64,000 nucleotides of DNA from Spirochaetales bacterium. Lineage in GTDB: Bacteria; Spirochaetota; Leptospiria; Leptospirales; Leptonemataceae. A model generated the notes under the pieces. The model saw only the letters and a list, made by a program, of their open reading frames with translations. It searched no databases and was not told the DNA's origin. Of this stretch, positions 1 to 64,000 are shown piece after piece (position 1 is the first letter of the stretch; every line of letters starts with the position of its first letter). The translations under genes and the position numbers were made by a program. The stretch is taken from NCBI GenBank assembly GCA_015075425.1, contig JABTUL010000002.1:62001-126000 (forward strand), written 5' to 3'.

Positions 1-855
1 GGCCTCCTTACGGGGAGTGGCCACGTTAACGTCCGCCAGATATTGGCCGGAAAGGGCACCGGCCTCGGGATGCACCAGCGCATAGCATTGCGTGGCCGCC
101 CCTTCGGGAATGGATTTTTGAAAAATCGGTCCGACCATACCGAAGGCGAAACGTGCTACAGCCGGCATGTGCCGCCCCAGATTGGTTTGGATCACACCGG
201 GGTGAAGGGACACGGCGACGCGGCTGCTTCCTTTGAAGCGGCGGGCCAGCTCACTGGCAAAGAGGATATTGGCCATTTTGGATTGGCCGTAAGCCGTCCA
301 GGGACGGTAGCCGCGATCGCCGGACAGATTCTCGAAATCGATTCCGCCCGCAGGGGCCATCGTATGAGCGGAAGAGCTGACAACTACAACGCGGCCATTG
401 CCCACAAGCTTTTCCAGAAGCCCGGTGATGAGAATGAAGTGACCTACATGATTCGTAAAGAATTGTAACTCGTAGCCATAAGCCTTTTCCAGCGATGGCA
501 GCGCCATGATGCCGGCATTGGCCAGAATGCCGTCCAGCCGACCTTCCTCTCGCATGACGGCGGTCACGCACTGCCGAATCGACAAGGGATCTGCCAGTTC
601 GCAGGCAAATCCCTTGTGCCCGTTACCAAGTGGTGCCAGGGCCCCGAAGGCCTTCTCTGCCGTTCGCGCCGTGCCCAGAATCTTTGCGCCGCGCAGAGAC
701 AGCACCCGGGCCGACTCAAGGCCCAACCCGGAATTACAGCCCGTGATCAGATACGTTTTCCCGGTGAGATCCAGACCGGAGGTAACGGTTTCCGCTGTTG
801 AGGAATAACCAAAACCATTCTTGCCGGGGGGTAAAAAGAAACCTATGACTGACAT
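1..855 (-). CDS. Short-chain dehydrogenase/reductase (SDR), C-terminus beyond left edge
   Basis: Classical NAD(P)-dependent oxidoreductase of the retinol-dehydrogenase/WW-oxidoreductase-like SDR group; the substrate is not deducible. Reading leftward from the ATG at 853-855, the protein opens with a short tail, then 'NGFGYSSTAE', typical of this subgroup, followed by 'GKTYLITGCNSGLG' (the TGxxxGxG dinucleotide site), 'LANAG' and the catalytic 'AYGQSKMAN' (YxxxK) with an upstream 'SSSAH' serine. About 285 residues are visible and no stop is reached, so the C-terminus is lost. It is transcribed away from the lipid-modification operon at 1026-5453 and shares a 170-bp upstream region with it. SDRs often accompany amine-oxidase/DUF1365/cyclopropane-synthase clusters, so a lipid substrate is plausible but inferred. 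Confidence 0.85.
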   Translation of the reverse strand, partial: MSVIGFFLPPGKNGFGYSSTAETVTSGLDLTGKTYLITGCNSGLGLESARVLSLRGAKILGTARTAEKAFGALAPLGNGHKGFACELADPLSIRQCVTAVMREEGRLDGILANAGIMALPSLEKAYGYELQFFTNHVGHFILITGLLEKLVGNGRVVVVSSSAHTMAPAGGIDFENLSGDRGYRPWTAYGQSKMANILFASELARRFKGSSRVAVSLHPGVIQTNLGRHMPAVARFAFGMVGPIFQKSIPEGAATQCYALVHPEAGALSGQYLADVNVATPRKEA

Positions 856-989
856 GCAAAAGACCCTGTTTTGGAAGGCTCCGCCGTGGCGAGCGAATCA
901 TGCCGAGAATTACCGAAGAGGCTGTGGACCTGACCTGTGGTGAGTGGACCAAAAAAAGGGAATTCTTGTCATAGGATTAAAATAAACCA

Positions 990-1018
990 TTGACATTCTG
1001 CTTCACCGTGCTTATCCT
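990..1018 (+). promoter_or_regulatory. Possible sigma70-type promoter of the lipid-modification operon
   Basis: A perfect -35 hexamer TTGACA (990-995) is followed after 17 bp by TATCCT (1013-1018), four of six -10 consensus positions. Transcription would begin near 1025, essentially at the ATG at 1026, giving a leaderless or almost leaderless message. A GGGAG ribosome-binding-like stretch (1020-1024) would then lie outside the transcript. Either this promoter is not used, or the start is unusual. Confidence 0.35.
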
Positions 1019-1025
1019 TGGGAGC

Positions 1026-2297
1026 ATGAAATCTGTGGCAATTATTGGAACCGGGATCAGCGGGATGGCGGCTGCCTACTCGTTGCGCAGAAAAGCCCAA
1101 CTGACTCTTTTTGAGAAGGAGCAGCGTTCGGGCGGGCATACCTGCACGATCGAAGTCGATGGCCCCGGCGCAGTACAGGTAGACATGGGCTTTATCGTCT
1201 TTAATGCCGAGACCTATCCGGGCCTCTGCGGCCTGTTCCAGGAGCTGGGCATTGAAACGCATGCCTGCGAAATGAGCTTCTCCATGCACAACCAGGAACA
1301 GGGCTGGATCTGGAGCGCAGCCAGGCTATTTGGTGCGCGCAATCTCCTGCGACCGGGTTACTGGCGAATGCTTGGCGAAGCTCTGCGCTTTTTCCGGGAT
1401 GCGGAGAAAGATGTAAAACTACTGGATCCCGAGATTTCGCTGGGTCAGTATTTTGAACTGCGCGGCTATAGCGAATGGCTTCGGGATAATTTTGTCTATC
1501 CCATGGGAGCGGCAATCTGGTCGACTCCCGTGCAGGGCATTGCCGAGTTTCCGGCGCGGTCTTTCCTGCGCTTTTTTCAGAATCACGGGCTGTTGGGCGT
1601 GGATACACAGCACCAGTGGTATAGCGTGAAAGGGGGAAGTCGAACCTATCATGAAGCTATATTAAAGAAAATCGAGCAACCCGTGCGCTTGAGCGAACCG
1701 GTGCTGGCCATTGAGTCGCTACCGGCCCGCACAGGGGCCGGTGCGCGAGTCCGCATTAAAACTGCCAGATCTGAGCAGGATTTCGGCGCTGTGATAGTCG
1801 CTTCGCACGCCGACGAAGCGCTGACCCTCCTGGGCCCGAATGCCTCCCCCCTGCAACAAACATTGCTTTCTAAGTTCAGCTACACGACCAACAACGCCGT
1901 GCTGCACACCGACGCGTCGGTCATGCATCCGGATCGAAAATACTGGAGTGCCTGGAATTTCAAAAAAGATACTGCGACGGGTGCTGCCCGGAATTTCCGA
2001 ACGGCCACAGTTTACTATATGAATGCCCTGCAGGCTTTGCCGGAGGGGCAGGACTATTTTGTTTCCATCAATGAATTCGATTCCGTGGCTCCGGAGAAGG
2101 TTGTGGCCCGCAAGACTTTCGAGCATCCGTTTTTTGATAAAACGGCCGTTGCCGCGCAGGCTCACCTGCCAGAATTGAACGAAAACGGCCCGATCTACTT
2201 CGCCGGAAGCTATTTCAAGAACGGATTTCATGAGGATGGATACCAGGCCGGAACGAACGCGGCAAAGGCGGTGGAACGTGCAATCCTGTCGGTATGA
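1026..2297 (+). CDS. FAD-dependent amine oxidase/desaturase-like protein (COG2907 type)
   Basis: Flavoprotein of the NAD(P)/FAD-binding 'amine oxidase' group found with cyclopropane-synthase-like methyltransferases. The N-terminal dinucleotide fold is clear: 'VAIIGTGISGMAAAYSL' (GxGxxG) then 'LFEKEQRSGGHT' with the ribose-binding Glu and GG motif. The C-terminus 'GPIYFAGSYFKNGFHEDG' is the usual second FAD contact. I start at ATG 1026 because the dinucleotide fold begins there and GGGAG lies just upstream; an ATG at 990 would add 12 unsupported residues. The protein is then 423 residues. Relatives in Rhodobacter (the UfaD type, as I recall) desaturate methylated acyl chains on the way to furan fatty acids; that role here is inference from homology class and neighbours. 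Overlaps the next gene. Confidence 0.85.
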   Translation: MKSVAIIGTGISGMAAAYSLRRKAQLTLFEKEQRSGGHTCTIEVDGPGAVQVDMGFIVFNAETYPGLCGLFQELGIETHACEMSFSMHNQEQGWIWSAARLFGARNLLRPGYWRMLGEALRFFRDAEKDVKLLDPEISLGQYFELRGYSEWLRDNFVYPMGAAIWSTPVQGIAEFPARSFLRFFQNHGLLGVDTQHQWYSVKGGSRTYHEAILKKIEQPVRLSEPVLAIESLPARTGAGARVRIKTARSEQDFGAVIVASHADEALTLLGPNASPLQQTLLSKFSYTTNNAVLHTDASVMHPDRKYWSAWNFKKDTATGAARNFRTATVYYMNALQALPEGQDYFVSINEFDSVAPEKVVARKTFEHPFFDKTAVAAQAHLPELNENGPIYFAGSYFKNGFHEDGYQAGTNAAKAVERAILSV

Positions 2298-3114
2298 AGG
2301 TTTGGTATTTCATACGCGCAAGATTGAGCCCGTGCGACGCTTTAGCTACAGACTGGACCTTATGGCCATCGATCTGGATGAACTCCATTTGCTGGAGGGA
2401 GCAGGCATTCGCCTGAACCGTCCGGGTTTGTATAGCTTTTATGAATCAGACTATGCCTCATTTGCGCCCGTTCCGGGGCTTGACCTGAAGGCCCGTGTGC
2501 TACATTTCCTGACCGGCCAGGGTATTCAGGGTATTGTGGACGGGAGGCTGCGAATTGTGCTGGTGGCACAAATCCGGGCCCTGGGAGCCGCCTTCAACCC
2601 GGTTTGCTTTTTTTACATTTATATTGGGAGCACTCTTGTTGCGCTGATCGCTGAAGTTCACAACACATTTGGCGATAAAAGGTCTTATGTGATAAAACTG
2701 AACCCGCCTCTGAAGCCGGAGCCCGCCGGGCAGAGCGCGGTAGAAAGCGCCATGGTCCCCAAAATTTTGCATGTTTCGCCATTTCTGCCCGCAGAAGTGG
2801 ACTTCCGTTTCCGGATCAGTTTGCCAGGAGATTATTTTCGCATTAGCATCAGTACGCTTTCCGGGGAGCGCCCACTATTGGTGGCCGGCTTCGCGGCGGC
2901 TCGTCGTCCGCTTTGGGTGCGCGGGATGCGGCATATTTTGAGAGCCCCGTTCCTTAGCTTTAAGACGATCCTGGCCATCCACCTGCAAGCTGCGGTCTTA
3001 TGGATCCGGGGGGCTCGCTTTTATAGCAAAGACCTTGTGGACCGATTGCTCCATAACCGTACCGGCGACGCTCTGGAGCGCGGCTTCTGGGTCCACGCCA
3101 AAAGACAACAATAG
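2278..3114 (+). CDS. DUF1365 domain protein
   Basis: DUF1365 (COG3496) family protein of unknown biochemistry, a near-constant partner of COG2907 flavoproteins and cyclopropane-synthase-like methyltransferases. The family's opening pattern is present: 'YEGLVFHTRKIEPVRRFSYRL' followed by an acidic 'IDLDEL'. Mid-protein 'GAAFNPVCFFYIY' and 'AEVHNTFGDKRSYVIK' are also typical. The frame opens at ATG 2230 inside the preceding gene, but homology begins only after the GTG at 2278, which has GGTGG just upstream; I take GTG 2278 (20-bp overlap, translational coupling). The protein is then 278 residues. No signal peptide. Confidence 0.8.
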   Translation: MQSCRYEGLVFHTRKIEPVRRFSYRLDLMAIDLDELHLLEGAGIRLNRPGLYSFYESDYASFAPVPGLDLKARVLHFLTGQGIQGIVDGRLRIVLVAQIRALGAAFNPVCFFYIYIGSTLVALIAEVHNTFGDKRSYVIKLNPPLKPEPAGQSAVESAMVPKILHVSPFLPAEVDFRFRISLPGDYFRISISTLSGERPLLVAGFAAARRPLWVRGMRHILRAPFLSFKTILAIHLQAAVLWIRGARFYSKDLVDRLLHNRTGDALERGFWVHAKRQQ

Positions 3115-3139
3115 AATAATAATTATTAAAGGTGACGGT

Positions 3140-4366
3140 ATGTATAAAACGATTTTTCTGAAAATTCTGGGCCGCTGCAAACACGGTAGCCTGATCCTGA
3201 AGGAGGGATCAGCAGAGTTTCAGTTTGGCCGGGACGATTCAGGCTCCAGGAAAAGTAGAGCTGCGATCATTGTAGTTAATTCGCCGATATTCTACCGCAA
3301 GGTGGTTCTGGGGCAGGACAATGGAATGGGAGAAGCCTACTGGGAAGGCATGTGGGATTCACCGGATATGACCCCCGTTTTTGCGTTCTTTATTTTGAAT
3401 CGCGATTGCCTCCCATCCTTTGCCGGCCTGAAAAAACTTACATGGTTCTTCCTTTCCTTCACTGGCCTCAACGATCGTTTCCAGAATTGGCTTCGACCCA
3501 ACACGCGGAGCGGCAGCCGCAAAAATATTAAATCTCACTATGATGTGGGGAACGATTTTTATCGACTGTGGCTGGATGGTAGTATGACCTATTCTGCTGC
3601 GTTGTTTAGCAATCCGCGCGAAAAACTGGAGCGGGCGCAAATCAATAAATACGACGCTCTTTGCCGCAAGATTGACCTGAACGAGAACGATCATGTTCTG
3701 GAGATAGGGTCAGGCTGGGGTGGTTTTGCTTTATTTGCTGCCCGCAAATACGGCTGCCGCGTCACGAGTATAACCGTTTCGGAGGCACAACTTAAAGAGG
3801 CGCGGGCGCGGCTGGCGATGTCCGGACTCGCGGGAAAGGTTCAATTCCTGCTCATGGATTATCGAGATATAAAAGGACAGTACGACAAAATAGTTTCCAT
3901 TGAAATGGTGGAAGCACTGGGGTATCGTTATCTGGATACTTTCTTCCGCACCTGCTCGCGGCTGCTCGCGCCGGGGGGAGCTATGGGTTTGCAAGCGATT
4001 ACCATGCCAGACCATCTCTTTCATGATTACAGGAGAGGGACACCGGACTTCATCCGTCGGCACGTATTCCCCGGCGGGCTACTGGTTTCTTTGCAGGAGA
4101 TGCTGAATTCCCTTGTGCGCACCTCCCAGTTGAATGTGCAACACCTGGAAAGCATGGCTGGCAGTTATGCGCTTACCCTGTCTCGCTGGAAAAAAAATCT
4201 AAGCGAGCGCTTCAGTGAAATCAGGGCGCGCGGCTACCAGGATGCGCTGGTGCGCAAATGGGAATGCTATCTGGCAATGTGCGAAGCTTCTTTTGCGGAA
4301 CGGTACATCAATGTGGTGCAACTGGTCCTTGCCCGGCCAGGGAATCGGCTTTCCATTGTGCGCTGA
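3140..4366 (+). CDS. Cyclopropane-fatty-acyl-phospholipid synthase family methyltransferase
   Basis: SAM-dependent methyltransferase acting on unsaturated acyl chains of membrane phospholipids (CfaS/UfaM/mycolic-acid-cyclopropane-synthase family). Family features: 'SHYDVGNDFYRLWLDGSMTYS' (substrate/bicarbonate region), the SAM-binding 'HVLEIGSGWGGFALFAA' and 'VSIEMVEALGYRYLDTFF'. I start at ATG 3140, preceded by AAAGGTG, rather than at 3035 inside the upstream gene; this gives 408 residues, normal for the family. The N-terminal 120 residues are the lipid-recruiting portion of CFA synthases. Third gene of the operon, 25 bp after the DUF1365 gene. Whether it makes cyclopropane or methyl-branched chains cannot be read from sequence. 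Confidence 0.88.
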   Translation: MYKTIFLKILGRCKHGSLILKEGSAEFQFGRDDSGSRKSRAAIIVVNSPIFYRKVVLGQDNGMGEAYWEGMWDSPDMTPVFAFFILNRDCLPSFAGLKKLTWFFLSFTGLNDRFQNWLRPNTRSGSRKNIKSHYDVGNDFYRLWLDGSMTYSAALFSNPREKLERAQINKYDALCRKIDLNENDHVLEIGSGWGGFALFAARKYGCRVTSITVSEAQLKEARARLAMSGLAGKVQFLLMDYRDIKGQYDKIVSIEMVEALGYRYLDTFFRTCSRLLAPGGAMGLQAITMPDHLFHDYRRGTPDFIRRHVFPGGLLVSLQEMLNSLVRTSQLNVQHLESMAGSYALTLSRWKKNLSERFSEIRARGYQDALVRKWECYLAMCEASFAERYINVVQLVLARPGNRLSIVR

Positions 4367-4427
4367 GGTTTTTCTGCTCCGGGTCTGGCAAAGGCATTGC
4401 AATAAATGGAAAATACAGGGATATAGA

Positions 4428-5453
4428 ATGAAAATTGATAGAATTATAGACAGGGGCATTCTGCCCGATCCTCTTTTGCGCGCAGTTGTGCGTGGCCGAT
4501 GTCGGGACATGTTGAAAGAGTACAATCGTTTTTCTGCCGAAGAGCTTCAGGAGCAGTTCAACGCACTGATCGCAAATCTGGATAACTCACCCGTGGCGAT
4601 TGAAACCAGAAAAGCCAATGAGCAGCACTATGAATTGCCACCGGATTTTTTTGAAATTGTTCTGGGACCCCACCTGAAATACTCCTCCTGCTACTGGGAT
4701 GAAACCACAGCGGACCTGAAATCCGCGGAAGAACGTATGCTGGCCCTTACCTGCCAGCGGGCGGATCTGGGCAATGGCCAGGCGATTCTGGAACTGGGCT
4801 GCGGCTGGGGATCGCTTTCGCTTTTCATGGCCGCGCGCTTCCCTGGATCAACCATTACCGCCGTGTCCTATAGCGCCCCGCAGCGCGAGTTTATTCTGGC
4901 GCGTGCCCGCGCGAGGGGGATTGCAAATCTACGAGTCCTCACCATGGACATGAACAACCTTCAACTGGACCAGAAGTTTGACCGGATTGTTAGCGTGGAG
5001 ATGTTCGAGCACCTGCGCAACTACAGGCTTTTCTTTCAAAAGCTGGCCGGAATGCTGACTGGCCAGGGTAAGCTTTTCATTCACATTTTTGCCCACCACA
5101 GCCGGCCTTTTCTGTATGACGATTCCCTTGAAGACAACTGGATGGCGCGCTATTTTTTTACCGGCGGAACGATGCCTTCTGCCAGCCTGTTTTTTTATCT
5201 TGCGGACGGCTTCCGTATTGCCGGGCACTGGCAGGTCCAGGGCACACACTATGAAAAAACTCTAAATGCCTGGCTTGCGTGCATGGATCGCAATAAGGCG
5301 CAGCTCATGCCTGTCCTGAAATCCGTTTATGGCGATCAGGCATTTGCCTGGTGGCATCGCTGGCGCCTCTTCTTTCTGAGCTGCGCTGAGTTTTTTGGCT
5401 ACGCGGGCGGCAATGAATGGCTGGTGCAACACTACCTGTTTGTTAAGAAATGA
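4428..5453 (+). CDS. Second CFA-synthase-like SAM methyltransferase (coclaurine N-methyltransferase-like group)
   Basis: SAM-dependent methyltransferase related to cyclopropane synthases but of the shorter branch that annotation often likens to plant coclaurine N-methyltransferase. Motifs: 'NEQHYELPPDFFEIVLGPHLKYSSCYW' in place of the YDVGNDFY block, SAM site 'AILELGCGWGSLSLFMAARFP', then 'DRIVSVEMFEHLRNYRLFFQKLA'. Start is ATG 4428 after CAGGG at 4416-4420 (341 residues); the frame is open upstream but overlaps the previous CDS. It follows the first methyltransferase by 61 bp, same strand, so it is probably the last gene of the lipid operon. Two different CFA-family enzymes in one operon suggests two successive or alternative methylations. 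Confidence 0.82.
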   Translation: MKIDRIIDRGILPDPLLRAVVRGRCRDMLKEYNRFSAEELQEQFNALIANLDNSPVAIETRKANEQHYELPPDFFEIVLGPHLKYSSCYWDETTADLKSAEERMLALTCQRADLGNGQAILELGCGWGSLSLFMAARFPGSTITAVSYSAPQREFILARARARGIANLRVLTMDMNNLQLDQKFDRIVSVEMFEHLRNYRLFFQKLAGMLTGQGKLFIHIFAHHSRPFLYDDSLEDNWMARYFFTGGTMPSASLFFYLADGFRIAGHWQVQGTHYEKTLNAWLACMDRNKAQLMPVLKSVYGDQAFAWWHRWRLFFLSCAEFFGYAGGNEWLVQHYLFVKK

Positions 5454-5505
5454 TTGAGGTTCATCAGTGGCCTTCCGCTGACACCTGGTGCCGCAGATCC
5501 TTCTT

Positions 5506-5545
5506 CCGGTGACGGTTTCAAATCCCATCACCGGCCCGGATTTTT
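5506..5545. terminator. Weak terminator-like inverted repeat between convergent genes
   Basis: CCGGTGA (5506-5512) and TCACCGG (5528-5534) form a 7-bp perfect stem with a 15-nt loop, followed by CCCGGA and five T on the plus strand. It lies between the end of the methyltransferase gene (5453) and the end of rarA on the other strand (5545). The loop is long, so efficiency is uncertain. Confidence 0.35.
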
Positions 5546-6771
5546 CAGGGACCGGCATTGTAGTTGCGCCCGGGACGACGCAGGCTTTCGAGCCTCTCTT
5601 TGAGTCGGCTTTCCTGGCCGTGATCGGTGGGAAAATAGAATTGTGTACCGCGAAAATCGACTGGCAGATATTCCTGCTCCACATAAGCATCCTTGAAATC
5701 ATGCGGATAAAGATAGGCGTCCTTTCGCGCCAGCGGTCCGCCGGAGAGTAAAAATTGCGGAACCTGGACCACGCGGCCGCGCACCGCCTCAAGGGCACGG
5801 TCGATGCCCAGATAACTGGCATTGCTCTTGGGACAACTCGAAAGAAAGGTGACCGTCTGGGCCAGGACAATCCGTCCTTCGGGCATGCCGATTTTCTCCA
5901 GAGCGTGCAAGGTGGCAACAGCCATACCGGTCGCTTGCGGCGCTGCATTGCCCACATCTTCGGCTGCAAGGATCACCAGCCTGCGGGCAATGAAGAGCGG
6001 GTCTTCTCCACCATCGATGAGCAGTGCCAGATAGAGCAAAGCGGCATCGGGATCCGAGCCGCGTATGGATTTGATCAAAGCGCTGATCGTATCGTAGTGA
6101 CCTGAACCCCGGCGCTCAAAAGCGCGCACCGATGTTCCCAGGAGGAGCGCCAGATCCGGAAGTTCCAGTTCTTTACTTTCAGCCGCCGGAGCCGAAGCCA
6201 CCAGCTCAAGGGCAACCAGAAGTTTACGGGCATCACCACCGGCATAGTGCAGAAGGCCCTGCTCGGCCTCCGGGCTCAGTTGCAGATCCGGAAATTCTGC
6301 CCGGGCACGCCGGAGAACCAGGACAAGCTCGGCGGTGGACAGAGCCTGCAAAGTGTAGAGGCGCAGCCGCGAAAGCAGTGCCGGCGATATAGCGATTCCC
6401 GGATTCTCCGTTGTGGCACCCATGAGCGTGCAGTCACCGCGTTCCACCAGCGGCAAAAGTGCATCCTGCTGCACGCGACTCAAGCGATGGAATTCATCAA
6501 TAAAAATTACCGGTTTTCTGGACCCTGCCGTGGCGGCTCGAATTTCTTTGACACCACTGGACACAGCTGACAACTCCACAAAAGGGTGCTGGCTGTGTCG
6601 GGCGAGCAGGCGGGCCAGAGTCGTCTTACCGCACCCAGGCGGGCCGGATAGAACCAGCGAATGGAGTGGCAGGCTGAACAACCGGTCTATGAGTTCCACC
6701 TGACCGGCAAAGTGCGACCTTTCATGCGGCCGCAAACGCTCGGCCAAGGGCATTCTATGAAAGAGGTCCAT
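5545..6771 (-). CDS. rarA: Replication-associated recombination protein A (RarA/MgsA AAA+ ATPase)
   Basis: Clamp-loader-like AAA+ ATPase acting at stalled replication forks. Visible: 'PLAERLRP' at the N-terminus, Walker A 'GPPGCGKTT' (residues 43-51), Walker B 'VIFIDEFHR', sensor 1 'LMGATTENP', and the arginine-finger segment 'SPALLSRLRLYTLQAL'. The C-terminal MgsA region is present ('RRGSGHYDTISALIKSIRGSDPDAALLYLA', 'EDVGNA', 'AQTVTFLSSCPKSN'). 408 residues against about 440-450 in E. coli, so slightly compact but complete. Its ATG abuts the TAG of the upstream membrane-protein gene with no spacer, so they are cotranscribed. Confidence 0.93.
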   Translation of the reverse strand: MDLFHRMPLAERLRPHERSHFAGQVELIDRLFSLPLHSLVLSGPPGCGKTTLARLLARHSQHPFVELSAVSSGVKEIRAATAGSRKPVIFIDEFHRLSRVQQDALLPLVERGDCTLMGATTENPGIAISPALLSRLRLYTLQALSTAELVLVLRRARAEFPDLQLSPEAEQGLLHYAGGDARKLLVALELVASAPAAESKELELPDLALLLGTSVRAFERRGSGHYDTISALIKSIRGSDPDAALLYLALLIDGGEDPLFIARRLVILAAEDVGNAAPQATGMAVATLHALEKIGMPEGRIVLAQTVTFLSSCPKSNASYLGIDRALEAVRGRVVQVPQFLLSGGPLARKDAYLYPHDFKDAYVEQEYLPVDFRGTQFYFPTDHGQESRLKERLESLRRPGRNYNAGP

Positions 6772-8088
6772 CTATTTTTTGATGCTCGATGCCACCTGTC
6801 GTTTCAAACCTTCCAGAACGCGCACCAGATGCCCCTGCAGACTTGAGAGATTCGCTGGCTCCGCTGCTCCTTCCAGAAGAACCGTGCTCGATTTTTTCAG
6901 AATGGCCGTCAGCCTCTCACTGCCGCCATTACTGGCCAGAGCTGCACGGAGGCCGTCGCGCACGGATTTGTGAACCCCGAGCATTCCAAGGCGCAACGCC
7001 GGACCGATGGGCGAAAGCAACCACGGTTCAAGTGCTTTATTTATGGAAAACTGGACCATTTCTGATATTTCCGGCTCCAGTTCCGGGACAACATCACGGG
7101 CCATGATTTCCAGTTGCGAATCAATCAAATCATCAATACTGCGCAAGTCCTGATTATCGACAGCGATGTCGGCAAGGCTTCGGGTGCGCAGCACGTGCTG
7201 GGTTTGTTCCAGAATATTGAGCAGCACAAGGCCTGAAATCTCTTCAGCAATGATGGCGGCGTTGTCGTGGATAATGCCGGGCAGGAGTCCCTCTCCCGGC
7301 AGGAAACGATTGGCTTTCAGGCGCATGTAGAGCGCAAGGATGCGTCCCAGTCGCAACCAGGCCATGTGATGGGGAACAAGCAAGAGGAACAGATCATACC
7401 AGCGACGCACCGGAAACAGATACCAGCGGCGCAGAGCTCCGCCACGCAAAGAATAGATCCAGCGGGCCAGAAAATCCAGCGCAAAGAAGGCCACAAAAAA
7501 TAGATCGTATCGATAGAATTCGTCAATGAATTCACCGTCTTCGCCAATGTGACGGAAATAGTTACGGCGGATCAGCGGCTCAATCTCCTTCTCGAAAAAA
7601 TGCCACTCTGTCCCCAGACGCTCACCGGCAAAATTGGTCGGGGAGAAGAAGCGCGAGAAGCTCTGCTTTGCTGAATCGAGCTGATAGTGTTTGCGCATCA
7701 AGTTTTTGATTCGCTCAAAATTGCCTTCTTTGCGTGCCGTGGTAAAAGGACTCTGATTGATGAAGCCGTGCATGGTTCCGGCTAAAGCGGCCAGTTCCTG
7801 GACACTCTCTTCTGTCTGCCCTTCTGATAGCATCTGCTCCCGTAACTTCTGCGTGCGCCTGAGAAATTCTTCCGTGTAGCGATGGGGTTCAATCCCTTTG
7901 AGCGTGTCGTACTTGCGAGTAAGCTCGGGCCAGTGCTCCAGGTAAACATCCCGGAATGTGAGGTGTGTGTAGGGAATACCGGAAAGATAGGTCAGGTCAA
8001 AAAGAACCCAGCCCACGTTACCGGTCAGAACCAGACAGAAGGCCATTTCATAGATGAGTTTCAAGATGGAGCGCGGTCGTTCAGCCAT
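6772..8088 (-). CDS. Uncharacterised membrane protein with about three transmembrane segments
   Basis: I do not recognise the family. 438 residues: an N-terminal hydrophobic helix (about 8-35), a charged region (40-190) rich in Arg/Glu, two further hydrophobic helices (about 194-214 and 229-250, the latter followed by 'WLRLGRILALYMRLKANR'), then a long soluble C-terminal region (260-438) of helical, amphipathic character. The central helices with basic residues recall ion-channel-like proteins, but no selectivity filter is visible and I make no functional claim. It directly precedes rarA with no gap and follows a small lipoprotein gene by 42 bp on the same strand. Confidence 0.75.
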   Translation of the reverse strand: MAERPRSILKLIYEMAFCLVLTGNVGWVLFDLTYLSGIPYTHLTFRDVYLEHWPELTRKYDTLKGIEPHRYTEEFLRRTQKLREQMLSEGQTEESVQELAALAGTMHGFINQSPFTTARKEGNFERIKNLMRKHYQLDSAKQSFSRFFSPTNFAGERLGTEWHFFEKEIEPLIRRNYFRHIGEDGEFIDEFYRYDLFFVAFFALDFLARWIYSLRGGALRRWYLFPVRRWYDLFLLLVPHHMAWLRLGRILALYMRLKANRFLPGEGLLPGIIHDNAAIIAEEISGLVLLNILEQTQHVLRTRSLADIAVDNQDLRSIDDLIDSQLEIMARDVVPELEPEISEMVQFSINKALEPWLLSPIGPALRLGMLGVHKSVRDGLRAALASNGGSERLTAILKKSSTVLLEGAAEPANLSSLQGHLVRVLEGLKRQVASSIKK

Positions 8089-8130
8089 ATCCTACCGGGG
8101 CATAGAAAGCCCGGGAGTCAAGTAGCTAAA

Positions 8131-8561
8131 CTAACGGATCCGCTGCAGCACCAACCGTGATGCATCGCCTTTGCGGTCTTCTTTTTCCAGACGGATTTGG
8201 TCGGGCCTCAGGAAAGTTACCCTGGATTTCTGACCCTGCTCCGGTCCTGTCGTGGCCTCAATGGTAATCTCCTGGCCCTCGGCACCCAGAACGCGGTAAT
8301 TGCCCTCAAATTCCTTACTTTCTCCCAGCATACTGAGCTGGACTTTGACTTTGGTCGGCGTAAATTCCAGTTGCATGTCTTTGTACAGAGCCAGACCGAC
8401 GCGCTCAAAAACATTCCAGCCCATCTCTGCTTTGGTGGCTTCTTCATCGATCTTCCATTTTCCCACAACGTCGGTTGCCCGAACCACCAGGTGCGGATCT
8501 CCCTGGGGTCTGGAGCAAAAGAGGCCATTCCCACAATGAGAGTATAAACGATTGGTTTCAT
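8131..8561 (-). CDS. Small lipoprotein, reading frame interrupted by a frameshift near 8517-8530
   Basis: The start is fixed by TAATG coupling to the upstream gene: the ATG at 8561 shares its A with that gene's TAA. It begins 'MKPIVYTLIVGMASF', a normal lipoprotein signal peptide. After about 15 codons that frame becomes nonsense-like, whereas the adjacent frame continues 'CSRPQGDPHLVVR', 'DVVGKWKIDEEATK' and runs to a stop at 8131 with plausible coding character (lipocalin-like beta-strand pattern). One extra T in the TTTT run (AAAA at 8517-8520 on the plus strand) would join them as '...MASFCSRPQ...', creating a lipoprotein cysteine. So this is a sequencing error, a fresh pseudogene or slippage. 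About 143 residues if restored; function unknown. Confidence 0.6.
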
Positions 8562-9322
8562 TATAAAGCCTCCGGGCCGCTTTTTTCCAGAATGGCCAGG
8601 CCCTTGCTGGTGGCAACGTAACGCATATGGAGATCTGGAAAAAGCTTGAGCCAGGCCTTTACAATCTTTACTTCTCCTTTTCGGTGGTAGTCGTCCAGAA
8701 AGATGCGCGCCCCGGGGTTTAAACAGGAATAGAGCAGCACAAGAGCCGGATAACGAGCCAGAGGATCCACAACGGCCGGTGGTCCGTCTACAACCAGAAG
8801 ATCAATGCCGGAGCTGAATAACCCGGGATGGATATCGTACCAGCGGCCTTTATACAGCCTTTTCTTCTCTAATACAGGAACCAGTGGCGCTTCGCGCAAA
8901 TCAACCAGCTGATCCACTCCGTAGCTACTCAGCAAATCCAGCGTGGCCGCACGGGACTGCGAGCGGTGCTCCAGAGCCAGAATTTTGCCGGTGGGGTTCC
9001 GTGCCAGAGCCAGCGCCATACAGAGCGTCGTGAGTCCACTGCCAGCTTCCACTATGAACGATGGGCTGCGCTCTACAATGTCAGCAACCAGCAACATCAA
9101 GAAATCGGGCGCCGCAGCCCAGGAAGTGCTCTGGGGCAGAGGTTTTTTCCCGGAGAGCAGCAGGTGAACGGAAAGCAAAGCCTCCTGGTTTTGCTTGATT
9201 TGCTGCGACTCACTTCTTACAATTTTCTCCAAGCGAAACAGATAAACGAGGATCACGGTGAATGTAAATATACTTGAACCTGCCAGCAAATACCCGGTTC
9301 CGCCTTCAAAAAAAACTTCCAT
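8561..9322 (-). CDS. Membrane-anchored class I SAM methyltransferase-like protein
   Basis: 253 residues. An N-terminal transmembrane anchor (about 12-30, 'YLLAGSSIFTFTVILVYLF') is followed by a coiled segment and a Rossmann methyltransferase domain: 'SFIVEAGSGLTTLCMALALAR' (motif I), 'ILALEHRSQSRAATLDLLSSYGV' (acidic motif II), 'IDLLVVDGPP' (post-I/IV) and 'ARIFLDDYHRKGE'. This resembles the Methyltransf_24 group, commonly near surface-polysaccharide genes. The substrate is unknown. Its TAA overlaps the start of the small lipoprotein gene and its ATG abuts the TAG of the LamG gene, so the three form an operon. Confidence 0.78.
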   Translation of the reverse strand: MEVFFEGGTGYLLAGSSIFTFTVILVYLFRLEKIVRSESQQIKQNQEALLSVHLLLSGKKPLPQSTSWAAAPDFLMLLVADIVERSPSFIVEAGSGLTTLCMALALARNPTGKILALEHRSQSRAATLDLLSSYGVDQLVDLREAPLVPVLEKKRLYKGRWYDIHPGLFSSGIDLLVVDGPPAVVDPLARYPALVLLYSCLNPGARIFLDDYHRKGEVKIVKAWLKLFPDLHMRYVATSKGLAILEKSGPEAL

Positions 9323-10570
9323 CTACTCTTCACAGAAGTAGACAAACGAGCCAAACAGGTAAGCCCCAAAATGCCCACCCCAGGAGGGTAGATCCCGACC
9401 GCCGTGCTCGAAACGAATGTAGCGTAGACCAGGGCCATAGCCACTGAACGTACCGGAAAGATGGATTGACCCGGCAGCAGGAATGGAAGTATCATTGACG
9501 TCACCGGTAGAAAAAGACGTGATCGGTGTCATGCTACCATTCAGCAGGGTAACCGTCATATGGCGCCACACCCCGGTCACATCGAAGCGGCGAAAAACAC
9601 TTTCGCCGTAGCAGATGTTGGGAGCCGCATCGAGGTTTGCTGCCGCGTAGCCATCAGCCAGCAGGTCGATCAGTTGTTCTTTGCGATCCCAATCAAATGA
9701 AGTCTGAAAGCAGGTTTGATCACCCACACCAGTAGTTCCCGCAAGCCAGCCGCTGCCGCCATTTGCTGTCACCGTCCAGCTACTCAGATTCTGTTCCTCT
9801 GCACTGGCGTTACGCAGGAGATTGCCGTGCAAAGATCGTATCTGCGCCGCTGACAGTACGTAGTTGTACAGTCGGACGTCGTCAATCTTCCCTTTGAAGT
9901 AGTCGTTTTGCATGCGGCCAACGAAGAGACTCCCACCGGCACGCGTGTTCAGGGGAATTCCCTGACTTAAGGCAACAGTGCCCACGGACAATCCGTTGTA
10001 ATAGAGGGTGGCCGCAGATCCACCATCGTAGGTGGCGCAGATGTGAGTCCAGGTATTCAGCGGCACCGGTCGGGCTATGGTAGCATTATTGTCCTGATTC
10101 CCAAATACCAGTCGCGTACCGGAATTATTGATGAAGCCCAGGGCACTCTGTCCATTTGTCTGATTCGCGTCACCGTAAGCCAGAGCAATAAGCCCGCCCC
10201 CGACCGGCAATTGAGAGAGGGAAACCCAGGCGCACAAAGTGCGCGGCTCAGCACCCAGAGGCAGTCGGGCATCGGACGAAGTGGAAAGGTATTCCGCACC
10301 GGAAAGCTGGTAGGCCCCGCTGGCATCCAGGGCTTTGCCCGATACGGCTGCCGCCCCAAAGTTACTCAGCGCCGTTGCCAGATAACCGGAGTCAGCGAGG
10401 CTCCCCCCGGTAAAGCGGTACTCATGCACCAGGGTATTGGGCGGGACGGGAGCCAGGGCAGTGGAATCGGAACCGGATGTTAATAGAAGAAAGGCGCCCG
10501 GGTTGAAAGCGGGAAAGGGAGCTACGCAGGCGGAAAGTCCCCAAAATGAAGCCCATACCCACCGTTTCAT
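9323..10570 (-). CDS. LamG/concanavalin-A-like domain lipoprotein
   Basis: Predicted outer-surface or periplasmic lipoprotein, 415 residues. I start at ATG 10570 because it opens a lipoprotein signal peptide, 'MKRWVWASFWGLSAC' (lipobox LSAC); an upstream ATG at 10648 would add an unsupported 26 residues. The middle (roughly 70-250) is a LamG-type jelly roll: 'LVHEYRFTGGSLADSG', 'TLCAWVSLSQLPVGG', 'TWTHICATYDGGSAATLYYNG', 'FVGRMQNDYFKGKIDDVRLYNYVLSAAQI'. The C-terminal 150 residues may be a second beta-rich domain. Such domains bind glycans or proteins. First gene of the operon with the anchored methyltransferase. Confidence 0.8.
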   Translation of the reverse strand: MKRWVWASFWGLSACVAPFPAFNPGAFLLLTSGSDSTALAPVPPNTLVHEYRFTGGSLADSGYLATALSNFGAAAVSGKALDASGAYQLSGAEYLSTSSDARLPLGAEPRTLCAWVSLSQLPVGGGLIALAYGDANQTNGQSALGFINNSGTRLVFGNQDNNATIARPVPLNTWTHICATYDGGSAATLYYNGLSVGTVALSQGIPLNTRAGGSLFVGRMQNDYFKGKIDDVRLYNYVLSAAQIRSLHGNLLRNASAEEQNLSSWTVTANGGSGWLAGTTGVGDQTCFQTSFDWDRKEQLIDLLADGYAAANLDAAPNICYGESVFRRFDVTGVWRHMTVTLLNGSMTPITSFSTGDVNDTSIPAAGSIHLSGTFSGYGPGLRYIRFEHGGRDLPSWGGHFGAYLFGSFVYFCEE

Positions 10571-10628
10571 AGATACAATCTCGACATTTTCACCCCGCAA
10601 AGGCCACCACTTTACCTGTGACTTCCCT

Positions 10629-11075
10629 TCACCGCGGTCGATTGTCAATCCGGATGGCCAGCCTCTGACTTTTCAATATAAATCGGGCACCAAGCCAGCC
10701 CATCGGAAGGTAGGCTAAAGTCAGATCCAGAATACTGAACCACAGCGGTGAAGGCAAAAGGATTACATTCAGGATTCCGCCGCAAAGAAAAAAAATGGAA
10801 ACGATGATCCCCGGAAGAATTTTATTCCCACTTCCGATGAATGCAGCCATTGATGCACCGAAGAGAGTTCCCAATGCGTGAGCCAAAAAAGGCATTACAA
10901 AGTGAATCGGAGTCATCTTTTCCATAGCAGCAGTCAGGCCTTCCATCGTTGCGAGGTCAGACCCTTCCGGGGGCGGAATTACAGATCCGCCAATCATAAT
11001 AATGCCCATATTTACAGCACTTCCCAGAATAAAGCCAACAATTATCGCAAGGACATTTCTAACGACAGGATTCAT
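10629..11075 (-). CDS. Small polytopic membrane protein
   Basis: 148 residues with four hydrophobic helices (about 6-30, 60-80, 87-108, 112-132). Features include 'VGFILGSAVNMGIIMIGG', a soluble loop 'PPPEGSDLATMEGLTAAMEKM', and 'HALGTLFGASMAAFIG'. Uncharacterised family with similar proteins in Leptospira and Bacteroidetes as far as I recall. It is followed on the same strand by the LamG gene after about 58 bp. No catalytic motif is visible. Confidence 0.75.
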   Translation of the reverse strand: MNPVVRNVLAIIVGFILGSAVNMGIIMIGGSVIPPPEGSDLATMEGLTAAMEKMTPIHFVMPFLAHALGTLFGASMAAFIGSGNKILPGIIVSIFFLCGGILNVILLPSPLWFSILDLTLAYLPMGWLGARFILKSQRLAIRIDNRPR

Positions 11076-11235
11076 CAGTATTCATCCCCGGACTACGGTC
11101 TCACACACGAGCCCACAGTGAAGACAGGCGCAAGTAATATCAAGCACATTAACCCATGCGGCTTTTTTTTGGCTGCCCCTTTTGAGCACCCGGTATTTCC
11201 TTGAAAATAGTGCGCCCGGTTAATTTAAGCCTTTC
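11076..11235. other. Divergent intergenic region, 160 bp
   Basis: Separates the small membrane protein (minus) from the GT39-like gene (plus). It holds a TTGAAA hexamer at 11201-11206 but no convincing -10 box at standard spacing, and no Shine-Dalgarno sequence before ATG 11236. The T-run near 11162-11170 lacks a clear stem. I see no small gene. Confidence 0.4.
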
Positions 11236-12750
11236 ATGAAAGCATGGCTCTCCCGACCCGGCAGTCCCCTTTCCGTCGCCCTGATTCTCTTTGGACTCTG
11301 GGTTGTCTGGGGCTACCGGAACTCCGAACTCTACTACGACGAAGCTTACACCATCCATGAATACGTGAATCGGGGCTGGCTGCGCATCACAACAGAGTAT
11401 GATGAGCCCAATAACCATGTTTTATTCAATATTTTAACTTATCTCTGGTTCAAGGTGGCCGGCATCACATCGGTGATTGAAAATACCAACGTCATGCGCA
11501 TACTTCCCGGCACAATTACGGTCGTGACACTGCTCTCCCTCTACAAATTAACCGCCATTACGCTTGGAAGGAATGCCGCACGACTTTCTCTTATTCTCCT
11601 TACGGGCTGCATCCCCTACTACAGCTACGCGTTGAGAATGCGCGGCTACACTCTGGGCTGTGCGCTCTTCATCCTGTTTCTCCTGGTGCTGGCTTACCTG
11701 GAAAAGACGAAAGCAAGGAACCGACAGGACCACGGTGCATCGCTTCTGCTCATACTGCTCTGTGCATTGCAGGTGTACAATCTGCCCAGCTCGGCGGCTA
11801 TTGTCCTTCCTGCGGGCCTTGCTGCCATTGCCCGATCCGCTGTGCAACGGCGCTGGATCTACATTCCCATTTTTGGTCTGGCGGCATTCCTATCTTTACT
11901 ATTTTATTTTCCCATGATTTCTGACTTGAGCCGGGTCTACTTGCCCGGTGGGAGTTATGGCAGCACAGACTCCCGCAGCGAGTTCTGGTTTGACGTTCTG
12001 CCGGCTGTTCTGACGGACTTGCCGGGCGGGGCGCTATTGACAGCTTTCCTGTTTTTGCCGCTCCTTCGCGCCTTCCAGCACCCCGGGCGATGGCGGAGTG
12101 GAATCGTTTTGATTGCGGCAGCGGGGTGCTCTGGTTTTGCTGGAATCATCGGTCTGTCCGGACTTGCTGCTCCCGTTCGCAACTTCGTAATCATCATGCC
12201 TGGCCTGGCTTTTCTTGCGGCCGCCGGACTCCATACTGTGACAGCAGGCCGATTTCGTTCCAGGTCCGGGCAGACCCGCCTTCTGTGGATTGTGCTACTG
12301 GGTGTGCAGCTGCACCTTTTTGCTGGAGTCGTCCGGCCACTTTTTCAATGGTCAGAGAAAATGAGTGGATCGGAAGGTGTGGAAGCAGTGCTCCACCCTT
12401 TGCCTTATTACTTTGCCCTTGATTCGGGAAAACTCCTGAGGGAGTACTCTGGGCGCACAGATACGAATTTGCTTATCGTCCACGAAGGAGATGCCTACAA
12501 CCTGGCAACAATGGCAATCGGACATGGTCTGCCTGTGAGCATGAAATTTAACGAGGACTTTGAACCGGCCCTGCAAAGAGACGGACATGTCTTCTTAGTT
12601 ACACGCAGGCCGGCAGACCTCAGGGCACGACTTCTATCCTGTGGCTACTCGGCGGAACTGGTATCAAGTCCCGCGCTACACGGGATATTCAAGGTCCGGC
12701 CAATCGGCTCAACCTCGCCGCCGACTCCTGGGTGTATGCAAACCAATTGA
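11236..12750 (+). CDS. GT39-like polytopic glycosyltransferase
   Basis: 504-residue integral membrane protein with about ten hydrophobic helices and a soluble C-terminal domain (about 390-504), the layout of the PMT/ArnT/GT39 (GT-C) superfamily, which use lipid-linked sugar donors. The first periplasmic loop has the acidic signature 'NSELYYDEAYTIHEY' and a second acidic site 'TTEYDEPNNHVLFNILTYLW', matching the catalytic DE and the conserved H-x-P/L-F region. Donor and acceptor are unknown. It is followed by tmk after 30 bp on the same strand. Confidence 0.78.
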   Translation: MKAWLSRPGSPLSVALILFGLWVVWGYRNSELYYDEAYTIHEYVNRGWLRITTEYDEPNNHVLFNILTYLWFKVAGITSVIENTNVMRILPGTITVVTLLSLYKLTAITLGRNAARLSLILLTGCIPYYSYALRMRGYTLGCALFILFLLVLAYLEKTKARNRQDHGASLLLILLCALQVYNLPSSAAIVLPAGLAAIARSAVQRRWIYIPIFGLAAFLSLLFYFPMISDLSRVYLPGGSYGSTDSRSEFWFDVLPAVLTDLPGGALLTAFLFLPLLRAFQHPGRWRSGIVLIAAAGCSGFAGIIGLSGLAAPVRNFVIIMPGLAFLAAAGLHTVTAGRFRSRSGQTRLLWIVLLGVQLHLFAGVVRPLFQWSEKMSGSEGVEAVLHPLPYYFALDSGKLLREYSGRTDTNLLIVHEGDAYNLATMAIGHGLPVSMKFNEDFEPALQRDGHVFLVTRRPADLRARLLSCGYSAELVSSPALHGIFKVRPIGSTSPPTPGCMQTN

Positions 12751-12780
12751 CCTGCTGGGTAGGATTCTTTAGCCTTCCGC

Positions 12781-13389
12781 ATGCTCGGTCTTTTCTGCGC
12801 GCTCGAAGGTATCGATGGCTCCGGGAAGTCCACATTGCACCAGGGACTGCGTCTACAGTCCTGGGAGACCGTTCCTGTTGTTTTCACGCACGAACCCACA
12901 GACGGCCCCTTCGGTCAGCAAATCCGCCAGGCCTTAAATGAACACCACGACCAGCACTTCTGGCTTGAACTTTTCACTAAGGACAGAGAATGGAATATGC
13001 GGGAACAAATCGGGCCGGCATTGAAAGAGGGCCAGTTGATTATCCAGGATCGCTGTTTTTTTTCGACCGCCGCCTACCAGGGAGATGAAGATGGCATCTC
13101 GCCCCGGGCCATTGTGGAACAGTCGCGCAAACGCTTTATCGAACCAGAATTGCTTTTTTTCTTGCAAATCGATCCGGACCAGGCGATGCAACGAACCGGC
13201 CTGCGCCAGGGGCGGGATACCTTTGAAAGAAACAGTCAGTACCTCAAGAAAGTAAATGATCGTTATAAAACCATTTTACCGCAAAACACCGTCTGGCTTG
13301 ATGCCACCCGCCCCGCAGAGGAGCTTATGATTCAGACGCAAAGCATCATTCTGCAGCGCTGGCAACAAAAAAGCAGGATCGGATTATGA
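12781..13389 (+). CDS. tmk: Thymidylate kinase
   Basis: dTMP kinase, converting dTMP to dTDP for DNA synthesis; cytoplasmic. P-loop 'EGIDGSGKST' (residues 9-18), the dTMP-binding 'THEPTDGPFGQQIR' loop (DR[HEP] element), 'IIQDRCFFSTAAYQG' (the conserved DR-Y-S-x-A-Y-Q motif) and a lid 'RTGLRQGRDTFER'. 202 residues, near the usual 205-215. The usual 'ADRxxH' motif is replaced by 'TKDREWNMREQI'. Its TGA overlaps the start of the adenosyltransferase gene by 4 bp. Confidence 0.93.
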   Translation: MLGLFCALEGIDGSGKSTLHQGLRLQSWETVPVVFTHEPTDGPFGQQIRQALNEHHDQHFWLELFTKDREWNMREQIGPALKEGQLIIQDRCFFSTAAYQGDEDGISPRAIVEQSRKRFIEPELLFFLQIDPDQAMQRTGLRQGRDTFERNSQYLKKVNDRYKTILPQNTVWLDATRPAEELMIQTQSIILQRWQQKSRIGL

Positions 13390-13943
13390 AGATCTACACC
13401 CGTAGCGGAGACGATGGACGAACCAGACTGGCGAGTGGCGAAGCCGTGAATAAACATGACCTGCGCGTGGAGCTGTACGGTCTGGTCGATGAACTCAATT
13501 CTGCCATCGGTCTGGGTGTATCGGACCTTGAGGCCACCGGAGAATCCTTACAGATGGGCAAAGCCTTACAGATAGAACAGAGTCTCCTTTTTGAACTCGG
13601 CGCGGAATTGGCCGGTTATCGCAAAATCGAGGCGGCCATTCTGCCCGAAGATATCGAACGACTGGAAAAACAGATCGATCAGTGGTCGGAAAACCTGGCG
13701 GACCTGCGACAGTTCATTCTGCCTGGAGGCACACGGGCCGCCGCTGGCCTGCATCTGTCGCGGACCATCTGTCGTCGACTGGAAAGACAGCTAACCCGCA
13801 GCAAAAGCGAAGGTCTGGAAATTTCTGCTATCATTATCATTTATATCAACCGTTTGTCGGATTATCTTTTTGTAGCGGCACGCACAGCAAACAGACTGGG
13901 CGGACAGACGGATATACCCTGGCAATCCGCGCGCAAATCATGA
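13386..13943 (+). CDS. pduO: PduO-type ATP:cob(I)alamin adenosyltransferase
   Basis: Transfers the adenosyl group of ATP to cob(I)alamin to form adenosylcobalamin. Family signatures: N-terminal 'IYTRSGDDGRTRL' (ATP-binding TKxGDxGxT type), 'LRVELYGLVDELNSAIGL', 'FILPGGTRAAAGLHLSRTICRRLER' and 'YINRLSDYLFVAARTANR'. 185 residues, as expected for the three-helix-bundle PduO/MMAB group. It overlaps tmk by ATGA and the PhoD-like gene by ATGA. Gives the cell a source of adenosylcobalamin, which the MerR-B12 regulator at 60556 might sense (inference). Confidence 0.92.
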   Translation: MKIYTRSGDDGRTRLASGEAVNKHDLRVELYGLVDELNSAIGLGVSDLEATGESLQMGKALQIEQSLLFELGAELAGYRKIEAAILPEDIERLEKQIDQWSENLADLRQFILPGGTRAAAGLHLSRTICRRLERQLTRSKSEGLEISAIIIIYINRLSDYLFVAARTANRLGGQTDIPWQSARKS

Positions 13944-15244
13944 ATAGATCCGGACTCTTTTTTCTGTCAGGCTTGCTGTGGATCGGACTCTGCCACTGCA
14001 CGGAAGTCCGGTTGCAGAGTGGCCCTATGGTGGGCGCTGTGGCCATGCGCTCTGCCTGGATCTGGGCCCGATCACAATCAAACCAACCGCTGACTCTGCG
14101 CTATTTTCCCGCTAAAGAAAGCAGTCCCGTCCGCGAAACTGTGGGCCTGCAGCGGACGGATGGTGTGGTCCATTTTGAACTGACCCACCTGGAGCCGGGA
14201 GAAAGTTACGAATATCGACTTTTGCAGAACGGGCAAGAGATCAGGCCCGAACATCAGCAACGATTCACAACCAAACCACTGTGGAAGTACAGACAGAATG
14301 ATCCACCCGATTTCAGCTTTGCACTGGGGTCCTGTCACTATGTGAATGAAGAACCCTACGATCGCAAGGGAAGGCCCTTTGGGGCCGGTTATGAAATTTT
14401 CTCGAGCATTTCAAATGAAAAGCCCGATTTCTTTCTGTGGATGGGCGATAACGTCTACCTCAGAGAAGCCGATTGGGACAGTCGCCACGGCATCTATGCA
14501 CGCTACGCCCACACTCGCGACCTGAGAGAAAGCCGCGCATTTTTTGCTGCCCTGCCCCAGTTTGCTATCTGGGACGACCATGACTTTGGACCGAACAATG
14601 CTTCGCGCTCCTTTACTCTTTCCAGACTGACAGAGGCTGCCTTCAAGGAGTACTGGCCGGATTTCAACTACCCTGGCCTGGGAATTTACCGCAGCTTCGC
14701 CTGGGGCGACGCCGAATTTTTTCTGCTGGATAACCGCACTTTTCGCACTCCAGGGAGCGTCCGCGGCGCTACCATTCTTGGTGAAGGGCAAAAGGCCTGG
14801 CTACGAGAGGCGCTTACGGAGAGTTCCGCTCGTTTCAAGTTCATAGTATTGGGAGGCCAACTGCTCAATTCGGAGGCCGTATTTGAAAACTACGCCACCC
14901 TGCCCGGGGAACGTACAGAAATTTTGCAAATGCTACAGGAACAACGAATCCGCGGTGTCATAGTACTGTCTGGAGATCGTCATCACTCGGAAATCAGTCG
15001 TCTGGAGCGGGACGACTACCCGCTGTATGAATTCACTGTTTCTCCGCTGACGGCGGGCACCTTCGCGGGAAGCCGCGAAAATAATCGTTATCGACTGCCG
15101 GGATCTCTCTTTCAAGATAGGGCCTTTGGTGTGATTGAATTGAAGGGACCGGCGGATAGACGGATCATTGAGTTTCGTTTAAAAGATAGCTCAGGAAAAA
15201 CACAAAATTCATTGACAATAAAAGCAAAGGACATCGGCGGCTGA
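13940..15244 (+). CDS. PhoD-like alkaline phosphatase/phosphodiesterase lipoprotein
   Basis: Exported metallophosphoesterase of the PhoD family. The frame is open upstream but the real start is ATG 13940, overlapping the previous TGA and opening a signal peptide 'MNRSGLFFLSGLLWIGLCHC' with a lipoprotein-like cysteine. A short Fn3-like N-domain ends in 'FELTHLEPGESYEYRL'. The catalytic domain shows 'FALGSCHYV', 'PDFFLWMGDNVY', 'AIWDDHDFGPNNA', 'DAEFFLLDNRTFR' and 'VIVLSGDRHHSE', covering the metal-binding Asp/Asn/His set. 434 residues. Probable role: phosphate release from periplasmic or surface organophosphates. Confidence 0.88.
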   Translation: MNRSGLFFLSGLLWIGLCHCTEVRLQSGPMVGAVAMRSAWIWARSQSNQPLTLRYFPAKESSPVRETVGLQRTDGVVHFELTHLEPGESYEYRLLQNGQEIRPEHQQRFTTKPLWKYRQNDPPDFSFALGSCHYVNEEPYDRKGRPFGAGYEIFSSISNEKPDFFLWMGDNVYLREADWDSRHGIYARYAHTRDLRESRAFFAALPQFAIWDDHDFGPNNASRSFTLSRLTEAAFKEYWPDFNYPGLGIYRSFAWGDAEFFLLDNRTFRTPGSVRGATILGEGQKAWLREALTESSARFKFIVLGGQLLNSEAVFENYATLPGERTEILQMLQEQRIRGVIVLSGDRHHSEISRLERDDYPLYEFTVSPLTAGTFAGSRENNRYRLPGSLFQDRAFGVIELKGPADRRIIEFRLKDSSGKTQNSLTIKAKDIGG

Positions 15245-15249
15245 CTGCC

Positions 15250-15981
15250 TCAAGTGAGTAGTGCCAAGGCAGAGAGGGCAAGGATCAATTGCAGCGTTAT
15301 GCGGAACAGCCGCTCAGAAATGCGCCAGTGCAGCCAGTCGCCGGCACGCAGAGCCAGAGGAATCGTCGGCAATAAGAGCAAAAACTGCCGGGTCTCTGGA
15401 CCGGCAAAACGGCCGTCAAAAACGTACCAGCCCAGCAGCAAGCCATTGAGCAAAAGCCAGACTGCCATTAGGGTTGCACGAAACACCTGTCGACCAAGGC
15501 CCTGGCTGCCCAGGGCCTGAACCAGAGCCGGCCCCCCTGAGGCATAAATTCCGTGAAATAAACCGGCAAGCAACATCCAGGCAGAGGAGACAAAACGGGC
15601 GGACTGCCGGGGCGCTCTGTCGGGCCGCAAAAGCAGGTACCACAATTCGTACAGAGCAAAAGATAAAATAAGCAAACCAAATCCCTGACGCAGCACCGGG
15701 CCTTCCAGCCGACTTTCCAGTAAAATACCGATCACCCCCCCCAGAGCCATGAAAGGTAGTATTTTTCCGAATAGAAGCGGCCGATCAATATGGCTGCGCT
15801 GGCGGTAGACAATCCACAAACACAGCGGCAAATTCAGGGCCACCAGCACCGGAAGAATAGCCCGCATGGGAAAAAAAAGAGCACCCAGAGTCAGGGCTAT
15901 AACCACGCTGCCAAAGCCGGTCATGGCCTGTGCGGTATAGGCGAAGAAGACAAGGCCAGCAAGCAGAAGCAGATCAGCCAC
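15250..15981 (-). CDS. TSUP (TauE/SafE) family transporter
   Basis: Integral membrane protein, 243 residues and about eight helices, of the TSUP family (sulfite/organosulfonate-type anion exporters). The characteristic N-terminal 'AQAMTGFGSVVIALTLGALFFP' and internal repeat 'GLFHGIYASGGPALVQALG' are both present. Substrate not predictable. It ends 5 bp from the convergent PhoD-like gene, leaving no room for a separate terminator. It follows the ammonium transporter by 33 bp on the same strand. Confidence 0.85.
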   Translation of the reverse strand: MADLLLLAGLVFFAYTAQAMTGFGSVVIALTLGALFFPMRAILPVLVALNLPLCLWIVYRQRSHIDRPLLFGKILPFMALGGVIGILLESRLEGPVLRQGFGLLILSFALYELWYLLLRPDRAPRQSARFVSSAWMLLAGLFHGIYASGGPALVQALGSQGLGRQVFRATLMAVWLLLNGLLLGWYVFDGRFAGPETRQFLLLLPTIPLALRAGDWLHWRISERLFRITLQLILALSALALLT

Positions 15982-16014
15982 AGACCAGGGGAATCGGGGG
16001 AAGAATGGCGACGA

Positions 16015-17301
16015 TCAGGAAAATTTTTCCGGATACGCTTCGTTGCCATGCTCGATGATATCTAACCCCTCAATTTCTTCCTCCCGTGAAACACGAAGCC
16101 CAACGGTATACTTCAAACCCAGCATCAAAAGGAGTCCCGCCCCCAGCGCCCAGACAAAAGCAATTGCGCTGCCCAGAGCCTGAACACCCAGCAAGGCCAT
16201 TCCACCACCGTAAAAGAGGCCCGCAGTGCCGCTGCCAAATTCCGGACTGGCAAAAAGACCAACGGCCAGAGTGCCCCACAGACCGCAAACTCCGTGGACG
16301 GAGATGGCACCGACAGGATCATCAACGCGGATCAGATCAAAAAAAATTACGGAAAAAACCACCAGAACACCGGCAACAGCTCCAATGATGAGTGCTCCGG
16401 TTGTGTCCACGTCATAGCAGGGAGCGGTGATGGCCACAAGCCCGGCCAGCACTCCATTGAGTACCATAGTAATATCGGGTCTCTTAAACAGGAGCCAGGA
16501 GACAAACAGTGCGGCCATACCGCCAGTAGCCGATGCCAGAGCAGTCATCACCGCAACTATGGCAAAGGAACCTTTGCCCACAGAGGTTGTGGACCCCGGA
16601 TTGAAACCAAACCAGCCGAACCAGAGCAAAAAAACACCAATCGTGGCCAGTGAAAGGTTATGTCCAAAAATAGGAGAAACTTTACCATCCTCTCTGTATT
16701 TTCCCAGGCGCGGCCCGAGCACCAGTGCTCCGGCCAGGGCCAGCCAGCCACCGATAGCATGTACAACTGTTGAACCGGCAAAATCAATGAAACCCAGGCG
16801 AACGAGTAAACCCTGGTTGGTGGAATCAAACAGAGAGTTCCAGCTAAGGCTGCCGAAAACGGGATAGATGAATCCACTGATGCAGACAGAAGCAATCAAG
16901 TATGCCGGGAAGCGCGTCCGTTCCGCCATGGCCCCTGAAGCGATGGTGGCCGCCGTACCACAGAACACGGCCTGGAACAGAAAAAATCCATAGTTCCAGC
17001 TATCCGGCTTACCCTGCACATCAATCAAAGCGGTAGCCACGGCAGGCATTCCCGGGCCCAGGCCGGCAATGAGGGACGGGCCATACATGAGAGAAAATCC
17101 AAGGAAGAAATATGCCAGCGTACCGAAGAGAAAATCGCTGATATTTTTCATTAATATGTTAACAACATTTTTAGTACGAGTGAATCCCGCTTCCACCAGA
17201 GCAAAGCCCGCCTGCATCAGGAAGACCAGAAATGCAGACAGGCACATCCAGAGGAGATCGGTTTCCTGGCGCAAAATACTCAGTCCATCCAGTGTTTCCA
17301 T
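16015..17301 (-). CDS. amt: Ammonium transporter (Amt/MEP/Rh)
   Basis: 428 residues, eleven hydrophobic helices, no signal-peptide extension. Family landmarks: 'LMQAGFALVEAGFTR', 'WNYGFFLFQAVFCGTAATIASGAMAERTR', 'FIDFAGSTVVHAIGGWLALAGA' (with the conserved Asp and first pore His), 'LLWFGWFGFNPGSTTS' and 'AISVHGVCGLWGTLAVGLFA' (second pore His). The short cytoplasmic tail 'LRVSREEEIEGLDIIEHGNEAYPE' matches the usual Amt C-terminus. No GlnK/PII gene adjoins it; instead a GAF-SpoIIE-TPR phosphatase lies 4 bp upstream in the same operon. Confidence 0.94.
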   Translation of the reverse strand: METLDGLSILRQETDLLWMCLSAFLVFLMQAGFALVEAGFTRTKNVVNILMKNISDFLFGTLAYFFLGFSLMYGPSLIAGLGPGMPAVATALIDVQGKPDSWNYGFFLFQAVFCGTAATIASGAMAERTRFPAYLIASVCISGFIYPVFGSLSWNSLFDSTNQGLLVRLGFIDFAGSTVVHAIGGWLALAGALVLGPRLGKYREDGKVSPIFGHNLSLATIGVFLLWFGWFGFNPGSTTSVGKGSFAIVAVMTALASATGGMAALFVSWLLFKRPDITMVLNGVLAGLVAITAPCYDVDTTGALIIGAVAGVLVVFSVIFFDLIRVDDPVGAISVHGVCGLWGTLAVGLFASPEFGSGTAGLFYGGGMALLGVQALGSAIAFVWALGAGLLLMLGLKYTVGLRVSREEEIEGLDIIEHGNEAYPEKFS

Positions 17302-17304
17302 AGC

Positions 17305-19026
17305 TCAGGCAGCCCTTCGTAACTTTTGTAAAGCTTCTTTCAACCTTGCATGACCAGGATTATACCCATACGCTGTTTCCACAATTTTGAGTGCCCGTCG
17401 CGGCCGTTTTTCTTTGAGATATATGCGAGCCAGCATCAGTGCGGCTTCCGCAAGACCGTGATTGGCGGAAAGGGATTTCTTGAAATGAGCTTTGGCCTCA
17501 TCAAAGCGACTGAGCTGATACAGGCAACTGCCCAACATATAAAGTACCCGGTCGCTTGACTCTCCACCGTACTGAATGTATTCTTTGAGTAATTCTACAG
17601 CCGGCTCAAATTCCTTATTCCTATAAAGAATCAAAGCCATAAAATACAGATTTTTCAAGTATGATGGTTCGCGAATATACGCTTCCCGGGCCAGGGCAAA
17701 GGCGGTCTGTCCGCTGGAGCGACGGGCTTTTTCATAGAGTACTTCAGCGGATTGAGATTCCGTACTTCTTTGCAACAATAGCAGACTCAGATCATCTTCA
17801 GGCTGAACTTCTCGGGTGTACCCGGCAAAGCGCGATAAAAATCCACTGCCCAGCTGAGTTGCAGACACAGCACCGCGTTCCAGCAGGAATTCACGCTCCA
17901 TCTGGAATGCAGAGATAATGCGTTCCGGGGTAAACTGCTCATTCGCTCGATTGCGTTGCTCGGCAAAACCGTCAGTGAGGAGAACCAGAAAGTCGCCCGG
18001 CTCCAGCTTACCGAACTGCTCCTGGTAATCGCTGCGACGCACGTCCACCAGTCCACAGGGAAGACCGGTGGAATCCAGAGCACGACAGGCACCCGTATCC
18101 AGATTAAAATGCAACAATTTAGGATGGCCGGCGCTGACAAAAGAATAGGTGAAATCCTGGTAAAGTCTAACTATCTGCATGGTGAAGTAAACACCATCCG
18201 GTAGATTGGGCATGATTCGCCTATTGATTTCATAGATCAAGTCCGGAAGACTGGCCGCTACTTCCAGGCACTGTCCCAGGTGATGGTGAAGCGCCATGGT
18301 TACCAGGGCCGCACCCACGCCATGACCTGAAACGTCGGCGATGACTGCGGTGATATTCTTTCCGTGGCGGAAAACATTGAGGTAGTCCCCGCTCACCTCC
18401 ACCATGGGAGCATAATGACAGAAGAAATGAATGCCGTTCCAGGGATCGAGTTTTTGCTGGATGATATGGCTTTGCACGGCCCGGCCCAACTTGAGATCGC
18501 TTTCGATCCTACGACGCGCCTCATTGAGGCCTTCCACAAGGCGCACTTCATGCAGGGCAAGGGCCATCTGCGCGGCCAGCGCTTCAAGAATCTCCACATC
18601 GTCTTCACGGTAGAAATAAGGGATTTCTTTTTCAATGGATACGGTTCCCAGAGCAGCTTCGCGAGCCACGATGGGACAGCAAATCACAGAACGGGTGAGT
18701 TCACCAAAATCAATGAATTCCGGCTTTTCCGAAAGGTCGGCGACAAAAATGGTTTTGCGGCTCTGGAATGCTGTTCCGGAAAATCCTTCACCGGCTTTCA
18801 ATGGGCGAGCTGGCGGATCAGAAGCTTTGAGAAAACGCAGCGGGAGGAGGAGCGCGCTCTGCGGATCAAAAGAGCGAATGTGAATGTTGTCTGCTTCAAA
18901 AATTTCCTGGCAAAGTTCAATGACACGTTCAAAAAGCTCTGACTCAGTCGAAGCGATTGCCATTTCACGGCTGATGTACAGGAGAATGTCGATCTTATTG
19001 CGCGAAGTGAGTCCACCCACAACCAT
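17305..19026 (-). CDS. GAF - SpoIIE/PP2C phosphatase - TPR signalling protein
   Basis: Multi-domain regulator, 573 residues from ATG 19026. N-terminal GAF domain with 'ARPLKAGEGFSGTAFQSRKTIFVADL' and 'SVICCPIVAREAALGTVSIEKE', a coiled linker ('GLNEARRRIESDLKLGRAVQSHIIQQ'), then a SpoIIE/RsbU-type PP2C domain with 'VEVSGDYLNVF', 'AVIADVSGHGVGAALVTMALH', 'VSAGHPKLL', 'DFLVLLTDGFAEQRN' and 'EDDLSLLLL'. The C-terminus is about four TPR-like repeats. Such proteins dephosphorylate STAS-type anti-anti-sigma factors; a STAS protein is encoded at 28549. I choose ATG 19026 for its GGGGAG ribosome-binding site; ATG 19080 is the alternative. Its end is 4 bp from the amt start. Confidence 0.87.
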   Translation of the reverse strand: MVVGGLTSRNKIDILLYISREMAIASTESELFERVIELCQEIFEADNIHIRSFDPQSALLLPLRFLKASDPPARPLKAGEGFSGTAFQSRKTIFVADLSEKPEFIDFGELTRSVICCPIVAREAALGTVSIEKEIPYFYREDDVEILEALAAQMALALHEVRLVEGLNEARRRIESDLKLGRAVQSHIIQQKLDPWNGIHFFCHYAPMVEVSGDYLNVFRHGKNITAVIADVSGHGVGAALVTMALHHHLGQCLEVAASLPDLIYEINRRIMPNLPDGVYFTMQIVRLYQDFTYSFVSAGHPKLLHFNLDTGACRALDSTGLPCGLVDVRRSDYQEQFGKLEPGDFLVLLTDGFAEQRNRANEQFTPERIISAFQMEREFLLERGAVSATQLGSGFLSRFAGYTREVQPEDDLSLLLLQRSTESQSAEVLYEKARRSSGQTAFALAREAYIREPSYLKNLYFMALILYRNKEFEPAVELLKEYIQYGGESSDRVLYMLGSCLYQLSRFDEAKAHFKKSLSANHGLAEAALMLARIYLKEKRPRRALKIVETAYGYNPGHARLKEALQKLRRAA

Positions 19027-19079
19027 CCGCGCTCCCCGGTAACTGACAACTTTGCGCTTACCAAATTTGATGTCTATCA

Positions 19080-19100
19080 TGCACACACCCAACGTGTGCA
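19080..19100. repeat. Inverted repeat upstream of the phosphatase gene
   Basis: TGCACAC (19080-19086) and GTGTGCA (19094-19100) form a perfect 7-bp stem around a 7-nt loop. It sits just before the alternative start at 19080 and about 55 bp before the preferred start at 19026. It could be an operator or a 5' leader hairpin. Confidence 0.4.
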
Positions 19101-19113
19101 ATGCAATATCCAT

Positions 19114-19308
19114 ACCATGCCCGGGCCGGGGTCCTGGCCAAAAAACCGGGTCCCGACGGAAGCATTCTGTTCAATACCCGGGCATTTTGCCAAAGAACGA
19201 GTCTTCTGTTATCGTGTCGCTTTTGCCGGGGACCTTTCGATCTTATGAAATGAATCGCCCTCCGGGGCTATTTTTTTTTCCTGGCAAAAAGAGGCTCAAA
19301 GCTACGGC
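19114..19308. other. Divergent upstream region of the phosphatase and korA genes
   Basis: 195 bp separating the two transcription units. It contains a C/G-rich stretch (about 19118-19150) and a long T run (19269-19277) about 30 bp before korA. TTGCCG (19223-19228) and TATGAA (19244-19249) are promoter-like hexamers but only 15 bp apart, so I do not assign a promoter. Confidence 0.35.
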
Positions 19309-21153
19309 ATGACTACCAGAGAAATCATACCCCTGACAGAGGCCACGGTTCGCTTCTGTGGCGATTCCGGTGATGGCATGCAAATCACCGGCTCACAATT
19401 CACGAGCACTACCGGGCTTGCCGGTAACGATCTCATGACCTTTCCCGACTTCCCGGCGGAGATCCGGGCTCCAGCCGGAACGCTGGCCGGCGTCAGCGGG
19501 TTTCAAATTCATTTTTCCAGCCAGGAAATCTTCACGCCCGGAGACAGGGTGGACGTGCTCGTTGCCATGAACCCGGCGGCTTTGAAAGCAAACCTTGCTG
19601 ACTTAAGGCCTGGTGGAGTAATCCTCTATAATGAGGACAGTTTTGATGAACGCAACTGGCAAAAAGTCGGCTATACCATCCATCCCATGGAAGATACAAA
19701 CATTCAGAGCAACTACAAAATCATTCCCGTCCCCATCACGAAACTCACCCGCATGGCTTTAGCGGATTCCGGATTGACCCAGAACGTCATCGACCGCTGC
19801 AAAAATTTTTTCGCCCTGGGGCTGGCCTACTGGATGTACGATCGCGACCCGGCCGGAACCATCCAGTGGCTGGAAGCGAAATTCAAAAAAAAACCAGAGC
19901 TTGTCGAGGCCAACAAGAAAGCCCTGCAGGCCGGGATCCATTACGCTGAAACCACTGAACTCTTTCATGATCGCTGGCAGATCGCCCCGGCAAAGCTGGA
20001 AAAAGGCGTGTACCGTAATATCTCCGGCAATGGAGCCATTGCTCTGGCTATGGTGGCTGCCAGCGAAAAATCCGGTCTTCCTGCACTTCTGGCCAGTTAT
20101 CCCATCACTCCGGCATCGGATATTTTGCATCAAGTATCGCAGTACAAAAACTTTAATATTAAGACCTTTCAGGCAGAAGATGAAATCGGCGCGATGGGCG
20201 CCGCTCTTGGCGCCGCGTACGGCGGTTGCCTCGGATTTACCACAACGTCCGGTCCAGGAATGGCTCTCAAAGTGGAGGCCATCAATCTTGCTGTGATGAC
20301 AGAGCTTCCGGTAGTCATTTTTGACATTCAGCGTGCCGGACCGTCAACCGGGCTTCCCACCAAAACAGAACAGGCTGATCTTTTCCATGTCCTTTTTGGA
20401 CGTCCCGGCGAAAGCCCATTACCAGTGCTTGCCCCTTCCCGCCCAGCAGATGCGTTCCAGACCGCCCTGGAGGCTGTTCAGATCGCCCTGACATTTATGA
20501 CACCGGTCATCGTTCTCTCTGATGCCTACATAGCCAATGGTTCAGAACCCTGGAGGCTCCCCGCGATGGAAGATATTGCGACCATCGAATCGGGCCGCAT
20601 TGCCCCGGGAGCGGAGCCCAACGGTTACAAAGTCTACGCGCGCAATCCAGAAACGCTGGCCAGACAATGGGCTGTTCCTGGCCTTGTCGGCTTTGAGCAT
20701 CGCATCGGCGGCATTGAGAAACACGAATTGACCGGAAATGTGAACTACGATCCCATCAATCATGAAAGGATGGTACACACAAGAGCCGCCAAAGTGGCCG
20801 GCATTGCCCGGGTCATCCCGGAGCTGGAAGTCTATGGTGAGGAGAAGGGAAAGCTTCTGGTTCTCGGCTGGGGCTCAACCTTTGGTGCCATTCGCGCCGC
20901 AGTCAATCAGTTGCGGGCGAGCGGCCATTCTGTGAGTCATGCCCATCTGAGGCATTTGAATCCATTTCCCGCGAACCTGGGCCGGATTCTCGAGTCTTTT
21001 GAAACCGTACTGGTTCCGGAGCTCAATCTGGGGCAACTGGCCTTTGTGCTTCAGGGCAAGTTTTTAAAAAAGATCGATTCCCTTTCCAAGGTGCAGGGAC
21101 GGCCGTTTCTGGTAACAGAGATTGAAACGGCGATTCGTGAAAGATTAAGCTGA
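19309..21153 (+). CDS. korA: 2-oxoacid:ferredoxin oxidoreductase, fused gamma-alpha subunit (KorA)
   Basis: Large subunit of a CoA-dependent 2-oxoacid (probably 2-oxoglutarate) ferredoxin oxidoreductase. The N-terminal 190 residues are the gamma domain ('VRFCGDSGDGMQITGSQF', 'FPAEIRAPAGTLAGVSGFQIH', 'VDVLVAMNPAALKANL'), fused to the alpha domain ('GNGAIALAMVAASEKSG', 'ASYPITPASDILH', 'QAEDEIGAMGAALGAAYGG', 'TTTSGPGMALKVEAINLAVMTELPVVIFDIQRAGPSTGLPT' in segments) and the CoA/C-terminal domain ('HLRHLNPFPANL'). 614 residues, standard for fused KorA. The beta subunit follows after 35 bp. Serves a TCA-cycle step or reductive carboxylation. Confidence 0.93.
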   Translation: MTTREIIPLTEATVRFCGDSGDGMQITGSQFTSTTGLAGNDLMTFPDFPAEIRAPAGTLAGVSGFQIHFSSQEIFTPGDRVDVLVAMNPAALKANLADLRPGGVILYNEDSFDERNWQKVGYTIHPMEDTNIQSNYKIIPVPITKLTRMALADSGLTQNVIDRCKNFFALGLAYWMYDRDPAGTIQWLEAKFKKKPELVEANKKALQAGIHYAETTELFHDRWQIAPAKLEKGVYRNISGNGAIALAMVAASEKSGLPALLASYPITPASDILHQVSQYKNFNIKTFQAEDEIGAMGAALGAAYGGCLGFTTTSGPGMALKVEAINLAVMTELPVVIFDIQRAGPSTGLPTKTEQADLFHVLFGRPGESPLPVLAPSRPADAFQTALEAVQIALTFMTPVIVLSDAYIANGSEPWRLPAMEDIATIESGRIAPGAEPNGYKVYARNPETLARQWAVPGLVGFEHRIGGIEKHELTGNVNYDPINHERMVHTRAAKVAGIARVIPELEVYGEEKGKLLVLGWGSTFGAIRAAVNQLRASGHSVSHAHLRHLNPFPANLGRILESFETVLVPELNLGQLAFVLQGKFLKKIDSLSKVQGRPFLVTEIETAIRERLS

Positions 21154-21188
21154 GGTTCACTTCAGGTAATTCAAGCAAAGGAACGACC

Positions 21189-22190
21189 ATGGCACAACTC
21201 ACAAAAAAGGATTTTACCTCGGATCAGGAAGTTCGCTGGTGCCCCGGCTGCGGCGACTACGCCATTCTCTCCAGTGTGCAAAAAAGCATGCCGGAGCTAA
21301 GTATCCCTCGCGAGCAGATTGTCGTGGTTTCTGGCATTGGCTGCGCTGCCCGTTTTCCTTACTACATGAACACCTACGGTTTTCACACCATCCATGGCCG
21401 GGCTCCGGCCATAGCTACGGGAATCAAGATCAGCCGACCCGAGCTCACGGTTTTTGTGGCGACAGGAGACGGGGATGCGCTGAGCATAGGTGGCAATCAC
21501 CTGGTGCACGCTCTGCGGCGCAACATTGACATTAACATCCTCCTCTTCAACAATGAAATCTATGGCCTTACCAAAGGGCAATATTCCCCCACCAGTCGCG
21601 CCGGACTGATCACCAAATCCACTCCCTTTGGCAATATTGACGCACCTCTGCATCCGCTTTCACTGGCCATGGGAGCGGAAGGCTCTTTTCTTGCCCGCAC
21701 CCTGGACAAAGACGTAGCGCACATGGGGCGGATGGTTAACCGGGCCGTGGCCCACCGGGGGACGGCTCTGCTGGAAATTTTGCAGAACTGCGTGATCTTC
21801 AACGACGGCGCCTTTGCGGCGGTGACAGAAAAAGAAGAGCGCGCCCGCAATGTCCTCTACCTCGAGCACGGGGAGCCCCTCCTTTTTGGCAAAGAAAAAG
21901 AACTCGGTATCCGCATCAGGAATTTCCGGGCGGAAGTGGTGCGGGTAGCCGACGTAGGCCTTGACGAAATTCATGTCCATGATGAGACCTGCCCTGACGC
22001 AGGCTATGCTTTTCTCCTCAGTCGCATGCAGCACCCCGAATTCCCCCTGCCCGTTGGCGTCCTGCGTGCCGTAGCACGACCGGCGTATGAAGCGCAGATC
22101 GAAGCTCTGCACAGAAACCAGCGCGAAAGTCGCGGCAGTGGCAACCTGCAAGCCCTGCTGTACTCCGGCGACACCTGGACCATCGACTGA
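21189..22190 (+). CDS. korB: 2-oxoacid:ferredoxin oxidoreductase, beta subunit (KorB)
   Basis: Thiamine-pyrophosphate and iron-sulfur subunit partnering KorA. TPP site 'VATGDGDALSIGGNHLVHALRRNID' with 'LLFNNEIYGLTKGQYSPTS'. Four cysteines in the pattern known for the [4Fe-4S] ligands of this family: Cys18 and Cys21 ('WCPGCGDY'), Cys52 ('GIGCAARFPYY') and Cys201 ('LQNCVIFND'). 333 residues, usual size. Same operon as korA. Confidence 0.93.
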   Translation: MAQLTKKDFTSDQEVRWCPGCGDYAILSSVQKSMPELSIPREQIVVVSGIGCAARFPYYMNTYGFHTIHGRAPAIATGIKISRPELTVFVATGDGDALSIGGNHLVHALRRNIDINILLFNNEIYGLTKGQYSPTSRAGLITKSTPFGNIDAPLHPLSLAMGAEGSFLARTLDKDVAHMGRMVNRAVAHRGTALLEILQNCVIFNDGAFAAVTEKEERARNVLYLEHGEPLLFGKEKELGIRIRNFRAEVVRVADVGLDEIHVHDETCPDAGYAFLLSRMQHPEFPLPVGVLRAVARPAYEAQIEALHRNQRESRGSGNLQALLYSGDTWTID

Positions 22191-22400
22191 AGTGCACCCG
22201 GCCGGGGCTCCAGGCCTGGCAGAGGCAGAATAGTTATCAAGAGATAACTGGTCCATTATCATTTGTTGCGAGACAGAGTCCCGGCAGGAAAAAAACCGAA
22301 AAAAAATGGCCCCTTTCTCTTTTTTTGGTATACAATTCCGAAGATATTTCTTAGTTGATTCAACTTCTTAACTTCTGGCATTTGATGGAGGTGCTATAAC
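22191..22400. other. Intergenic region before speD, with a 7-bp inverted repeat
   Basis: AGTTATC (22232-22238) and GATAACT (22243-22249) make a perfect 7-bp stem with a 4-nt AAGA loop; no T run follows, so it looks more like an operator or RNA hairpin than a terminator. Further on, TATACAAT (22329-22336) resembles a -10 element without a clear -35. The speD ribosome site GGAGGTG is at 22387-22393. I see no gene and no riboswitch signature. Confidence 0.4.
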
Positions 22401-22802
22401 ATGGAAGATCCGCTCGGCGAACACTACATCATCGAGCTTTACGATTGTAACAGTGATGTACTGAATGACTATCGCAAGATAGAAGACACGCTCTTAGAAT
22501 CTGCCCGCATTGCAGGAGCGACGATCATTGACCAGCGGTTCCACCAGTTCAACCCGCATGGCGTTTCAGGAGTTGTGGTGATTGCAGAATCCCATCTGAG
22601 CATCCACACCTGGCCAGAACACGGATATGCCGCCTTAGACCTGTTCACTTGCAGCCACGATATGAACATTGATCGTGCGCTGGATCTTCTGAAAACAACC
22701 TTTGAACCTGCGGACATGGAGGTCCGTCTCATCCGGCGCGGAGTCACCAACAAACACCTGCGGCGGCTACAGCAACCTCACCTCGAGCCTGTAGCGGTTT
22801 AA
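22401..22802 (+). CDS. speD: S-adenosylmethionine decarboxylase proenzyme (prokaryotic class)
   Basis: Makes decarboxylated AdoMet, the aminopropyl donor for spermidine synthesis. 133 residues, the small prokaryotic type that self-cleaves to expose a pyruvoyl group. The core 'AESHLSIHTWPEHGYAALDLFTC' is read here in parts: Glu63-Ser64 is the cleavage site, His69 and Cys84 the proton-transfer and catalytic residues. N-terminal 'GEHYIIELYDCN' is also conserved. A strong GGAGGTG precedes the ATG. No spermidine synthase gene is in the window. The gene 13 bp downstream encodes a protein whose C-terminal half looks like a second copy of this fold. Confidence 0.95.
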   Translation: MEDPLGEHYIIELYDCNSDVLNDYRKIEDTLLESARIAGATIIDQRFHQFNPHGVSGVVVIAESHLSIHTWPEHGYAALDLFTCSHDMNIDRALDLLKTTFEPADMEVRLIRRGVTNKHLRRLQQPHLEPVAV

Positions 22803-22815
22803 TCGGAGGCCAGAA

Positions 22816-23670
22816 ATGCAAACAACATTATCCAGAAACCAGATCCACCTGTGTCCAGGCATATCCCGTGTAGAGGAAATGCTGATCGCCGGTGAAGGAA
22901 TCAGTGCCGGAACGGCTGTTCTGGCTTACAGCGGCATCTTGATCGACGGCCTGGAGGCCGGAGAAAGACCTCTGCGTCGCATCCTGCGCGTAGAAGAAAA
23001 TCTCTATATGCTCCTGGAAGGTGATGCGATTTTCCCGGCACACAATTGCACCCCCAACCTGGGACTGTCCGGTCAGCAAACCTTTATTGCGCTGCGGGAT
23101 ATTGCTCCGGGTGAAGAACTGACTTTTGACTATGCAATGGCGGCCATGGGACTCAACTCCTGTCATTGCACCAGCGGGCATTGCCGCCGGCAGGTCGTCG
23201 CCAGGGATATCTTTGATCCGGTAATCTACAGCCGCTACCGCGAACATTTAAGTCCCTTTGTTACACGCAGTCTGAAAGCTTCCCTCCCGGATCAATACCT
23301 GATGCAGTTCGAAGCCACCGGTGCCTGGGGAATTGCCACCGCCCTTGACCTCTACGAGTGCAACCCCGAAACCATTCGCAGCTACGACAAAATCTATGAA
23401 TTTACCGTTTTGCTCTGCGAGCAGATCAAAGTAAATCGCTACGGTGAACCATTGATCGTGCATTTTGGACAGGATGAAAGAGTGGCCGGCTATTCTATGG
23501 TCCAGCTGATCGAGACCTCACTGGTTTCCGGCCATTTCGCCAATCTGACCAACCACACGTATCTGGATATCTTTAGCTGCGCCTACTACGATCCGGCCAC
23601 AGTAGCTGGCTTCTCCCGGGATTTCTTTGGGGCAAAGAGCTATAACATAAACACCGTTTTGCGTCGATGA
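22816..23670 (+). CDS. SET-domain protein fused to an AdoMet-decarboxylase-like domain
   Basis: 284 residues in two parts. Residues about 8-125 are a SET protein-lysine-methyltransferase-like domain: 'AGEGISAGT' (GxG motif, 25-33), 'AHNCTPNL' (75-82; the usual N-H-S-C-x-P-N with two substitutions), 'GEELTFDY' (99-106) and a post-SET cysteine cluster 'CHCTSGHCR' (Cys116, 118, 123). Residues about 170-284 parallel SpeD: 'ATALDLYECNPETIRSYDKI' against SpeD 'YIIELYDCNSDVLNDYRKI', and 'IETSLVSGH...YLDIFSC' against 'IAESHLSIH...ALDLFTC'. Ser235, His240 and Cys255 are spaced exactly as Ser64, His69 and Cys84 of the neighbouring SpeD. The Glu before the serine is Thr, and the following His is Leu. 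Cotranscribed with speD; function unknown. Confidence 0.82.
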   Translation: MQTTLSRNQIHLCPGISRVEEMLIAGEGISAGTAVLAYSGILIDGLEAGERPLRRILRVEENLYMLLEGDAIFPAHNCTPNLGLSGQQTFIALRDIAPGEELTFDYAMAAMGLNSCHCTSGHCRRQVVARDIFDPVIYSRYREHLSPFVTRSLKASLPDQYLMQFEATGAWGIATALDLYECNPETIRSYDKIYEFTVLLCEQIKVNRYGEPLIVHFGQDERVAGYSMVQLIETSLVSGHFANLTNHTYLDIFSCAYYDPATVAGFSRDFFGAKSYNINTVLRR

Positions 23671-23719
23671 GGTACAGGAGGGCTTCCCTTTTGCATCAGG
23701 GTTGAAAAGCGCTGGCGTA

Positions 23720-23769
23720 AAAAGGGGGGCTCTTCATCTTAGCAAAAAAACCTCCTTTTAGCCAGGAGG
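23720..23769 (+). promoter_or_regulatory. Alternative RNA hairpins before a small ORF
   Basis: AAAAGGGGG (23720-23728) can pair with CCTCCTTTT (23751-23759) through nine pairs including one G-U. The same CCTCC (23751-23755) can instead pair with GGAGG (23765-23769), the only Shine-Dalgarno-like sequence before the small ORF at 23787. The two pairings are mutually exclusive. It may equally be only the end structure of the speD-SET transcript. GGAGG is about 17 nt from the ATG, further than usual. Confidence 0.35.
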
Positions 23770-23786
23770 GTGTGTGAGTGTGAAGT

Positions 23787-23984
23787 ATGGGCCATTATAC
23801 CATATGGCGCGTAAATGCCATCGGAGAAGCCTTTCAGATCGGTCAGCCCGGCGTGCTCGTAGACAAAAAATCGGCTTTTGAAACGGCGCGCCTGTATTCC
23901 GACCGCTTGACTTCCAGCGACCCCGGTTCTTCGGATCGATTCATTGTACGCAATGAACGGGGCGAGGATCTACCGCGCGAATAA
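23787..23984 (+). CDS. Small hypothetical protein, 65 residues
   Basis: Opens 'MGHYTIWRVNAIGEAFQIGQ' and ends 'RFIVRNERGEDLPRE'. It reads as a compact beta-rich domain with good codon character, and no competing frame is better. No signal peptide. The start is fixed by in-frame TGA codons just upstream. It ends 17 bp from the end of convergent bioA. I do not recognise the family. Confidence 0.55.
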   Translation: MGHYTIWRVNAIGEAFQIGQPGVLVDKKSAFETARLYSDRLTSSDPGSSDRFIVRNERGEDLPRE

Positions 23985-24001
23985 TCCGGGCCAGGCAGCG
24001 G

Positions 24002-25333
24002 TCATTTTTCCTGGATGACCTCGCGGATAGAGTCCACAAGAACATCATAGACGCGCTCTAACTCCCCGGGGTTGATGATGTAGGGGGGTGTGAGGTATAC
24101 CACGTTGCCCAGTGGCCGCAGACTGACGCCGCGGCCCAGGCTGGCCTGGATCATCCGCGGGGCAAAATCGCCGCTGTAAGCGTGCTGCTCTCGCAGTTCA
24201 ACAGCTGCTACTGTTCCGCACTGTCTGGTTTCCACAATGTGATCGGCCAGGGCCTCTTCCACCCGGAGAAGACCTTCCCGGTGCCCCAGCTCCAGGTTTT
24301 TGAGCGTGGTATCCATTTTTTCCAGCAATTCCAGGCTGCGTAGAGCAATCGCACAGCCAACAGGATTGGCCGTCATGCTGTGACCGTGGAAGAATGTGTG
24401 CATGCGGTTATCGCTATAGAAAGCCTGGTAGATCTGTTCGGTTGCAAGGGTGGCCGCGAGGGGGAAAAAACCCCCGGTCAATGCTTTTGAGAGACAGAGC
24501 AGGTCCGGCCAGATGCCCGCCTTTTCGCAAGCAAACATACTGCCCGTGCGACCAAATCCAGTGAAGACCTCGTCCGCAATCAACAGAATGTCAAACTCCG
24601 TACACAGCTTGCGTAATTCTCGAAGAAAATAGGGCGCATGCATGACCATGCCGGCAGCGCCCTGGAGGATGGGTTCCAGGATAAGTGCGGCAGAACGTTC
24701 ATGGCGGGCCGCAATGATTTCACCTGCCTGCGCCAGGGCGTTACGGTACAATTCCGGATGGCACTCAGGATTCTGCAGATCCTTATAAGAGATCTGCGGA
24801 CAGGGAATGGTTGTCACCGGAAAAAGAAATGGTTCATACAATTTATGAAACTCAAGGCGCCCGCCTACAGACATCGTGCCTGCGGTGTCTCCGTGGTATC
24901 CTCCCGCAAGAGTAAGAATTTCTGTTTTGCCTTTGCGACCCTGATTGTGAAAATACTGAAAGGCCATCTTGAGGGCCACTTCCACCGCCGTGCTGCCGTT
25001 GTCAGAGAAGAATACCCGTGGGAGAGCCATGCCGGTCAGTCCTGCCAGCTTCCGGGATAGAAGCACGGCGGGCTCATGAGTGAAAGCGGCATACATAACA
25101 TGCTCGAGTTTGCCCAGCTGCGAAGCTGCCGCCTCTACCAGCTCCGCACGGGCATGGCCGTGGATGTTTACCCACCATGAGCCGATGGCATCGATAATGG
25201 CCCGGCCGTCGTTTGTGTACAGATACACACCCTGAGCCCGCTCCACGATCAGTGGATCGCCGGCAAGCTTCATCTGGGTGAAGGGTTGCCAGGCATGCTC
25301 GTTGTGCCACTTCAGTATTTTCTCAGTTTCCAT
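24002..25333 (-). CDS. bioA: Adenosylmethionine-8-amino-7-oxononanoate aminotransferase
   Basis: Biotin-pathway PLP enzyme that uses AdoMet as amino donor to make 7,8-diaminopelargonate. 'WHNEHAWQPFTQM' near the N-terminus, 'IDAIGSWWVNIHGHA' (BioA's WWVNxHGH), 'FFSDNGSTAVEVALKMAFQY', 'ADEVFTGFGRTG', the PLP lysine region 'LCLSKALTGGFFPLAATL', and 'FFHGHSMTANPVGCA' are all typical. I place the start at ATG 25333 (GAGGA upstream, 443 residues); the frame opens earlier within bioD. The start overlaps the end of bioD by 11 bp. Confidence 0.95.
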   Translation of the reverse strand: METEKILKWHNEHAWQPFTQMKLAGDPLIVERAQGVYLYTNDGRAIIDAIGSWWVNIHGHARAELVEAAASQLGKLEHVMYAAFTHEPAVLLSRKLAGLTGMALPRVFFSDNGSTAVEVALKMAFQYFHNQGRKGKTEILTLAGGYHGDTAGTMSVGGRLEFHKLYEPFLFPVTTIPCPQISYKDLQNPECHPELYRNALAQAGEIIAARHERSAALILEPILQGAAGMVMHAPYFLRELRKLCTEFDILLIADEVFTGFGRTGSMFACEKAGIWPDLLCLSKALTGGFFPLAATLATEQIYQAFYSDNRMHTFFHGHSMTANPVGCAIALRSLELLEKMDTTLKNLELGHREGLLRVEEALADHIVETRQCGTVAAVELREQHAYSGDFAPRMIQASLGRGVSLRPLGNVVYLTPPYIINPGELERVYDVLVDSIREVIQEK

Positions 25334-25952
25334 AGATGAAATCCTCGAGCAGACGTTGCGGGTCCAGACGCGAAAGGTCAGGGATTGATCCCCCGTCAAA
25401 AGCTACGGCCGGCACACCACTGAAATCGGTTACCGTGCGCATGTTGTCCGGGTTGAGCTCTCCGCAAAATACTACCGCCAGGACTCGCAGCCCCTCTCCT
25501 TTGAGCGTCCGTAGCGTAAGCAGGGAGTGATTGATCGTCCCGAGTCCAGACTGGGCGGAGAGTATCACCGGCAACTGACTCTCGCGCAAAAGGTCAAGCC
25601 AGGTGAACTGGCGATTGATGGGCACGAGAAGCCCGCCGGCCCCTTCGATGAGGAGACCTGGAGCACGCACGGCATCCATGAGCAGGGAAAACGAAATGAC
25701 CTCACCTTCAAGTTCCGCAGCGCGATGCGGGCTGAGCGCGGCCTTAAAGGCAAAAAGCGTGGCCTTGAAGAAGTCAGCGGGAAGGCCCGATAGTTCGCGC
25801 ACCGTGCGGCAATCATCGTCTCCATTTTCCGTGCCGGTTTGAATCGGCTTAAAGTAACAGAGCCCGGCCTTGCGAGCAAAGCGCTGCATGATGGCCGCTG
25901 CGGTAATCGTCTTGCCCACACCGGTGCCTGTGCCGCAAAGAAAAAAGGACAT
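25323..25952 (-). CDS. bioD: Dethiobiotin synthetase
   Basis: ATP-dependent carboxylation and ring closure of diaminopelargonate to dethiobiotin. P-loop 'CGTGTGVGKTITAAA' at the N-terminus, 'YFKPIQTGTENGDDD' (substrate-binding KP-QTG), 'LLIEGAGGLLVPIN' and 'PVILSAQSGLGTINHSLLT'. 209 residues. Its ATG (25950-25952) shares a base with the TGA of the upstream lipoprotein gene. bioA follows with overlap. bioF, bioC and bioB are not in the window. Confidence 0.93.
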   Translation of the reverse strand: MSFFLCGTGTGVGKTITAAAIMQRFARKAGLCYFKPIQTGTENGDDDCRTVRELSGLPADFFKATLFAFKAALSPHRAAELEGEVISFSLLMDAVRAPGLLIEGAGGLLVPINRQFTWLDLLRESQLPVILSAQSGLGTINHSLLTLRTLKGEGLRVLAVVFCGELNPDNMRTVTDFSGVPAVAFDGGSIPDLSRLDPQRLLEDFIYGN

Positions 25953-26800
25953 CAAAGCCGCAGAAAGGACGTGTAACCAAACATCAAATAGGTCTCCAGG
26001 CGATTGGACCAGCCGGCCAGGTAGCGGTCTTCCTGTCTTTCCGGCGGCGAATGATCCACCCGCCGCTTCAGAACCTTGCGCGCAGCAAAAACAAAATCGG
26101 TTAACGCCTGCGCTCCTCCCTCGCCGCGCATCTCCAGCAGGACCTGCTTGAGCCCCCAGCCATGGCCGCCATAGGATTCACTGTGATAGATCCCTTCGCC
26201 CTTAAAATTCACGTAGTCTGCCAGAGCGTAAATTCCGCCGGGAGCGGCGGATATCCGGCCAAACTGGCGCTGGATGTGGCTACTTTCCGCTGCGGTCGAT
26301 GAGCCAAGCATCAGCGGCAGGGCCGCATCGAGTCGGCGCAGAATGAATCGCGTCTGTAGATCTACCGTCTGTCTTAAAAAGGTTCGTAGTTCCTGCATGC
26401 GCGGCGATTCAAAATCCTGGTAAAAGTGCATGCGGTCGACCCATGGATTCTGACTGTCCTGCCTGAGCCAGGCAGGAACGGCGGCACCGGACCTTTGCGC
26501 AAAGGCAATAAAGGAAGGGAATGTTTCCTTGAACCGACGGGCAACACCGGCGGGGTACCAGATAAAATGGGCAATCCCCAGAGAGGCGAATTCCTCACGT
26601 GCATTCCAGCCGGTCAGTCCGCGAACATCACGCCGGCTTTCATTGTGCCAGATCATTTCCCCTATACGCCGGGCCTCATCAGCGGAAATGCGACCCGAAA
26701 GCGGGGCCAGACCGGCTGCCTTACCCCGATTCCCGCTCTGACAGCCCGCGCTAAGAGCGATGGAACAAAGGATAGTAGCGGTGATAAAGTTCTTCTTCAT
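25952..26800 (-). CDS. Conserved lipoprotein of unknown function in the bioDA operon
   Basis: 282 residues, signal peptide 'MKKNFITATILCSIALSAGC' with lipobox LSAGC. The mature part contains 'IGEMIWHNESRRDVRGLTGWNAREEFASLGIAHFIWYP', read in segments, and 'YHSESYGGHGWGLKQVL'. The 'HNE...GLTxWN' then 'SLGIxHFIWYP' pattern recalls an uncharacterised secreted family in other Gram-negative bacteria; a glutamate-centred glycosidase-like site is conceivable but not shown. It overlaps the preceding gene by 50 bp and bioD by TGATG, so it is cotranscribed. Confidence 0.75.
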   Translation of the reverse strand: MKKNFITATILCSIALSAGCQSGNRGKAAGLAPLSGRISADEARRIGEMIWHNESRRDVRGLTGWNAREEFASLGIAHFIWYPAGVARRFKETFPSFIAFAQRSGAAVPAWLRQDSQNPWVDRMHFYQDFESPRMQELRTFLRQTVDLQTRFILRRLDAALPLMLGSSTAAESSHIQRQFGRISAAPGGIYALADYVNFKGEGIYHSESYGGHGWGLKQVLLEMRGEGGAQALTDFVFAARKVLKRRVDHSPPERQEDRYLAGWSNRLETYLMFGYTSFLRL

Positions 26801-27569
26801 ATTGCTCCAGGGTAAGTCCGGTTGCTCTTTTCAGAGCCCCGGAAAAATTTTTTTCTTTCTCAAAAGATTTCAATACATGAATAAGTTTAGAAAAATCACC
26901 GCTGCGGCGCCCCAGGTAGTACACGGATAAGGCCGACTGTGCAAGCACATGAATACCGTGATCCGCAACCTGCCGGTCAAAGTCGGCTCGATGAAACAGG
27001 GAACCCAGGCTGCGCGGACGCCGGGCATCAAAAAGAGGCCCGTAATAGGACTCGAGAGTTTGCGGCTTCTCCGGATACAGGGCCGTCCAGGCAAGAACCA
27101 CAGCCAGACCTTCCACAAAATAGGCGGCACCCGGATCGGTGCCTGGACGGGAAAGGATTGCCTGGCGAGCATACTCTGTCAAAAAAAAAGCGGAACTCCA
27201 CGGCAAATCGGCCTGGCCCACAAGAGCTATGTAGGTCGTATCCCGCCGGTAGCTCCCCAGGCGCACGGCACGGTCTGCGTCTGCAGCAGAAAGCCGCAAA
27301 ACTTCCTCCAGGTAGGTTTGCATCTCCAGCCGATTGACCGTGAATATGATCCGACAACGTCGGTCCAGCGCACGATCTTCCAGAATCGTATTCAATCGAC
27401 GCATGGCAGAAAGAAAGGAAGCCCGGTCCTTGCCTACTGCCGGTTCATAAGCGGAAGAAAACAGGAAGTCACAGCCATCCACTGGCAGACGATAAAAAGC
27501 GAAGGGGGCCGGTTCCGCAGAAAGTCGGCCCAGGACAAGCCACACAAGGAATAAAGCCGCCAGTCGCAT
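26751..27569 (-). CDS. Exported degenerate gluzincin-like (peptidase MA-type) protein
   Basis: 272 residues with a cleavable-looking signal peptide 'MRLAALFLVWLVLGRLSAEP'. The layout follows zinc peptidases of the MA clan: a beta segment 'CRIIFTVNRLEMQTYL', then the position of the active helix and 'AAYFVEGLAVVLAW' (the Glu-containing third-ligand helix). The expected HExxH is instead 'TEYAR' (131-135), so both zinc histidines are missing and catalysis as a zinc protease is not expected. The gene at 28865 encodes a similar-sized protein with an intact HELSH and WLHEGLAYF. It could be a binding protein or peptidase-derived chaperone. Confidence 0.65.
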   Translation of the reverse strand: MRLAALFLVWLVLGRLSAEPAPFAFYRLPVDGCDFLFSSAYEPAVGKDRASFLSAMRRLNTILEDRALDRRCRIIFTVNRLEMQTYLEEVLRLSAADADRAVRLGSYRRDTTYIALVGQADLPWSSAFFLTEYARQAILSRPGTDPGAAYFVEGLAVVLAWTALYPEKPQTLESYYGPLFDARRPRSLGSLFHRADFDRQVADHGIHVLAQSALSVYYLGRRSGDFSKLIHVLKSFEKEKNFSGALKRATGLTLEQYEEELYHRYYPLFHRS

Positions 27570-27577
27570 TGGGCTTA

Positions 27578-28525
27578 TTATCGGTCAAGAATGCTGCCAA
27601 GCCAGGCTCTGGCCGCTGAAGAAAGATCCGCAGTCCGGAGGCGCCTTTCCTCAATGCCGAGAACGAGATTGCAGCCCTGGCCTGGCCGACCCAGAATCAA
27701 AAGCTGCATGGACTGCGTTGTAGCAAGGTCTTGATAAAAAAAGCGACCCACCGTCTGAAAACCAGGCACCGTAATATCCGCCGCCCGCTCCAGATTGCGC
27801 AAAAAACCGGAATGCTCCTTATGCCGCAAAAGCCGATTCCAGGCATCGGCATGGAAATCTCCGCAACCAAGAGTAAAAACCGGTGGCACCGTGGGATCGG
27901 AAGCACTGGCAGAAAGCCTCCCCAGCCGCACCTGCGGCCCGGCAAGCCACCCCGATGGACTTTTTAAGTCATCATGAAAAAAAAAATCATCGCTCTTTTC
28001 AAAGCGCAGAAGCAGTTCCTTCTGGTGGTACAGGCGAATCTCCTGACCGGAAAATGTCCAGTAAAGGGCAACGGACGGCTCCTCCCGGAAGGCGACCCAG
28101 TAGAGTCGCTCCTGAAGGTGCATGAGCAGGAAGGAGCCGTAGATAAACAAAAGACTGATGGTCCCAGTGGCTACAGCACGGAAGACATAACGCGGAGCAA
28201 AAAAGAAAAGGAGCAGAAGCAGCGGCAGAATCAAAAGAGCCATAAGGAAGGGCAGAGTGCCCGCAGGAAAAAAAAGAAGGAGTAAAGCCGCGCCCGGCAG
28301 GGAAATGACAAGTAAAAAGCGGAGCCGGACCGCCGGCAAGTTTAGCAGGTAGGGCCAGATCCCGAAAATCAAAACTGTGTTGATAAAAAATGGAAAGAGA
28401 AGAAACAAAAAGCGGTAAGGAAGGCTCCAGTGGTCCATCCGCAGATACAGGCCGGAAAATACCAGAGTCAGCGCTATGATGGATAGAATCCATTGTTCCG
28501 CATTTTTTTTCTTGCTGGCTGCCAT
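27578..28525 (-). CDS. Uncharacterised membrane protein with C-terminal soluble domain
   Basis: 315 residues. About five hydrophobic helices in the N-terminal half (15-150), rich in Leu/Phe, followed by a soluble domain of about 150 residues ('YWTFSGQEIRLYHQKELLLRFE' and 'VFTLGCGDFHADAWNRLLRHKE', read as segments). No family is recognised. First gene of the minus-strand operon that ends in bioDA, 8 bp before the degenerate peptidase gene. It is divergent from the STAS gene, with start codons only about 23 bp apart. Confidence 0.72.
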   Translation of the reverse strand: MAASKKKNAEQWILSIIALTLVFSGLYLRMDHWSLPYRFLFLLFPFFINTVLIFGIWPYLLNLPAVRLRFLLVISLPGAALLLLFFPAGTLPFLMALLILPLLLLLFFFAPRYVFRAVATGTISLLFIYGSFLLMHLQERLYWVAFREEPSVALYWTFSGQEIRLYHQKELLLRFEKSDDFFFHDDLKSPSGWLAGPQVRLGRLSASASDPTVPPVFTLGCGDFHADAWNRLLRHKEHSGFLRNLERAADITVPGFQTVGRFFYQDLATTQSMQLLILGRPGQGCNLVLGIEERRLRTADLSSAARAWLGSILDR

Positions 28526-28548
28526 TTGTGAAAGAAGGTGCTGTAGTG

Positions 28549-28863
28549 ATGGTTGAAATTGAAAAGCAGGGTCCGGTCCTGCGTGTCAACATCCTTCACA
28601 CGCGAATCGACGGGGATGCCCTGCTCCTCGGCAGAATCCAGGAGGCCTGTCCGGATGGGGCGGATTTGCAGCAAATCGAATTCGACTTCAAGCATGTGGA
28701 ATACATCAATTCCCTGGGCATCACGGATCTGGTAAACGTTCATCGAGCCTTCAATGAAGGGCACCGGGAAGTGACCTTAAGACTCATCAATGTCAACCGT
28801 AAGGTGAACGCTATCCTTGAACTGGTGGATTTAAGTAAGATCGCAGAAATCACGCTGGCATGA
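28549..28863 (+). CDS. STAS-domain anti-anti-sigma factor-like protein
   Basis: 104 residues, single STAS domain (SpoIIAA/RsbV type). The phosphorylatable serine is in 'YINSLGITDLVNVHRAF', matching the conserved D/N-S-x-G motif. N-terminal strands 'GPVLRVNILHTRIDGDAL' and the C-terminal 'VNRKVNAILELVDLSKIAEI' fit. I start at ATG 28549 with AAGAAGG upstream; the frame is also open from GTG 28528. It ends 1 bp before the metallopeptidase gene. The SpoIIE-type phosphatase at 17305 is a candidate partner (inference). Confidence 0.87.
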   Translation: MVEIEKQGPVLRVNILHTRIDGDALLLGRIQEACPDGADLQQIEFDFKHVEYINSLGITDLVNVHRAFNEGHREVTLRLINVNRKVNAILELVDLSKIAEITLA

Positions 28864-28864
28864 A

Positions 28865-29629
28865 ATGAAAATCGGCATCCTTCTCCTTGGACTGGGACTG
28901 GCTTGCGCAAGTAGCCCCACAGTCCGCCCGGCCAGCCTGTACCGGCCCTGCCCTGTAGAAAACGACTTTGCTTTATTCCGCACCCATGATCTGGACGAGT
29001 CCGCCTGCACCCGGGGGCTGCTGGTCGCCCGGCAGGCCATCCATGAACTGGGAGGCCTGCTGGGTTCTCCATCAGGACCGGTTCGCATTTTCCTTTATGC
29101 CAGCCAGCAAGCTTACAATGAGCGGCGCCTCGTTCCCATTGAATCCCTGGCAGATTACAATATCAACACCAATGAGATCCACATAGCCATGAATGCCGAT
29201 CTCATCTTCTGGAAACACGAACTCAGTCATGCCCTGCTGGAAATGCGCATGCCCGGCGCACCATTCTGGTTGCATGAAGGCCTGGCCTACTTTGCCCAGC
29301 ACCAGAACTTTAGCCGCCAGGTCAACTGCCAAAAGACCACTGTTGCCAGCCTGCCTGGCCACCTTCAGTCTTACCTGCCAAGAATAGCCCGGCAAACTCA
29401 TCTGCCCGCACGGGTGAACCTGAACTTGAAATCCTCGCGGGAAGATTTTCTCACCGGAACAGTGGATAGTATATTCTATGTATTTTACCTGTGGCACCGC
29501 CGGGCCTTGCAGGCAACCCTTGAAGAAGGAGTGCCGCGACGCCCGGCGGCGGAATTCTACCAGCCGGATGCCAGCTACAGACCCTGGCTTCAAAGCGCCT
29601 ACCCGGCACAGTTACTTCCGGGCTGCTAA
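28865..29629 (+). CDS. Zinc metallopeptidase-like lipoprotein (HELSH)
   Basis: 254 residues, lipoprotein signal peptide 'MKIGILLLGLGLAC' (lipobox GLAC). The catalytic helix is 'FWKHELSHALLEMR' (His118, Glu119, His122) and the third-ligand helix is 'PFWLHEGLAYFAQH' (Glu138), the HExxH...EGxA arrangement of gluzincins of the peptidase-MA type. A strand 'RIFLYASQQAYNERR' precedes them. Probably anchored in the envelope with an unknown target. It resembles the degenerate protein at 26751-27569 in size and layout, and the two flank the divergent STAS promoter region. Confidence 0.8.
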   Translation: MKIGILLLGLGLACASSPTVRPASLYRPCPVENDFALFRTHDLDESACTRGLLVARQAIHELGGLLGSPSGPVRIFLYASQQAYNERRLVPIESLADYNINTNEIHIAMNADLIFWKHELSHALLEMRMPGAPFWLHEGLAYFAQHQNFSRQVNCQKTTVASLPGHLQSYLPRIARQTHLPARVNLNLKSSREDFLTGTVDSIFYVFYLWHRRALQATLEEGVPRRPAAEFYQPDASYRPWLQSAYPAQLLPGC

Positions 29630-29682
29630 ACCCGGATTATTCATGAAAGTGTATGGAGAAAGTACAGGTTCAAAGAAAAACC

Positions 29683-29714
29683 GCCCCGCATTCGAGGACG
29701 TCCGTATGCGGGGC
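29683..29714 (+). promoter_or_regulatory. Stable hairpin in the leader of the cobalamin-binding protein gene
   Basis: GCCCCGCAT (29683-29691) pairs perfectly with ATGCGGGGC (29706-29714), nine pairs, enclosing a 14-nt loop with the palindrome GGACGTCC. It is followed directly by AGGGGTAAGG (the ribosome-binding site) and the ATG at 29730. No T run follows, so it is not a normal terminator. It is too short to be a classical cobalamin riboswitch. Confidence 0.45.
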
Positions 29715-29729
29715 CAGGGGTAAGGCCGC

Positions 29730-30545
29730 ATGCTGCGACCCACTGGTTTCACGGATCATCCGGGGCTGTTGATGTATCCCTCGCGAATCGTCTGCCTTAC
29801 GGAAGAATCTACCGAGCTCCTCTATCTTCTGGGGGAGGAAGAGCGCATAGTCGGCATCAGTGCTTACACCGTGCGACCTCCCCAGGCCCCGGAAGAGAAA
29901 CCTGTGGTTTCCGCTTTTATTCATGGAAGCATCCGCAAAATCCTGGCACTGAAACCTGATCTGGTGATCGGATTTTCTGACATTCAGGCCGATCTTGCCA
30001 GGGACCTCATCCGGGCCGGTCTCGAGGTCTGGATCACCAACCAGCGCAGCCTGCAAGAAATCTTCCAGTCCATGTTTCGACTCGGTTGTCTGGTAGGTCA
30101 GAAAAAAAGAGCTCACCAGCTTATCTCAGAGTGGCAGGAAAAACTGGAGCGGATTCGCAGTGATTGCGGACCATCACGACCCCGCGTTTTTTTTCAGGAG
30201 TGGGACGAGCCCATCATCAGCGGCATTCGCTGGGTCAGCGAACTCATCGAAATTGCTGGGGGAGACGATATTTTTCCGGAAAGCAGAGATAAGGCCATGG
30301 CCCGCGACCGGATCCGGAGTAAGGAAGAAATCATCGAGCGTGATCCGGAAATCATCCTGGGTTCCTGGTGCGGCAAACCCATGGATAGGGAGTGGGTTCA
30401 AAGGACGCTCCAGTACACAACCGCTGTGCAGAAGGATCGCATTTTTGAAGTCGATCCATCCATCATTTTACAACCAGGCCCGGCACTGTTCCAGGATGGA
30501 GTCGATGAACTGACCCGGATTATCCAGGGACGGAGAACAAATTGA
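29730..30545 (+). CDS. BtuF-like cobalamin/metal-chelate-binding protein without signal peptide
   Basis: 271 residues, type III periplasmic-binding-protein fold of the BtuF group: 'SRIVCLTEESTELLYLLGEEERIVGIS', 'KILALKPDLVIGFSDIQADLA', 'PRVFFQEWDEPIISGIRWVSELIEIAGG' and 'ERDPEIILGSW'. These match the group of 'cobalamin-binding proteins' often encoded alone. No signal peptide is visible at ATG 29730 or at the alternative ATG 29772, so it may act in the cytoplasm or lack its usual role in uptake. AGGGGTAAGG supports ATG 29730. No btuC or btuD is nearby. Confidence 0.8.
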   Translation: MLRPTGFTDHPGLLMYPSRIVCLTEESTELLYLLGEEERIVGISAYTVRPPQAPEEKPVVSAFIHGSIRKILALKPDLVIGFSDIQADLARDLIRAGLEVWITNQRSLQEIFQSMFRLGCLVGQKKRAHQLISEWQEKLERIRSDCGPSRPRVFFQEWDEPIISGIRWVSELIEIAGGDDIFPESRDKAMARDRIRSKEEIIERDPEIILGSWCGKPMDREWVQRTLQYTTAVQKDRIFEVDPSIILQPGPALFQDGVDELTRIIQGRRTN

Positions 30546-31064
30546 ATCCGGTGCTCTCTGCCAGAATTCAGGCAGAAGAAAGATAGCATCAGGCCGATAG
30601 CGTTTATCCGTTTATCCGTTCAACTCGGACAGAAACTCCTCCGCAACCAAATCAAGGCCGGGGCATTACACTCAATCGCGCCCACACATGGGCCTTGCTG
30701 GCCAGACACCCCTTGGCCGCCCCATATTCTCGCGGCGCTTTTCCGGCACATCCGTGATGCCGGAAAAGTGGAAAAGTGGCCTCCACATCCACATCAGATC
30801 GGCGCCGCTACTCTCATCCCGGCTGCGGCTAACTTTCGGTTCGCCGTCGCCAGGCGAATCAATCCGCCCCTTGCGCCCGGCTACATGCTTCAGTGGTAAT
30901 TGCTTGTGCAACGGATCGGACGTAACCTGGTGCGATTTAGCCCGTTAGGAAATTTGATCCGGGCATTTATATTGGAACCCGAAACTGTTGCTCTGCTTGC
31001 AGAAGCATGCGTGGGAAAGTCACATTTGAAACGATGCCCTGCACAGCTTAAAAGGGTTAAGTGT
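30546..31064. other. Gene-poor stretch at the island boundary
   Basis: 519 bp with no convincing gene. It holds a short tandem repeat of GTTTATCC (about 30601-30619), a 10-bp perfect inverted repeat TTTTCCGGCA/TGCCGGAAAA (30739-30748 and 30758-30767), and a second repeat TTCGCC/GGCGAA near 30839-30857. Open frames on both strands (for example 30688-30948 plus, 30672-30911 minus) have composition unlike the flanking genes. It borders the IS110 fragment and is probably mobile-element debris. Confidence 0.45.
30739..30767. repeat. Perfect 10-bp inverted repeat with 9-nt spacer
   Basis: TTTTCCGGCA (30739-30748) and TGCCGGAAAA (30758-30767). Not followed by a T run on the plus strand. Possible transposon end, recombination site or transcription-factor operator. 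Confidence 0.6.
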
Positions 31065-31440
31065 ATGAAGATGGAGATGGAGATGGAGATGGTTTTAAAG
31101 AGATGCTGCGGACTTGATGTACACAAGAAGTCGATCAGTGCGTGTATCAGGGTATCAGGATTCTGGATGAGCATGGTGAATTGGCAAAGAAAACAAAAAG
31201 TTCGGAACCATGACAGCTGAACTATTGAGTATGGCTGACTGGCTGGCCAGCTATGGAGTGACGCATGTCGCCATGGAGTCAACGGGAGTATACTGGAAGC
31301 CGATCTGGAATATTCTGGAAGGGCAATTTGAATTGCTGCTGGTAAATCCGAGCGACATCAAGCGGGTTCCCGGACGAAAGACTGAAATCAGAGATTGCGA
31401 GTGGATCAGCGAACTTCTCCAGCATGGATTTCTGGTATAA
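31065..31440 (+). pseudogene. IS110-family transposase, N-terminal fragment with two frame lesions
   Basis: The N-terminal DEDD domain of an IS110 transposase is recognisable: 'KRCCGLDVHKKSISACIR', then in shifted frames 'ILDEHGELAKKTK' and 'MTAELLSMADWLASYGVTHVAMESTGVYWKPIW', 'LLLVNPSDIKRVPGRKTEIRDCEWISELLQHG'. The first lesion is a perfect 8-bp tandem duplication (GTATCAGG at 31144-31151 and 31152-31159); the second looks like loss of one A in the A-run near 31195-31199. The frame stops at 31440 just after the 'LLQHG' motif. The central part is missing; the C-terminus appears about 1 kb downstream. Confidence 0.85.
31067..31092 (+). repeat. Short GAGATG-type hexanucleotide repeat
   Basis: Consecutive ATGGAG units at the 5' end of the IS110 fragment encode Met-Glu-Met-Glu-Met-Glu. 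It is a slippage-prone microsatellite. The native IS110 transposase start probably lies at the last Met, before 'VLKRCCGLDVHK'. Confidence 0.6.
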
Positions 31441-31489
31441 AAGCCCCGGATTGCAAGCCCCTTAAAATTTTGCCCGCGAATGCCGCTCA

Positions 31490-31663
31490 TCATTTCGTGA
31501 TCTGCAAAACCGTAGCGGCCGGCAGTAGCCGGGCATAGACCTGACGGATATCAGACTTGACACGTTCGGCCACTTCCTTATCGGGTACGCCATCGCTGGG
31601 CTTGATGCCAGCCGCATCCTTAATAAGACAGGACGTGCAGAGCACTCCTGCCAGTCGAATCAA
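31490..31663 (-). CDS. Possible small lipoprotein (57 residues, TTG start)
   Basis: The minus-strand frame reads 'MIRLAGVLCTSCLIKDAAGIKPSDG' and 'EVAERVKSDIRQVYARLLPAATVLQITK' before a stop at 31490. 'RLAGVLCTSC' resembles a short lipoprotein signal. No ATG is available: an in-frame stop lies just upstream, so TTG 31663 is the likeliest start, or the N-terminus has been lost. It follows the next listed lipoprotein gene closely on the same strand. Confidence 0.35.
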   Translation of the reverse strand: MIRLAGVLCTSCLIKDAAGIKPSDGVPDKEVAERVKSDIRQVYARLLPAATVLQITK

Positions 31664-31693
31664 AGTTACAAGTTTCGTCTTTTCCGCTTTTGG

Positions 31694-32002
31694 TTACATT
31701 TTTGTATTTATCGCGGGCCAGTCGGCATCAGGGGCCTCCTTGCATTGACGTACTTTTTCCAGGCCGATGGCACAGCTGAGAATTATCAAATCCAGCACGG
31801 TTCGTGCCGATTCTTTCTCGCTCAGAGCGACGCCAGCAATAAACTTAGCCTCTACCTGCCTCAATCGCGGATGTTGTTGCATGCACATATACATTTGGTT
31901 CTCAAGATTTCTTAAACATATCTGCTCGTTTGTCGTAAATACGCAGCTAATACTTAAAATACATAAAGCGACTGAAAGAATGCTTATCCAATGCCTCTTC
32001 AT
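31694..32002 (-). CDS. Small lipoprotein in the mobile island
   Basis: 102 residues with a clean lipoprotein signal peptide 'MKRHWISILSVALCILSISC' (lipobox SISC). The mature part is 'VFTTNEQICLRNLENQMYM' followed by helical sequence ending 'LEKVRQCKEAPDADWPAINTKM'; three more cysteines. AGAGGAG lies about 14 nt upstream of the ATG. The local sequence is noticeably AT-richer than the genome-like flanks, consistent with acquired DNA. No known family. Confidence 0.65.
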   Translation of the reverse strand: MKRHWISILSVALCILSISCVFTTNEQICLRNLENQMYMCMQQHPRLRQVEAKFIAGVALSEKESARTVLDLIILSCAIGLEKVRQCKEAPDADWPAINTKM

Positions 32003-32220
32003 AATGATATATTTACTCCTCTGGGTACAGAGAAAGGTTTCCAGTCCGATTTAAAAAAGATTTAAAATGCCGTTGAACCACATGATTGAAATAAAAAAAC
32101 TGAAGCAAAAGCCATGGGTCCACGTTAAATATTTGCACGTAATGTGTTGTCTGATGCATAAATTTTTTGTGGCGGACCCTCCCCCCGGCGTCAGCGGAAG
32201 TTGTCGCCTATAAATATTTT
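32003..32220. other. Non-coding stretch including a likely IS3 end
   Basis: AT-rich from about 32050 to 32165, then 'GGCGACAACTTCCGC' on the minus strand (complement near 32193-32212) just beyond the IS3 transposase stop. This resembles the terminal repeat commonly following IS3-family orfB genes. The partner repeat was not found. Confidence 0.35.
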
Positions 32221-32443
32221 TTAGAATCTTCTCTCAAGCTGCTTTCTCCTGTCGATCACTTTTTTCTTTCTCGGATTGAGAATCACTTCTTCTGGGCGAT
32301 CCCACTTTCTGGTGCGGCCTGACCATCGTTGCGGATGCCGCTCCCGAGCTTTCGCGTATGTCTCCCGCCGCATCTTCAGGATGTTGATGTCTTCACCGAG
32401 GCGCCGTTGAAGCGGAGTGACGAAGCCGATCCCGGAGTAGATT
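32221..32443 (-). pseudogene. IS3-family transposase (OrfB) C-terminal remnant
   Basis: Minus-strand translation contains 'RIYSGIGFVTPLQRR', 'RRETYAKARERHPQRWSGRTRKWDR' and 'EEVILNPRKKK', the standard C-terminal end of IS3-family integrase-type transposases (HSGIRFVTP...ARERHPERWSG-TR-W...LNP). The catalytic DDE core is absent. The upstream junction with the IS110 fragment is at about 32443. Confidence 0.75.
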
Positions 32444-32755
32444 CGCAAGGGCAATCGCTATTTGCGCCGAGCTCTGGCAGAATCCGCCTGGGCAGCCAGC
32501 AATGCAAAGAATACTTATTATTCTGCAATCTACAAACGCATCGCAATGCGACGCAGCGCAAAGCGGGCTATTGTTGCAACCGACCATTCTATTCTTGTCG
32601 CTATCTGGCACATGCTGAAAGGGCGCTATCCATACCATGAGCTGGAAGCGAATTATTTCACGCAGCTACAGCCAGGGATGCAGAAACGATACTACCTGAA
32701 GTAGCTTGAACAACTGGGTTACGCGGTGGAACTAAACAAAGCAGGTGTGGCTTAG
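32444..32755 (+). pseudogene. IS110-family transposase, C-terminal fragment with premature stop
   Basis: The plus-strand frame reads 'RKGNRYLRRALAESAWAAS', 'AKRAIVATDHSILVAIWHMLK' and 'YHELEANYFTQLQPGMQKRYYLK', the Transposase_20/IS116 C-terminal domain of IS110 elements. An in-frame TAG at 32702-32704 precedes 'LEQLGYAVELNKAGVA' and the natural stop at 32753-32755, so the fragment is further damaged. An in-frame stop just upstream marks the junction with the IS3 remnant. Confidence 0.8.
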
Positions 32756-32781
32756 TTTTCTATTTTCGTGGGAATTATGTT

Positions 32782-33246
32782 TTATGAACGCAAAACTTCC
32801 AGGTCCCAAATGCTAAACATGTAATTGCATTCAGAATATTTTTCCTGATCGATGCCAGTAATCTTTAGCAAGTGCCGAGTCTTGCTTTGCTGGCCGCGCG
32901 GTCCTATCTCACAGATCGCTTGAATCGCACGCCCTTCCGGCGTCAATCGCATTACGCGGAAATTACAATTCTGTAATTCTATGCGCCCTATTGCCCATCT
33001 TGTCTCAATAAGCCTGTGCGCAGTTCGCTCGCAGCGCATCGATTCATTCGCTCGCCTTTCTATAAAAGGACAGGCCTTGCAATGACCGGCGAGCCCCGCT
33101 TCATCGCCTTGATTGAAGGCTTCATAGAAATCGGTCAGCTGAGCACGCAATATTTTGAAATCCGGCTCATAATGATCTGGCCTGGGTGGGTTACAGGCGC
33201 AAAAAAAGAAGCCATAATGAGCGATCATGCATGTCGCAAGTCTCAA
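32782..33246 (-). CDS. Predicted lipoprotein with NTF2/SnoaL-like character
   Basis: About 154 residues from TTG 33246, chosen because AAGGA lies upstream and because it opens a signal peptide 'MRLATCMIAHYGFFFCAC'; ATG 33228 is the alternative. The mature part has 'QLTDFYEAFNQGDEAGLAGHC', the pattern of NTF2/SnoaL-like folds (helix with FYxAxNxGD), and ends 'RHLLKITGIDQEKYSEC' and 'MFSIWDLEVL'. Six or more cysteines. A member of the island's lipoprotein set. An ATG in another frame nearby ends after nine codons. Confidence 0.55.
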   Translation of the reverse strand: MRLATCMIAHYGFFFCACNPPRPDHYEPDFKILRAQLTDFYEAFNQGDEAGLAGHCKACPFIERRANESMRCERTAHRLIETRWAIGRIELQNCNFRVMRLTPEGRAIQAICEIGPRGQQSKTRHLLKITGIDQEKYSECNYMFSIWDLEVLRS

Positions 33247-33361
33247 CGCAAGTAGTCCTTCTTTATTTCCATAAAAAATTCTGAGCTGGGGTTTAAAGCT
33301 TTTCCGGCCCGATTTTGGGCCTTTGCCGTCAGGGGTTTTCCCGTTTCTTTCTCGATAAAAC

Positions 33362-33388
33362 AAGAAGCCCGCTTGCGCGGGCCTTCTT
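33362..33388 (-). terminator. Rho-independent terminator after the LysM gene
   Basis: On the minus strand AAGAAG-GCCCGC and GCGGGC-TTCTT form an 11-pair stem with one bulged G and a GCAA tetraloop, followed by GTTTTATC. It begins directly after the TAA of the LysM gene (33389). The structure is nearly symmetric and could also stop transcripts leaving the island. Confidence 0.8.
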
Positions 33389-34063
33389 TTAACGTGCGGG
33401 GAGTTTGAGGACCTGACCCACTTTGAGATTGTTAGAAGTCAGATTGTTCAGGGTTTTGATCTCTGTCCAGCGCGCTGCACTGCCCAGTTGCTGAGTGGCA
33501 ATTTTCCCCAAGGTATCACCAGGCTTGACGGTGTACTCACCGGCCGATGCTACGGGTTTGGCAGTTTCCGTTTTACCCCCCGGCTCAACGCCCAGCGGTG
33601 CTTTTTCTGCCTTTGCTTTTTCTGCTACCTTGTCCGGAGCTTTTTCAGCGGGCTTATCTGCGGCAGCTTTGTCGGCTGCGGCTTTTTCAGCGGCCGCTTT
33701 GTCTGCAGCTGCTTTATCCGGAACTACACTTTCCAGCTGAGCTGATTCTTCAGGTTTGCCGGCTCCATTGGAGAAAAAGGCATAGTAGATCAGGCCCAGG
33801 AGGACCAGGATAACAATACCCAGGGCCAGCAATCGGAAGGTAGATCCTTCCTTCTCTTCCTGAGAAGAGTAAGAGGGCTGGCTGTAGGTCGATTCATAAG
33901 ATTCCGACAGGTTGTCCACTGTGTAGTCCTCAACCGACTCAAAGCTGTCCTGCGTGGACGCTTTACGGGAAGGAGCTTTTGACACTTTTTTCTTGGCTGC
34001 TCTGGCGGGCGCCTTCTTTACCGGCGCTTTTTTACGTGCGGAAGTCGTTTTTTTCTTGGCCAT
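33389..34063 (-). CDS. LysM-domain membrane protein with Lys/Ala-rich N-terminus
   Basis: 224 residues. N-terminus (1-35) is histone-like, Lys/Ala/Pro-rich ('ARKKAPVKKAPARAAKKKV'); an acidic, Ser/Tyr-rich stretch follows; one transmembrane helix ('LLALGIVILVLLGLIYYAFF', about 78-97); a periplasmic linker of repeated ADKAAAEKAAADKAAADK units; and a C-terminal LysM domain ('YTVKPGDTLGKIATQQLG...WTEIKTLNNL...LKVGQVLKLP', read in parts) that binds peptidoglycan glycans. A cytoplasmic basic tail linked through the membrane to a cell-wall-binding module suggests a cell-envelope organiser; inferred. Confidence 0.85.
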   Translation of the reverse strand: MAKKKTTSARKKAPVKKAPARAAKKKVSKAPSRKASTQDSFESVEDYTVDNLSESYESTYSQPSYSSQEEKEGSTFRLLALGIVILVLLGLIYYAFFSNGAGKPEESAQLESVVPDKAAADKAAAEKAAADKAAADKPAEKAPDKVAEKAKAEKAPLGVEPGGKTETAKPVASAGEYTVKPGDTLGKIATQQLGSAARWTEIKTLNNLTSNNLKVGQVLKLPAR

Positions 34064-34110
34064 ACGACACGTTTTTTACTACCGGGCTCTGCGGCAATCT
34101 GAAAAATTAG

Positions 34111-35532
34111 GTGAAATTTATTTCTCAGGCAAAAGAAACCGGCCTTCAGGGCTTCCGGGGGCTGCTGTGGCTGCTGTACGCCACCGCCGGGGCTTTCTGG
34201 CTCCTTCTGGGTCATTACACCAGTCTGCGCTATACGGCTGTTTTGCTTTTTCTGGCCCTGATCACTGGCCTGCTCTCCTGGTTCCTTCCCCGGCGCTACC
34301 TCCTGCCCGGTCTGCTGCTTTTTTGCGCACCGCGGCTTGCCAGCATCGTCGCCGGGCATGGACACAATACCCTCTGGCCCTTTTTGCTCATCCTGGCCCT
34401 GATCCTCTGGATCAGGGAGCCCCCGCAGCGCCCTGGCCTCCGCGACTTGCTGCTCCTGACTCTCTTTGTGGCTCTTCTGGTCACCCTTTACCGCTGGCAG
34501 GTTGAAGCGGCTCCCGGAGTAAGTTCTGCCTATGCCTCTTTTTTGTCCCTGGATTTTGCTCTCCACTGCGGCAGCGCACTGCTCTTTGGCAGTGTTGCGC
34601 GGCTGAAATCCCGTGATTGGGCGGATCTGGCCACAGGACTGGCCCTGGGAGGAGCGATGAGCGCGGCTGTTGCTCTGACCCAGCTTTTGCTCTGGAAAGG
34701 AGGCGCAGAATCTTTTGCCCTGGAAAGGCTTTTTGCTGTTACGGCGCGCAGCCTGGAAGCAGGCCGACTTCCCGGACTTGCCAGCAATGCCAGCGCCAGC
34801 GCCATCGTGTTACCCATAGGTGCTCTGTGCTTCCTCTGGACCCGAAGAGCGTCTGGAAAATCTTACTGGCCATTCTTATTCTTTCTACCCGTCTTCTACT
34901 TTCAGGGAAAAACTCTGCTGCTCACGCTTTGTGGCATCGCCCTTGCTCTGCCACTCCTTCTGCCCGGGCGCCGCAAATGGCTTTTCCTGGCTATCGGCCC
35001 TCTCCTGCTTGTGGCTCTTTTATTTTTCTTTTACTTTATCCTACCATCCAGGTGGGAGGACCGCTGGCTGAGTAGCGCCGGCAGTCGCGCACTGCAGTGG
35101 CAGGCCGTCTGGCATCTCTTTAACGAAAGTCCACTGGCCGGTCATGGACTCAATAGCTTCATGGTTGTGGTGCGAAGGGTTGAAACCCATTTTCCCGGTC
35201 TGGAGGTGGACAATCCGCCAGGACTTGTGGCCGGTGCCATGGTCGATGGAGGAGTGATGGGACTCACCCTTGTTCTGGCAATCGTCTGGCTTTATCTGCG
35301 GCGGCTGCCCGCTGTCTTACGCCAGGAGAATGGGGCGCAAAAGCTCATCGCTCTTATTCCGATCATGATTGCCCCTACATTTCTCACCGGACAGCAATTG
35401 GTCCTTGCAGAAGTGGCCGGGCTTGTTCTCATTCCCCTGGCTCTTTTACTGCAGCCGGGGCCGGGGAGAGCCATGAAAATTGACGAAAGACTGTTCGGCA
35501 AAGTGAGCGATGCGCGCGGAAAGCAATTGTAG
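34111..35532 (+). CDS. O-antigen ligase/polymerase-like membrane protein (Wzy_C)
   Basis: 473 residues with about twelve hydrophobic helices. The signature of the O-antigen ligase/Wzy_C family is the large periplasmic loop: 'RALQWQAVWHLFNESPLAGHGLNSF', here in two pieces, followed by 'NPPGLVAGAMVDGGVMGLTLVLAI'. GTG at 34111 is the likely start; no ATG fits. Could ligate or polymerise surface glycans, or glycosylate protein. Its 3' end overlaps convergent lptE by 87 bp, so the two C-termini are encoded on opposite strands of the same DNA. Confidence 0.75.
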   Translation: MKFISQAKETGLQGFRGLLWLLYATAGAFWLLLGHYTSLRYTAVLLFLALITGLLSWFLPRRYLLPGLLLFCAPRLASIVAGHGHNTLWPFLLILALILWIREPPQRPGLRDLLLLTLFVALLVTLYRWQVEAAPGVSSAYASFLSLDFALHCGSALLFGSVARLKSRDWADLATGLALGGAMSAAVALTQLLLWKGGAESFALERLFAVTARSLEAGRLPGLASNASASAIVLPIGALCFLWTRRASGKSYWPFLFFLPVFYFQGKTLLLTLCGIALALPLLLPGRRKWLFLAIGPLLLVALLFFFYFILPSRWEDRWLSSAGSRALQWQAVWHLFNESPLAGHGLNSFMVVVRRVETHFPGLEVDNPPGLVAGAMVDGGVMGLTLVLAIVWLYLRRLPAVLRQENGAQKLIALIPIMIAPTFLTGQQLVLAEVAGLVLIPLALLLQPGPGRAMKIDERLFGKVSDARGKQL

Positions 35533-35994
35533 AGCCCGCTGCCGTGCGGTGTGCTCAGTTTCTATATATCCTTCCAGTTCTGAATATTCCACGCTCGCTG
35601 CCAGAAGCTCCTGCCCAATTTCCGACTGTCCACTATCATCCACGCGACGCAAATGCATGCGCGCCGCCAGAATCAATTCATAGCGCACGGGATTGCGGTA
35701 ATCGTCGAGCATCCGCCCTTCGCGGCGGTACACTTCAAGAGTTCCGGAGAGAATCAAGCGTGCCTGATTGCGCTCCCCGGCGATGAGGAAATTTCCTCTC
35801 CGATGCAGTTCACGTCGCACCCACTCGGTCAATTCAAGGTTGGCATCCGCCTGAAACGTCTCATTTCTGATATTTTGAATAAAAAGCTGACGCTCTCCCG
35901 CCGGATAGGGTTTTAAATCGATAGCGCGCAGAAAAGCGCACCGGGAAAGCCATGGCAAAAGAACCAGAATCCAGAAAAAAATTCCCGGCTTCAC
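35446..35994 (-). CDS. lptE: LptE-like LPS-assembly lipoprotein
   Basis: 182 residues, signal peptide 'MKPGIFFWILVLLPWLSRC' with a spirochaete-style lipobox (LSRC). The mature part has 'GERQLFIQNIRNETFQADANLELTEWVRREL' and 'NQARLILSGTLEVYRREG', the layout of LptE/RlpB, which plugs the LptD barrel in the outer membrane. Last gene of the ABC-GldG-DUF4340 operon, starting 4 bp inside the end of the preceding gene (ATGA). Confidence 0.72.
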   Translation of the reverse strand: MKPGIFFWILVLLPWLSRCAFLRAIDLKPYPAGERQLFIQNIRNETFQADANLELTEWVRRELHRRGNFLIAGERNQARLILSGTLEVYRREGRMLDDYRNPVRYELILAARMHLRRVDDSGQSEIGQELLAASVEYSELEGYIETEHTARQRALQLLSARIAHFAEQSFVNFHGSPRPRLQ

Positions 35995-37046
35995 GGTTTG
36001 TCCGGCGGACCGGCCGGATCTTTCTTTTCCCCGGCTTTCTTCTGGGCCTCATAATGAGCATCGATCTCACCAAGTTGCCTGCTTATTTCCCGGATATGCC
36101 GCTCTGCGGTGAGGTCGGTGAAATCCCCCAGGGGGTGAAGCAAAAGATCATAACTTTCTGCTTCGATACGCAATCCGGCCTTGCGTAATTCCAGAGTGGT
36201 TTTCTTGCCGCGGGCAATATCCACCTCGATTTTTAGAATCTGCGTTGCTTTCTCCCGAAGCGGATTTAAATCGTACGCTTTTACCGTTGCTTCATCATTG
36301 AAGCGATCAATCTGAATCGCCTTCACCATGTTGTCCATCTGATTGCCCAGATTGAAGGGTATGGGACCGCGAGACGTTTGCCACAAATCGTCGTAGCCAC
36401 CATCCTCCTTTTTCTCTCTTTCATGACTCAGAACGTAATCTCTGTCCGGCTTTCCTGATTCGCGAAGATGGATGCGAATGCTGGCCGTGTAAGATTCCGA
36501 CGGATAGTGCAACATGCGCCTTTCGCGCAACTGGAGAGGATCAAATCTGAGCTTGTCCAGCATAAAGGCCGGCAGCAAAAGATAGCGGCCACTTTCTGCC
36601 TGATTTTCCATCAGCAGATTGCCTGAAGGCATTTTGGGTCCAAAAGTCAAACGCAGGGTCTGCTGGCCTTCGCTCAGTTCCAGTTCACCCTCCGCCGCTT
36701 GCGGCAGAAACGCTTCCAGCTCCCGACGGTCTTTTGCGCTGTACTCCCCTTTTACAGTGGGCTTGTTCCATTCGCGAAACACCATGCGGGCCGTATGATT
36801 GGCCCGCCGTTTGACGGGAAAACGGTCCGGGCTTTCCACAAAAAACTCTTCTTCCACGAGTCCTTCACGGCGTAAAACGATCGCCGGAGTACTATCTGCC
36901 TTGCGCGGACCGGCGTAATAGGTGATCTGCGAAAAATTTTTCCGCCAGAGGGAATCGTCCTCTTCTTCCGTACCCGGCTGCAGTAGCACCAGAGCAATCA
37001 AAAGACCCAGTGCCAGAAGGAAGATCCAGAGGCTGCGCGACTTCAT
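35991..37046 (-). CDS. DUF4340 domain membrane-anchored protein
   Basis: 351 residues from ATG 37046 (TGATG coupling with the upstream gene). An N-terminal anchor 'SLWIFLLALGLLIALVLL' is followed by a long soluble region of the DUF4340 type, rich in beta-strands ('TYYAGPRKADSTPAIVLRRE', 'EGELELSEGQQTLRLTFG', 'RIEAESYDLLLHPLGDFTDL'). DUF4340 proteins regularly follow GldG-like proteins in operons with an ABC-2 exporter. Exact function unknown. The C-terminus is charged and proline-rich. Confidence 0.8.
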   Translation of the reverse strand: MKSRSLWIFLLALGLLIALVLLQPGTEEEDDSLWRKNFSQITYYAGPRKADSTPAIVLRREGLVEEEFFVESPDRFPVKRRANHTARMVFREWNKPTVKGEYSAKDRRELEAFLPQAAEGELELSEGQQTLRLTFGPKMPSGNLLMENQAESGRYLLLPAFMLDKLRFDPLQLRERRMLHYPSESYTASIRIHLRESGKPDRDYVLSHEREKKEDGGYDDLWQTSRGPIPFNLGNQMDNMVKAIQIDRFNDEATVKAYDLNPLREKATQILKIEVDIARGKKTTLELRKAGLRIEAESYDLLLHPLGDFTDLTAERHIREISRQLGEIDAHYEAQKKAGEKKDPAGPPDKP

Positions 37047-39004
37047 CAGCCTTCTCCAACAAACTTGCGCCTTTTGCGAAAGTACCACATCCCCGCTGCC
37101 ATGGAGAGCCCGAGGAGTACGGGGAACACCACCATCCCGAGCACAATGTTGCGCAGTTTCAATTCATCGGTTACCTGGATATTGCGGCTGACACGCTCCT
37201 TCTCCACAAGAGCAGCAGCCAGCGGATTTTCAGTCAGCCAGAACAATGCATCGGCTGCCAGAATGATATTGCGATGATCAATGGGGAAGCGCAGTCCGGC
37301 ATCCGTAAGCCAGTCCACACTGCTAAAAACGACGATCTTTGCATCTTTTGGCGCTCGTTTCTCTGTTTCTTTTTCTTCCTTTTGCGCAGCTTCCTGCTTT
37401 TTGGTCTCGTTGCCGGCGGCAAAAGCAATGACCTGATCAAAACGACCGGTATCTTCGCCGGCATCCTTCACACCGTTGCGATTCTTATCCAGAAACGTAT
37501 TGTAAACGCTACCAATCACGACCTGCGGCTCAAGATCCGCAAGGATGGCCGGCTCATCGCGCACTTTTTCTTCACGCTGCACTTCTTCAAAATAGCCCGC
37601 CCGGGGAAACACCACGGGAGCCCGGCCGGCAATATTCAGGTTTTCTGTAATACGATGTTGCTGCAAAGAATCCGTAATCACACTTCCCGGAAAAGACCTT
37701 ACCAGCGTCAGGAATCCTGTTTTGTATTCATAGGTTTTAGCCGGCCGACGATCCAGAAGCCAGCCAAAGTGCTCCTCTGAATCCGGCTCGATAGCGATGA
37801 AAAGACGGCCACCTTTCTTGATGTAGTCAATCAAAGCTTCACGGGCTTCCTTGCCAAACTCACGATGCGGGCCGGCTATGACCGTGGCCGCGCAGTCCTC
37901 TTTGATGGGCCCGGGCCACCCGGCGCTGTGGTCCAGCTTTTCCAGGCGAAAGTTATAGAAACGTAACTCTTCTTTGAATGTTTCCAGGCTCACGTCACGT
38001 CTCTTCTGATCCGTCCAGTCGTAGCGTTCCCCGTTGGAAGAGGTGAAGCAGATTTTCTTTTCCGGAGTGGACACCTGAATCATGGCCCGGGTGATTTCAC
38101 GCTCCAGTTTTTTCATGTCCTGCTCAGAATAGGCGTAGACCCGGCGCTCGACAAAGGGTTTGTCATCGGAAGAAACGATTTCTGCTGTTTTCTTCACCCG
38201 CAGAATGATGGTTCCGTTGGTGACAGATCCAAAGTCTTCGCCTTCAGCGCTACCAAAATCGGCATTCTTAAATTGTAGGGAAATTTTACCGTTAATCACA
38301 GGCAGTTGCTGCAACATAATGCGCACATCTTCTGCAATGCGCCAGAGCTCCGGCATGGCCCGATTGTCGGTCTTTTTTACAACAGCCTGAAGCACGGGCA
38401 AAAAGGCCGTCACTTCTACCTTCTGATCAACAGAGCGAATAATGGTCCGGGCCTGATCGGAAAAACTGTAATAGGCCGGACTGAAATCGTATGTGGGATT
38501 CCAGCGCGTGGTGCCATAGGCAGCAAGGGCAAAAAGCGGAATGGCCGTGAGGATGGATAGCACAGCCATCTGCATCCGCTTTTCCTGACCGCTCTGCAAA
38601 GAACGGGACTTGTAGGCCACCGAGGCGTAAGCCAGCCCGATCAGCAGCCGATAAATCCAGAACCCCAGCAAAGACAGCAGGAATAGAACAAGCAGGATGG
38701 TTTGCAATCGCTCGGCCAGAGAACGGCCGGACACGGATTCTTCCGACGGAGCAACAAGCCAGCGCACAAAATACAAAACCAGAGTTAGAAGAGCAAGCCC
38801 CCAGCTCATGAGGTGCCCGCGCGGCAGACGCGACAATTGATCCAGAAGCAGAGCCGGTTCCAGAAACAGGAGCAGCACGGCCAGAATGAGGACGGTCAGA
38901 CCCACCCAGGAGTCTGTGTAATTCCAGGCAACCAGAACGGCCACGAGGGCGGGACCCATGATCCAGACGCCCAGTTCTTTTACGAGCTCTCTAAAACGGT
39001 TCAT
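37046..39004 (-). CDS. GldG-like ABC-transporter auxiliary protein
   Basis: 652 residues starting at ATG 39004 behind GGAGGAGATC. Four or five N-terminal hydrophobic helices (about 15-185), then a large extracytoplasmic GldG domain: 'ARTIIRSVDQKVEVTAFL', 'LEREITRAMIQVSTPEKKICFTSSNGE', 'CAATVIAGPHREFGKEAREALIDYIKKGGRLFIAI', ending with a C-terminal helix 'LRNIVLGMVVFPVLLGLSMAAGMWYF'. Part of an uncharacterised export system related to the GldFG pair of gliding bacteria. Overlaps the permease gene by ATGA. Confidence 0.85.
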   Translation of the reverse strand: MNRFRELVKELGVWIMGPALVAVLVAWNYTDSWVGLTVLILAVLLLFLEPALLLDQLSRLPRGHLMSWGLALLTLVLYFVRWLVAPSEESVSGRSLAERLQTILLVLFLLSLLGFWIYRLLIGLAYASVAYKSRSLQSGQEKRMQMAVLSILTAIPLFALAAYGTTRWNPTYDFSPAYYSFSDQARTIIRSVDQKVEVTAFLPVLQAVVKKTDNRAMPELWRIAEDVRIMLQQLPVINGKISLQFKNADFGSAEGEDFGSVTNGTIILRVKKTAEIVSSDDKPFVERRVYAYSEQDMKKLEREITRAMIQVSTPEKKICFTSSNGERYDWTDQKRRDVSLETFKEELRFYNFRLEKLDHSAGWPGPIKEDCAATVIAGPHREFGKEAREALIDYIKKGGRLFIAIEPDSEEHFGWLLDRRPAKTYEYKTGFLTLVRSFPGSVITDSLQQHRITENLNIAGRAPVVFPRAGYFEEVQREEKVRDEPAILADLEPQVVIGSVYNTFLDKNRNGVKDAGEDTGRFDQVIAFAAGNETKKQEAAQKEEKETEKRAPKDAKIVVFSSVDWLTDAGLRFPIDHRNIILAADALFWLTENPLAAALVEKERVSRNIQVTDELKLRNIVLGMVVFPVLLGLSMAAGMWYFRKRRKFVGEG

Positions 39005-39735
39005 GATCTCCTCCAGTGTCGCGAATCGAGTATGCGAGACGTTAGAAACAAAAAGAAGATACAAAGACCGGCAAAGAAAACACTGCTTTTGAGCGGCAGA
39101 AGTCCGCGCGTGAAAGGTGTGAACTGATTGAGCCCGTGAAAGTAACTGACCATTTCACGCGCCGGGGGCGGCAAAAGCCCGCCCATAAAGCCGCCAATGT
39201 CTATGGCAATTAAAATGATGGAACCGACAAGCAAAGCCAGCAGATAGTTGTCTGTAAGACTGGAGGCAAACATACCTATGGCTACAGAGTAAGCAGCCAC
39301 AAGGACAAGACCCAGACAGCCGGCAAAAGCAATATACCAGGGGGCCTCCGCAATTCCCACAACATAGACGATCGTCATGAGAAACAAAGTCACGGCCAGC
39401 ATGGAAACATAAGCCAAAAATTTTCCGAGCACGATTTCCACATTGGATACTGGCAGGGTAAACAAAAGTTCCATGGTGCCCTGCTTCTTTTCCGCTACAA
39501 AACTGCTCATGGTCAAAAAAAGACCGGACATCAGAGCAATAACGTAAAAGAAATGAAATATGATTCGCGTCACCTCCTCATAGGTGGCACCGGGGCTTCC
39601 GGCCAGCAGCGCGCTCAAAAGACCGCATAAGAATGCAATGAGACCCAGCGTCAATGGCGGCAGACTCGATCCAAAAAAGGATAGAATTTCTTTCTGAGCC
39701 ATGTAAATCGAGCGACCCAATCCAGCGCGGATCAT
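39001..39735 (-). CDS. ABC-2 type permease (GldF-like)
   Basis: 244 residues, six hydrophobic helices. N-terminal amphipathic 'YMAQKEILSFFGSSLPPL', the ABC-2 hallmark 'FVAEKKQGTMELLFTLPVSNVEIVLGKFLAY', and the C-terminal 'FTRGLLPLKSSVFFAGLCIFFLFLTSRIL'. It pairs with the ATPase encoded immediately upstream (4-bp overlap) and the GldG-like protein downstream. Substrate unknown. Confidence 0.88.
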   Translation of the reverse strand: MIRAGLGRSIYMAQKEILSFFGSSLPPLTLGLIAFLCGLLSALLAGSPGATYEEVTRIIFHFFYVIALMSGLFLTMSSFVAEKKQGTMELLFTLPVSNVEIVLGKFLAYVSMLAVTLFLMTIVYVVGIAEAPWYIAFAGCLGLVLVAAYSVAIGMFASSLTDNYLLALLVGSIILIAIDIGGFMGGLLPPPAREMVSYFHGLNQFTPFTRGLLPLKSSVFFAGLCIFFLFLTSRILDSRHWRRS

Positions 39736-40445
39736 TTCCCCACCTCCAGCACGGGCTTTTCTGTCAGAGCAATGAACTTTGCTTCCAGATCTTCCATATC
39801 TCCGGAAAGCTCCCCGGCAAACTGTCCGTCATGAATCACCACCACCCGGTCGCAGGTGCGACTCACCTCTGTAAGAATGTGGCTCGAGATAAGGACTGTA
39901 TGTTTGCCAGCCAGACTGCGAATCAGTTGACGAACTTCAATAATCTGCCGCGGATCCAGCCCGGAAATCGGCTCATCAAAAATGAGGAGCGGCGGCGAAC
40001 CGATCAGGGCCTGAGCAATGCCCACGCGCTTGCGGTATCCAAGCGATAGATGCCGGATGCGCGAGGCCCTTGCTTTCTCAAGCTGGGTAATTTCTGTCAC
40101 TCGCAAAAACTCCGCTTCAAAATCATGCTCAGGAAGACCGCGCATGCGGGCAATGAAGCGCAAATAGTCTTCCACGGTGAGTTCCGGATACAGGGGCGGC
40201 ACTTCCGGTAAATAGCCGATCTTCTCCTTGATTTCCACGGGACTGCCAAAGACATCCTGCCCGTCAATGGTCACTTCCCCCTCTGAGGGCAGCATATAGC
40301 CGGTGAGGATGCGGATGCAGGTGGTTTTACCGGCACCATTCAGACCCAGCAGGGCGACCACCTCTCCCTGGTTCAAGGAGAGACTGAAACCCTTCAAGGC
40401 ATGAAAGCTTCCATAATATTTGTGTAAGTTGGTTGCTTTTAACAT
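39732..40445 (-). CDS. ABC transporter ATP-binding protein (GldA-like)
   Basis: 237 residues from ATG 40445. Walker A 'GLNGAGKTTCIRILTG', Q-loop region 'IGYLPEVPPLYPELTVEDYL', signature 'LSLGYRKRVGIAQAL' (LSxGxxxR variant), Walker B 'LLIFDEPISGLDPRQ' and H-loop 'VLISSHILTEV'. First gene of the operon ATPase, permease, GldG-like, DUF4340, LptE. Energises an ABC-2 exporter. Confidence 0.93.
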   Translation of the reverse strand: MLKATNLHKYYGSFHALKGFSLSLNQGEVVALLGLNGAGKTTCIRILTGYMLPSEGEVTIDGQDVFGSPVEIKEKIGYLPEVPPLYPELTVEDYLRFIARMRGLPEHDFEAEFLRVTEITQLEKARASRIRHLSLGYRKRVGIAQALIGSPPLLIFDEPISGLDPRQIIEVRQLIRSLAGKHTVLISSHILTEVSRTCDRVVVIHDGQFAGELSGDMEDLEAKFIALTEKPVLEVGK

Positions 40446-40590
40446 AATTCGACCTGAACAAGATCTGAGCTGCGGGCCTGCGTGGTCAAGGAAAAACAAA
40501 AGCCCCGGCATGCAGCCTCCGCGAACCCGCGCCCGGAAGGGGCAGGCCCACGGAAGCTAAAAACAGTGCTCCCGCACGCAGCGGAGGCCT
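40446..40590. other. Intergenic region before the ABC operon
   Basis: 145 bp between the TMEM43 gene (ending 40591) and the ABC operon (starting 40445), both on the minus strand. GC-rich with several short complementary runs, and on the minus strand ends in GCCGGGGCTTTTGTTTTT near 40492-40509. That could be a terminator tail, but I could not pair a convincing stem. Confidence 0.3.
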
Positions 40591-41661
40591 TCAGGCTGCG
40601 CTGGCAGCTTCCTTTTTCTTTTTGGCCATGAAGAATATCACAGCACCCACCAGCAGGAAGAGCAAGAGCACCAGATACCAGTAGCGAAGAAACACATAGG
40701 TTATGCTCATCACAATAAAACCAATGACGGCAAAGATCACACGCAAAGCTCCCGCACCAAAGTTGCCAATGATCGGGATCTGCTCGATCAAAGTGAGAAG
40801 CGGCCCCACGATCATGGACATGCCTCCACTGATCATCAACACAGCGACCGCGAACAAAATAAGAGTTGTTGTCGCGTCACTCGTTTTGATGGCTTCCATG
40901 GTTTCTTGATAGCCACCCGGACCGAGCGCCAGATACAGATTGTCTTTTTTAGACTTATAGGCAGAATAGCTGTTGCCGCTGAGCGCTCCGATCACAGTAT
41001 AATCTGCGGCCGGATCGTAGGCCGTACCGGAATAAGAAATGCGCATACAACCGATTCGCGGTGAGCTGCTATCGCAGCTGGCATCCGGATAGTAGTAGGA
41101 TCCTGAGGCGTGAATGGGAATCAAAAAATCTGCCTGTTGCGGACGCGGAGAAGGCATGCCATAGTACTCCACGCTGGCGGCAACCCTGTAGGGTTGATCG
41201 GCCATGACGGCAAAAGAATCCACCTTGCCTTCGTAGCTTTTAATAGACATGGGCGGATTGTATTTGCCGCGACAGCCTTCCTTGTTACCAACATTTTCCT
41301 GCGGGCTGGAAGTCCATTCTGTCACGCATTCATATTCGGGCTTTTTATTCTTATCCGAGTCGCTGGTCGATTTCTTGCGCTGTTTGTAGGCATACATTTG
41401 GGGACTACGTTCCAGGCTTAAATAATGGCCGGGCCGTAAAAACCCGGGATCTCCCAGCACCGGAGCCTGGATTTTACCGGTTGTATAGACGGCCTTATCA
41501 CCTGCAGAACCGGCGGCTGTATGAACTACAGCTCCGGTCAGCGCTTCTGACACACGCTCGCGGCAACTGGAATAGCCCAGAACCACAAAAGAGAGGGGAA
41601 TCAAAAGAAAACCGATCAGCACGCCCACAAAAGACTGCTTCATTTGTTCAAAGAATGACAT
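40591..41661 (-). CDS. TMEM43 (DUF1625)-family membrane protein
   Basis: 356 residues. N-terminal helix ('VGVLIGFLLIPLSFVVLGYSS'), a large non-cytoplasmic loop with several cysteines, then three C-terminal helices ('LILFAVAVLMISGGMSMIVGPL', 'ALRVIFAVIGFIVMSITYVFLR', 'YLVLLLFLLVGAVIFFM'). The patterns 'GHYLSLERSPQMYAY', 'DNLYLALGPGG' and 'LTLIEQIPIIGNFGAG' match TMEM43/LUMA proteins, best known from the animal inner nuclear membrane, with bacterial members. Function in bacteria unknown. AAGGAAG precedes the ATG. Confidence 0.82.
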   Translation of the reverse strand: MSFFEQMKQSFVGVLIGFLLIPLSFVVLGYSSCRERVSEALTGAVVHTAAGSAGDKAVYTTGKIQAPVLGDPGFLRPGHYLSLERSPQMYAYKQRKKSTSDSDKNKKPEYECVTEWTSSPQENVGNKEGCRGKYNPPMSIKSYEGKVDSFAVMADQPYRVAASVEYYGMPSPRPQQADFLIPIHASGSYYYPDASCDSSSPRIGCMRISYSGTAYDPAADYTVIGALSGNSYSAYKSKKDNLYLALGPGGYQETMEAIKTSDATTTLILFAVAVLMISGGMSMIVGPLLTLIEQIPIIGNFGAGALRVIFAVIGFIVMSITYVFLRYWYLVLLLFLLVGAVIFFMAKKKKEAASAA

Positions 41662-41722
41662 AGTTCACTTCCTTTGCAAGAATGGGACAGAAAATCGCTG
41701 CCTGTCCGGACGGGTCAAGCGC

Positions 41723-41777
41723 CTTTCATAGAATGGCTTTTTCTGAAAGAGTTTCTATGAAAGGCTTTCTATGAAAG
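41723..41777. repeat. Three-copy CTTTC-ATAG-AAAG repeat at the end of the WYL gene
   Basis: CTTTCATAGAA (41723-41733) is inverted relative to TTTCTATGAAAG (41752-41763), which is directly repeated as CTTTCTATGAAAG (41765-41777). The third copy overlaps the last codons and TAG of the WYL gene (stop at 41769-41771). The inverted pair can form a stem of about 11 pairs with an 18-nt loop. Could be a terminator, an operator or a duplication product. Confidence 0.6.
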
Positions 41778-42722
41778 CAATTCCGGTACGGGCAGGGCTT
41801 CAAGCTCAGCGGCCATGCTCTGCCGCATATGCTCGGGTTCGAGAATCTCGATCTGTGGACCCATGCTGCGCAGCAAAGAACGCAGCCAGAAACCACTCTG
41901 CGTGGCAATGAGCGCCTCACAATTTCCATCCTCGAGCTCTTTTACCTGCACAGGTTTTAGATAGCGATCCACAGTCTTCTTCAGGCCGGGCGCATAACGC
42001 ACACGGACCTGAAAACCGCTGCCCCGCTGGAAGATGGGGGAAGAGCGCAGAATGACGGAGAGGTTGTCCGGCGGCGGATTTTCCTGCGCCTGATGCAAAA
42101 TCACCGGCTCATCCATTCGATCCAGATGAAAGTAGCGGGCTTCGCCACGTAAATAGCAATGGCCGGAAACGTAAGATTGACCTTCTGCGTGAAACAAAAG
42201 CCAGGGATCGATACGCCGAACCTCCGGCGTCTTACTGGACAAAGAACGATACAAAAATTGCAATTGTAGCTTTTCCGCAAGAGCTTCAGAAATAAGTTCA
42301 CGCTTTTTCTGGCCAGGACCGGAAGCATTTTCCACCAGGGATCCGCCACTGAGTTTGCCCAGCACAGAAAGCAGATTGGGTTGCGACTCCTGTCCCGATT
42401 GTCTATTGCCGGTCAGTTGCTCTATAAGATATTGTAAAAAAAGAATTTCTCTTTCTTCCAGAGCGAAGGGCTCCTCCAGTCCCTGGGGAGATTCCAGAAA
42501 AACACGATCGCCCTCCTGCCAGATGGAAATGAAATCTCCCGGGCCAAAAGGAAAGGAACCCCACATCATGAGTTCCTGAATCATCGCACTTACTTCCGCA
42601 TCAGTGCTGAAACCGGCCAGTTCGCGCAATTCTGAAACAGGCATGCCTTCGGCGCCATGCGCGTAAAGTTGCGGGATCAGTTTTAAGTAGGTTTCTATCC
42701 TGGGTATGGCTGCGCCCTTCAT
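41769..42722 (-). CDS. WYL-domain transcriptional regulator (PafC-like)
   Basis: 317 residues. N-terminal winged-helix region ('ETYLKLIPQLYAHGAEGMPVSELRELAGFSTDAEV'), a central WYL domain ('LQFLYRSLSSKTPEVRRIDPWLLFHAEGQSYVSGHCYLRGEARYFHLDRMDEPVI', read in segments) and a WCX C-terminal extension ('PGLKKTVDRYLKPVQVKEL'). WYL domains sense nucleic-acid ligands in DNA-damage and phage-defence regulators. It overlaps the companion gene by ATGA, the classic pafB-pafC arrangement. Confidence 0.88.
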   Translation of the reverse strand: MKGAAIPRIETYLKLIPQLYAHGAEGMPVSELRELAGFSTDAEVSAMIQELMMWGSFPFGPGDFISIWQEGDRVFLESPQGLEEPFALEEREILFLQYLIEQLTGNRQSGQESQPNLLSVLGKLSGGSLVENASGPGQKKRELISEALAEKLQLQFLYRSLSSKTPEVRRIDPWLLFHAEGQSYVSGHCYLRGEARYFHLDRMDEPVILHQAQENPPPDNLSVILRSSPIFQRGSGFQVRVRYAPGLKKTVDRYLKPVQVKELEDGNCEALIATQSGFWLRSLLRSMGPQIEILEPEHMRQSMAAELEALPVPELLS

Positions 42723-43714
42723 GCGACACCACGGTAGAGCGACTGCATCCGGGCTATCAGCTCTTTGTAGGCTTCGCGAGAATCTTGATCGAGGCCGCTG
42801 ACGGCCTCTGGATTGCGCAACATCCAGCGAAAGAAGGCCGGCCGGTTAGGCGTTTCCAGTTCAAATAGTCCGTTACTCTCCTTTAAGGGGTAGTCATCCA
42901 GAAAATCGTAAAGGGTATCTTCCGCACTGCTCTGAATCCGGAAGCGAATCCGTACAGGTTCATGAATTTCCAGAGAAAGTGGATGCAAATCGACTCTTAA
43001 AGGCCCCTCAAAGGTTCTGCGGTGCCGCGTGGCGCTAACCTCCGGCTCACTCATGCGATCCAGGTAGAAATGGCGCATGCCGGCCGAAGCTTCGCAGTAT
43101 CCGGTCAGAAGCCAGCGACCGCGATGAAAAACCAGCGCGCGCACCGCCACCTGCCGGACAGACGGAGCTCCTTCGTAAACAAAACGAAGATATTTTTGTT
43201 CGGCCATGGCCTTTTGAGCGGACCCGACCGCGCCCTGCACTTCACCGGGCATCAGGAAGAGGTCCTCGTCCCATTCCTCCCGGTCCCCTTTGAAGAGTCC
43301 CGACTCGAGAAACCACTTGCGGGCAATCGAGCGAATCATCGCCTGTTCATCCGGCGTGGCGACTTTCCGGGCGCGCCCGAGAGCCGTCAAAAGCGCCCTT
43401 CTTTCTGCTGGGGTAAATTCCGGAGGTTTGCGCCGTTCGGGCCGCCTGACCGGGAAGTAGATGTGTTCCGTCGCCTCTTTTCCTCCGGGAAGGGTGCTGC
43501 CTGGCTCAAAGTGCTTGAGTTCCAGACCCAGACGCGACAGGTCCTTTTTGTCCCGCTCAAACTTGCGTCTGGCCGATTCTTCATCACCTTCGTAAGCCGA
43601 ACCAAAAAAACGTTTGATCTCCCGAAAGGACAGGCCATTTGCAGATCCCAGAAAGGTCAAATACAGGCAGGCCAGCCTTTCGGTCTTGGCAGGTCGGTCG
43701 GGGGGTCCATTCAT
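42719..43714 (-). CDS. WYL-domain transcriptional regulator (PafB-like)
   Basis: 331 residues. N-terminal HTH ('RLACLYLTFLGSANGLSFREIKRFFGSAYEGDEESARRKFERDKKDLSRLG' in parts), linker with 'PPEFTPAERRALLTAL', and WYL domain 'KYLRFVYEGAPSVRQVAVRALVFHRGRWLLTGYCEASAGMRHFYLDRM' (in parts). Mycobacterial PafB and PafC act together to activate DNA-damage genes independently of LexA; here this is homology-class inference. No obvious defence gene adjoins the pair. Confidence 0.88.
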   Translation of the reverse strand: MNGPPDRPAKTERLACLYLTFLGSANGLSFREIKRFFGSAYEGDEESARRKFERDKKDLSRLGLELKHFEPGSTLPGGKEATEHIYFPVRRPERRKPPEFTPAERRALLTALGRARKVATPDEQAMIRSIARKWFLESGLFKGDREEWDEDLFLMPGEVQGAVGSAQKAMAEQKYLRFVYEGAPSVRQVAVRALVFHRGRWLLTGYCEASAGMRHFYLDRMSEPEVSATRHRRTFEGPLRVDLHPLSLEIHEPVRIRFRIQSSAEDTLYDFLDDYPLKESNGLFELETPNRPAFFRWMLRNPEAVSGLDQDSREAYKELIARMQSLYRGVA

Positions 43715-43774
43715 GCCGGGTTCTGAGTCAACGCGGGCGGCGTCTGTGTCAAAACGATTTTTCGCGGACCACCC

Positions 43775-44824
43775 ATGAGCTACCTGACTGCTTTGCTCTT
43801 TCTAATCCAGTCCCAGTTTGAACGCTACCTACCCCATGAAAGAAAAAGCGTCCAGCTCAAAACAAAAGCCGGTGAACTGCTCACAGATATCTATGTCCCC
43901 CGCTTTACCCTGCGCTGGAAAAATCGGCCGCGGGGAGTTGTTCTTTTTATCCATGGCATGAGCCTTATGGGCAAAGACGACCTGCGGGCCGTTAATATCT
44001 GCCGCGCCCTGGCAGGCGTGGGCTTTTTGTGTTTTGCTCCCGCCTATGACGAAATTGCCGGCCTTGAGATGACCACGGCCTCGATTGGGCGCATCCGTGA
44101 AACCATCCGCACGCTGACCTCTGACCCGGCCATCTGTCCCGGAGGACAGATCAATGTATTCACGGCCTCGTTTTCTGCGGGCTTTGCCCTGACGGTTGCC
44201 GGAGAGAAGGACATGGCCTCCCGCGTGCAGACTCTCTTTCTTGTGGGACCACCGGGAGAAATCCAGTCCACAGCCCACGCTCTGCTGGGGCAGGAAGGTG
44301 TTGATATGTACGGTGCATTTATTTTTTTTAAGAATTTTATTTATCTTTCGGATGGCAAGCGGTCGCCGCTCATTCGCGCTTTTGAACTGGCCGCCAGGGA
44401 TAACTGGCACAATCGGCCGGGCATGCCGGAGCTCGAAGCCTATCTCAAGAAGCAGCCCAGAGCAGTCCGCAAACGCTTCGAGCTTTTATGTCAGAGCGCA
44501 GAAGAAAGGCTGCGCACCTGGAAGAGTGTCTTCCCCCGCGAGAAGACCGGGGTCCTCACTCTGGATATTCTGGGAAGCACGGCCCGGCTGAAAACGCGAT
44601 CGGTTTACCTTCTGCACGGCTCCACGGATGATGTCATCCCGCCAGGCCAGAGTGAGCTTCTCTCCAAAAGGCTGGAACAAAACGGCAAGCGGCACCGCCT
44701 GATCATCTCCCCGCTCATCACCCATGGCGATGCAGCCATCAAGCCCTCGCTCTTCATTGAAATCCTGCGTTTGTTAAATGTATTCGCCGATTTCTTCAGT
44801 CAGGCCGAGAGCCGCTCAAGGTGA
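43775..44824 (+). CDS. Alpha/beta hydrolase-like protein
   Basis: 349 residues. The fold is suggested by 'RGVVLFIHGMSLMGKDDLR' (oxyanion HG), 'CFAPAYDEIAGLEM', the nucleophile elbow 'FTASFSAGFALTVAG', 'VYLLHGSTDDVIPP' (acid Asp) and 'SPLITHGDAA' (His). The elbow is S-x-S-x-G rather than the common G-x-S-x-G. Hydrophobic start 'MSYLTALLFLIQSQ' could be a weak anchor. Substrate unknown. It is divergent from the WYL pair, and its end overlaps the end of convergent glgP by 9 bp. Confidence 0.75.
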   Translation: MSYLTALLFLIQSQFERYLPHERKSVQLKTKAGELLTDIYVPRFTLRWKNRPRGVVLFIHGMSLMGKDDLRAVNICRALAGVGFLCFAPAYDEIAGLEMTTASIGRIRETIRTLTSDPAICPGGQINVFTASFSAGFALTVAGEKDMASRVQTLFLVGPPGEIQSTAHALLGQEGVDMYGAFIFFKNFIYLSDGKRSPLIRAFELAARDNWHNRPGMPELEAYLKKQPRAVRKRFELLCQSAEERLRTWKSVFPREKTGVLTLDILGSTARLKTRSVYLLHGSTDDVIPPGQSELLSKRLEQNGKRHRLIISPLITHGDAAIKPSLFIEILRLLNVFADFFSQAESRSR

Positions 44825-47350
44825 AGTAGCGGAACCAAATAGCCTCTCTTCCGTATGGGCAGAAACCCGCGGGGCCCGCTGCGCGACGGAATCGATCTTC
44901 CAGATATCGCGCGCGTATTCGCCAATGGTCCGATCCGAACTGAACTTACCGGAGCGCGCGCAATTGAGGATGGATTTTTTTAACCACGATTCCTGGTGTT
45001 TGAAATCATTCTGTACTTTCTTCTGGGCCTCCAGATAAGCCTGAAAATCCGCAAGCACCAGGTAGTAGTCACCGCCTTCCAGAAGACTGCGCACGATGTC
45101 CTCGAAAATGCCCGGTTCATCGCGGTTGAAGTAGCTACCGCGGACCGCATCCAGCACATGCCGGATATCGGCATTGCTGCGGTAGATGTCAAAGGGGTTG
45201 TAGCCGCTGCGGCGGCGTTCCAGCACCTGCTCGTCGGTCAGACCAAAAATATAGGCATTCTCCGCTCCGGCCTCTTCTTGAATTTCTATATTGGCTCCAT
45301 CAAGCGTGCCGATGGTCAGTGCTCCATTGAGCATGAATTTCATGTTTCCCGTTCCGGAGGCTTCCATCCCGGCAGTGCTGATCTGTTCAGAGAGGTCAGA
45401 GGCCGGGAAAATGCGCTCGGCCTGAGAGACACGATAGTTGGGCAGGAAGACGACCTTCAAACGACCACGAACATCGGGATCTTTATTTACCGTACGGGCC
45501 ACGGCATTGATGAGCTTGATGATCATTTTAGCCCGGTGATAGCCCGGCGCGGCTTTGCCACCAAAGATCACGGTCCGGGGCACATACTCGGCATCGGGAT
45601 TGAGTTTGATTTGCTGAAAATCGCGTATCACGCGCAAAATGTTCAGATGCTGACGCTTGTACTCATGGATGCGCTTCACCTGCACATCAAAAATACTTTC
45701 CGGATCTGTAACGATTCCGGTTTCGAATTGAATGATGTGACCGAGTTTCTCTTTGTTCAGGCGTTTCACATCATGCCACTCTTTTTGAAACTGCGAATCC
45801 GCCGCCCACTCTTCCAGGCGGCGCAAAAGATCCAGGTTGAGCACCCAGTCCGGCCCGATTTTTTTCGTAATGAGCGCCGCCAGTTCCGGATTGGCTGTCA
45901 GAAGCCAGCGGCGATGGGTGATGCCATTCGTCTTGTTTTGAAACTTTTCCGGCATGATCGGATAGTAATCAGCAAAGATGTCATTTTTAATAATCTCGCT
46001 GTGCAGCCGGGCCACGCCGTTCACGGCGGATGAGCCGATCAAAGCCAGGGAAGCCATGCGCACCGTACGCACCTGACCCTCGCCAATGATGCTCAGACTG
46101 GCCAGAAGCTCATTGGAAGCGCCGCGCTGGCGTTGTTCCTCGAGAAAACCGTGGTTCAGGGCATAGATGATTTCCAGGTGGCGCGGCAAGAGACGCTGAA
46201 GCACGCTCACTTCCCAGCGTTCCAGTGCTTCGGGGAGTACCGTATGATTGGTATAAGCCGTGCACTTCCGGGTGATTTCCAGAGCATGAGTCCAGGGCAC
46301 ATCGTGAATGTCCACAAGAAGCCGAATCAATTCCGGAACGGTTAGCGCCGGATGCGTATCGTTCAACTGGAAGAAAACGCGCTCCGGCAGATTCTCGATA
46401 CGCTCTCCTTCATCCAGAAAGGTTTTGAGCGCATCCTGCACGGTCGCCGACACCAGTAAATACTCCTGCTTGAGACGCAATTCCTGTCCGTTCAGATTGT
46501 TGTCATTGGGATAGAGGACTTTGGAAACCGTTTCCGATTTGAATTTATCGTCTACGGCGCGCAGGTAGTCGCCGTGATTGAAATAATCCAGATTGAATTC
46601 TTCGCCGGCGGCCGATTTCCACATACGCAGATGGTTAACGGTCCGCGTATTGTAGCCAGGAAACATGACATCGTAAGCCTGGGCGATAATCGTTTCACCG
46701 GGCAGCCAGCGCGTACAGACTTCACCGGTATCATTGATAAATTTCTCCGTATAACCGCCAAAGTACACGGGGAAGTAGGTATCCACCCGACGAATTTCCC
46801 AGGGGTTCCCGCGCAGTAACCAGCTATCCGGAGCTTCCTTCTGGTAGCCATTCAAGATTTGCTGGTGGAAAATACCAAATTCATAGCGGAGCGTGGCTCC
46901 CGAACAGGGCAGATCCATGCTGCTCATGGAATCGAGAAAACAGGCTGCCAGGCGACCCAGGCCACCATTGCCCAGTCCGGCATCGGGCTCGTACTCAGCA
47001 ATCTCTTCGAGTTTGAGGCTCAGATTGCTCAGCGCCTGATCCACCGTCTGGCGGAACCCCAGATTGACCAGATTGGTCATGAGCAGTCGACCCAGCAAGA
47101 ATTCAAGGGACAGATAGTAGACACGGCGCACGCGATTCTTCCTATAGAGTTCCTGGGTTTCATTCCAGCGATCTACCAGATGGTCGCGGATGGTGAGCGC
47201 CAGGGCCTGGTAGATATCGGCACCGGTAACATCGTTTTTGAATTTTCCCAGGGTATATTCCAGATGGCGCATGAAAGCCATTTCCAGAGAGGCCAGATCC
47301 ACGCTGGTGGGATGATCAAAGAGTTTCATTAAACGTTCAGATGCTTTCAT
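44816..47350 (-). CDS. glgP: Glycogen/alpha-glucan phosphorylase
   Basis: Releases glucose-1-phosphate from alpha-1,4-glucans; PLP-dependent GT35. 844 residues, normal length. Landmarks: 'YYLSLEFLLGRLLMTNLVNLG', 'EPDAGLGNGGLGRLAACFLDSM', 'QLNDTHPALTVPELIRLL', 'MPEKFQNKTNGITHRRWL', 'VQVKRIHEYKRQHLN', 'GGKAAPGYHRAK', and the PLP-lysine motif 'EASGTGNMKFMLNGALTIG' with Lys671. The ATG (GAAGG upstream) overlaps the end of the GH57 gene. Last gene of the GT4-GH57-glgP operon. Confidence 0.96.
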   Translation of the reverse strand: MKASERLMKLFDHPTSVDLASLEMAFMRHLEYTLGKFKNDVTGADIYQALALTIRDHLVDRWNETQELYRKNRVRRVYYLSLEFLLGRLLMTNLVNLGFRQTVDQALSNLSLKLEEIAEYEPDAGLGNGGLGRLAACFLDSMSSMDLPCSGATLRYEFGIFHQQILNGYQKEAPDSWLLRGNPWEIRRVDTYFPVYFGGYTEKFINDTGEVCTRWLPGETIIAQAYDVMFPGYNTRTVNHLRMWKSAAGEEFNLDYFNHGDYLRAVDDKFKSETVSKVLYPNDNNLNGQELRLKQEYLLVSATVQDALKTFLDEGERIENLPERVFFQLNDTHPALTVPELIRLLVDIHDVPWTHALEITRKCTAYTNHTVLPEALERWEVSVLQRLLPRHLEIIYALNHGFLEEQRQRGASNELLASLSIIGEGQVRTVRMASLALIGSSAVNGVARLHSEIIKNDIFADYYPIMPEKFQNKTNGITHRRWLLTANPELAALITKKIGPDWVLNLDLLRRLEEWAADSQFQKEWHDVKRLNKEKLGHIIQFETGIVTDPESIFDVQVKRIHEYKRQHLNILRVIRDFQQIKLNPDAEYVPRTVIFGGKAAPGYHRAKMIIKLINAVARTVNKDPDVRGRLKVVFLPNYRVSQAERIFPASDLSEQISTAGMEASGTGNMKFMLNGALTIGTLDGANIEIQEEAGAENAYIFGLTDEQVLERRRSGYNPFDIYRSNADIRHVLDAVRGSYFNRDEPGIFEDIVRSLLEGGDYYLVLADFQAYLEAQKKVQNDFKHQESWLKKSILNCARSGKFSSDRTIGEYARDIWKIDSVAQRAPRVSAHTEERLFGSATSP

Positions 47351-48552
47351 ACATTTACCTTCAGGGGAGTCAGATGCAAACGTTCACGCAAATCCGCCAG
47401 GGCATTCATGAAATAGACGTAAGCTTCATGAGGAGTGCCGTAGGGGCTGAAATATTTGTGAACATCGCCATCGTTGAAATATTTTGTACACATATAGTAA
47501 AAATGATCCGAGGTCTGAAGCTTGCGAAACGTATGGAAAAGTTCGCCATCGTCCCGGTCATAGATGGCTTCTTCAATTTCATAAAGGGCATGAATCGCCG
47601 TATTCTGAATGCTGTTCCCCAGCCAGGCGGAAACGTCGCGCTCCGTATCGGCCCAGGAGATGGGGTCGTCCGATTCAATTTCACCGACGGTCTGAAGCTC
47701 TGTGGCCGCTTCCGTCACGGTAAGAAAACGATAGTCAGGATGACGCAAAATGAGCTCCGGTAGTTTTTCCATAAACTGGAAAATTCCGGTGTCTTCCCAC
47801 TGATGCTCGCCCAGAGTCTCGTAATCCATAAATAGATTGATGATGGTTCCGTTCCCGGCCACTTCGTGGCACCAGCGGGCAAACTTCTCCGCCGTCAGCG
47901 GATGCTCGGACCAGGACTTTTGCGAAAACCGGAAGGCAATGTCATCACTCAAACGATAGTTTTTCAATAGAGCTACAATGTCGCGCCGGTATCGCGGACG
48001 ATAGGGAAAGTTGGGCGAACGCCAGCCCAGCATACGCTCGATCCCTTCGGCAAGGACTGCTTTAAAGCCAAGTTCGCCGGCCAGCCAGGCGATGTGATTG
48101 TTGAAAATAAGCTCTGTATTACGGAAGGATCGCGGCTCAACACCAAAGAGGCGCTTGAGCGCACTGGTCTGTGCCTCTACCTGAGCACGAAATTCGCGCT
48201 CTGAGAAAAGAGCACTCAAAGAATGGTAGTAAGTCTCTGCCAAAAAATCGACATGCCCGGTTGCAGCCAGTGCCCGGAACTCATCCAGAACTTCCGGGGC
48301 ATAGAGTTCAAACTGCTCCAGAGCGGTGCCGGAAATCGAATAACTGATGCGAAAGTCTCCGCCATAACGATCCACCAGACGGCGCAGCAGCCGCGTGGCC
48401 GGCAAATAGCATTTGTGCGTAACCTTTTGCATGATCTGCCGGTTACGAGCATCATCGAAATAGTTGCCACTATGGCCAATGTCAAAGAAATGATAGGGCC
48501 GCAACCGGAAAGGCTGGTGCACTTCAAAATAAAAACAAACAGCAGTACTCAA
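47347..48552 (-). CDS. GH57-family glycoside hydrolase
   Basis: 401 residues, short GH57 enzyme of the alpha-amylase/glucanotransferase type that usually neighbours a GT4 glycogen-synthase-like gene. GH57 landmarks: 'VCFYFEVHQPFRLRPY' (HQP motif), 'ATGHVDFLAETYYHSL', the nucleophile in 'FRNTELIFNNHIAW' (Glu147) and the acid 'NLFMDYETLGEHQ' (Asp243). Exact specificity (amylase, 4-alpha-glucanotransferase or branching-like) cannot be settled from sequence. ATGA overlaps at both ends with the GT4 and glgP genes. Confidence 0.9.
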   Translation of the reverse strand: MSTAVCFYFEVHQPFRLRPYHFFDIGHSGNYFDDARNRQIMQKVTHKCYLPATRLLRRLVDRYGGDFRISYSISGTALEQFELYAPEVLDEFRALAATGHVDFLAETYYHSLSALFSEREFRAQVEAQTSALKRLFGVEPRSFRNTELIFNNHIAWLAGELGFKAVLAEGIERMLGWRSPNFPYRPRYRRDIVALLKNYRLSDDIAFRFSQKSWSEHPLTAEKFARWCHEVAGNGTIINLFMDYETLGEHQWEDTGIFQFMEKLPELILRHPDYRFLTVTEAATELQTVGEIESDDPISWADTERDVSAWLGNSIQNTAIHALYEIEEAIYDRDDGELFHTFRKLQTSDHFYYMCTKYFNDGDVHKYFSPYGTPHEAYVYFMNALADLRERLHLTPLKVNV

Positions 48553-49826
48553 GATAGCATCCCGTAGTAGACTTCTTCCACTCTCTCTGCGGCCATCTCC
48601 CAGGTTACTTTCCCCAGTTCTTCCTGCCCGCCCCGGATCATCTCTACGGTTGCTTCTTTTTCTTCAAGGACTTTAATGATGCTCCGGGCCAGTTGATCGG
48701 TATCCCAGAAATCCACTTTGATACAATTCTGCAAAACTTCACTGGCTCCGGACTGCCGCGATAGAATCACCGGAACCCCCTCTGATAGGGCCTCAAGAGG
48801 TGTCAACCCGAACGGCTCAGAAACGCTGGGCATCACGTACAGGTCGCTCATACGGTAGATGCGTTTCACCTGGGCCCGATCCAGAAAACCGGTGTAGTGA
48901 AAGTACTTTCCAATGCCCAGGTCTGCGGCCATCTCAATCATCCGATGATACATATCCCCGGTGCCTACCATAACAAAGCGCACCCCGGGGATCTCTTTGA
49001 TAACCTTTCTGGCTGCAGCGACAAAGTAATCCGGCCCTTTTTGAAACGTAATGCGTCCCAAAAACAGAACGATCTTCTCCTTGAAGGGACGAACCGGGGC
49101 CATGGTGTACTCCGGGCCCAGTTCAAATTCCAGTCCGTTATGGACGGCGGCAATCTTATCGGGCACGACGGCATATTCATGTATCAAACGGTCACGGGTA
49201 AAGTTGCTCACGGTGATGATCTGGTCGCAAGCATGATAGGCATGACGCTCCAGATCATAGACATACTGGTTTACGTTGTCCCCGCTGCGATCTTTTTCCG
49301 TGGCATGAACATGACAGACAAGGGGACGCTGCCTTGCCTGACGCAGAGAAAGGCCGGCCGGATAGGTCATCCAGTCGTGCGCGTGAATGAGATGAAAGTC
49401 CAGATCCGCAACAGAAACCTCTGCCAGACGGGAGAAGAGTTCAATTTCGCGGTAAAGGCCGGGTCCATAGCCGCCGGTCAGACGCAATCGTTCAATACGC
49501 TCTGCCTCTGAAAGTCGCAGTCCGTTGATATGATGAACCAGTGCCCCCGCTGATGTTGCATAGGGATGCAGCTGATCGCCGGCCAGCCAGGCATCGTATT
49601 GCGAAAGCTCCTCTTCCGTGAGAATCTGCAGGGCCCTTCCTGGACTGACCAGAGTCACTCCCTGATCATCGCCCAGGCCATCCCGCACAGCGGGTAGCAA
49701 AAAGTACAGGCGATGCCCGCGGCGCACCAGAGCGCGCGCCAGCCCCCGGCAGGCCATTCCCAGACCTCCGGTTATATGCGGCGGGTACTCCCAGCCAATC
49801 ATCAGTATGGATAATCGCTTGCTCAA
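48549..49826 (-). CDS. GT4 glycosyltransferase, glycogen-synthase-like
   Basis: 425 residues from TTG 49826, preceded by AAAGGGCGG; ATG 49802 would cut into the first strand, and the upstream ATG at 49928 overlaps the divergent gene. 'MIGWEYPPHITGGLGMACRGLARAL' is the G-G-L-G donor/acceptor loop of glycogen-synthase-like GT4 enzymes; 'DFHLIHAHDWMTYPAGL', 'VLFLGRITFQKGPDYFVAAA' and 'MPSVSEPFGLTPLEALSEGVPVI' (EX7E) follow. Probably elongates alpha-glucan from a nucleotide sugar, heading the operon with GH57 and glgP. Confidence 0.88.
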   Translation of the reverse strand: MSKRLSILMIGWEYPPHITGGLGMACRGLARALVRRGHRLYFLLPAVRDGLGDDQGVTLVSPGRALQILTEEELSQYDAWLAGDQLHPYATSAGALVHHINGLRLSEAERIERLRLTGGYGPGLYREIELFSRLAEVSVADLDFHLIHAHDWMTYPAGLSLRQARQRPLVCHVHATEKDRSGDNVNQYVYDLERHAYHACDQIITVSNFTRDRLIHEYAVVPDKIAAVHNGLEFELGPEYTMAPVRPFKEKIVLFLGRITFQKGPDYFVAAARKVIKEIPGVRFVMVGTGDMYHRMIEMAADLGIGKYFHYTGFLDRAQVKRIYRMSDLYVMPSVSEPFGLTPLEALSEGVPVILSRQSGASEVLQNCIKVDFWDTDQLARSIIKVLEEKEATVEMIRGGQEELGKVTWEMAAERVEEVYYGMLS

Positions 49827-49947
49827 TTCCGCCCTTTCAGGATACAGGATCAAGGACGGCGATGCAGCCACCAGGGAGACACCAACCCGACCTTCCGGGC
49901 AGGCTATTTCCCTGTCCGGCAGGTGCAAGCAATGTTCGGGATATCTG
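49827..49947. promoter_or_regulatory. Divergent control region of the two alpha-glucan operons
   Basis: About 120 bp between the likely starts of the GT4 gene (49826, minus) and glgX (49948 or 49984, plus). Both expression units must be driven from here. A -10-like TATGAT sits at 49960-49965, downstream of the first candidate glgX start, which favours the later start at 49984. No -35 at standard spacing is clear. Confidence 0.35.
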
Positions 49948-51921
49948 TTGTCAAAACAATATGATTCGGGTCATGTCGCCAAATTGTTAAACAGGAATTA
50001 TACCCAGGGTGTCTGCCGCGAGGGCGATCGCTACCGTTTCACCCTGTACAGTGAGCACGCCTCCGCTGTCACCCTCTGCCTTTATGAAAACAACCGGGAA
50101 GAAACCTTTCCCCTGGAGCAAAGCGGTACTCTCTTTAGCACAACCGTTAAAACCAGTCCCGGCACGGCCTATGCGTATCGCCTGGATGGTCCCCATGATC
50201 CAGGCCAGGGCCTTTTTTTCAATCCCAGCCGCCTGCTCCTTGATCCTTTTGGGCGGGAATTGGCTCGCCCGGCTTTGCTCAAAGGTGTCGACTTGCCGCT
50301 GTACTTTGGCTTTGAGGAAACCACAGACAATGTGAATTTCGCCGCCCTGAGTCGTATCCCTGAAGAGCAAAACTATCCGGTGACGCCGGGTCCAGGTATA
50401 CCGCAAGAAGCCATGATCATTTATGAACTGCATGTGCGCGGTTTTACCCGGATCAATGCCCATCTTCCGCGCGAATTACGGGGGACGTTTGCGGGCCTGG
50501 CCCACCCGGAGTCCATTGCCTATCTGACCGGCCTCGGGGTGACCAGCGTCGAGCTCCTGCCCATTTTTTATTTCGGGATCGAACCCTTCCTGCTCAAAAG
50601 GGGCTTAACCAATTACTGGGGTTACAATCCCGTTTCCTTTTTCTGTCCGCACCCGACGTATGCCGCCGGGCGAAACGCCACCCTGGAATTTGTGCAGACC
50701 GTCAATGCTCTCCATGATGCTGGCCTCGAAGTGATTCTGGACGTGGTTTACAATCACACGGCGGAGGGGGAAGCAGAGGGACCCATGCTTTCGTTTCGGG
50801 GTATAGACAACAGAGTTTACTATCGCACCCTTCCAGAAAATCGTTATCAATACTACAACGCCGCCGGCTGTGGCAACACATTGCAGACAGAACATCCACA
50901 GGTGAGACACCTGATCCTGGAGAGCCTGCGGCACTGGGCGCAGCTGGGAGTGGACGGGTTTCGCTTTGATCTGGCACCGGTGCTGGGCCGCTTTGAGGGA
51001 AACTTTCGCGAGGATCATCCGCTCTGGCTGGAAATGAAAGCCGATCCTCTACTTTCCACACGCAAGCTCATTGCTGAACCCTGGGATGCCTATCCTGACG
51101 GCTACCGCCTGGGCCAGTGTCCCCCGCAGTTCCTGGAATGGAACGATCGCTACCGCGACGGGGTGCGCCGTTTTTTTCTCGCCGATCCAGAGATAGCTTT
51201 AGATTTCCAGGCGCGCGTTGCCGGCTCCGCCGACCTGAATTTAGATAAAAAATCGATCAACTTTCTGGCAGCGCATGACGGCTTCACTCTGCGCGACCTG
51301 CTCAGCTATACAGAAAAGCATAATGAAGCCAATGGCGAAGAAAATCAGGATGGCAGCAACCATAACCACAGCCAGAACTTTGGTGTGGAAGGAGCCACGG
51401 CGGATTTCTCCATCATCGAACAGCGAAGAAGCGCTGCCAGAGCGATGCTCGGCACGCTATTTTTCTCCCGCGGCATCCCCATGATCCAGGCAGGAGACGA
51501 ATGCGGCCGGACCCAGCAGGGCAATAACAATGCCTACTGCCAGGACAATGAAATCAATTATTTTGATTGGACCCATCGCGATGAAGAACTGGAAGCTTTT
51601 GTACGCGAAACAATAGCCCGGCGGCGGGAGTATCTGGATTGCATCCAGCAGGGGAACTATACCTGGTTCAGCCCTTCATTGGAAGCCGTGGCCGATCTGG
51701 CCTGCTTCTGTCTGGTAGAACATGAAAATATTTGTAAAATGATTTTTCTTTTTAACGGTCGTCCGGAAAAGGCTTTTTTCCAGTTGCCGGTCATGGACGA
51801 CTCACCGGGATGGGATTGCCTGCTTTCCTCTGATGGCAACCCTGTACGCAGGCCCGGCGGCACCGATTTCAGCGTGCCTGCCCGCACCATGCAGGTTTAC
51901 AGTTTGTGGAAGCGCTCCTGA
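49948..51921 (+). CDS. glgX: Glycogen debranching enzyme (isoamylase-type, GH13)
   Basis: Hydrolyses alpha-1,6 branches. N-terminal CBM48-like region ('RFTLYSEHASAVTLCLYENN', 'YAYRLDGPHDPGQGLFFNPSRLLLDPFGREL') and a GH13 barrel: 'TNYWGYNPVSFFCPHPTYA', 'LDVVYNHTAEG', 'GVDGFRFDLAPVLGR' (nucleophile Asp), 'LIAEPWDAYPDGY' (acid Glu), 'LAAHDGFTLRDLLSY' (third Asp), 'GDECGRTQQGNNNAYCQDNEINYFDW'. The frame is open from ATG 49807, but that overlaps the divergent gene's start. TTG 49948 or TTG 49984 is likelier, and I list the former. About 657 residues. Overlaps malQ by 16 bp. Confidence 0.9.
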   Translation: MSKQYDSGHVAKLLNRNYTQGVCREGDRYRFTLYSEHASAVTLCLYENNREETFPLEQSGTLFSTTVKTSPGTAYAYRLDGPHDPGQGLFFNPSRLLLDPFGRELARPALLKGVDLPLYFGFEETTDNVNFAALSRIPEEQNYPVTPGPGIPQEAMIIYELHVRGFTRINAHLPRELRGTFAGLAHPESIAYLTGLGVTSVELLPIFYFGIEPFLLKRGLTNYWGYNPVSFFCPHPTYAAGRNATLEFVQTVNALHDAGLEVILDVVYNHTAEGEAEGPMLSFRGIDNRVYYRTLPENRYQYYNAAGCGNTLQTEHPQVRHLILESLRHWAQLGVDGFRFDLAPVLGRFEGNFREDHPLWLEMKADPLLSTRKLIAEPWDAYPDGYRLGQCPPQFLEWNDRYRDGVRRFFLADPEIALDFQARVAGSADLNLDKKSINFLAAHDGFTLRDLLSYTEKHNEANGEENQDGSNHNHSQNFGVEGATADFSIIEQRRSAARAMLGTLFFSRGIPMIQAGDECGRTQQGNNNAYCQDNEINYFDWTHRDEELEAFVRETIARRREYLDCIQQGNYTWFSPSLEAVADLACFCLVEHENICKMIFLFNGRPEKAFFQLPVMDDSPGWDCLLSSDGNPVRRPGGTDFSVPARTMQVYSLWKRS

Positions 51922-53924
51922 ATTTAGCACGCCTTGCCGGCGTGACCCTTTCCTATGAAGCCACGGATGGCCGCCAGATTGTCGCCGGTGGGGACATACT
52001 GCGCCGCATCCTCAGTGCGCTCAACCTGCCGGCGGACACGGATGAGCAAATCGCCCTGGCAACCGGTAGACTTCATAGTCGGAGCCGGGCGCTGCAACCG
52101 GTCATCGTGTATAAAGGAAAACCCATCCCTTTTTTTCTGGAGCACAGCACGGATCCACAGCCCTACAGCGCGGAAATCCAGCTGGAGGGTGACCTGGTCA
52201 TTACTCCTCTGCAGAAGCTTGAGCAACACCCGGAAGCGGGTGGCAGCACCTACTATCTGCACCTACTGGATCCCCTGCCGCCGGGCTACCACCACCTCTA
52301 CCTCCTGCCCAGGGAACTGGGCCGACCCGGACTAAAGTCGCTCCTCATTGTTGCCCCGGCAAAAGCTTTTGATCCAGTAGATCTGCCCGCCGGGAGCCGG
52401 GCACTGGGTTTGCAGCTGTATGCTCTTGCAGACAGAGCCGCTACCATGGGCACCTTCTATGATTTGCTCACCCTGGCTTCAGCAGCCAGAGAAGAGGGTT
52501 TTCGCCTGCTCGGCTTGAATCCTTTGCACGCTCCTCCCTGGGAAGGAACTGACCTTCTGTCTCCTTACTCACCCTCCAGCCGCTACTATAAAAATCCTTA
52601 CTACCTGGACCCCGCTCGCCTGCCGGAGTATGCAGCCCTGCCGGACTCCCGGAAAGCAGAAGCCCGTGCGGACCAGGCGCGCGGCCCCCTTGACTACCGG
52701 CTGATTTTTCAGGAGAAGGATCGCCTCCTGCGTTCACTTTTTGAAATTTTTTATACCGAGCACCTGCCGGCAGGTTCAGCGCTGGCCACTGAATTTGCAG
52801 AGTTTCGCCGGACAGAAGGCAATCTGCTGCGTTTGCAGGCTTTGTATGACGCTCTGCGCGTCGACTTTTCCGCCCGGGGCCAGGCAGACTGGAATCAATG
52901 GCCTCTGTCCTTTCAGCAACCGGACCTGCCGGCGGTGCAAGCGTATGAAAAAAAAGAAACTAAAAAAATAACTTTTTACTGCTGGCTGTACTGGCATGCT
53001 GGCCGGCAGTTTGATCAGGTCGCCAGGCAACTGGATCAAATGGGGCTCGGGCTGTATCTGGATCTGGCCGTGGGCGTCCCGCACCTTTCTTTTGAAACCT
53101 GGGCTTTTCGTGACACATTTGCGCTCAAGGCCTCAACGGGTGCGCCGCCTGATCCCTTTGCACCGGGCGGACAGAACTGGGGTCTTGCTCCTTTCCATCC
53201 CCATCGCCTGCGCGATGTAGCCTACGCGCCTTTCATCGAAATCCTGCGCCGCAATATGCTGCCAGGCGGAGTGTTGCGCATGGATCACTTCATGCAAATC
53301 ATGCGTCTGTACTGGGTGGTGAACCCCGGAGCCGGGGAGCCAGGTGCTTATGTTTCTTACCCCGCCGATGAACTGGCAGCCATCATCGCTCTGGAAAGCC
53401 AGCGCAACAAAACCCTGATCATTGGTGAAGACCTGGGGACCGTCCCTTCCGAACTGTCCCGGCTTATGAAGGACTACCATTTTCTGAGCTGGAAAGTGCT
53501 CTACTTTGAAAAAGATGGCGATGAATTCAAAGATGCCGGGCGGTATCCAGAAAGTTCTTTATTTTCTATAAATACACATGACCTGCCCACCCTGCGCGGG
53601 TTTCTCGAGCAAACTGATATTGATCTGCGAAGCAGGTTAAATCTTTTAACTCCGGAGCAAGAGCAGGCGGCGCGTGCAGAACGTCAGGCGGATATTCGCG
53701 CTCTCCTGCAACGGATCGGTCTGAACGGGGACGTGCCACCTGTCGCCAATGATGTGCTGGCTGCCATCCGCCGCTGGGCCGCTGATTTGCCCTGCCGGCT
53801 CATCGTGGAAAGTTTGCACGATCTTCTGTCCATGAAGGATCAGCCCAACCTGCCAGGAACGACCCGCGAATACCCCAACTGGGCCCTGCCCTACCGTCTG
53901 CCCGTAAGTCAAATAAAACTATGA
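51906..53924 (+). CDS. malQ: 4-alpha-glucanotransferase (amylomaltase)
   Basis: GH77 disproportionating enzyme that transfers alpha-1,4-glucan segments. 672 residues from GTG 51906. An N-terminal extension (about 1-160) precedes the GH77 core: 'RALGLQLYALADRAATMGTFYDLLTL', 'GLNPLHAPPWEGTDLLSPYSPSSRYYKNPYYLD' (read in parts), 'GLYLDLAVGVP', 'GGVLRMDHFMQIMRLYWV' (catalytic Asp), 'IIGEDLGTVPSEL' (Glu) and 'FSINTHDLPTLRGF'. It overlaps glgX at its start and the methyltransferase gene by ATGA at its end. Confidence 0.94.
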   Translation: MEALLNLARLAGVTLSYEATDGRQIVAGGDILRRILSALNLPADTDEQIALATGRLHSRSRALQPVIVYKGKPIPFFLEHSTDPQPYSAEIQLEGDLVITPLQKLEQHPEAGGSTYYLHLLDPLPPGYHHLYLLPRELGRPGLKSLLIVAPAKAFDPVDLPAGSRALGLQLYALADRAATMGTFYDLLTLASAAREEGFRLLGLNPLHAPPWEGTDLLSPYSPSSRYYKNPYYLDPARLPEYAALPDSRKAEARADQARGPLDYRLIFQEKDRLLRSLFEIFYTEHLPAGSALATEFAEFRRTEGNLLRLQALYDALRVDFSARGQADWNQWPLSFQQPDLPAVQAYEKKETKKITFYCWLYWHAGRQFDQVARQLDQMGLGLYLDLAVGVPHLSFETWAFRDTFALKASTGAPPDPFAPGGQNWGLAPFHPHRLRDVAYAPFIEILRRNMLPGGVLRMDHFMQIMRLYWVVNPGAGEPGAYVSYPADELAAIIALESQRNKTLIIGEDLGTVPSELSRLMKDYHFLSWKVLYFEKDGDEFKDAGRYPESSLFSINTHDLPTLRGFLEQTDIDLRSRLNLLTPEQEQAARAERQADIRALLQRIGLNGDVPPVANDVLAAIRRWAADLPCRLIVESLHDLLSMKDQPNLPGTTREYPNWALPYRLPVSQIKL

Positions 53925-54901
53925 GTTCCTTTACATTCATAGACCTCTTTGCCGGCATTGGGGGAATGCGCCTGGGCCTGGAGAAAGCAGGGGGCGAGTG
54001 CGTTTTTAGTTCGGAAAAAGACGCTTTCTGCCAGAAGACCTACAGTGCCAATTTTCCGGGGGACATAGCCGGAGACATTACTGCTCTTGACCCCGAAAGC
54101 ATCCCCGACCACGATCTTCTGGCAGCAGGATTCCCCTGCCAGCCGTTCTCTTTAGCCGGAGTATCCAAGAACAATTCCCTGGGGCGGGATCATGGATTCA
54201 AGGATCGTACCCGCGGCACTCTTTTCTTCAATATTGCCGCGATTCTGGACGCAAAACGGCCAGCGGCTCTGTTACTGGAAAATGTAAAAAACTTAAAAAG
54301 TCACGACGGCGGACGCACTTTTCAAATCATCAGCGAACGGCTTGCCCAGGCCGGCTACGTGGTTTTTTCCCAGGTCCTGAACGCTGCACCCTATGTGCCC
54401 CAGCACAGGGAACGCATCTTCCTGGTTGGCTTCCGGCAGGATCTTGTGGGAAATTTTCCCGATTTCGCCTGGCCGCACAGAATCGAGCGGGGGCCGGCAC
54501 TCGACACGATACTTGAGTCCGATCCTGCTCTCGTGGAAAAGTATCATTTGTCCGATCACCTCTGGCAGTGGCATCAGAATCATGCCCGCAAACACAGGGC
54601 TGCCGGCCATGGCTTTGGCTATGGCCTGGCCGATCCGCTGGGGCAGGCACGAACCCTTTCCGCGCGTTATTACAAAGATGGAGCAGAAATCCTTGTGCCC
54701 TCCAATGGACGCAATCCTCGTAAACTTACTCCTCGAGAGTGCGCCCGGCTCATGGGTTTTCCGGATTCCTTTCAAATCGTGGTATCTGACACCCAGGCTT
54801 ATAAACAGTTTGGAAATTCTGTCGCCGTTCCACTCATCACAGCGATCGGCCGCAATATTGTAGCCATTCTCCATGATATTCTGGTCGGCCGGCCGACGTG
54901 A
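53921..54901 (+). CDS. DNA (cytosine-5) methyltransferase, Dcm/EcoRII type
   Basis: 326 residues. C5-methyltransferase motifs: I 'FIDLFAGIGGMRLGL', IV 'GFPCQPFSLAGVSKNN' (catalytic Cys73), VI 'LLLENVKNL', VIII 'VPQHRERIFLVGF', IX 'KLTPRECARLMGFP', X 'AYKQFGNSVAVPL'. 'SLAGVSKNNSLGRDHGF' and 'ARTLSARYYKDGAEILV' are the Dcm/M.EcoRII subgroup, whose target is CCWGG; target assignment is inference. It starts within malQ (ATGA) and its TGA overlaps the GTG start of the restriction gene. Protects against the partner endonuclease. Confidence 0.95.
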   Translation: MSSFTFIDLFAGIGGMRLGLEKAGGECVFSSEKDAFCQKTYSANFPGDIAGDITALDPESIPDHDLLAAGFPCQPFSLAGVSKNNSLGRDHGFKDRTRGTLFFNIAAILDAKRPAALLLENVKNLKSHDGGRTFQIISERLAQAGYVVFSQVLNAAPYVPQHRERIFLVGFRQDLVGNFPDFAWPHRIERGPALDTILESDPALVEKYHLSDHLWQWHQNHARKHRAAGHGFGYGLADPLGQARTLSARYYKDGAEILVPSNGRNPRKLTPRECARLMGFPDSFQIVVSDTQAYKQFGNSVAVPLITAIGRNIVAILHDILVGRPT

Positions 54902-56121
54902 GCATCGACGCCATCATCAGTCAGTGCCTGAAAGCCAGACTGTTTTTTTTTAAATACATTTCTGCAAATGATTGTGGCCGCACCGGGGGTCACCAGGCCG
55001 GTCTGTACATCCCCGGACATTGCTGGCCTCTTTTTCTTACAGCTCCGGGAAAGAAAGGGGAGAATGCAGCCCACTGGATTGAAATCCAGTGGGCTGATGC
55101 CCGGCACGAATCGCGCTTTTTCTGGTATGGCAAAAAGACTCGTTCCGAGTACCGCCTCACTCGCAATCTGCCCTTCATAGACGAACATACGGGCGACCTT
55201 TTGATCTTCGGGCAGGAGCCCGGGAAGAACCACTACTTTGCCCATCGGTTGGAAAGCCCGGATGACATGGATCTATGGCTGGCTGCCCTGGGGCTCAGCC
55301 CGTTCCAGGCGGGGGAACTCATCGATCCCGCAGTACGCCCGGCTACGGCGGCACAGGCCATGGTCGCCCGCTCCTTACGCCAGGATTCTACAGATTTTCC
55401 TTCAACCCAAGAAATTGCCCGTAAGGGGCGGGAGTTGGCCGGTCGTTTCCACAAAGAGGGCCTCAATGCCGACGAACAACTCATCGCCTGGATGGAAGCG
55501 GAATACAGTATTTTTTGCGAAATTGAAAAGATACGCTATGCAGAACATATTTCCCGTCCGGCAGGAAGTATCGATGCCTTGCTGGAACTTTCCCACACCA
55601 TCTTGAATCGGCGAAAGTCGAGAGCCGGGCAGTCCCTGGAAAATCATCTGAGTCATTTGTTTACACTTTATAGCATTCCGTTTTCGGCACAACCCTGGAC
55701 GGAACAAAAGAAAAGGCCTGATTTTATCTTTCCAGGAATTGGCGCTTACCAGGATCCAGATTATCCGGCAGAGTCCCTTGTATTTCTGGCTGCCAAGACA
55801 ACCTGTAAAGATCGCTGGCGCCAGATTCTGAGTGAGGCAGACCGCATTGAGGTCAAGCATCTGTGCACTCTGCAGCAGGGGTTATCGGAAAGCCAGTTAC
55901 GCGAAATGCAGGAAAGAAAAGTCCAGCTCGTTGTGCCCGCTCCCTACCAGAAATTCTTTCCGCGTTACCAGCGCGATCTCTTGCTCAGCGTGACCAATTT
56001 TATGAAATGGGTACAGCAGACGATACGACCCCACCACCCTCTTTTTATCCACACTACGGACAACCCTGATCACAGGGATGGGCGGTTGATGGAAGCAACA
56101 GATCCCCGTCCAGGGCCATAA
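54898..56121 (+). CDS. EcoRII-like type II restriction endonuclease
   Basis: 407 residues from GTG 54898. The N-terminal effector-binding domain shows 'FKYISANDCGRTGGHQAGLYIP' (in parts) and 'ESRFFWYGKKTRSEYRLTR'; the C-terminal catalytic domain shows 'RAGQSLENHLSHLF', 'KKRPDFIFPGIGAY' (Asp275) and 'FLAAKTTCKDRWRQIL' (Lys300 region), which closely match EcoRII. Both domains are intact, so activation by a second site (type IIE behaviour) is expected. Overlaps the methyltransferase gene by 4 bp. Its last 68 bp overlap a gene on the other strand. Confidence 0.95.
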   Translation: MSIDAIISQCLKARLFFFKYISANDCGRTGGHQAGLYIPGHCWPLFLTAPGKKGENAAHWIEIQWADARHESRFFWYGKKTRSEYRLTRNLPFIDEHTGDLLIFGQEPGKNHYFAHRLESPDDMDLWLAALGLSPFQAGELIDPAVRPATAAQAMVARSLRQDSTDFPSTQEIARKGRELAGRFHKEGLNADEQLIAWMEAEYSIFCEIEKIRYAEHISRPAGSIDALLELSHTILNRRKSRAGQSLENHLSHLFTLYSIPFSAQPWTEQKKRPDFIFPGIGAYQDPDYPAESLVFLAAKTTCKDRWRQILSEADRIEVKHLCTLQQGLSESQLREMQERKVQLVVPAPYQKFFPRYQRDLLLSVTNFMKWVQQTIRPHHPLFIHTTDNPDHRDGRLMEATDPRPGP

Positions 56122-57382
56122 GCCCGTCGCGGCCACGCCGGAGATTCAACAGCCGTGGCTCCTGGTTTTTCAAACATGTGCTGGTTAACTTTAGAACGCC
56201 GGAGCAGCTCAAACTGAATTTCCCCCGATCGCAACTGCATACTTCCGGTTCCTGACGGGATTCGATGAAGAGACAGTGCCGGCTCTCATAGCTGCCGCCC
56301 GCCGACAATCGGTAGGAAACACAATGACACCGATTACCCCCATCGCCGAGCACGGTACACTCGCAGGCTTTTTCTGGCTCGACCCATTTGCCTGCAAGCT
56401 CTGCATCAAGAGCACAGACTTCCGGTTTTTGGGCACCATCGCTGATCGTCGCAGACAGATGGATATCACGATCATAGCGTTTCGCCGTGCGGCTCCAGAT
56501 TCCAAACGATAGGGTTTTTCCGTCACATTCACCGCTGGATAGACACTTTTCCCCCCAGCCTTTCTCCTGGCATTGCTCGTCGGATAAACAGGCCGGGCCG
56601 CAACGTCCGCGAATGTGACAGCGATAGGGCACAAGAGCGGCGCTCATTCCAAACTGCATGCAATAAGCGGCCGGATCATCGAGGATCGAGCAGGGAACCT
56701 GGCAGCTGGCCCCGCCCTTTTGTTCCTCCTGGCAGATCGTAGGCATGTGGGCCACGGATGGCCCGCCCCGTGCATCACACTCCGAATCGGCCTGACATTC
56801 CTGCCCGACCAACCGACTGCCGGCCGTCAAACCTCCATGAACAGCAGTGCAGGAACACCAGCCATTTTCATCGCAACCCATCCCCCGCGGACAGGAACGC
56901 TCCTGACAATCACCCGCGCTGAGACCTGGCGGTTGCGGGCGGGTCACCCCGGGGCGAAATTCACAGAGGTTACTTTTCAGATTGCATTGCATGGACTGTC
57001 CACCACGGCAGGGCCTGTGGATGTCACAGGTACGGGGCGCGCATCCCGTGCCCCGTTCACAGACGGTTCCAGCAGGGCATCCTTCCGGACAATCGGTCAC
57101 CGCAGCGATCACGCAGTGCTGGTAGTTCACCAGACAAACAAAGCCGCCCGGGCAACCAGTGGAAAGACACGGAGAAAGTTCCGGCCCGCCCCCGTATCCC
57201 GGCGAAGTGCCCGACAAGCAGTAGCCTCCTGGCGCTATTCCGCCACCGGGATTGACAGAGACTCCTTCGCGGCTGGTTGCAACGGGTCTGGCCAACTCTT
57301 GTGGAACCACCTGACAGGTCAGTTGTAAGAATACAATAGAGACGATGCCCGTGAATCGTACCCGCGCGAAAAGCACAGGCAA
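56054..57382 (-). CDS. Cysteine-rich secreted lipoprotein
   Basis: 442 residues with over 40 cysteines. Signal peptide 'MPVLFARVRFTGIVSIVFLQLTC' (lipobox LQLTC). The mature protein is built of short Cys-rich modules such as 'CPGGFVCLVNYQHCV', 'CPEGCPAGTVCERGTGC', 'CPRGMGCDENGWCSC' and 'CQADSECDARGG', resembling EGF/Dickkopf-like disulfide repeats seen in secreted proteins of myxobacteria and spirochaetes. Probably surface-exposed or periplasmic. The C-terminus lies under the 3' end of the restriction endonuclease gene (68-bp convergent overlap). Function unknown. Confidence 0.75.
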   Translation of the reverse strand: MPVLFARVRFTGIVSIVFLQLTCQVVPQELARPVATSREGVSVNPGGGIAPGGYCLSGTSPGYGGGPELSPCLSTGCPGGFVCLVNYQHCVIAAVTDCPEGCPAGTVCERGTGCAPRTCDIHRPCRGGQSMQCNLKSNLCEFRPGVTRPQPPGLSAGDCQERSCPRGMGCDENGWCSCTAVHGGLTAGSRLVGQECQADSECDARGGPSVAHMPTICQEEQKGGASCQVPCSILDDPAAYCMQFGMSAALVPYRCHIRGRCGPACLSDEQCQEKGWGEKCLSSGECDGKTLSFGIWSRTAKRYDRDIHLSATISDGAQKPEVCALDAELAGKWVEPEKACECTVLGDGGNRCHCVSYRLSAGGSYESRHCLFIESRQEPEVCSCDRGKFSLSCSGVLKLTSTCLKNQEPRLLNLRRGRDGLMALDGDLLLPSTAHPCDQGCP

Positions 57383-57497
57383 AGGCCTGCCCTGCCGACG
57401 TAAGAAGTCAAGGCCGAAACCGGGACTGCTGCCACGAACGGGCGTTTTCCTCTAAAAAAATGCTGGGCCGGCTATTGGACCGTCTGCCCTGTGCTTC

Positions 57498-58619
57498 ATG
57501 CGCTGGCCGGCCCTGTTTCTCCTGCTTTCAAGCGTTGCGTGCAAAGATATTGAAAGACCACCGCTTCTGCCTTATCTTCTGGGCCTTGGCTCCGGTGGTG
57601 GCATCGGTGTGGTTTCGAGCGATCTGGGCGCGGCCGGGCGTTTCAGCGCCATGACCGCTGATGGCATTCCGCGCCTGGGTCAGATCTCCATCCATTCCGA
57701 TGCTATAGCCCGTTATGCGAACGATCGCGTCTACATCATCAATCGGCTCAACCGTAACAACATTCAGGTCTTGAATCCGCGACTTTTGTTCCTGACAGAA
57801 ACCGAATTCTCCACGGGAAGTGGCAGCAATCCGCACGATCTGGCTCTGGTTCATCCGGGGCTGGCCTTTGTAACGCTCTACGAACGCAGTCGTCTGGCCA
57901 TGGTAAATCCTGCTGCCGGTGTGATTACCGGCGAAATCGATCTTTCCGGCTTTGCCGACAGTGACGGGATACCGGAAATGAGCGGCATCTACTACACGGC
58001 CGGCAGGATTTTTGTGGCTCTACAGCGCCTGGACCGAAGTAGCACAACAGGCATCTTTCCACCCACCGGACACTCATCACTTCTGGAACTGGAAGGGGAA
58101 TCGGGTGCCGTAATCGCCGAGCACATCCTGCCGGCCACCAATCCTTTTGGTAAAATAGAGCTCGTTTCGTTGTTCGGGCAGGAGTGGCTGGCCCTGGCCT
58201 GCCCGGCGGGAATTGGCGCCAATTTTGACCTGGCCGGGGGCATTGTTCTTTTTCAACCGGAGCAGAAGACATTCCGGCCAGGATTTGTGTATTCCGAAAG
58301 CAGCGCCGGAGGAGACATTCTGGCCTTTGCCATCAAAGATGATGGCACGGGATACGCCGCCGTTCAATTCAGTGATTTTTCTACAGCCATCCAGCGTTTC
58401 AATCCCACCACCGGCGCAAAGGAGGCCACGCTTGCTTTTTACCCGGGAACGGCCGGCTACGTTGCCGGGATGCTCATCCACCAGGGGAAACTGTATGTCG
58501 GGGACGCCAGCTTTTCCCGCCCGGGGATTACCATCTATGACACCGTTGGAGACAATAAACTCACGCCCACACCGGTGGAAGTGGGCCTGCGACCCACGGA
58601 TCTCATCGTTATCCCCTGA
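57498..58619 (+). CDS. Lipoprotein with beta-propeller-like repeats
   Basis: 373 residues, signal peptide 'MRWPALFLLLSSVAC' (lipobox SVAC). The mature part contains repeated strand patterns resembling YncE/NHL propellers: 'NDRVYIINRLNRNNIQVLNP', 'HDLALVHPGLAFVTLYERSRLAMVNPAAG', 'AGRIFVALQRLD', 'GKLYVGDASFSRPGITIYD', 'GLRPTDLIVIP'. Such propellers bind ligands or partners at the envelope. It is divergent from the Cys-rich lipoprotein gene (115 bp between them), suggesting a shared surface role; inferred. Confidence 0.75.
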   Translation: MRWPALFLLLSSVACKDIERPPLLPYLLGLGSGGGIGVVSSDLGAAGRFSAMTADGIPRLGQISIHSDAIARYANDRVYIINRLNRNNIQVLNPRLLFLTETEFSTGSGSNPHDLALVHPGLAFVTLYERSRLAMVNPAAGVITGEIDLSGFADSDGIPEMSGIYYTAGRIFVALQRLDRSSTTGIFPPTGHSSLLELEGESGAVIAEHILPATNPFGKIELVSLFGQEWLALACPAGIGANFDLAGGIVLFQPEQKTFRPGFVYSESSAGGDILAFAIKDDGTGYAAVQFSDFSTAIQRFNPTTGAKEATLAFYPGTAGYVAGMLIHQGKLYVGDASFSRPGITIYDTVGDNKLTPTPVEVGLRPTDLIVIP

Positions 58620-58669
58620 CTCATTTTCTGCTTTGCTCCAGGCGACAATCTATCTACTCTGGTCATGGT

Positions 58670-59482
58670 ATGTTTTACAGTGCTCCTACAACGGCTGATG
58701 TCCGCGAAAAACAATCCCGGGGAATGGTGCACATCAAGAGCAAGACGGAAATCCAGCGTATGCGTGACGCTGGTCGCCTGGCGGCAGAGGTTCTTTCGGA
58801 GACGGGTCTGCGGGTCAAAGCCGGGGTAAGCACTCTTGAACTCAATGACTTTGCCCACGAATTGACTCTGCGTAGGGGTGGACAGTCGGCTCCGCTAAAC
58901 TACAGAGGCTTTCCGCGCTCGATCTGCACTTCCGTCAATCAGGTTGTCTGCCATGGAATCCCCAAAAAGGGAGAGATCCTGAAACCGGGGGATATTCTCA
59001 ACATTGATGTAACCGTGATCTACCAGGGCTACCACGGGGACACCTCCCGGATGTTCTACGTCCCGCCGCTGGCAGAGAAAGCCCGGCAACTCATGGAAGA
59101 CACGGAACGTGCCATGTGGATTGGTATTGATTGCGTGAAACCGGATGCGCGTATCTCAGAAATCGGTGATGCCATCGATGCTTACCTTACACCCCGAGGT
59201 TACGGAATTGTCCGCGATCTCACCGGTCACGGAATCGGCCGCAATTTCCATGAAGAACCGGCCGTCCCCCATTATGCCCGCAGTGGTGCGCGCACCCGTA
59301 TGCGGCCGGGGATGACTTTCACAGTCGAACCCATGGTCAATCAGGGCGGACGCCACGATGTTGTGTTTAACAAGAAAGATGGTTGGACGGTAACCACAAA
59401 AGACGGATCCCTTTCTGCTCAATATGAGCATACCTGCCTTGTCACGGAGCATGGCGCTGAAATTCTGACTATGCTTGACTGA
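58670..59482 (+). CDS. map: Methionine aminopeptidase, type I
   Basis: Removes the initiator methionine. 270 residues with all five metal ligands: Asp113 ('LNIDVTVIY'), Asp124 ('GDTSRMFY'), His187 ('LTGHGIGRNFHEEP'), Glu220 ('TFTVEPMV') and Glu253 ('QYEHTCLV'). The N-terminus before 'HIKSKTEIQRMRDAG' is about 18 residues longer than a minimal MetAP. ATG 58724 would give the usual length but has no spaced ribosome site, and ATG 58670 has none either, so the start is uncertain. Confidence 0.94.
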   Translation: MFYSAPTTADVREKQSRGMVHIKSKTEIQRMRDAGRLAAEVLSETGLRVKAGVSTLELNDFAHELTLRRGGQSAPLNYRGFPRSICTSVNQVVCHGIPKKGEILKPGDILNIDVTVIYQGYHGDTSRMFYVPPLAEKARQLMEDTERAMWIGIDCVKPDARISEIGDAIDAYLTPRGYGIVRDLTGHGIGRNFHEEPAVPHYARSGARTRMRPGMTFTVEPMVNQGGRHDVVFNKKDGWTVTTKDGSLSAQYEHTCLVTEHGAEILTMLD

Positions 59483-59545
59483 AAAAGCACAGCGGCTGTT
59501 TGATACCGGCCCCGGGGAATTCGATAATAAGACTGCGCACTGTGC

Positions 59546-60106
59546 ATGAAATTTCAGAATCCACAAAAAACGCACTGGCTTTGCTGTTTGTCGCTCGTTG
59601 TCCTGACTCTCCAGGGTGGCTGTAGCTCTTCACGCACCCGGGTGGAGACGGCCCGCTATAAAGAATATCCTCTGGCTGAACTGGGAGTGCGGCTGTCCAT
59701 ACCTGATTTCTGGGAGGTCAGTGCCAATCAGAACTTTCAACTGGTCGCACGGGGCCCCGGACCTTCAGGGCTGCTGACCACCATCGAATACCGCGGTCTG
59801 GAAAAATCACCCAAGGATGCAACCGATAAAGCTCTCTATGCAACGGGCTGGTATGACGCTATTGCGGCCAACTATCGGGACTGGAGTTTCATTTCCCGCA
59901 AACGGTCCTCTCTCGACCCGGAGGGTCGATTTGAGCTGGAAGGAACCTACCGGGAAGGAGCGATTGTTTTTCGAAAGCTCGGGATTTTGCGCTTCCGGAA
60001 CCACCGTATCCATGCCATCTATTACACGGCACCGGATCAGAATATCGAACCGGTCCGGCAGCTTTTCCTGGAAATCGATCGCCGACACATTTTTGAAGAT
60101 CCGTAA
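59546..60106 (+). CDS. Lipoprotein of unknown function
   Basis: 186 residues, signal peptide 'MKFQNPQKTHWLCCLSLVVLTLQGGC' (shown in part: lipobox LQGGC). The mature domain has 'LGVRLSIPDFWEVSANQNFQLVARG' and 'HRIHAIYYTAPDQNIEPVRQLFLEI', the alternating pattern of small alpha/beta domains seen in PsbP/Mog1-like envelope lipoproteins. That resemblance is weak. It follows map by 63 bp and precedes a small membrane-protein gene. Confidence 0.7.
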   Translation: MKFQNPQKTHWLCCLSLVVLTLQGGCSSSRTRVETARYKEYPLAELGVRLSIPDFWEVSANQNFQLVARGPGPSGLLTTIEYRGLEKSPKDATDKALYATGWYDAIAANYRDWSFISRKRSSLDPEGRFELEGTYREGAIVFRKLGILRFRNHRIHAIYYTAPDQNIEPVRQLFLEIDRRHIFEDP

Positions 60107-60151
60107 GAAAAATCTGTTGAAGATTGCAATGAGCCAGCCTGTCTGTGCGCA

Positions 60152-60538
60152 ATGATTGCAATTGTTACATACGTGGGTGTCGGTCTGGGTGCGCTGCTTG
60201 CGGCCTGGGGATTTTTCCATCAGCTCATTGTGGGTGCTGCCGTTACTCTGGTCAAAGATCTGGAAGATAACTCCGCACGATTGCTGGTCATGAGCTGGGT
60301 CGCTCAGGGCGCTTTTATGACCTTCCTGGGTCTTCTCCCGGCAGCCCTGCTCCTGCTTTACGGCCCTCTTGTACCCGCCGTGGGTGCTGTCCTTTTTCTG
60401 TGCGCCATGGCTCTGCTGTTCTTATCCGGCCATGTGCTGGTCACCGGATACGCCACCCACATCAAACCGATTCGCATTGGTGCGCTTATTGAATTTGTTT
60501 ATGGAATTTATCTTCTGACTGTCCTGATCCTTCTTTAG
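60152..60538 (+). CDS. Small four-helix membrane protein
   Basis: 128 residues almost entirely hydrophobic: helices at about 3-25, 43-70, 72-93 and 103-127. Short soluble segments 'VKDLEDNSARLLV' and 'YATHIKPIRIG'. No catalytic residues stand out; family not recognised. It precedes the MerR-type regulator by 17 bp on the same strand and may be regulated with it. Confidence 0.7.
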   Translation: MIAIVTYVGVGLGALLAAWGFFHQLIVGAAVTLVKDLEDNSARLLVMSWVAQGAFMTFLGLLPAALLLLYGPLVPAVGAVLFLCAMALLFLSGHVLVTGYATHIKPIRIGALIEFVYGIYLLTVLILL

Positions 60539-60555
60539 ACCCCGCCAGGGATGCC

Positions 60556-61326
60556 TTGCAATACCTGATCAAAGATTTAAGCCGGCTCACCGGCCTGCCG
60601 CCGGCACGGATCCGCAAATGGCAGGAACGCTATGACATCCTGCGCCCGGCGATGGGTACCAATGGGTACTACTACTACCACAATGACGATCTGCGTTTGT
60701 TAAACTACCTGAAACAGGAGACATCCAGAGGTCGCAGTATTTCGGAAGTCATTGCTGTGGGCAGATCGGCATTACTAAAAGAATCTTTACAAACAAATGA
60801 TCTTTCTGAATCTTTACAGGCCGTGATCCGCGGCGACTACTCAATGTTTTCCTTTCATAAAGAATTTTCCGGCGATGGTCGGAGTCTGCGGACCTGGCTG
60901 CGTACTGTGTTGCGCCCATTACTGGTTCAGATCGGAATTGCCTGGGAAGCAGGCCACCTGAGCGTAACGGCGGAACACCTTTTCTCCCGCTGGATCAGCG
61001 CTGCCATCTACTCAATGCTGGATACTTTGCCGCCGGCTGTCGGACGCCGCATCCTGTGTGCTGTTTACCCCGGCGATGAACATGAGCTGCCAGGACTTTT
61101 GCTGCACACCTTGCTCCGCTCCTATGGAGCCGCTTCCGTTTTTGTGGGTCAACTGGATGCTGTGGAACTGCGTCGCGAACTTACCTCCCATCCCTCCTAC
61201 GAACGGTTGTACATTACCAGTACGATGCCGCGGGCAGCGACACAGTTACAGAATTTCAAAGAAAGGGTGGGACAGGGTATGCCGCACCTGAAAATTCGCA
61301 TCGGTGGGGCCGGATGGAGCCGCTAA
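60556..61326 (+). CDS. MerR-family regulator with cobalamin-binding domain (CarH/LitR-like)
   Basis: 256 residues from TTG 60556, with CAGGGA 5 nt upstream; the nearby ATG 60551 is out of frame. N-terminal MerR winged helix: 'YLIKDLSRLTGLPPARIRKWQERYDILRPA' (in parts) and 'YYYYHNDDLRLLNYLKQE'. Middle: B12-cap helix bundle with 'WEAGHLSVTAEHLFSRWI', the W-x9-E-H motif (Trp130, Glu140, His141) as in CarH. C-terminal Rossmann B12 domain with 'YPGDEHELPGLLLHTLLRSYG', His176 in the lower-ligand position. The residue after Trp130 is Glu, as in corrinoid methyltransferase modules, not the His I recall in light-sensing CarH. It is likely a B12-responsive repressor. Confidence 0.88.
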   Translation: MQYLIKDLSRLTGLPPARIRKWQERYDILRPAMGTNGYYYYHNDDLRLLNYLKQETSRGRSISEVIAVGRSALLKESLQTNDLSESLQAVIRGDYSMFSFHKEFSGDGRSLRTWLRTVLRPLLVQIGIAWEAGHLSVTAEHLFSRWISAAIYSMLDTLPPAVGRRILCAVYPGDEHELPGLLLHTLLRSYGAASVFVGQLDAVELRRELTSHPSYERLYITSTMPRAATQLQNFKERVGQGMPHLKIRIGGAGWSR

Positions 61327-61425
61327 AAAACGCGCCCGATCATCCGCAGACCACGGCATCCTGCCCCACCGTCCGGAACCAAAACTTTAGCTTGTCCGCA
61401 CCCGGAAAATGGAGAGTTTCGTTCT

Positions 61426-62352
61426 ATGGATCAGACCACACGTAAATCGTTACCCAAAGCACTGGAATACGTCCTGCTGCGGCTGATCAGTGCCCTGCTG
61501 CTTTTGCTTCCCTTTTTTGTACGGGCCCGCTTCATGGAACAATTTGCCAGAGTCCTTTTTTCTTTGAGCAAGCGCTACAGGAATCTGGTGCAGGATCATC
61601 TCAGGCTGGCTTTTCCCGAAGAAAACAGCGTGTGGATCCAGCAAATGAGTGTGCGCAACGCCCGATCCATGGGCCGACTTTTTGCGGAACTGATTCAGAC
61701 GCCGTCTATCACACCGGCTTTTTTTGCCCGGCACTTTGTTATAGAAAACGAGGATTTACAGCGCGAAATCTTTAGCAGGGGTGGAATGGCCATTCTGGGG
61801 CACCTGGGAAATTGGGAATGGCATGGACTGGTCGGGGCCCGGCTGGCGGGCCGGCCCATCTATACAATTGTCAAGCGACACACAAATTTCTGGTCCAACC
61901 GCTACGCGGAAACGAGTCGTAACCTGGCGGGCATGCGCTTGATCTACGTGGATCAGAATCCCTTTGAAATCGTACGACTCCTGCGCCGGGGAGAGTTTGT
62001 GGCCTTCACCTCCGATCAGGATGCACGCCAGCATGGATCCTTCTTTCCTTTTTTTGGCAAGCCTGCCTCTACCTTCATGGGTCCGGCTATTATCGCTCGC
62101 ACGACTTCCGTTCCGGCGTACTTTGTCTGGTCCTACAGAAAAGATGGTAAAGTGGTATTTGCGGCCGAGAAACTGCAGGAGCCCTCTGTCGCGCGTGAAA
62201 ACCTGGAGCTATGGGAAGACGAGTTCACCCGAATCTGGCTGGCGAGGCTGGAGCGGGCCATCCGTGAACACCCGGCCGATTATCTGTGGGCGCACAATCG
62301 CTGGAAAAGCCAACCGGTCCCAACCGGTCAGGGAGGACCTTCCAGCGATTGA
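61426..62352 (+). CDS. LpxL/HtrB-like lipid A acyltransferase
   Basis: 308 residues, one N-terminal anchor ('LLRLISALLLLLPFFVRARF'). The acyltransferase motif is 'AILGHLGNWEWHGLVG' (HX4E: His126, Glu131), followed by 'GEFVAFTSDQDARQHGSFFPFFGKPAST' (in parts) and the C-terminal 'HPADYLWAHNRWKSQP', all typical of the LpxL/LpxM family that adds secondary acyl chains to lipid A. The ribosome-binding site GGAGAG is about 11 nt upstream. The 3' end overlaps a convergent lipoprotein gene by 25 bp. Confidence 0.88.
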   Translation: MDQTTRKSLPKALEYVLLRLISALLLLLPFFVRARFMEQFARVLFSLSKRYRNLVQDHLRLAFPEENSVWIQQMSVRNARSMGRLFAELIQTPSITPAFFARHFVIENEDLQREIFSRGGMAILGHLGNWEWHGLVGARLAGRPIYTIVKRHTNFWSNRYAETSRNLAGMRLIYVDQNPFEIVRLLRRGEFVAFTSDQDARQHGSFFPFFGKPASTFMGPAIIARTTSVPAYFVWSYRKDGKVVFAAEKLQEPSVARENLELWEDEFTRIWLARLERAIREHPADYLWAHNRWKSQPVPTGQGGPSSD

Positions 62353-62858
62353 AAGTAAACCCGGATGGCAGGCAGATCGCGTCGGGCCCTTTCGTAGAGT
62401 ATGGAATGTACAATCGTCTGGCGGGAGTCGGCGGTCAGATAGATACGTGTACGACCTTCAATCAGCGTCCGATTGCGCTCCATGGTCCAGAGATACTCAC
62501 GGCCGGACCACTGATGTTTGGCCCGGAAATCGCTCTCCCGACGGGCACCCCGAAGGGTCTGGAAGTAACGCAAAAAGGCCTGCTCAATTAACTCATCCGG
62601 CTCCCTGCGAGCTTGCTCCACTTCAGCAGCAGTAAGATCCAGAATTCCCAGCTGAAAAACATTCTGCGTGGTATGATCCACAAAAAGTTGCATGGCAAAA
62701 CCCGCTCTCCGCTCTTCCTGACTCTTCTCTCCGCGTACAATCCAGCGAAGCTTCTCAAAATGAATTTCCTGCCAGCCAGGCGGCACCGCTTTATTCTTCT
62801 GAACGCTCTGACACACGCTGAGCAAAGATAAAACTACAGGCAGAGAAAGTTTTAACAT
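62328..62858 (-). CDS. Small lipoprotein of unknown function
   Basis: 176 residues, signal peptide 'MLKLSLPVVLSLLSVC' (lipobox LSVC). The mature part is charged and helical-beta mixed: 'WQEIHFEKLRWIVRGEKSQEERRAGFAMQLFVDH' (in parts), 'SGREYLWTMERNRTLIEGRTRIYLTADSRQTIVHSILYE' (in parts). Family not recognised. The ATG lies within the last codons of the upstream dehydrogenase gene (7-bp overlap). The 3' end overlaps the acyltransferase gene. Confidence 0.7.
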   Translation of the reverse strand: MLKLSLPVVLSLLSVCQSVQKNKAVPPGWQEIHFEKLRWIVRGEKSQEERRAGFAMQLFVDHTTQNVFQLGILDLTAAEVEQARREPDELIEQAFLRYFQTLRGARRESDFRAKHQWSGREYLWTMERNRTLIEGRTRIYLTADSRQTIVHSILYERARRDLPAIRVYFQSLEGPP

Positions 62859-64000
62859 TCTACGAGCACCTTAATTGCCTGGTTGCTGCGCGCTACCGCA
62901 AAAGCTTCCGCCATCTTTTCCAGCGGATAGCGATGGGTAATGAAATGCTCATGAATTACCTGGACAATCTGCGGAAAACGGCTCAGCAAATCCAGGGCTG
63001 GCGCAAAAGGCCCGCAACGGGAGCTTTCCAGAATGATCCCGCGCTCAATAGCCCGGCCCGCTGTACTTCGGTCCAGTCCTGGTTTAAGATAAATCGTGGA
63101 GCGCGGACGAGTTCCTTTTTCAAGAAGCCCGGCAAGCTCCTGCAAACTTTCAATGACCGGGCCCTCTTCCGTTTTCTTTTCAGCAACACTCAAACGATGT
63201 TCTCTCACCACAAACTCGGTGAAACCTTGAATCCCTTCCACGGTCTGTCCATGAGTGGACTTGAGATGTACGATGGAGCGGCTGATGCGCAGGGCTTCAA
63301 GAAAGCCGGCAGGAGACCCCGTGGTATCAAAAACAAGATCATAAGAGGCAGCATCTGCTGTGGAGGTGTAGTGGTCGGCACCCAGTGCTAAGGACAGCGC
63401 TGCCGGCCGTTCATGGCGCACAATTGCATGAATAGAAAAATCATGACTGCGAGATTGTCTTACCATGGACAGAGCGGCGATGAGTAAAAGGCCCAGCTTT
63501 CGTGGCCCGATCACCGCGACTTTACGATGGTCACTCTGTAAAGAAGTACTTACTGCGTGCAATGCGGCCGCCAGCGGTTCTATAACGGATGCAACAGTAA
63601 GATCCAGGGCCGGAGGGACGGGCACAAGCGCTCCTTCGGGAACCAGACTATACGGGGCAAAGCCGCCGGGAAGCCGGTCAATGCCCAGGGTTAGCCTTTC
63701 CGGACAGTGTGTGGCCAGTCCCTCACGGCAGTAAGGACAATCGGCCGGAACATGACGCGCCAGGTGCGAGGCATTGATTTCCACGGCGTGCAGTTCGCCA
63801 TTGTGGGAGGAAATCAACTCATGGCCGATCACCTGGGGCAAAGGGTACGGTAGGAAGCGGCGAGACAGGTCCGTGGAACAGATTCCACAGGCTTCATTTT
63901 TAACCAGGACAAATCCCGGACCAAGGCTTAGAACCGGTTCTTCATCATAGAAAATATCCCAACCGGCCTTTAGCGGTTGAAAGGTAACCTGGCAGGGCCG
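62852..64000 (-). CDS. Zinc-dependent alcohol dehydrogenase family protein, N-terminus beyond right edge
   Basis: Medium-chain dehydrogenase/reductase. The frame is open to the right edge, so the N-terminus is missing. Catalytic zinc Cys in 'EACGICSTDLSRR', 'VIGHELIS' (GHE motif), structural-zinc loop with 'CPYCREGLATHC', 'ASVIEPLAAALHAV', then a Rossmann-type segment 'VAVIGPRKLGLLLIAAL' where the usual GxGxxG is altered to GPRKLG. Later 'LVFDTTGSPAGFLEALRI' is normal. About 382 residues are visible. The changed nucleotide-binding glycine motif is unusual and may alter cofactor use. Confidence 0.85.
   Translation of the reverse strand, partial: RPCQVTFQPLKAGWDIFYDEEPVLSLGPGFVLVKNEACGICSTDLSRRFLPYPLPQVIGHELISSHNGELHAVEINASHLARHVPADCPYCREGLATHCPERLTLGIDRLPGGFAPYSLVPEGALVPVPPALDLTVASVIEPLAAALHAVSTSLQSDHRKVAVIGPRKLGLLLIAALSMVRQSRSHDFSIHAIVRHERPAALSLALGADHYTSTADAASYDLVFDTTGSPAGFLEALRISRSIVHLKSTHGQTVEGIQGFTEFVVREHRLSVAEKKTEEGPVIESLQELAGLLEKGTRPRSTIYLKPGLDRSTAGRAIERGIILESSRCGPFAPALDLLSRFPQIVQVIHEHFITHRYPLEKMAEAFAVARSNQAIKVLVEC

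Follow-up and report, generated by a model that had tools for sequence, protein, structure and literature searches.

Regulators of the CarH/LitR family that lack the histidine that caps cobalt after illumination raise the question of whether they still respond to light and, if so, which genes they control. One such regulator is encoded near the end of the 64,000-nucleotide stretch of DNA analysed here (the window), which comes from a Leptospira-related spirochaete and is part of a 4.13-Mb genome in which its gene is present as a single copy. The original prediction described a MerR-B12 architecture with cap residues Trp130, Glu140 and His141 and lower-ligand His176, and remarked that Glu131 stands where Thermus CarH has its cobalt-ligating histidine. 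Pfam searches and alignments place all of these at the same residue numbers, with Glu131 on His132 of Thermus thermophilus CarH (TtCarH). From sequence comparison and analogy with characterized systems, the protein is probably an adenosylcobalamin (AdoCbl)-dependent, light-released repressor of the CarH/LitR kind that serves a dispersed photo-oxidative-stress regulon.

The TTG start of the reading frame gains support from the alignment, in which the relatives' proteins start at this residue too (M-K-Y-L-I-K-D-L). Pfam matches MerR_1 (PF13411, E = 1.9e-11) in the N-terminal DNA-binding part and also B12-binding_2 (PF02607, E = 4.6e-5), and the nearest solved structures by sequence are those of Thermus CarH/LitR (3whp, E = 1.1e-17; 5c8d, E = 1.3e-17). 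The best NCBIfam match is the CarH equivalog NF052513 (E = 6.9e-22), whose score of 78 bits falls short of the cut-off of 400. All features of CarH/LitR in the broad sense are found: a MerR domain, a W-x9-EH four-helix bundle and the B12 motif D/ExHx2G/P-x41-SxT/V-x22-27-GG, which reads D174-x-H176-x2-P179-x41-T221-x-T223-x26-G250-G251, with Thr replacing the usual Ser at 221. Three of the four SignatureFinder light-signature elements are present (GxxW, EH and GxxH); the fourth, GxxxP, is absent (G198-QLDA), and the full set is thus incomplete. The loop in the GxxxP region is one residue shorter than in TtCarH, and the residue aligned to the proline, which is Asp in the window protein, is Pro in 19 and Ser in 8 of 28 homologues.

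The neighbours of the regulator gene are, as anticipated, a small membrane protein and an LpxL-like acyltransferase (Table 1). Neighbour annotation bears out the absence of a carotenoid gene beside the regulator, and phytoene/squalene synthase was not found in any of the 22 genomes of the family. Lipoprotein-like and Cys-rich ORFs occur upstream of the regulator gene (57498-58619 and 56054-57382), and an Rfam search of the window gave no match.

Table 1 Features of the window and of one unlinked locus in the same genome. Positions are those of the window unless another frame is given.
Feature	Position	Strand	Remarks
Short-chain dehydrogenase (SDR)	1..855	-	Divergent from operon; cut by window edge
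Predicted operator TTGTC-N21-GACA	964..998	+	Overlaps -35 box of lipid operon; matrix and pattern scan, weaker under Infernal
Sigma-70-type promoter TTGACA-N17-TATCCT	990..1018	+	Shortly before ATG at 1026
FAD amine-oxidase-like protein, UfaD type	1026..2297	+	Amino_oxidase PF01593
DUF1365 protein, UfaO type	2230..3114	+	DUF1365 search
CMAS-family methyltransferase 1, UfaM type	3140..4366	+	37-46% to CMAS genes that follow relatives' regulators
CMAS-family methyltransferase 2	4428..5453	+	43-54% to second CMAS gene near relatives' regulators
PduO-type cobalamin adenosyltransferase	13392..13889	+	
128-aa membrane ORF	60152-60538		Upstream neighbour of regulator
CarH/LitR-like MerR-B12 regulator	60556..61326	+	256 aa; TTG start, TAA stop
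DNA-binding domain	Residues about 1-70 of regulator		
Four-helix bundle	Residues about 85-157 of regulator		W130, E131, E140-H141
B12 Rossmann part	Residues about 162-256 of regulator		H176; four strands
Codons of Trp130-Glu131	60943..60948	+	Glu at TtCarH His132 position; sequence and alignment
Lipid A acyltransferase-like (LpxL-like) ORF	61426-62352		PF03279, E = 1.4e-30
DUF1295 gene with predicted upstream operator	L095 4090-5019 (G000:C2, about 454 kb)		

A contig search with the single regulator protein gave no match, and matches were obtained with an alignment as the query (alignment A1 holds 13 of 17 relatives; A3 holds 18 of 19 loci, without L048, which is cut by a contig end). The gene is matched in 17 of the 22 genomes of the family, where orthologues share 33-40% identity with the window regulator (its own copy aside), and in 31 of the 48 genomes of the class, a few of these matches being partial or weak. 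At 303 bits, against 326-415 for the others in the family, the window protein counts as one of the more diverged members. Across 28 class homologues (window protein included; partial or weak matches and L093 left out), the position of TtCarH His132 is Glu in 23, Gln in 3 and Ser in 2, and never His. A residue other than His is therefore the class-wide norm here and not an oddity of the window protein. His176 and Glu140 are invariant, and Trp130 and His141 are each kept in 27 of the 28. His134, which had been put forward as a substitute ligand, is rejected, since just 2 of the 28 have a histidine at that position. Cap residues are replaced in two class homologues, L086 (G039) and L084 (G025) (W130 to Ser; EH to EN), which still carry the operator described below and are possibly light-blind.

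The cap position also varies among characterized photoreceptors. CtMerR of Chloracidobacterium thermophilum, SasPcob and AbDPcob carry Arg, Gln and Tyr there and are all reported to be light-responsive, CtMerR passing from a tetramer in the dark to a monomer in the light (PMC11796333), and His directly after the Trp is described for many, not all, CarH homologues (PMC9304148). The H132A variant of TtCarH is reported still to bind and photolyse AdoCbl and to keep the dark tetramer; its light state is given as hydroxo-Co(III) and mostly tetrameric, which is disputed, since an earlier report had found disassembly (PMC10442372). A betaproteobacterial homologue (Azoarcus KH32C, L038) has Glu at this position too, and adjoins FAD-oxidoreductase, DUF1365 and CFA genes. 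By analogy, Glu131 would take away the bis-His end state without necessarily ending the response to light, and we do not regard it as evidence against light sensing because of these non-His CarH-like photoreceptors and the Azoarcus Glu homologue. The suggestion that the protein senses B12 without switching in light thus finds no support in the alignments, nor in gene context, where Glu-bearing orthologues adjoin photolyase and photo-oxidative-stress genes.

A second departure from TtCarH, absent from the original prediction, lies at the C terminus. The regulator ends 5 residues past the GG motif, after which TtCarH has 37. An AlphaFold model built from a 19-row alignment (pLDDT 88.1, pTM 0.68) shows a MerR fold followed by a helical bundle and a Rossmann part of only four strands. 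In VIA-align the model matches the photocobilin 8j2x (Z = 17.8, r.m.s.d. 2.0, 169 residues aligned) and TtCarH 8c33 (Z = 16.9, r.m.s.d. 2.4, 164 residues aligned, stopping at TtCarH residue 253), and it also matches CtMerR (Z = 15.7). Model, alignment end and residue count all speak against the five-stranded Rossmann module of class I CarH. A frameshift is rejected as the cause of the short C terminus, since the class homologues likewise have little after GG, or tails unrelated to one another: all 28 stop 0-40 residues past it (the 0 marks a contig edge), and the longer tails, judged by eye, bear no likeness to the end of TtCarH. With the C-terminal strand-helix missing, binding of the B12 tail cannot be taken for granted. 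The genus g12 (L008, L009, L012, L013 and L016) has a conserved C-terminal tail, QYCEPPV(I/M/L)NKRRK, after GG. The best reading of the protein is a CarH/LitR variant without the bis-His ligand and without the last strand-helix of the B12 domain.

The relatives' gene neighbourhoods, strikingly uniform across the 17 loci compared (L019-L035), indicate what such a regulator might control. A UfaD-like FAD oxidoreductase gene lies directly downstream of the regulator in 13 of them, and DUF1365 (UfaO type) and CMAS genes come next in most loci. Several have a gene for an MFS_2 (GPH) transporter upstream, and in five a DNA photolyase gene is divergent from the regulator. In Rhodobacter sphaeroides, UfaM, UfaD and UfaO, the last of which carries DUF1365, are reported to make furan fatty acid (PMC7380195), and genes for a GPH symporter, an SDR, UfaD/UfaO, CfaS and photolyase are described as one RpoE singlet-oxygen regulon (PMC7074977).

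Upstream of the relatives' regulators lies an inverted repeat, GTC-N21-GAC, the right arm of which coincides with the -35 box. Exact copies occur at most 100 bp before the regulator start in 7 of the 17 loci, two of which are near-identical (binomial P = 2e-9, against a background of 44 copies in 225,546 bp). When spacing variants and sites heading the gene run are counted, an operator is found in 15 of the 17 loci, and none even then in L019 and L021. In L019 (G006), upstream of the regulator at 3169, another palindrome, CCTATGACA-N12-TGTCATAGG, surrounds a possible -35/-10 pair. Homologues in the genus g28, which belongs to another family, have no operator of the GTC-N21-GAC type.

In the window, the predicted operator stands before a ufaD-ufaO-ufaM-type operon 55 kb from the regulator gene, a probable target that the original prediction did not mention. 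A 35-base matrix from nine relatives' sites ranks positions 964-998 top in the 64 kb at 21.3 bits, with the next site at 5.3 and a maximum of 10.9 in 20 first-order Markov sequences. A matrix from 24 relatives' sites gives the same positions 23.0 or 24.7 bits depending on the background, scores reached by none of 50 third-order Markov 64-kb sequences (maxima 19.1 and 17.9) and lower than that of the weakest training site (32.7 or 34.1 bits). This matrix drops 3 of 27 sites, two with N20 spacing and one near-duplicate, the 27 having been taken from 55 Infernal rows of which the rest were opposite-strand copies or low-scoring A/T-rich matches. As several of the 24 sites came from the first model, the relatives' own-site scores are partly circular; the sites in the window's own genome are in neither training set, and all score below every training site. 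The nine-site Infernal model did not list 964-998 with default filters, placed it second to an A/T run with filters off (E = 0.23), and missed it in a scan of the own genome (model R1) in which 150 of 495 candidates were scored. A pattern scan of the own genome returned three matches, one of them 964-998, against one in a reversed control.

A 25-site Infernal model (R2) gives four own-genome matches at E <= 1. One is the window site (E = 0.157), another lies just before an MFS_2 (GPH) transporter gene whose product is 44-46% identical to the transporter near relatives' regulators, and a third lies 85 bp before a DUF1295 gene whose product is 46% identical to one near the regulator of L035. By eye, a GTP-cyclohydrolase-like ORF (L095 1178-1693, minus strand) was named near the DUF1295 gene. 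The fourth, G000:C3:268444 (L094 4441-4475), scores highest of all own-genome sites under R2 (17.1 bits, E = 0.031); it was rejected as marking a target, as the sole ORF of at least 90 aa that starts no more than 400 bp downstream is a 102-aa frame 352 bp away. Three of the four matches thus precede genes of kinds that are regulator-linked in relatives (ufaD, transporter and DUF1295). Although each score is weak, the set is convincing as a prediction because the chance expectation of the three placements is about 5e-5 (450 oriented bases of 8.26 million). Under R2, no site falls below E = 1e-3 in G007, G008 or the own genome, and G021, in which no regulator was found, has an operator-like site at 0.0023. 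In genomes G004 and G010 the arrangement is likewise dispersed, operators being found both at the regulator gene and at targets not linked to it. The own genome encodes a photolyase, which was rejected as a target, the matrix scan finding no operator there.

The genes of the operon at 1026-5453 share 26-54% identity with genes around relatives' regulators, and its DUF1365 match (2293-3030) is the only copy in the own genome. Membership of the divergent SDR gene in the regulon is only suggested, by analogy with the matching Rhodobacter and Pseudomonas regulons, in which SDR genes are reported (PMC7074977, PMC9758184). No operator precedes the window regulator itself. It had been proposed to look for binding sites before 60152 and 61426, and both were rejected as local targets: the operator matrix scores no higher than 1.9 bits anywhere in 59300-60600 or -19 in 61300-61440, whereas 964-998 reaches 23.0. 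Control of the present neighbours, the membrane gene and the LpxL-like acyltransferase gene, is accordingly very improbable; co-transcription with the former is likely, its ORF ending 17 bases before the regulator, but neither interval has an operator-like site and the three neighbour genes tested have no match among genes around relatives' regulators.

Taken together with the relatives and the shared operator, the regulator most likely turns on membrane-protecting lipid genes in the light. In the dark, AdoCbl would lie between the helical bundle, whose Trp130 and Glu140 would face its adenosyl group, and the shortened Rossmann part, whose His176 would sit below cobalt. It would thereby keep the protein in the oligomer that binds the inverted-repeat operator (half-site TnnACA) across the -35 box. 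For CarH and CarA, operators placed in this way are reported to be repressor sites (PMC8156234, PMC9304148). Light would break the Co-C bond, and the protein would lose its hold on DNA and lift repression; with no His at 131, the cobalamin of the light state would probably be His-on and capped by water/hydroxo or by a carboxylate, as in CtMerR. Repression by the AdoCbl form in the dark and its release by light are the most likely directions because of the operator position at the -35 box, the adenosyltransferase, with which the cell can make AdoCbl, and the photolyase. The dispersed targets would be the lipid operon, possibly with a furan-fatty-acid product, the GPH/MFS_2 transporter gene and the DUF1295 gene, all with predicted roles in membrane lipids and photo-oxidative stress and with no carotenoid genes among them.

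The same protein could instead report AdoCbl level, that is B12 status, with Glu131 uncoupling photolysis from DNA release. The consistent absence of His from the cap position across the class fits such a function, as does the report that TtCarH H132A mostly remains a tetramer after light (PMC10442372). We consider it unlikely, given that CtMerR, with Arg there, is reported to disassemble in light (PMC11796333), that a relatives' regulon with photolyase and photo-oxidative lipid genes suits light better, and that none of the operator sites read was seen to precede a B12 gene. Quite improbable is a B12-independent regulator, like CarA or class II LitR, that uses the B12 fold for oligomerization only and receives the light signal from a partner such as a BLUF protein. 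The truncated B12 domain and the lost GxxxP proline would suit it, relative L034 has a BLUF-cyclase gene with an operator-like site (11946), and CarA is described as a B12-independent paralogue and class II LitR as devoid of the Rossmann half (PMC8156234, PMC9758184), but oligomerization alone would not need the near-complete conservation of Trp130, Glu140, His141 and His176.

Light-released, AdoCbl-dependent repression, the reading we prefer, sets the regulator between several known systems. With TtCarH (5C8D/5C8F; class I LitR) it shares the MerR domain, the W-x9-EH bundle, the lower-ligand His, the D/ExHx2G/P..GG motif and a TnnACA half-site over the -35 box, whereas it has Glu131 for His132 and is without strand 5/helix 5. 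The TtCarH operator consists of tandem 11-bp direct repeats, unlike the predicted inverted repeat with its TnnACA half-sites, and TtCarH is tied to carotenoid genes, of which the candidate targets here include none. With the class II LitR of Pseudomonas and the Vibrio MerR regulator, which we take to be a class IV LitR, it shares a link to photolyase and UfaM/CFA genes and, in Pseudomonas, to FAD-oxidoreductase genes; the Pseudomonas LitR operator is of the TGTA(C/T)A type, unlike GTC-N21-GAC. Pseudomonas class II LitR is reported to control phrB and ufaM together with related genes, and B12 binding is said to be absent from both class II and class IV (PMC9758184). The Vibrio blue-light response is described as MerR- and ChrR-mediated, with raised CFA synthase and photolyase genes (PMC5241685). 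CtMerR (8JBS/8JBT) is likewise a MerR-type B12 protein without His at 132, but is reported to keep GxxxP (PMC11796333). The RpoE-ChrR regulon of R. sphaeroides shares the target set of GPH symporter, UfaD, UfaO, UfaM, SDR and photolyase (PMC7074977, PMC7380195), but its control falls to an alternative sigma factor with its anti-sigma factor instead of a B12 repressor.

A literature search that left out most subscription journals found no description of a CarH in Leptospirales, nor of one controlling furan-fatty-acid genes. We tentatively suggest that this spirochaete class uses a four-stranded CarH branch, with a Glu (or Gln/Ser) cap and an inverted-repeat operator, as the master repressor through which light controls a regulon of lipid and DNA-repair genes of the singlet-oxygen type, which in other bacteria sits under an alternative sigma factor, and that its light state is of a new, non-bis-His kind with carboxylate or water on cobalt. 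B12 light sensing would then have shifted from carotenoids to membrane-lipid protection, in a class for which the literature search found no such photoreceptor, and the branch would offer a natural test of the need for the bis-His switch and the last B12-domain strand in a CarH-type light response. From the operator, the regulon can be predicted in one genome after another. In one relative, for example, a strong operator (L098 4161, G003:C81) precedes an ORF named by eye as a lipocalin-like lipoprotein, which is a likely extra member of the regulon.
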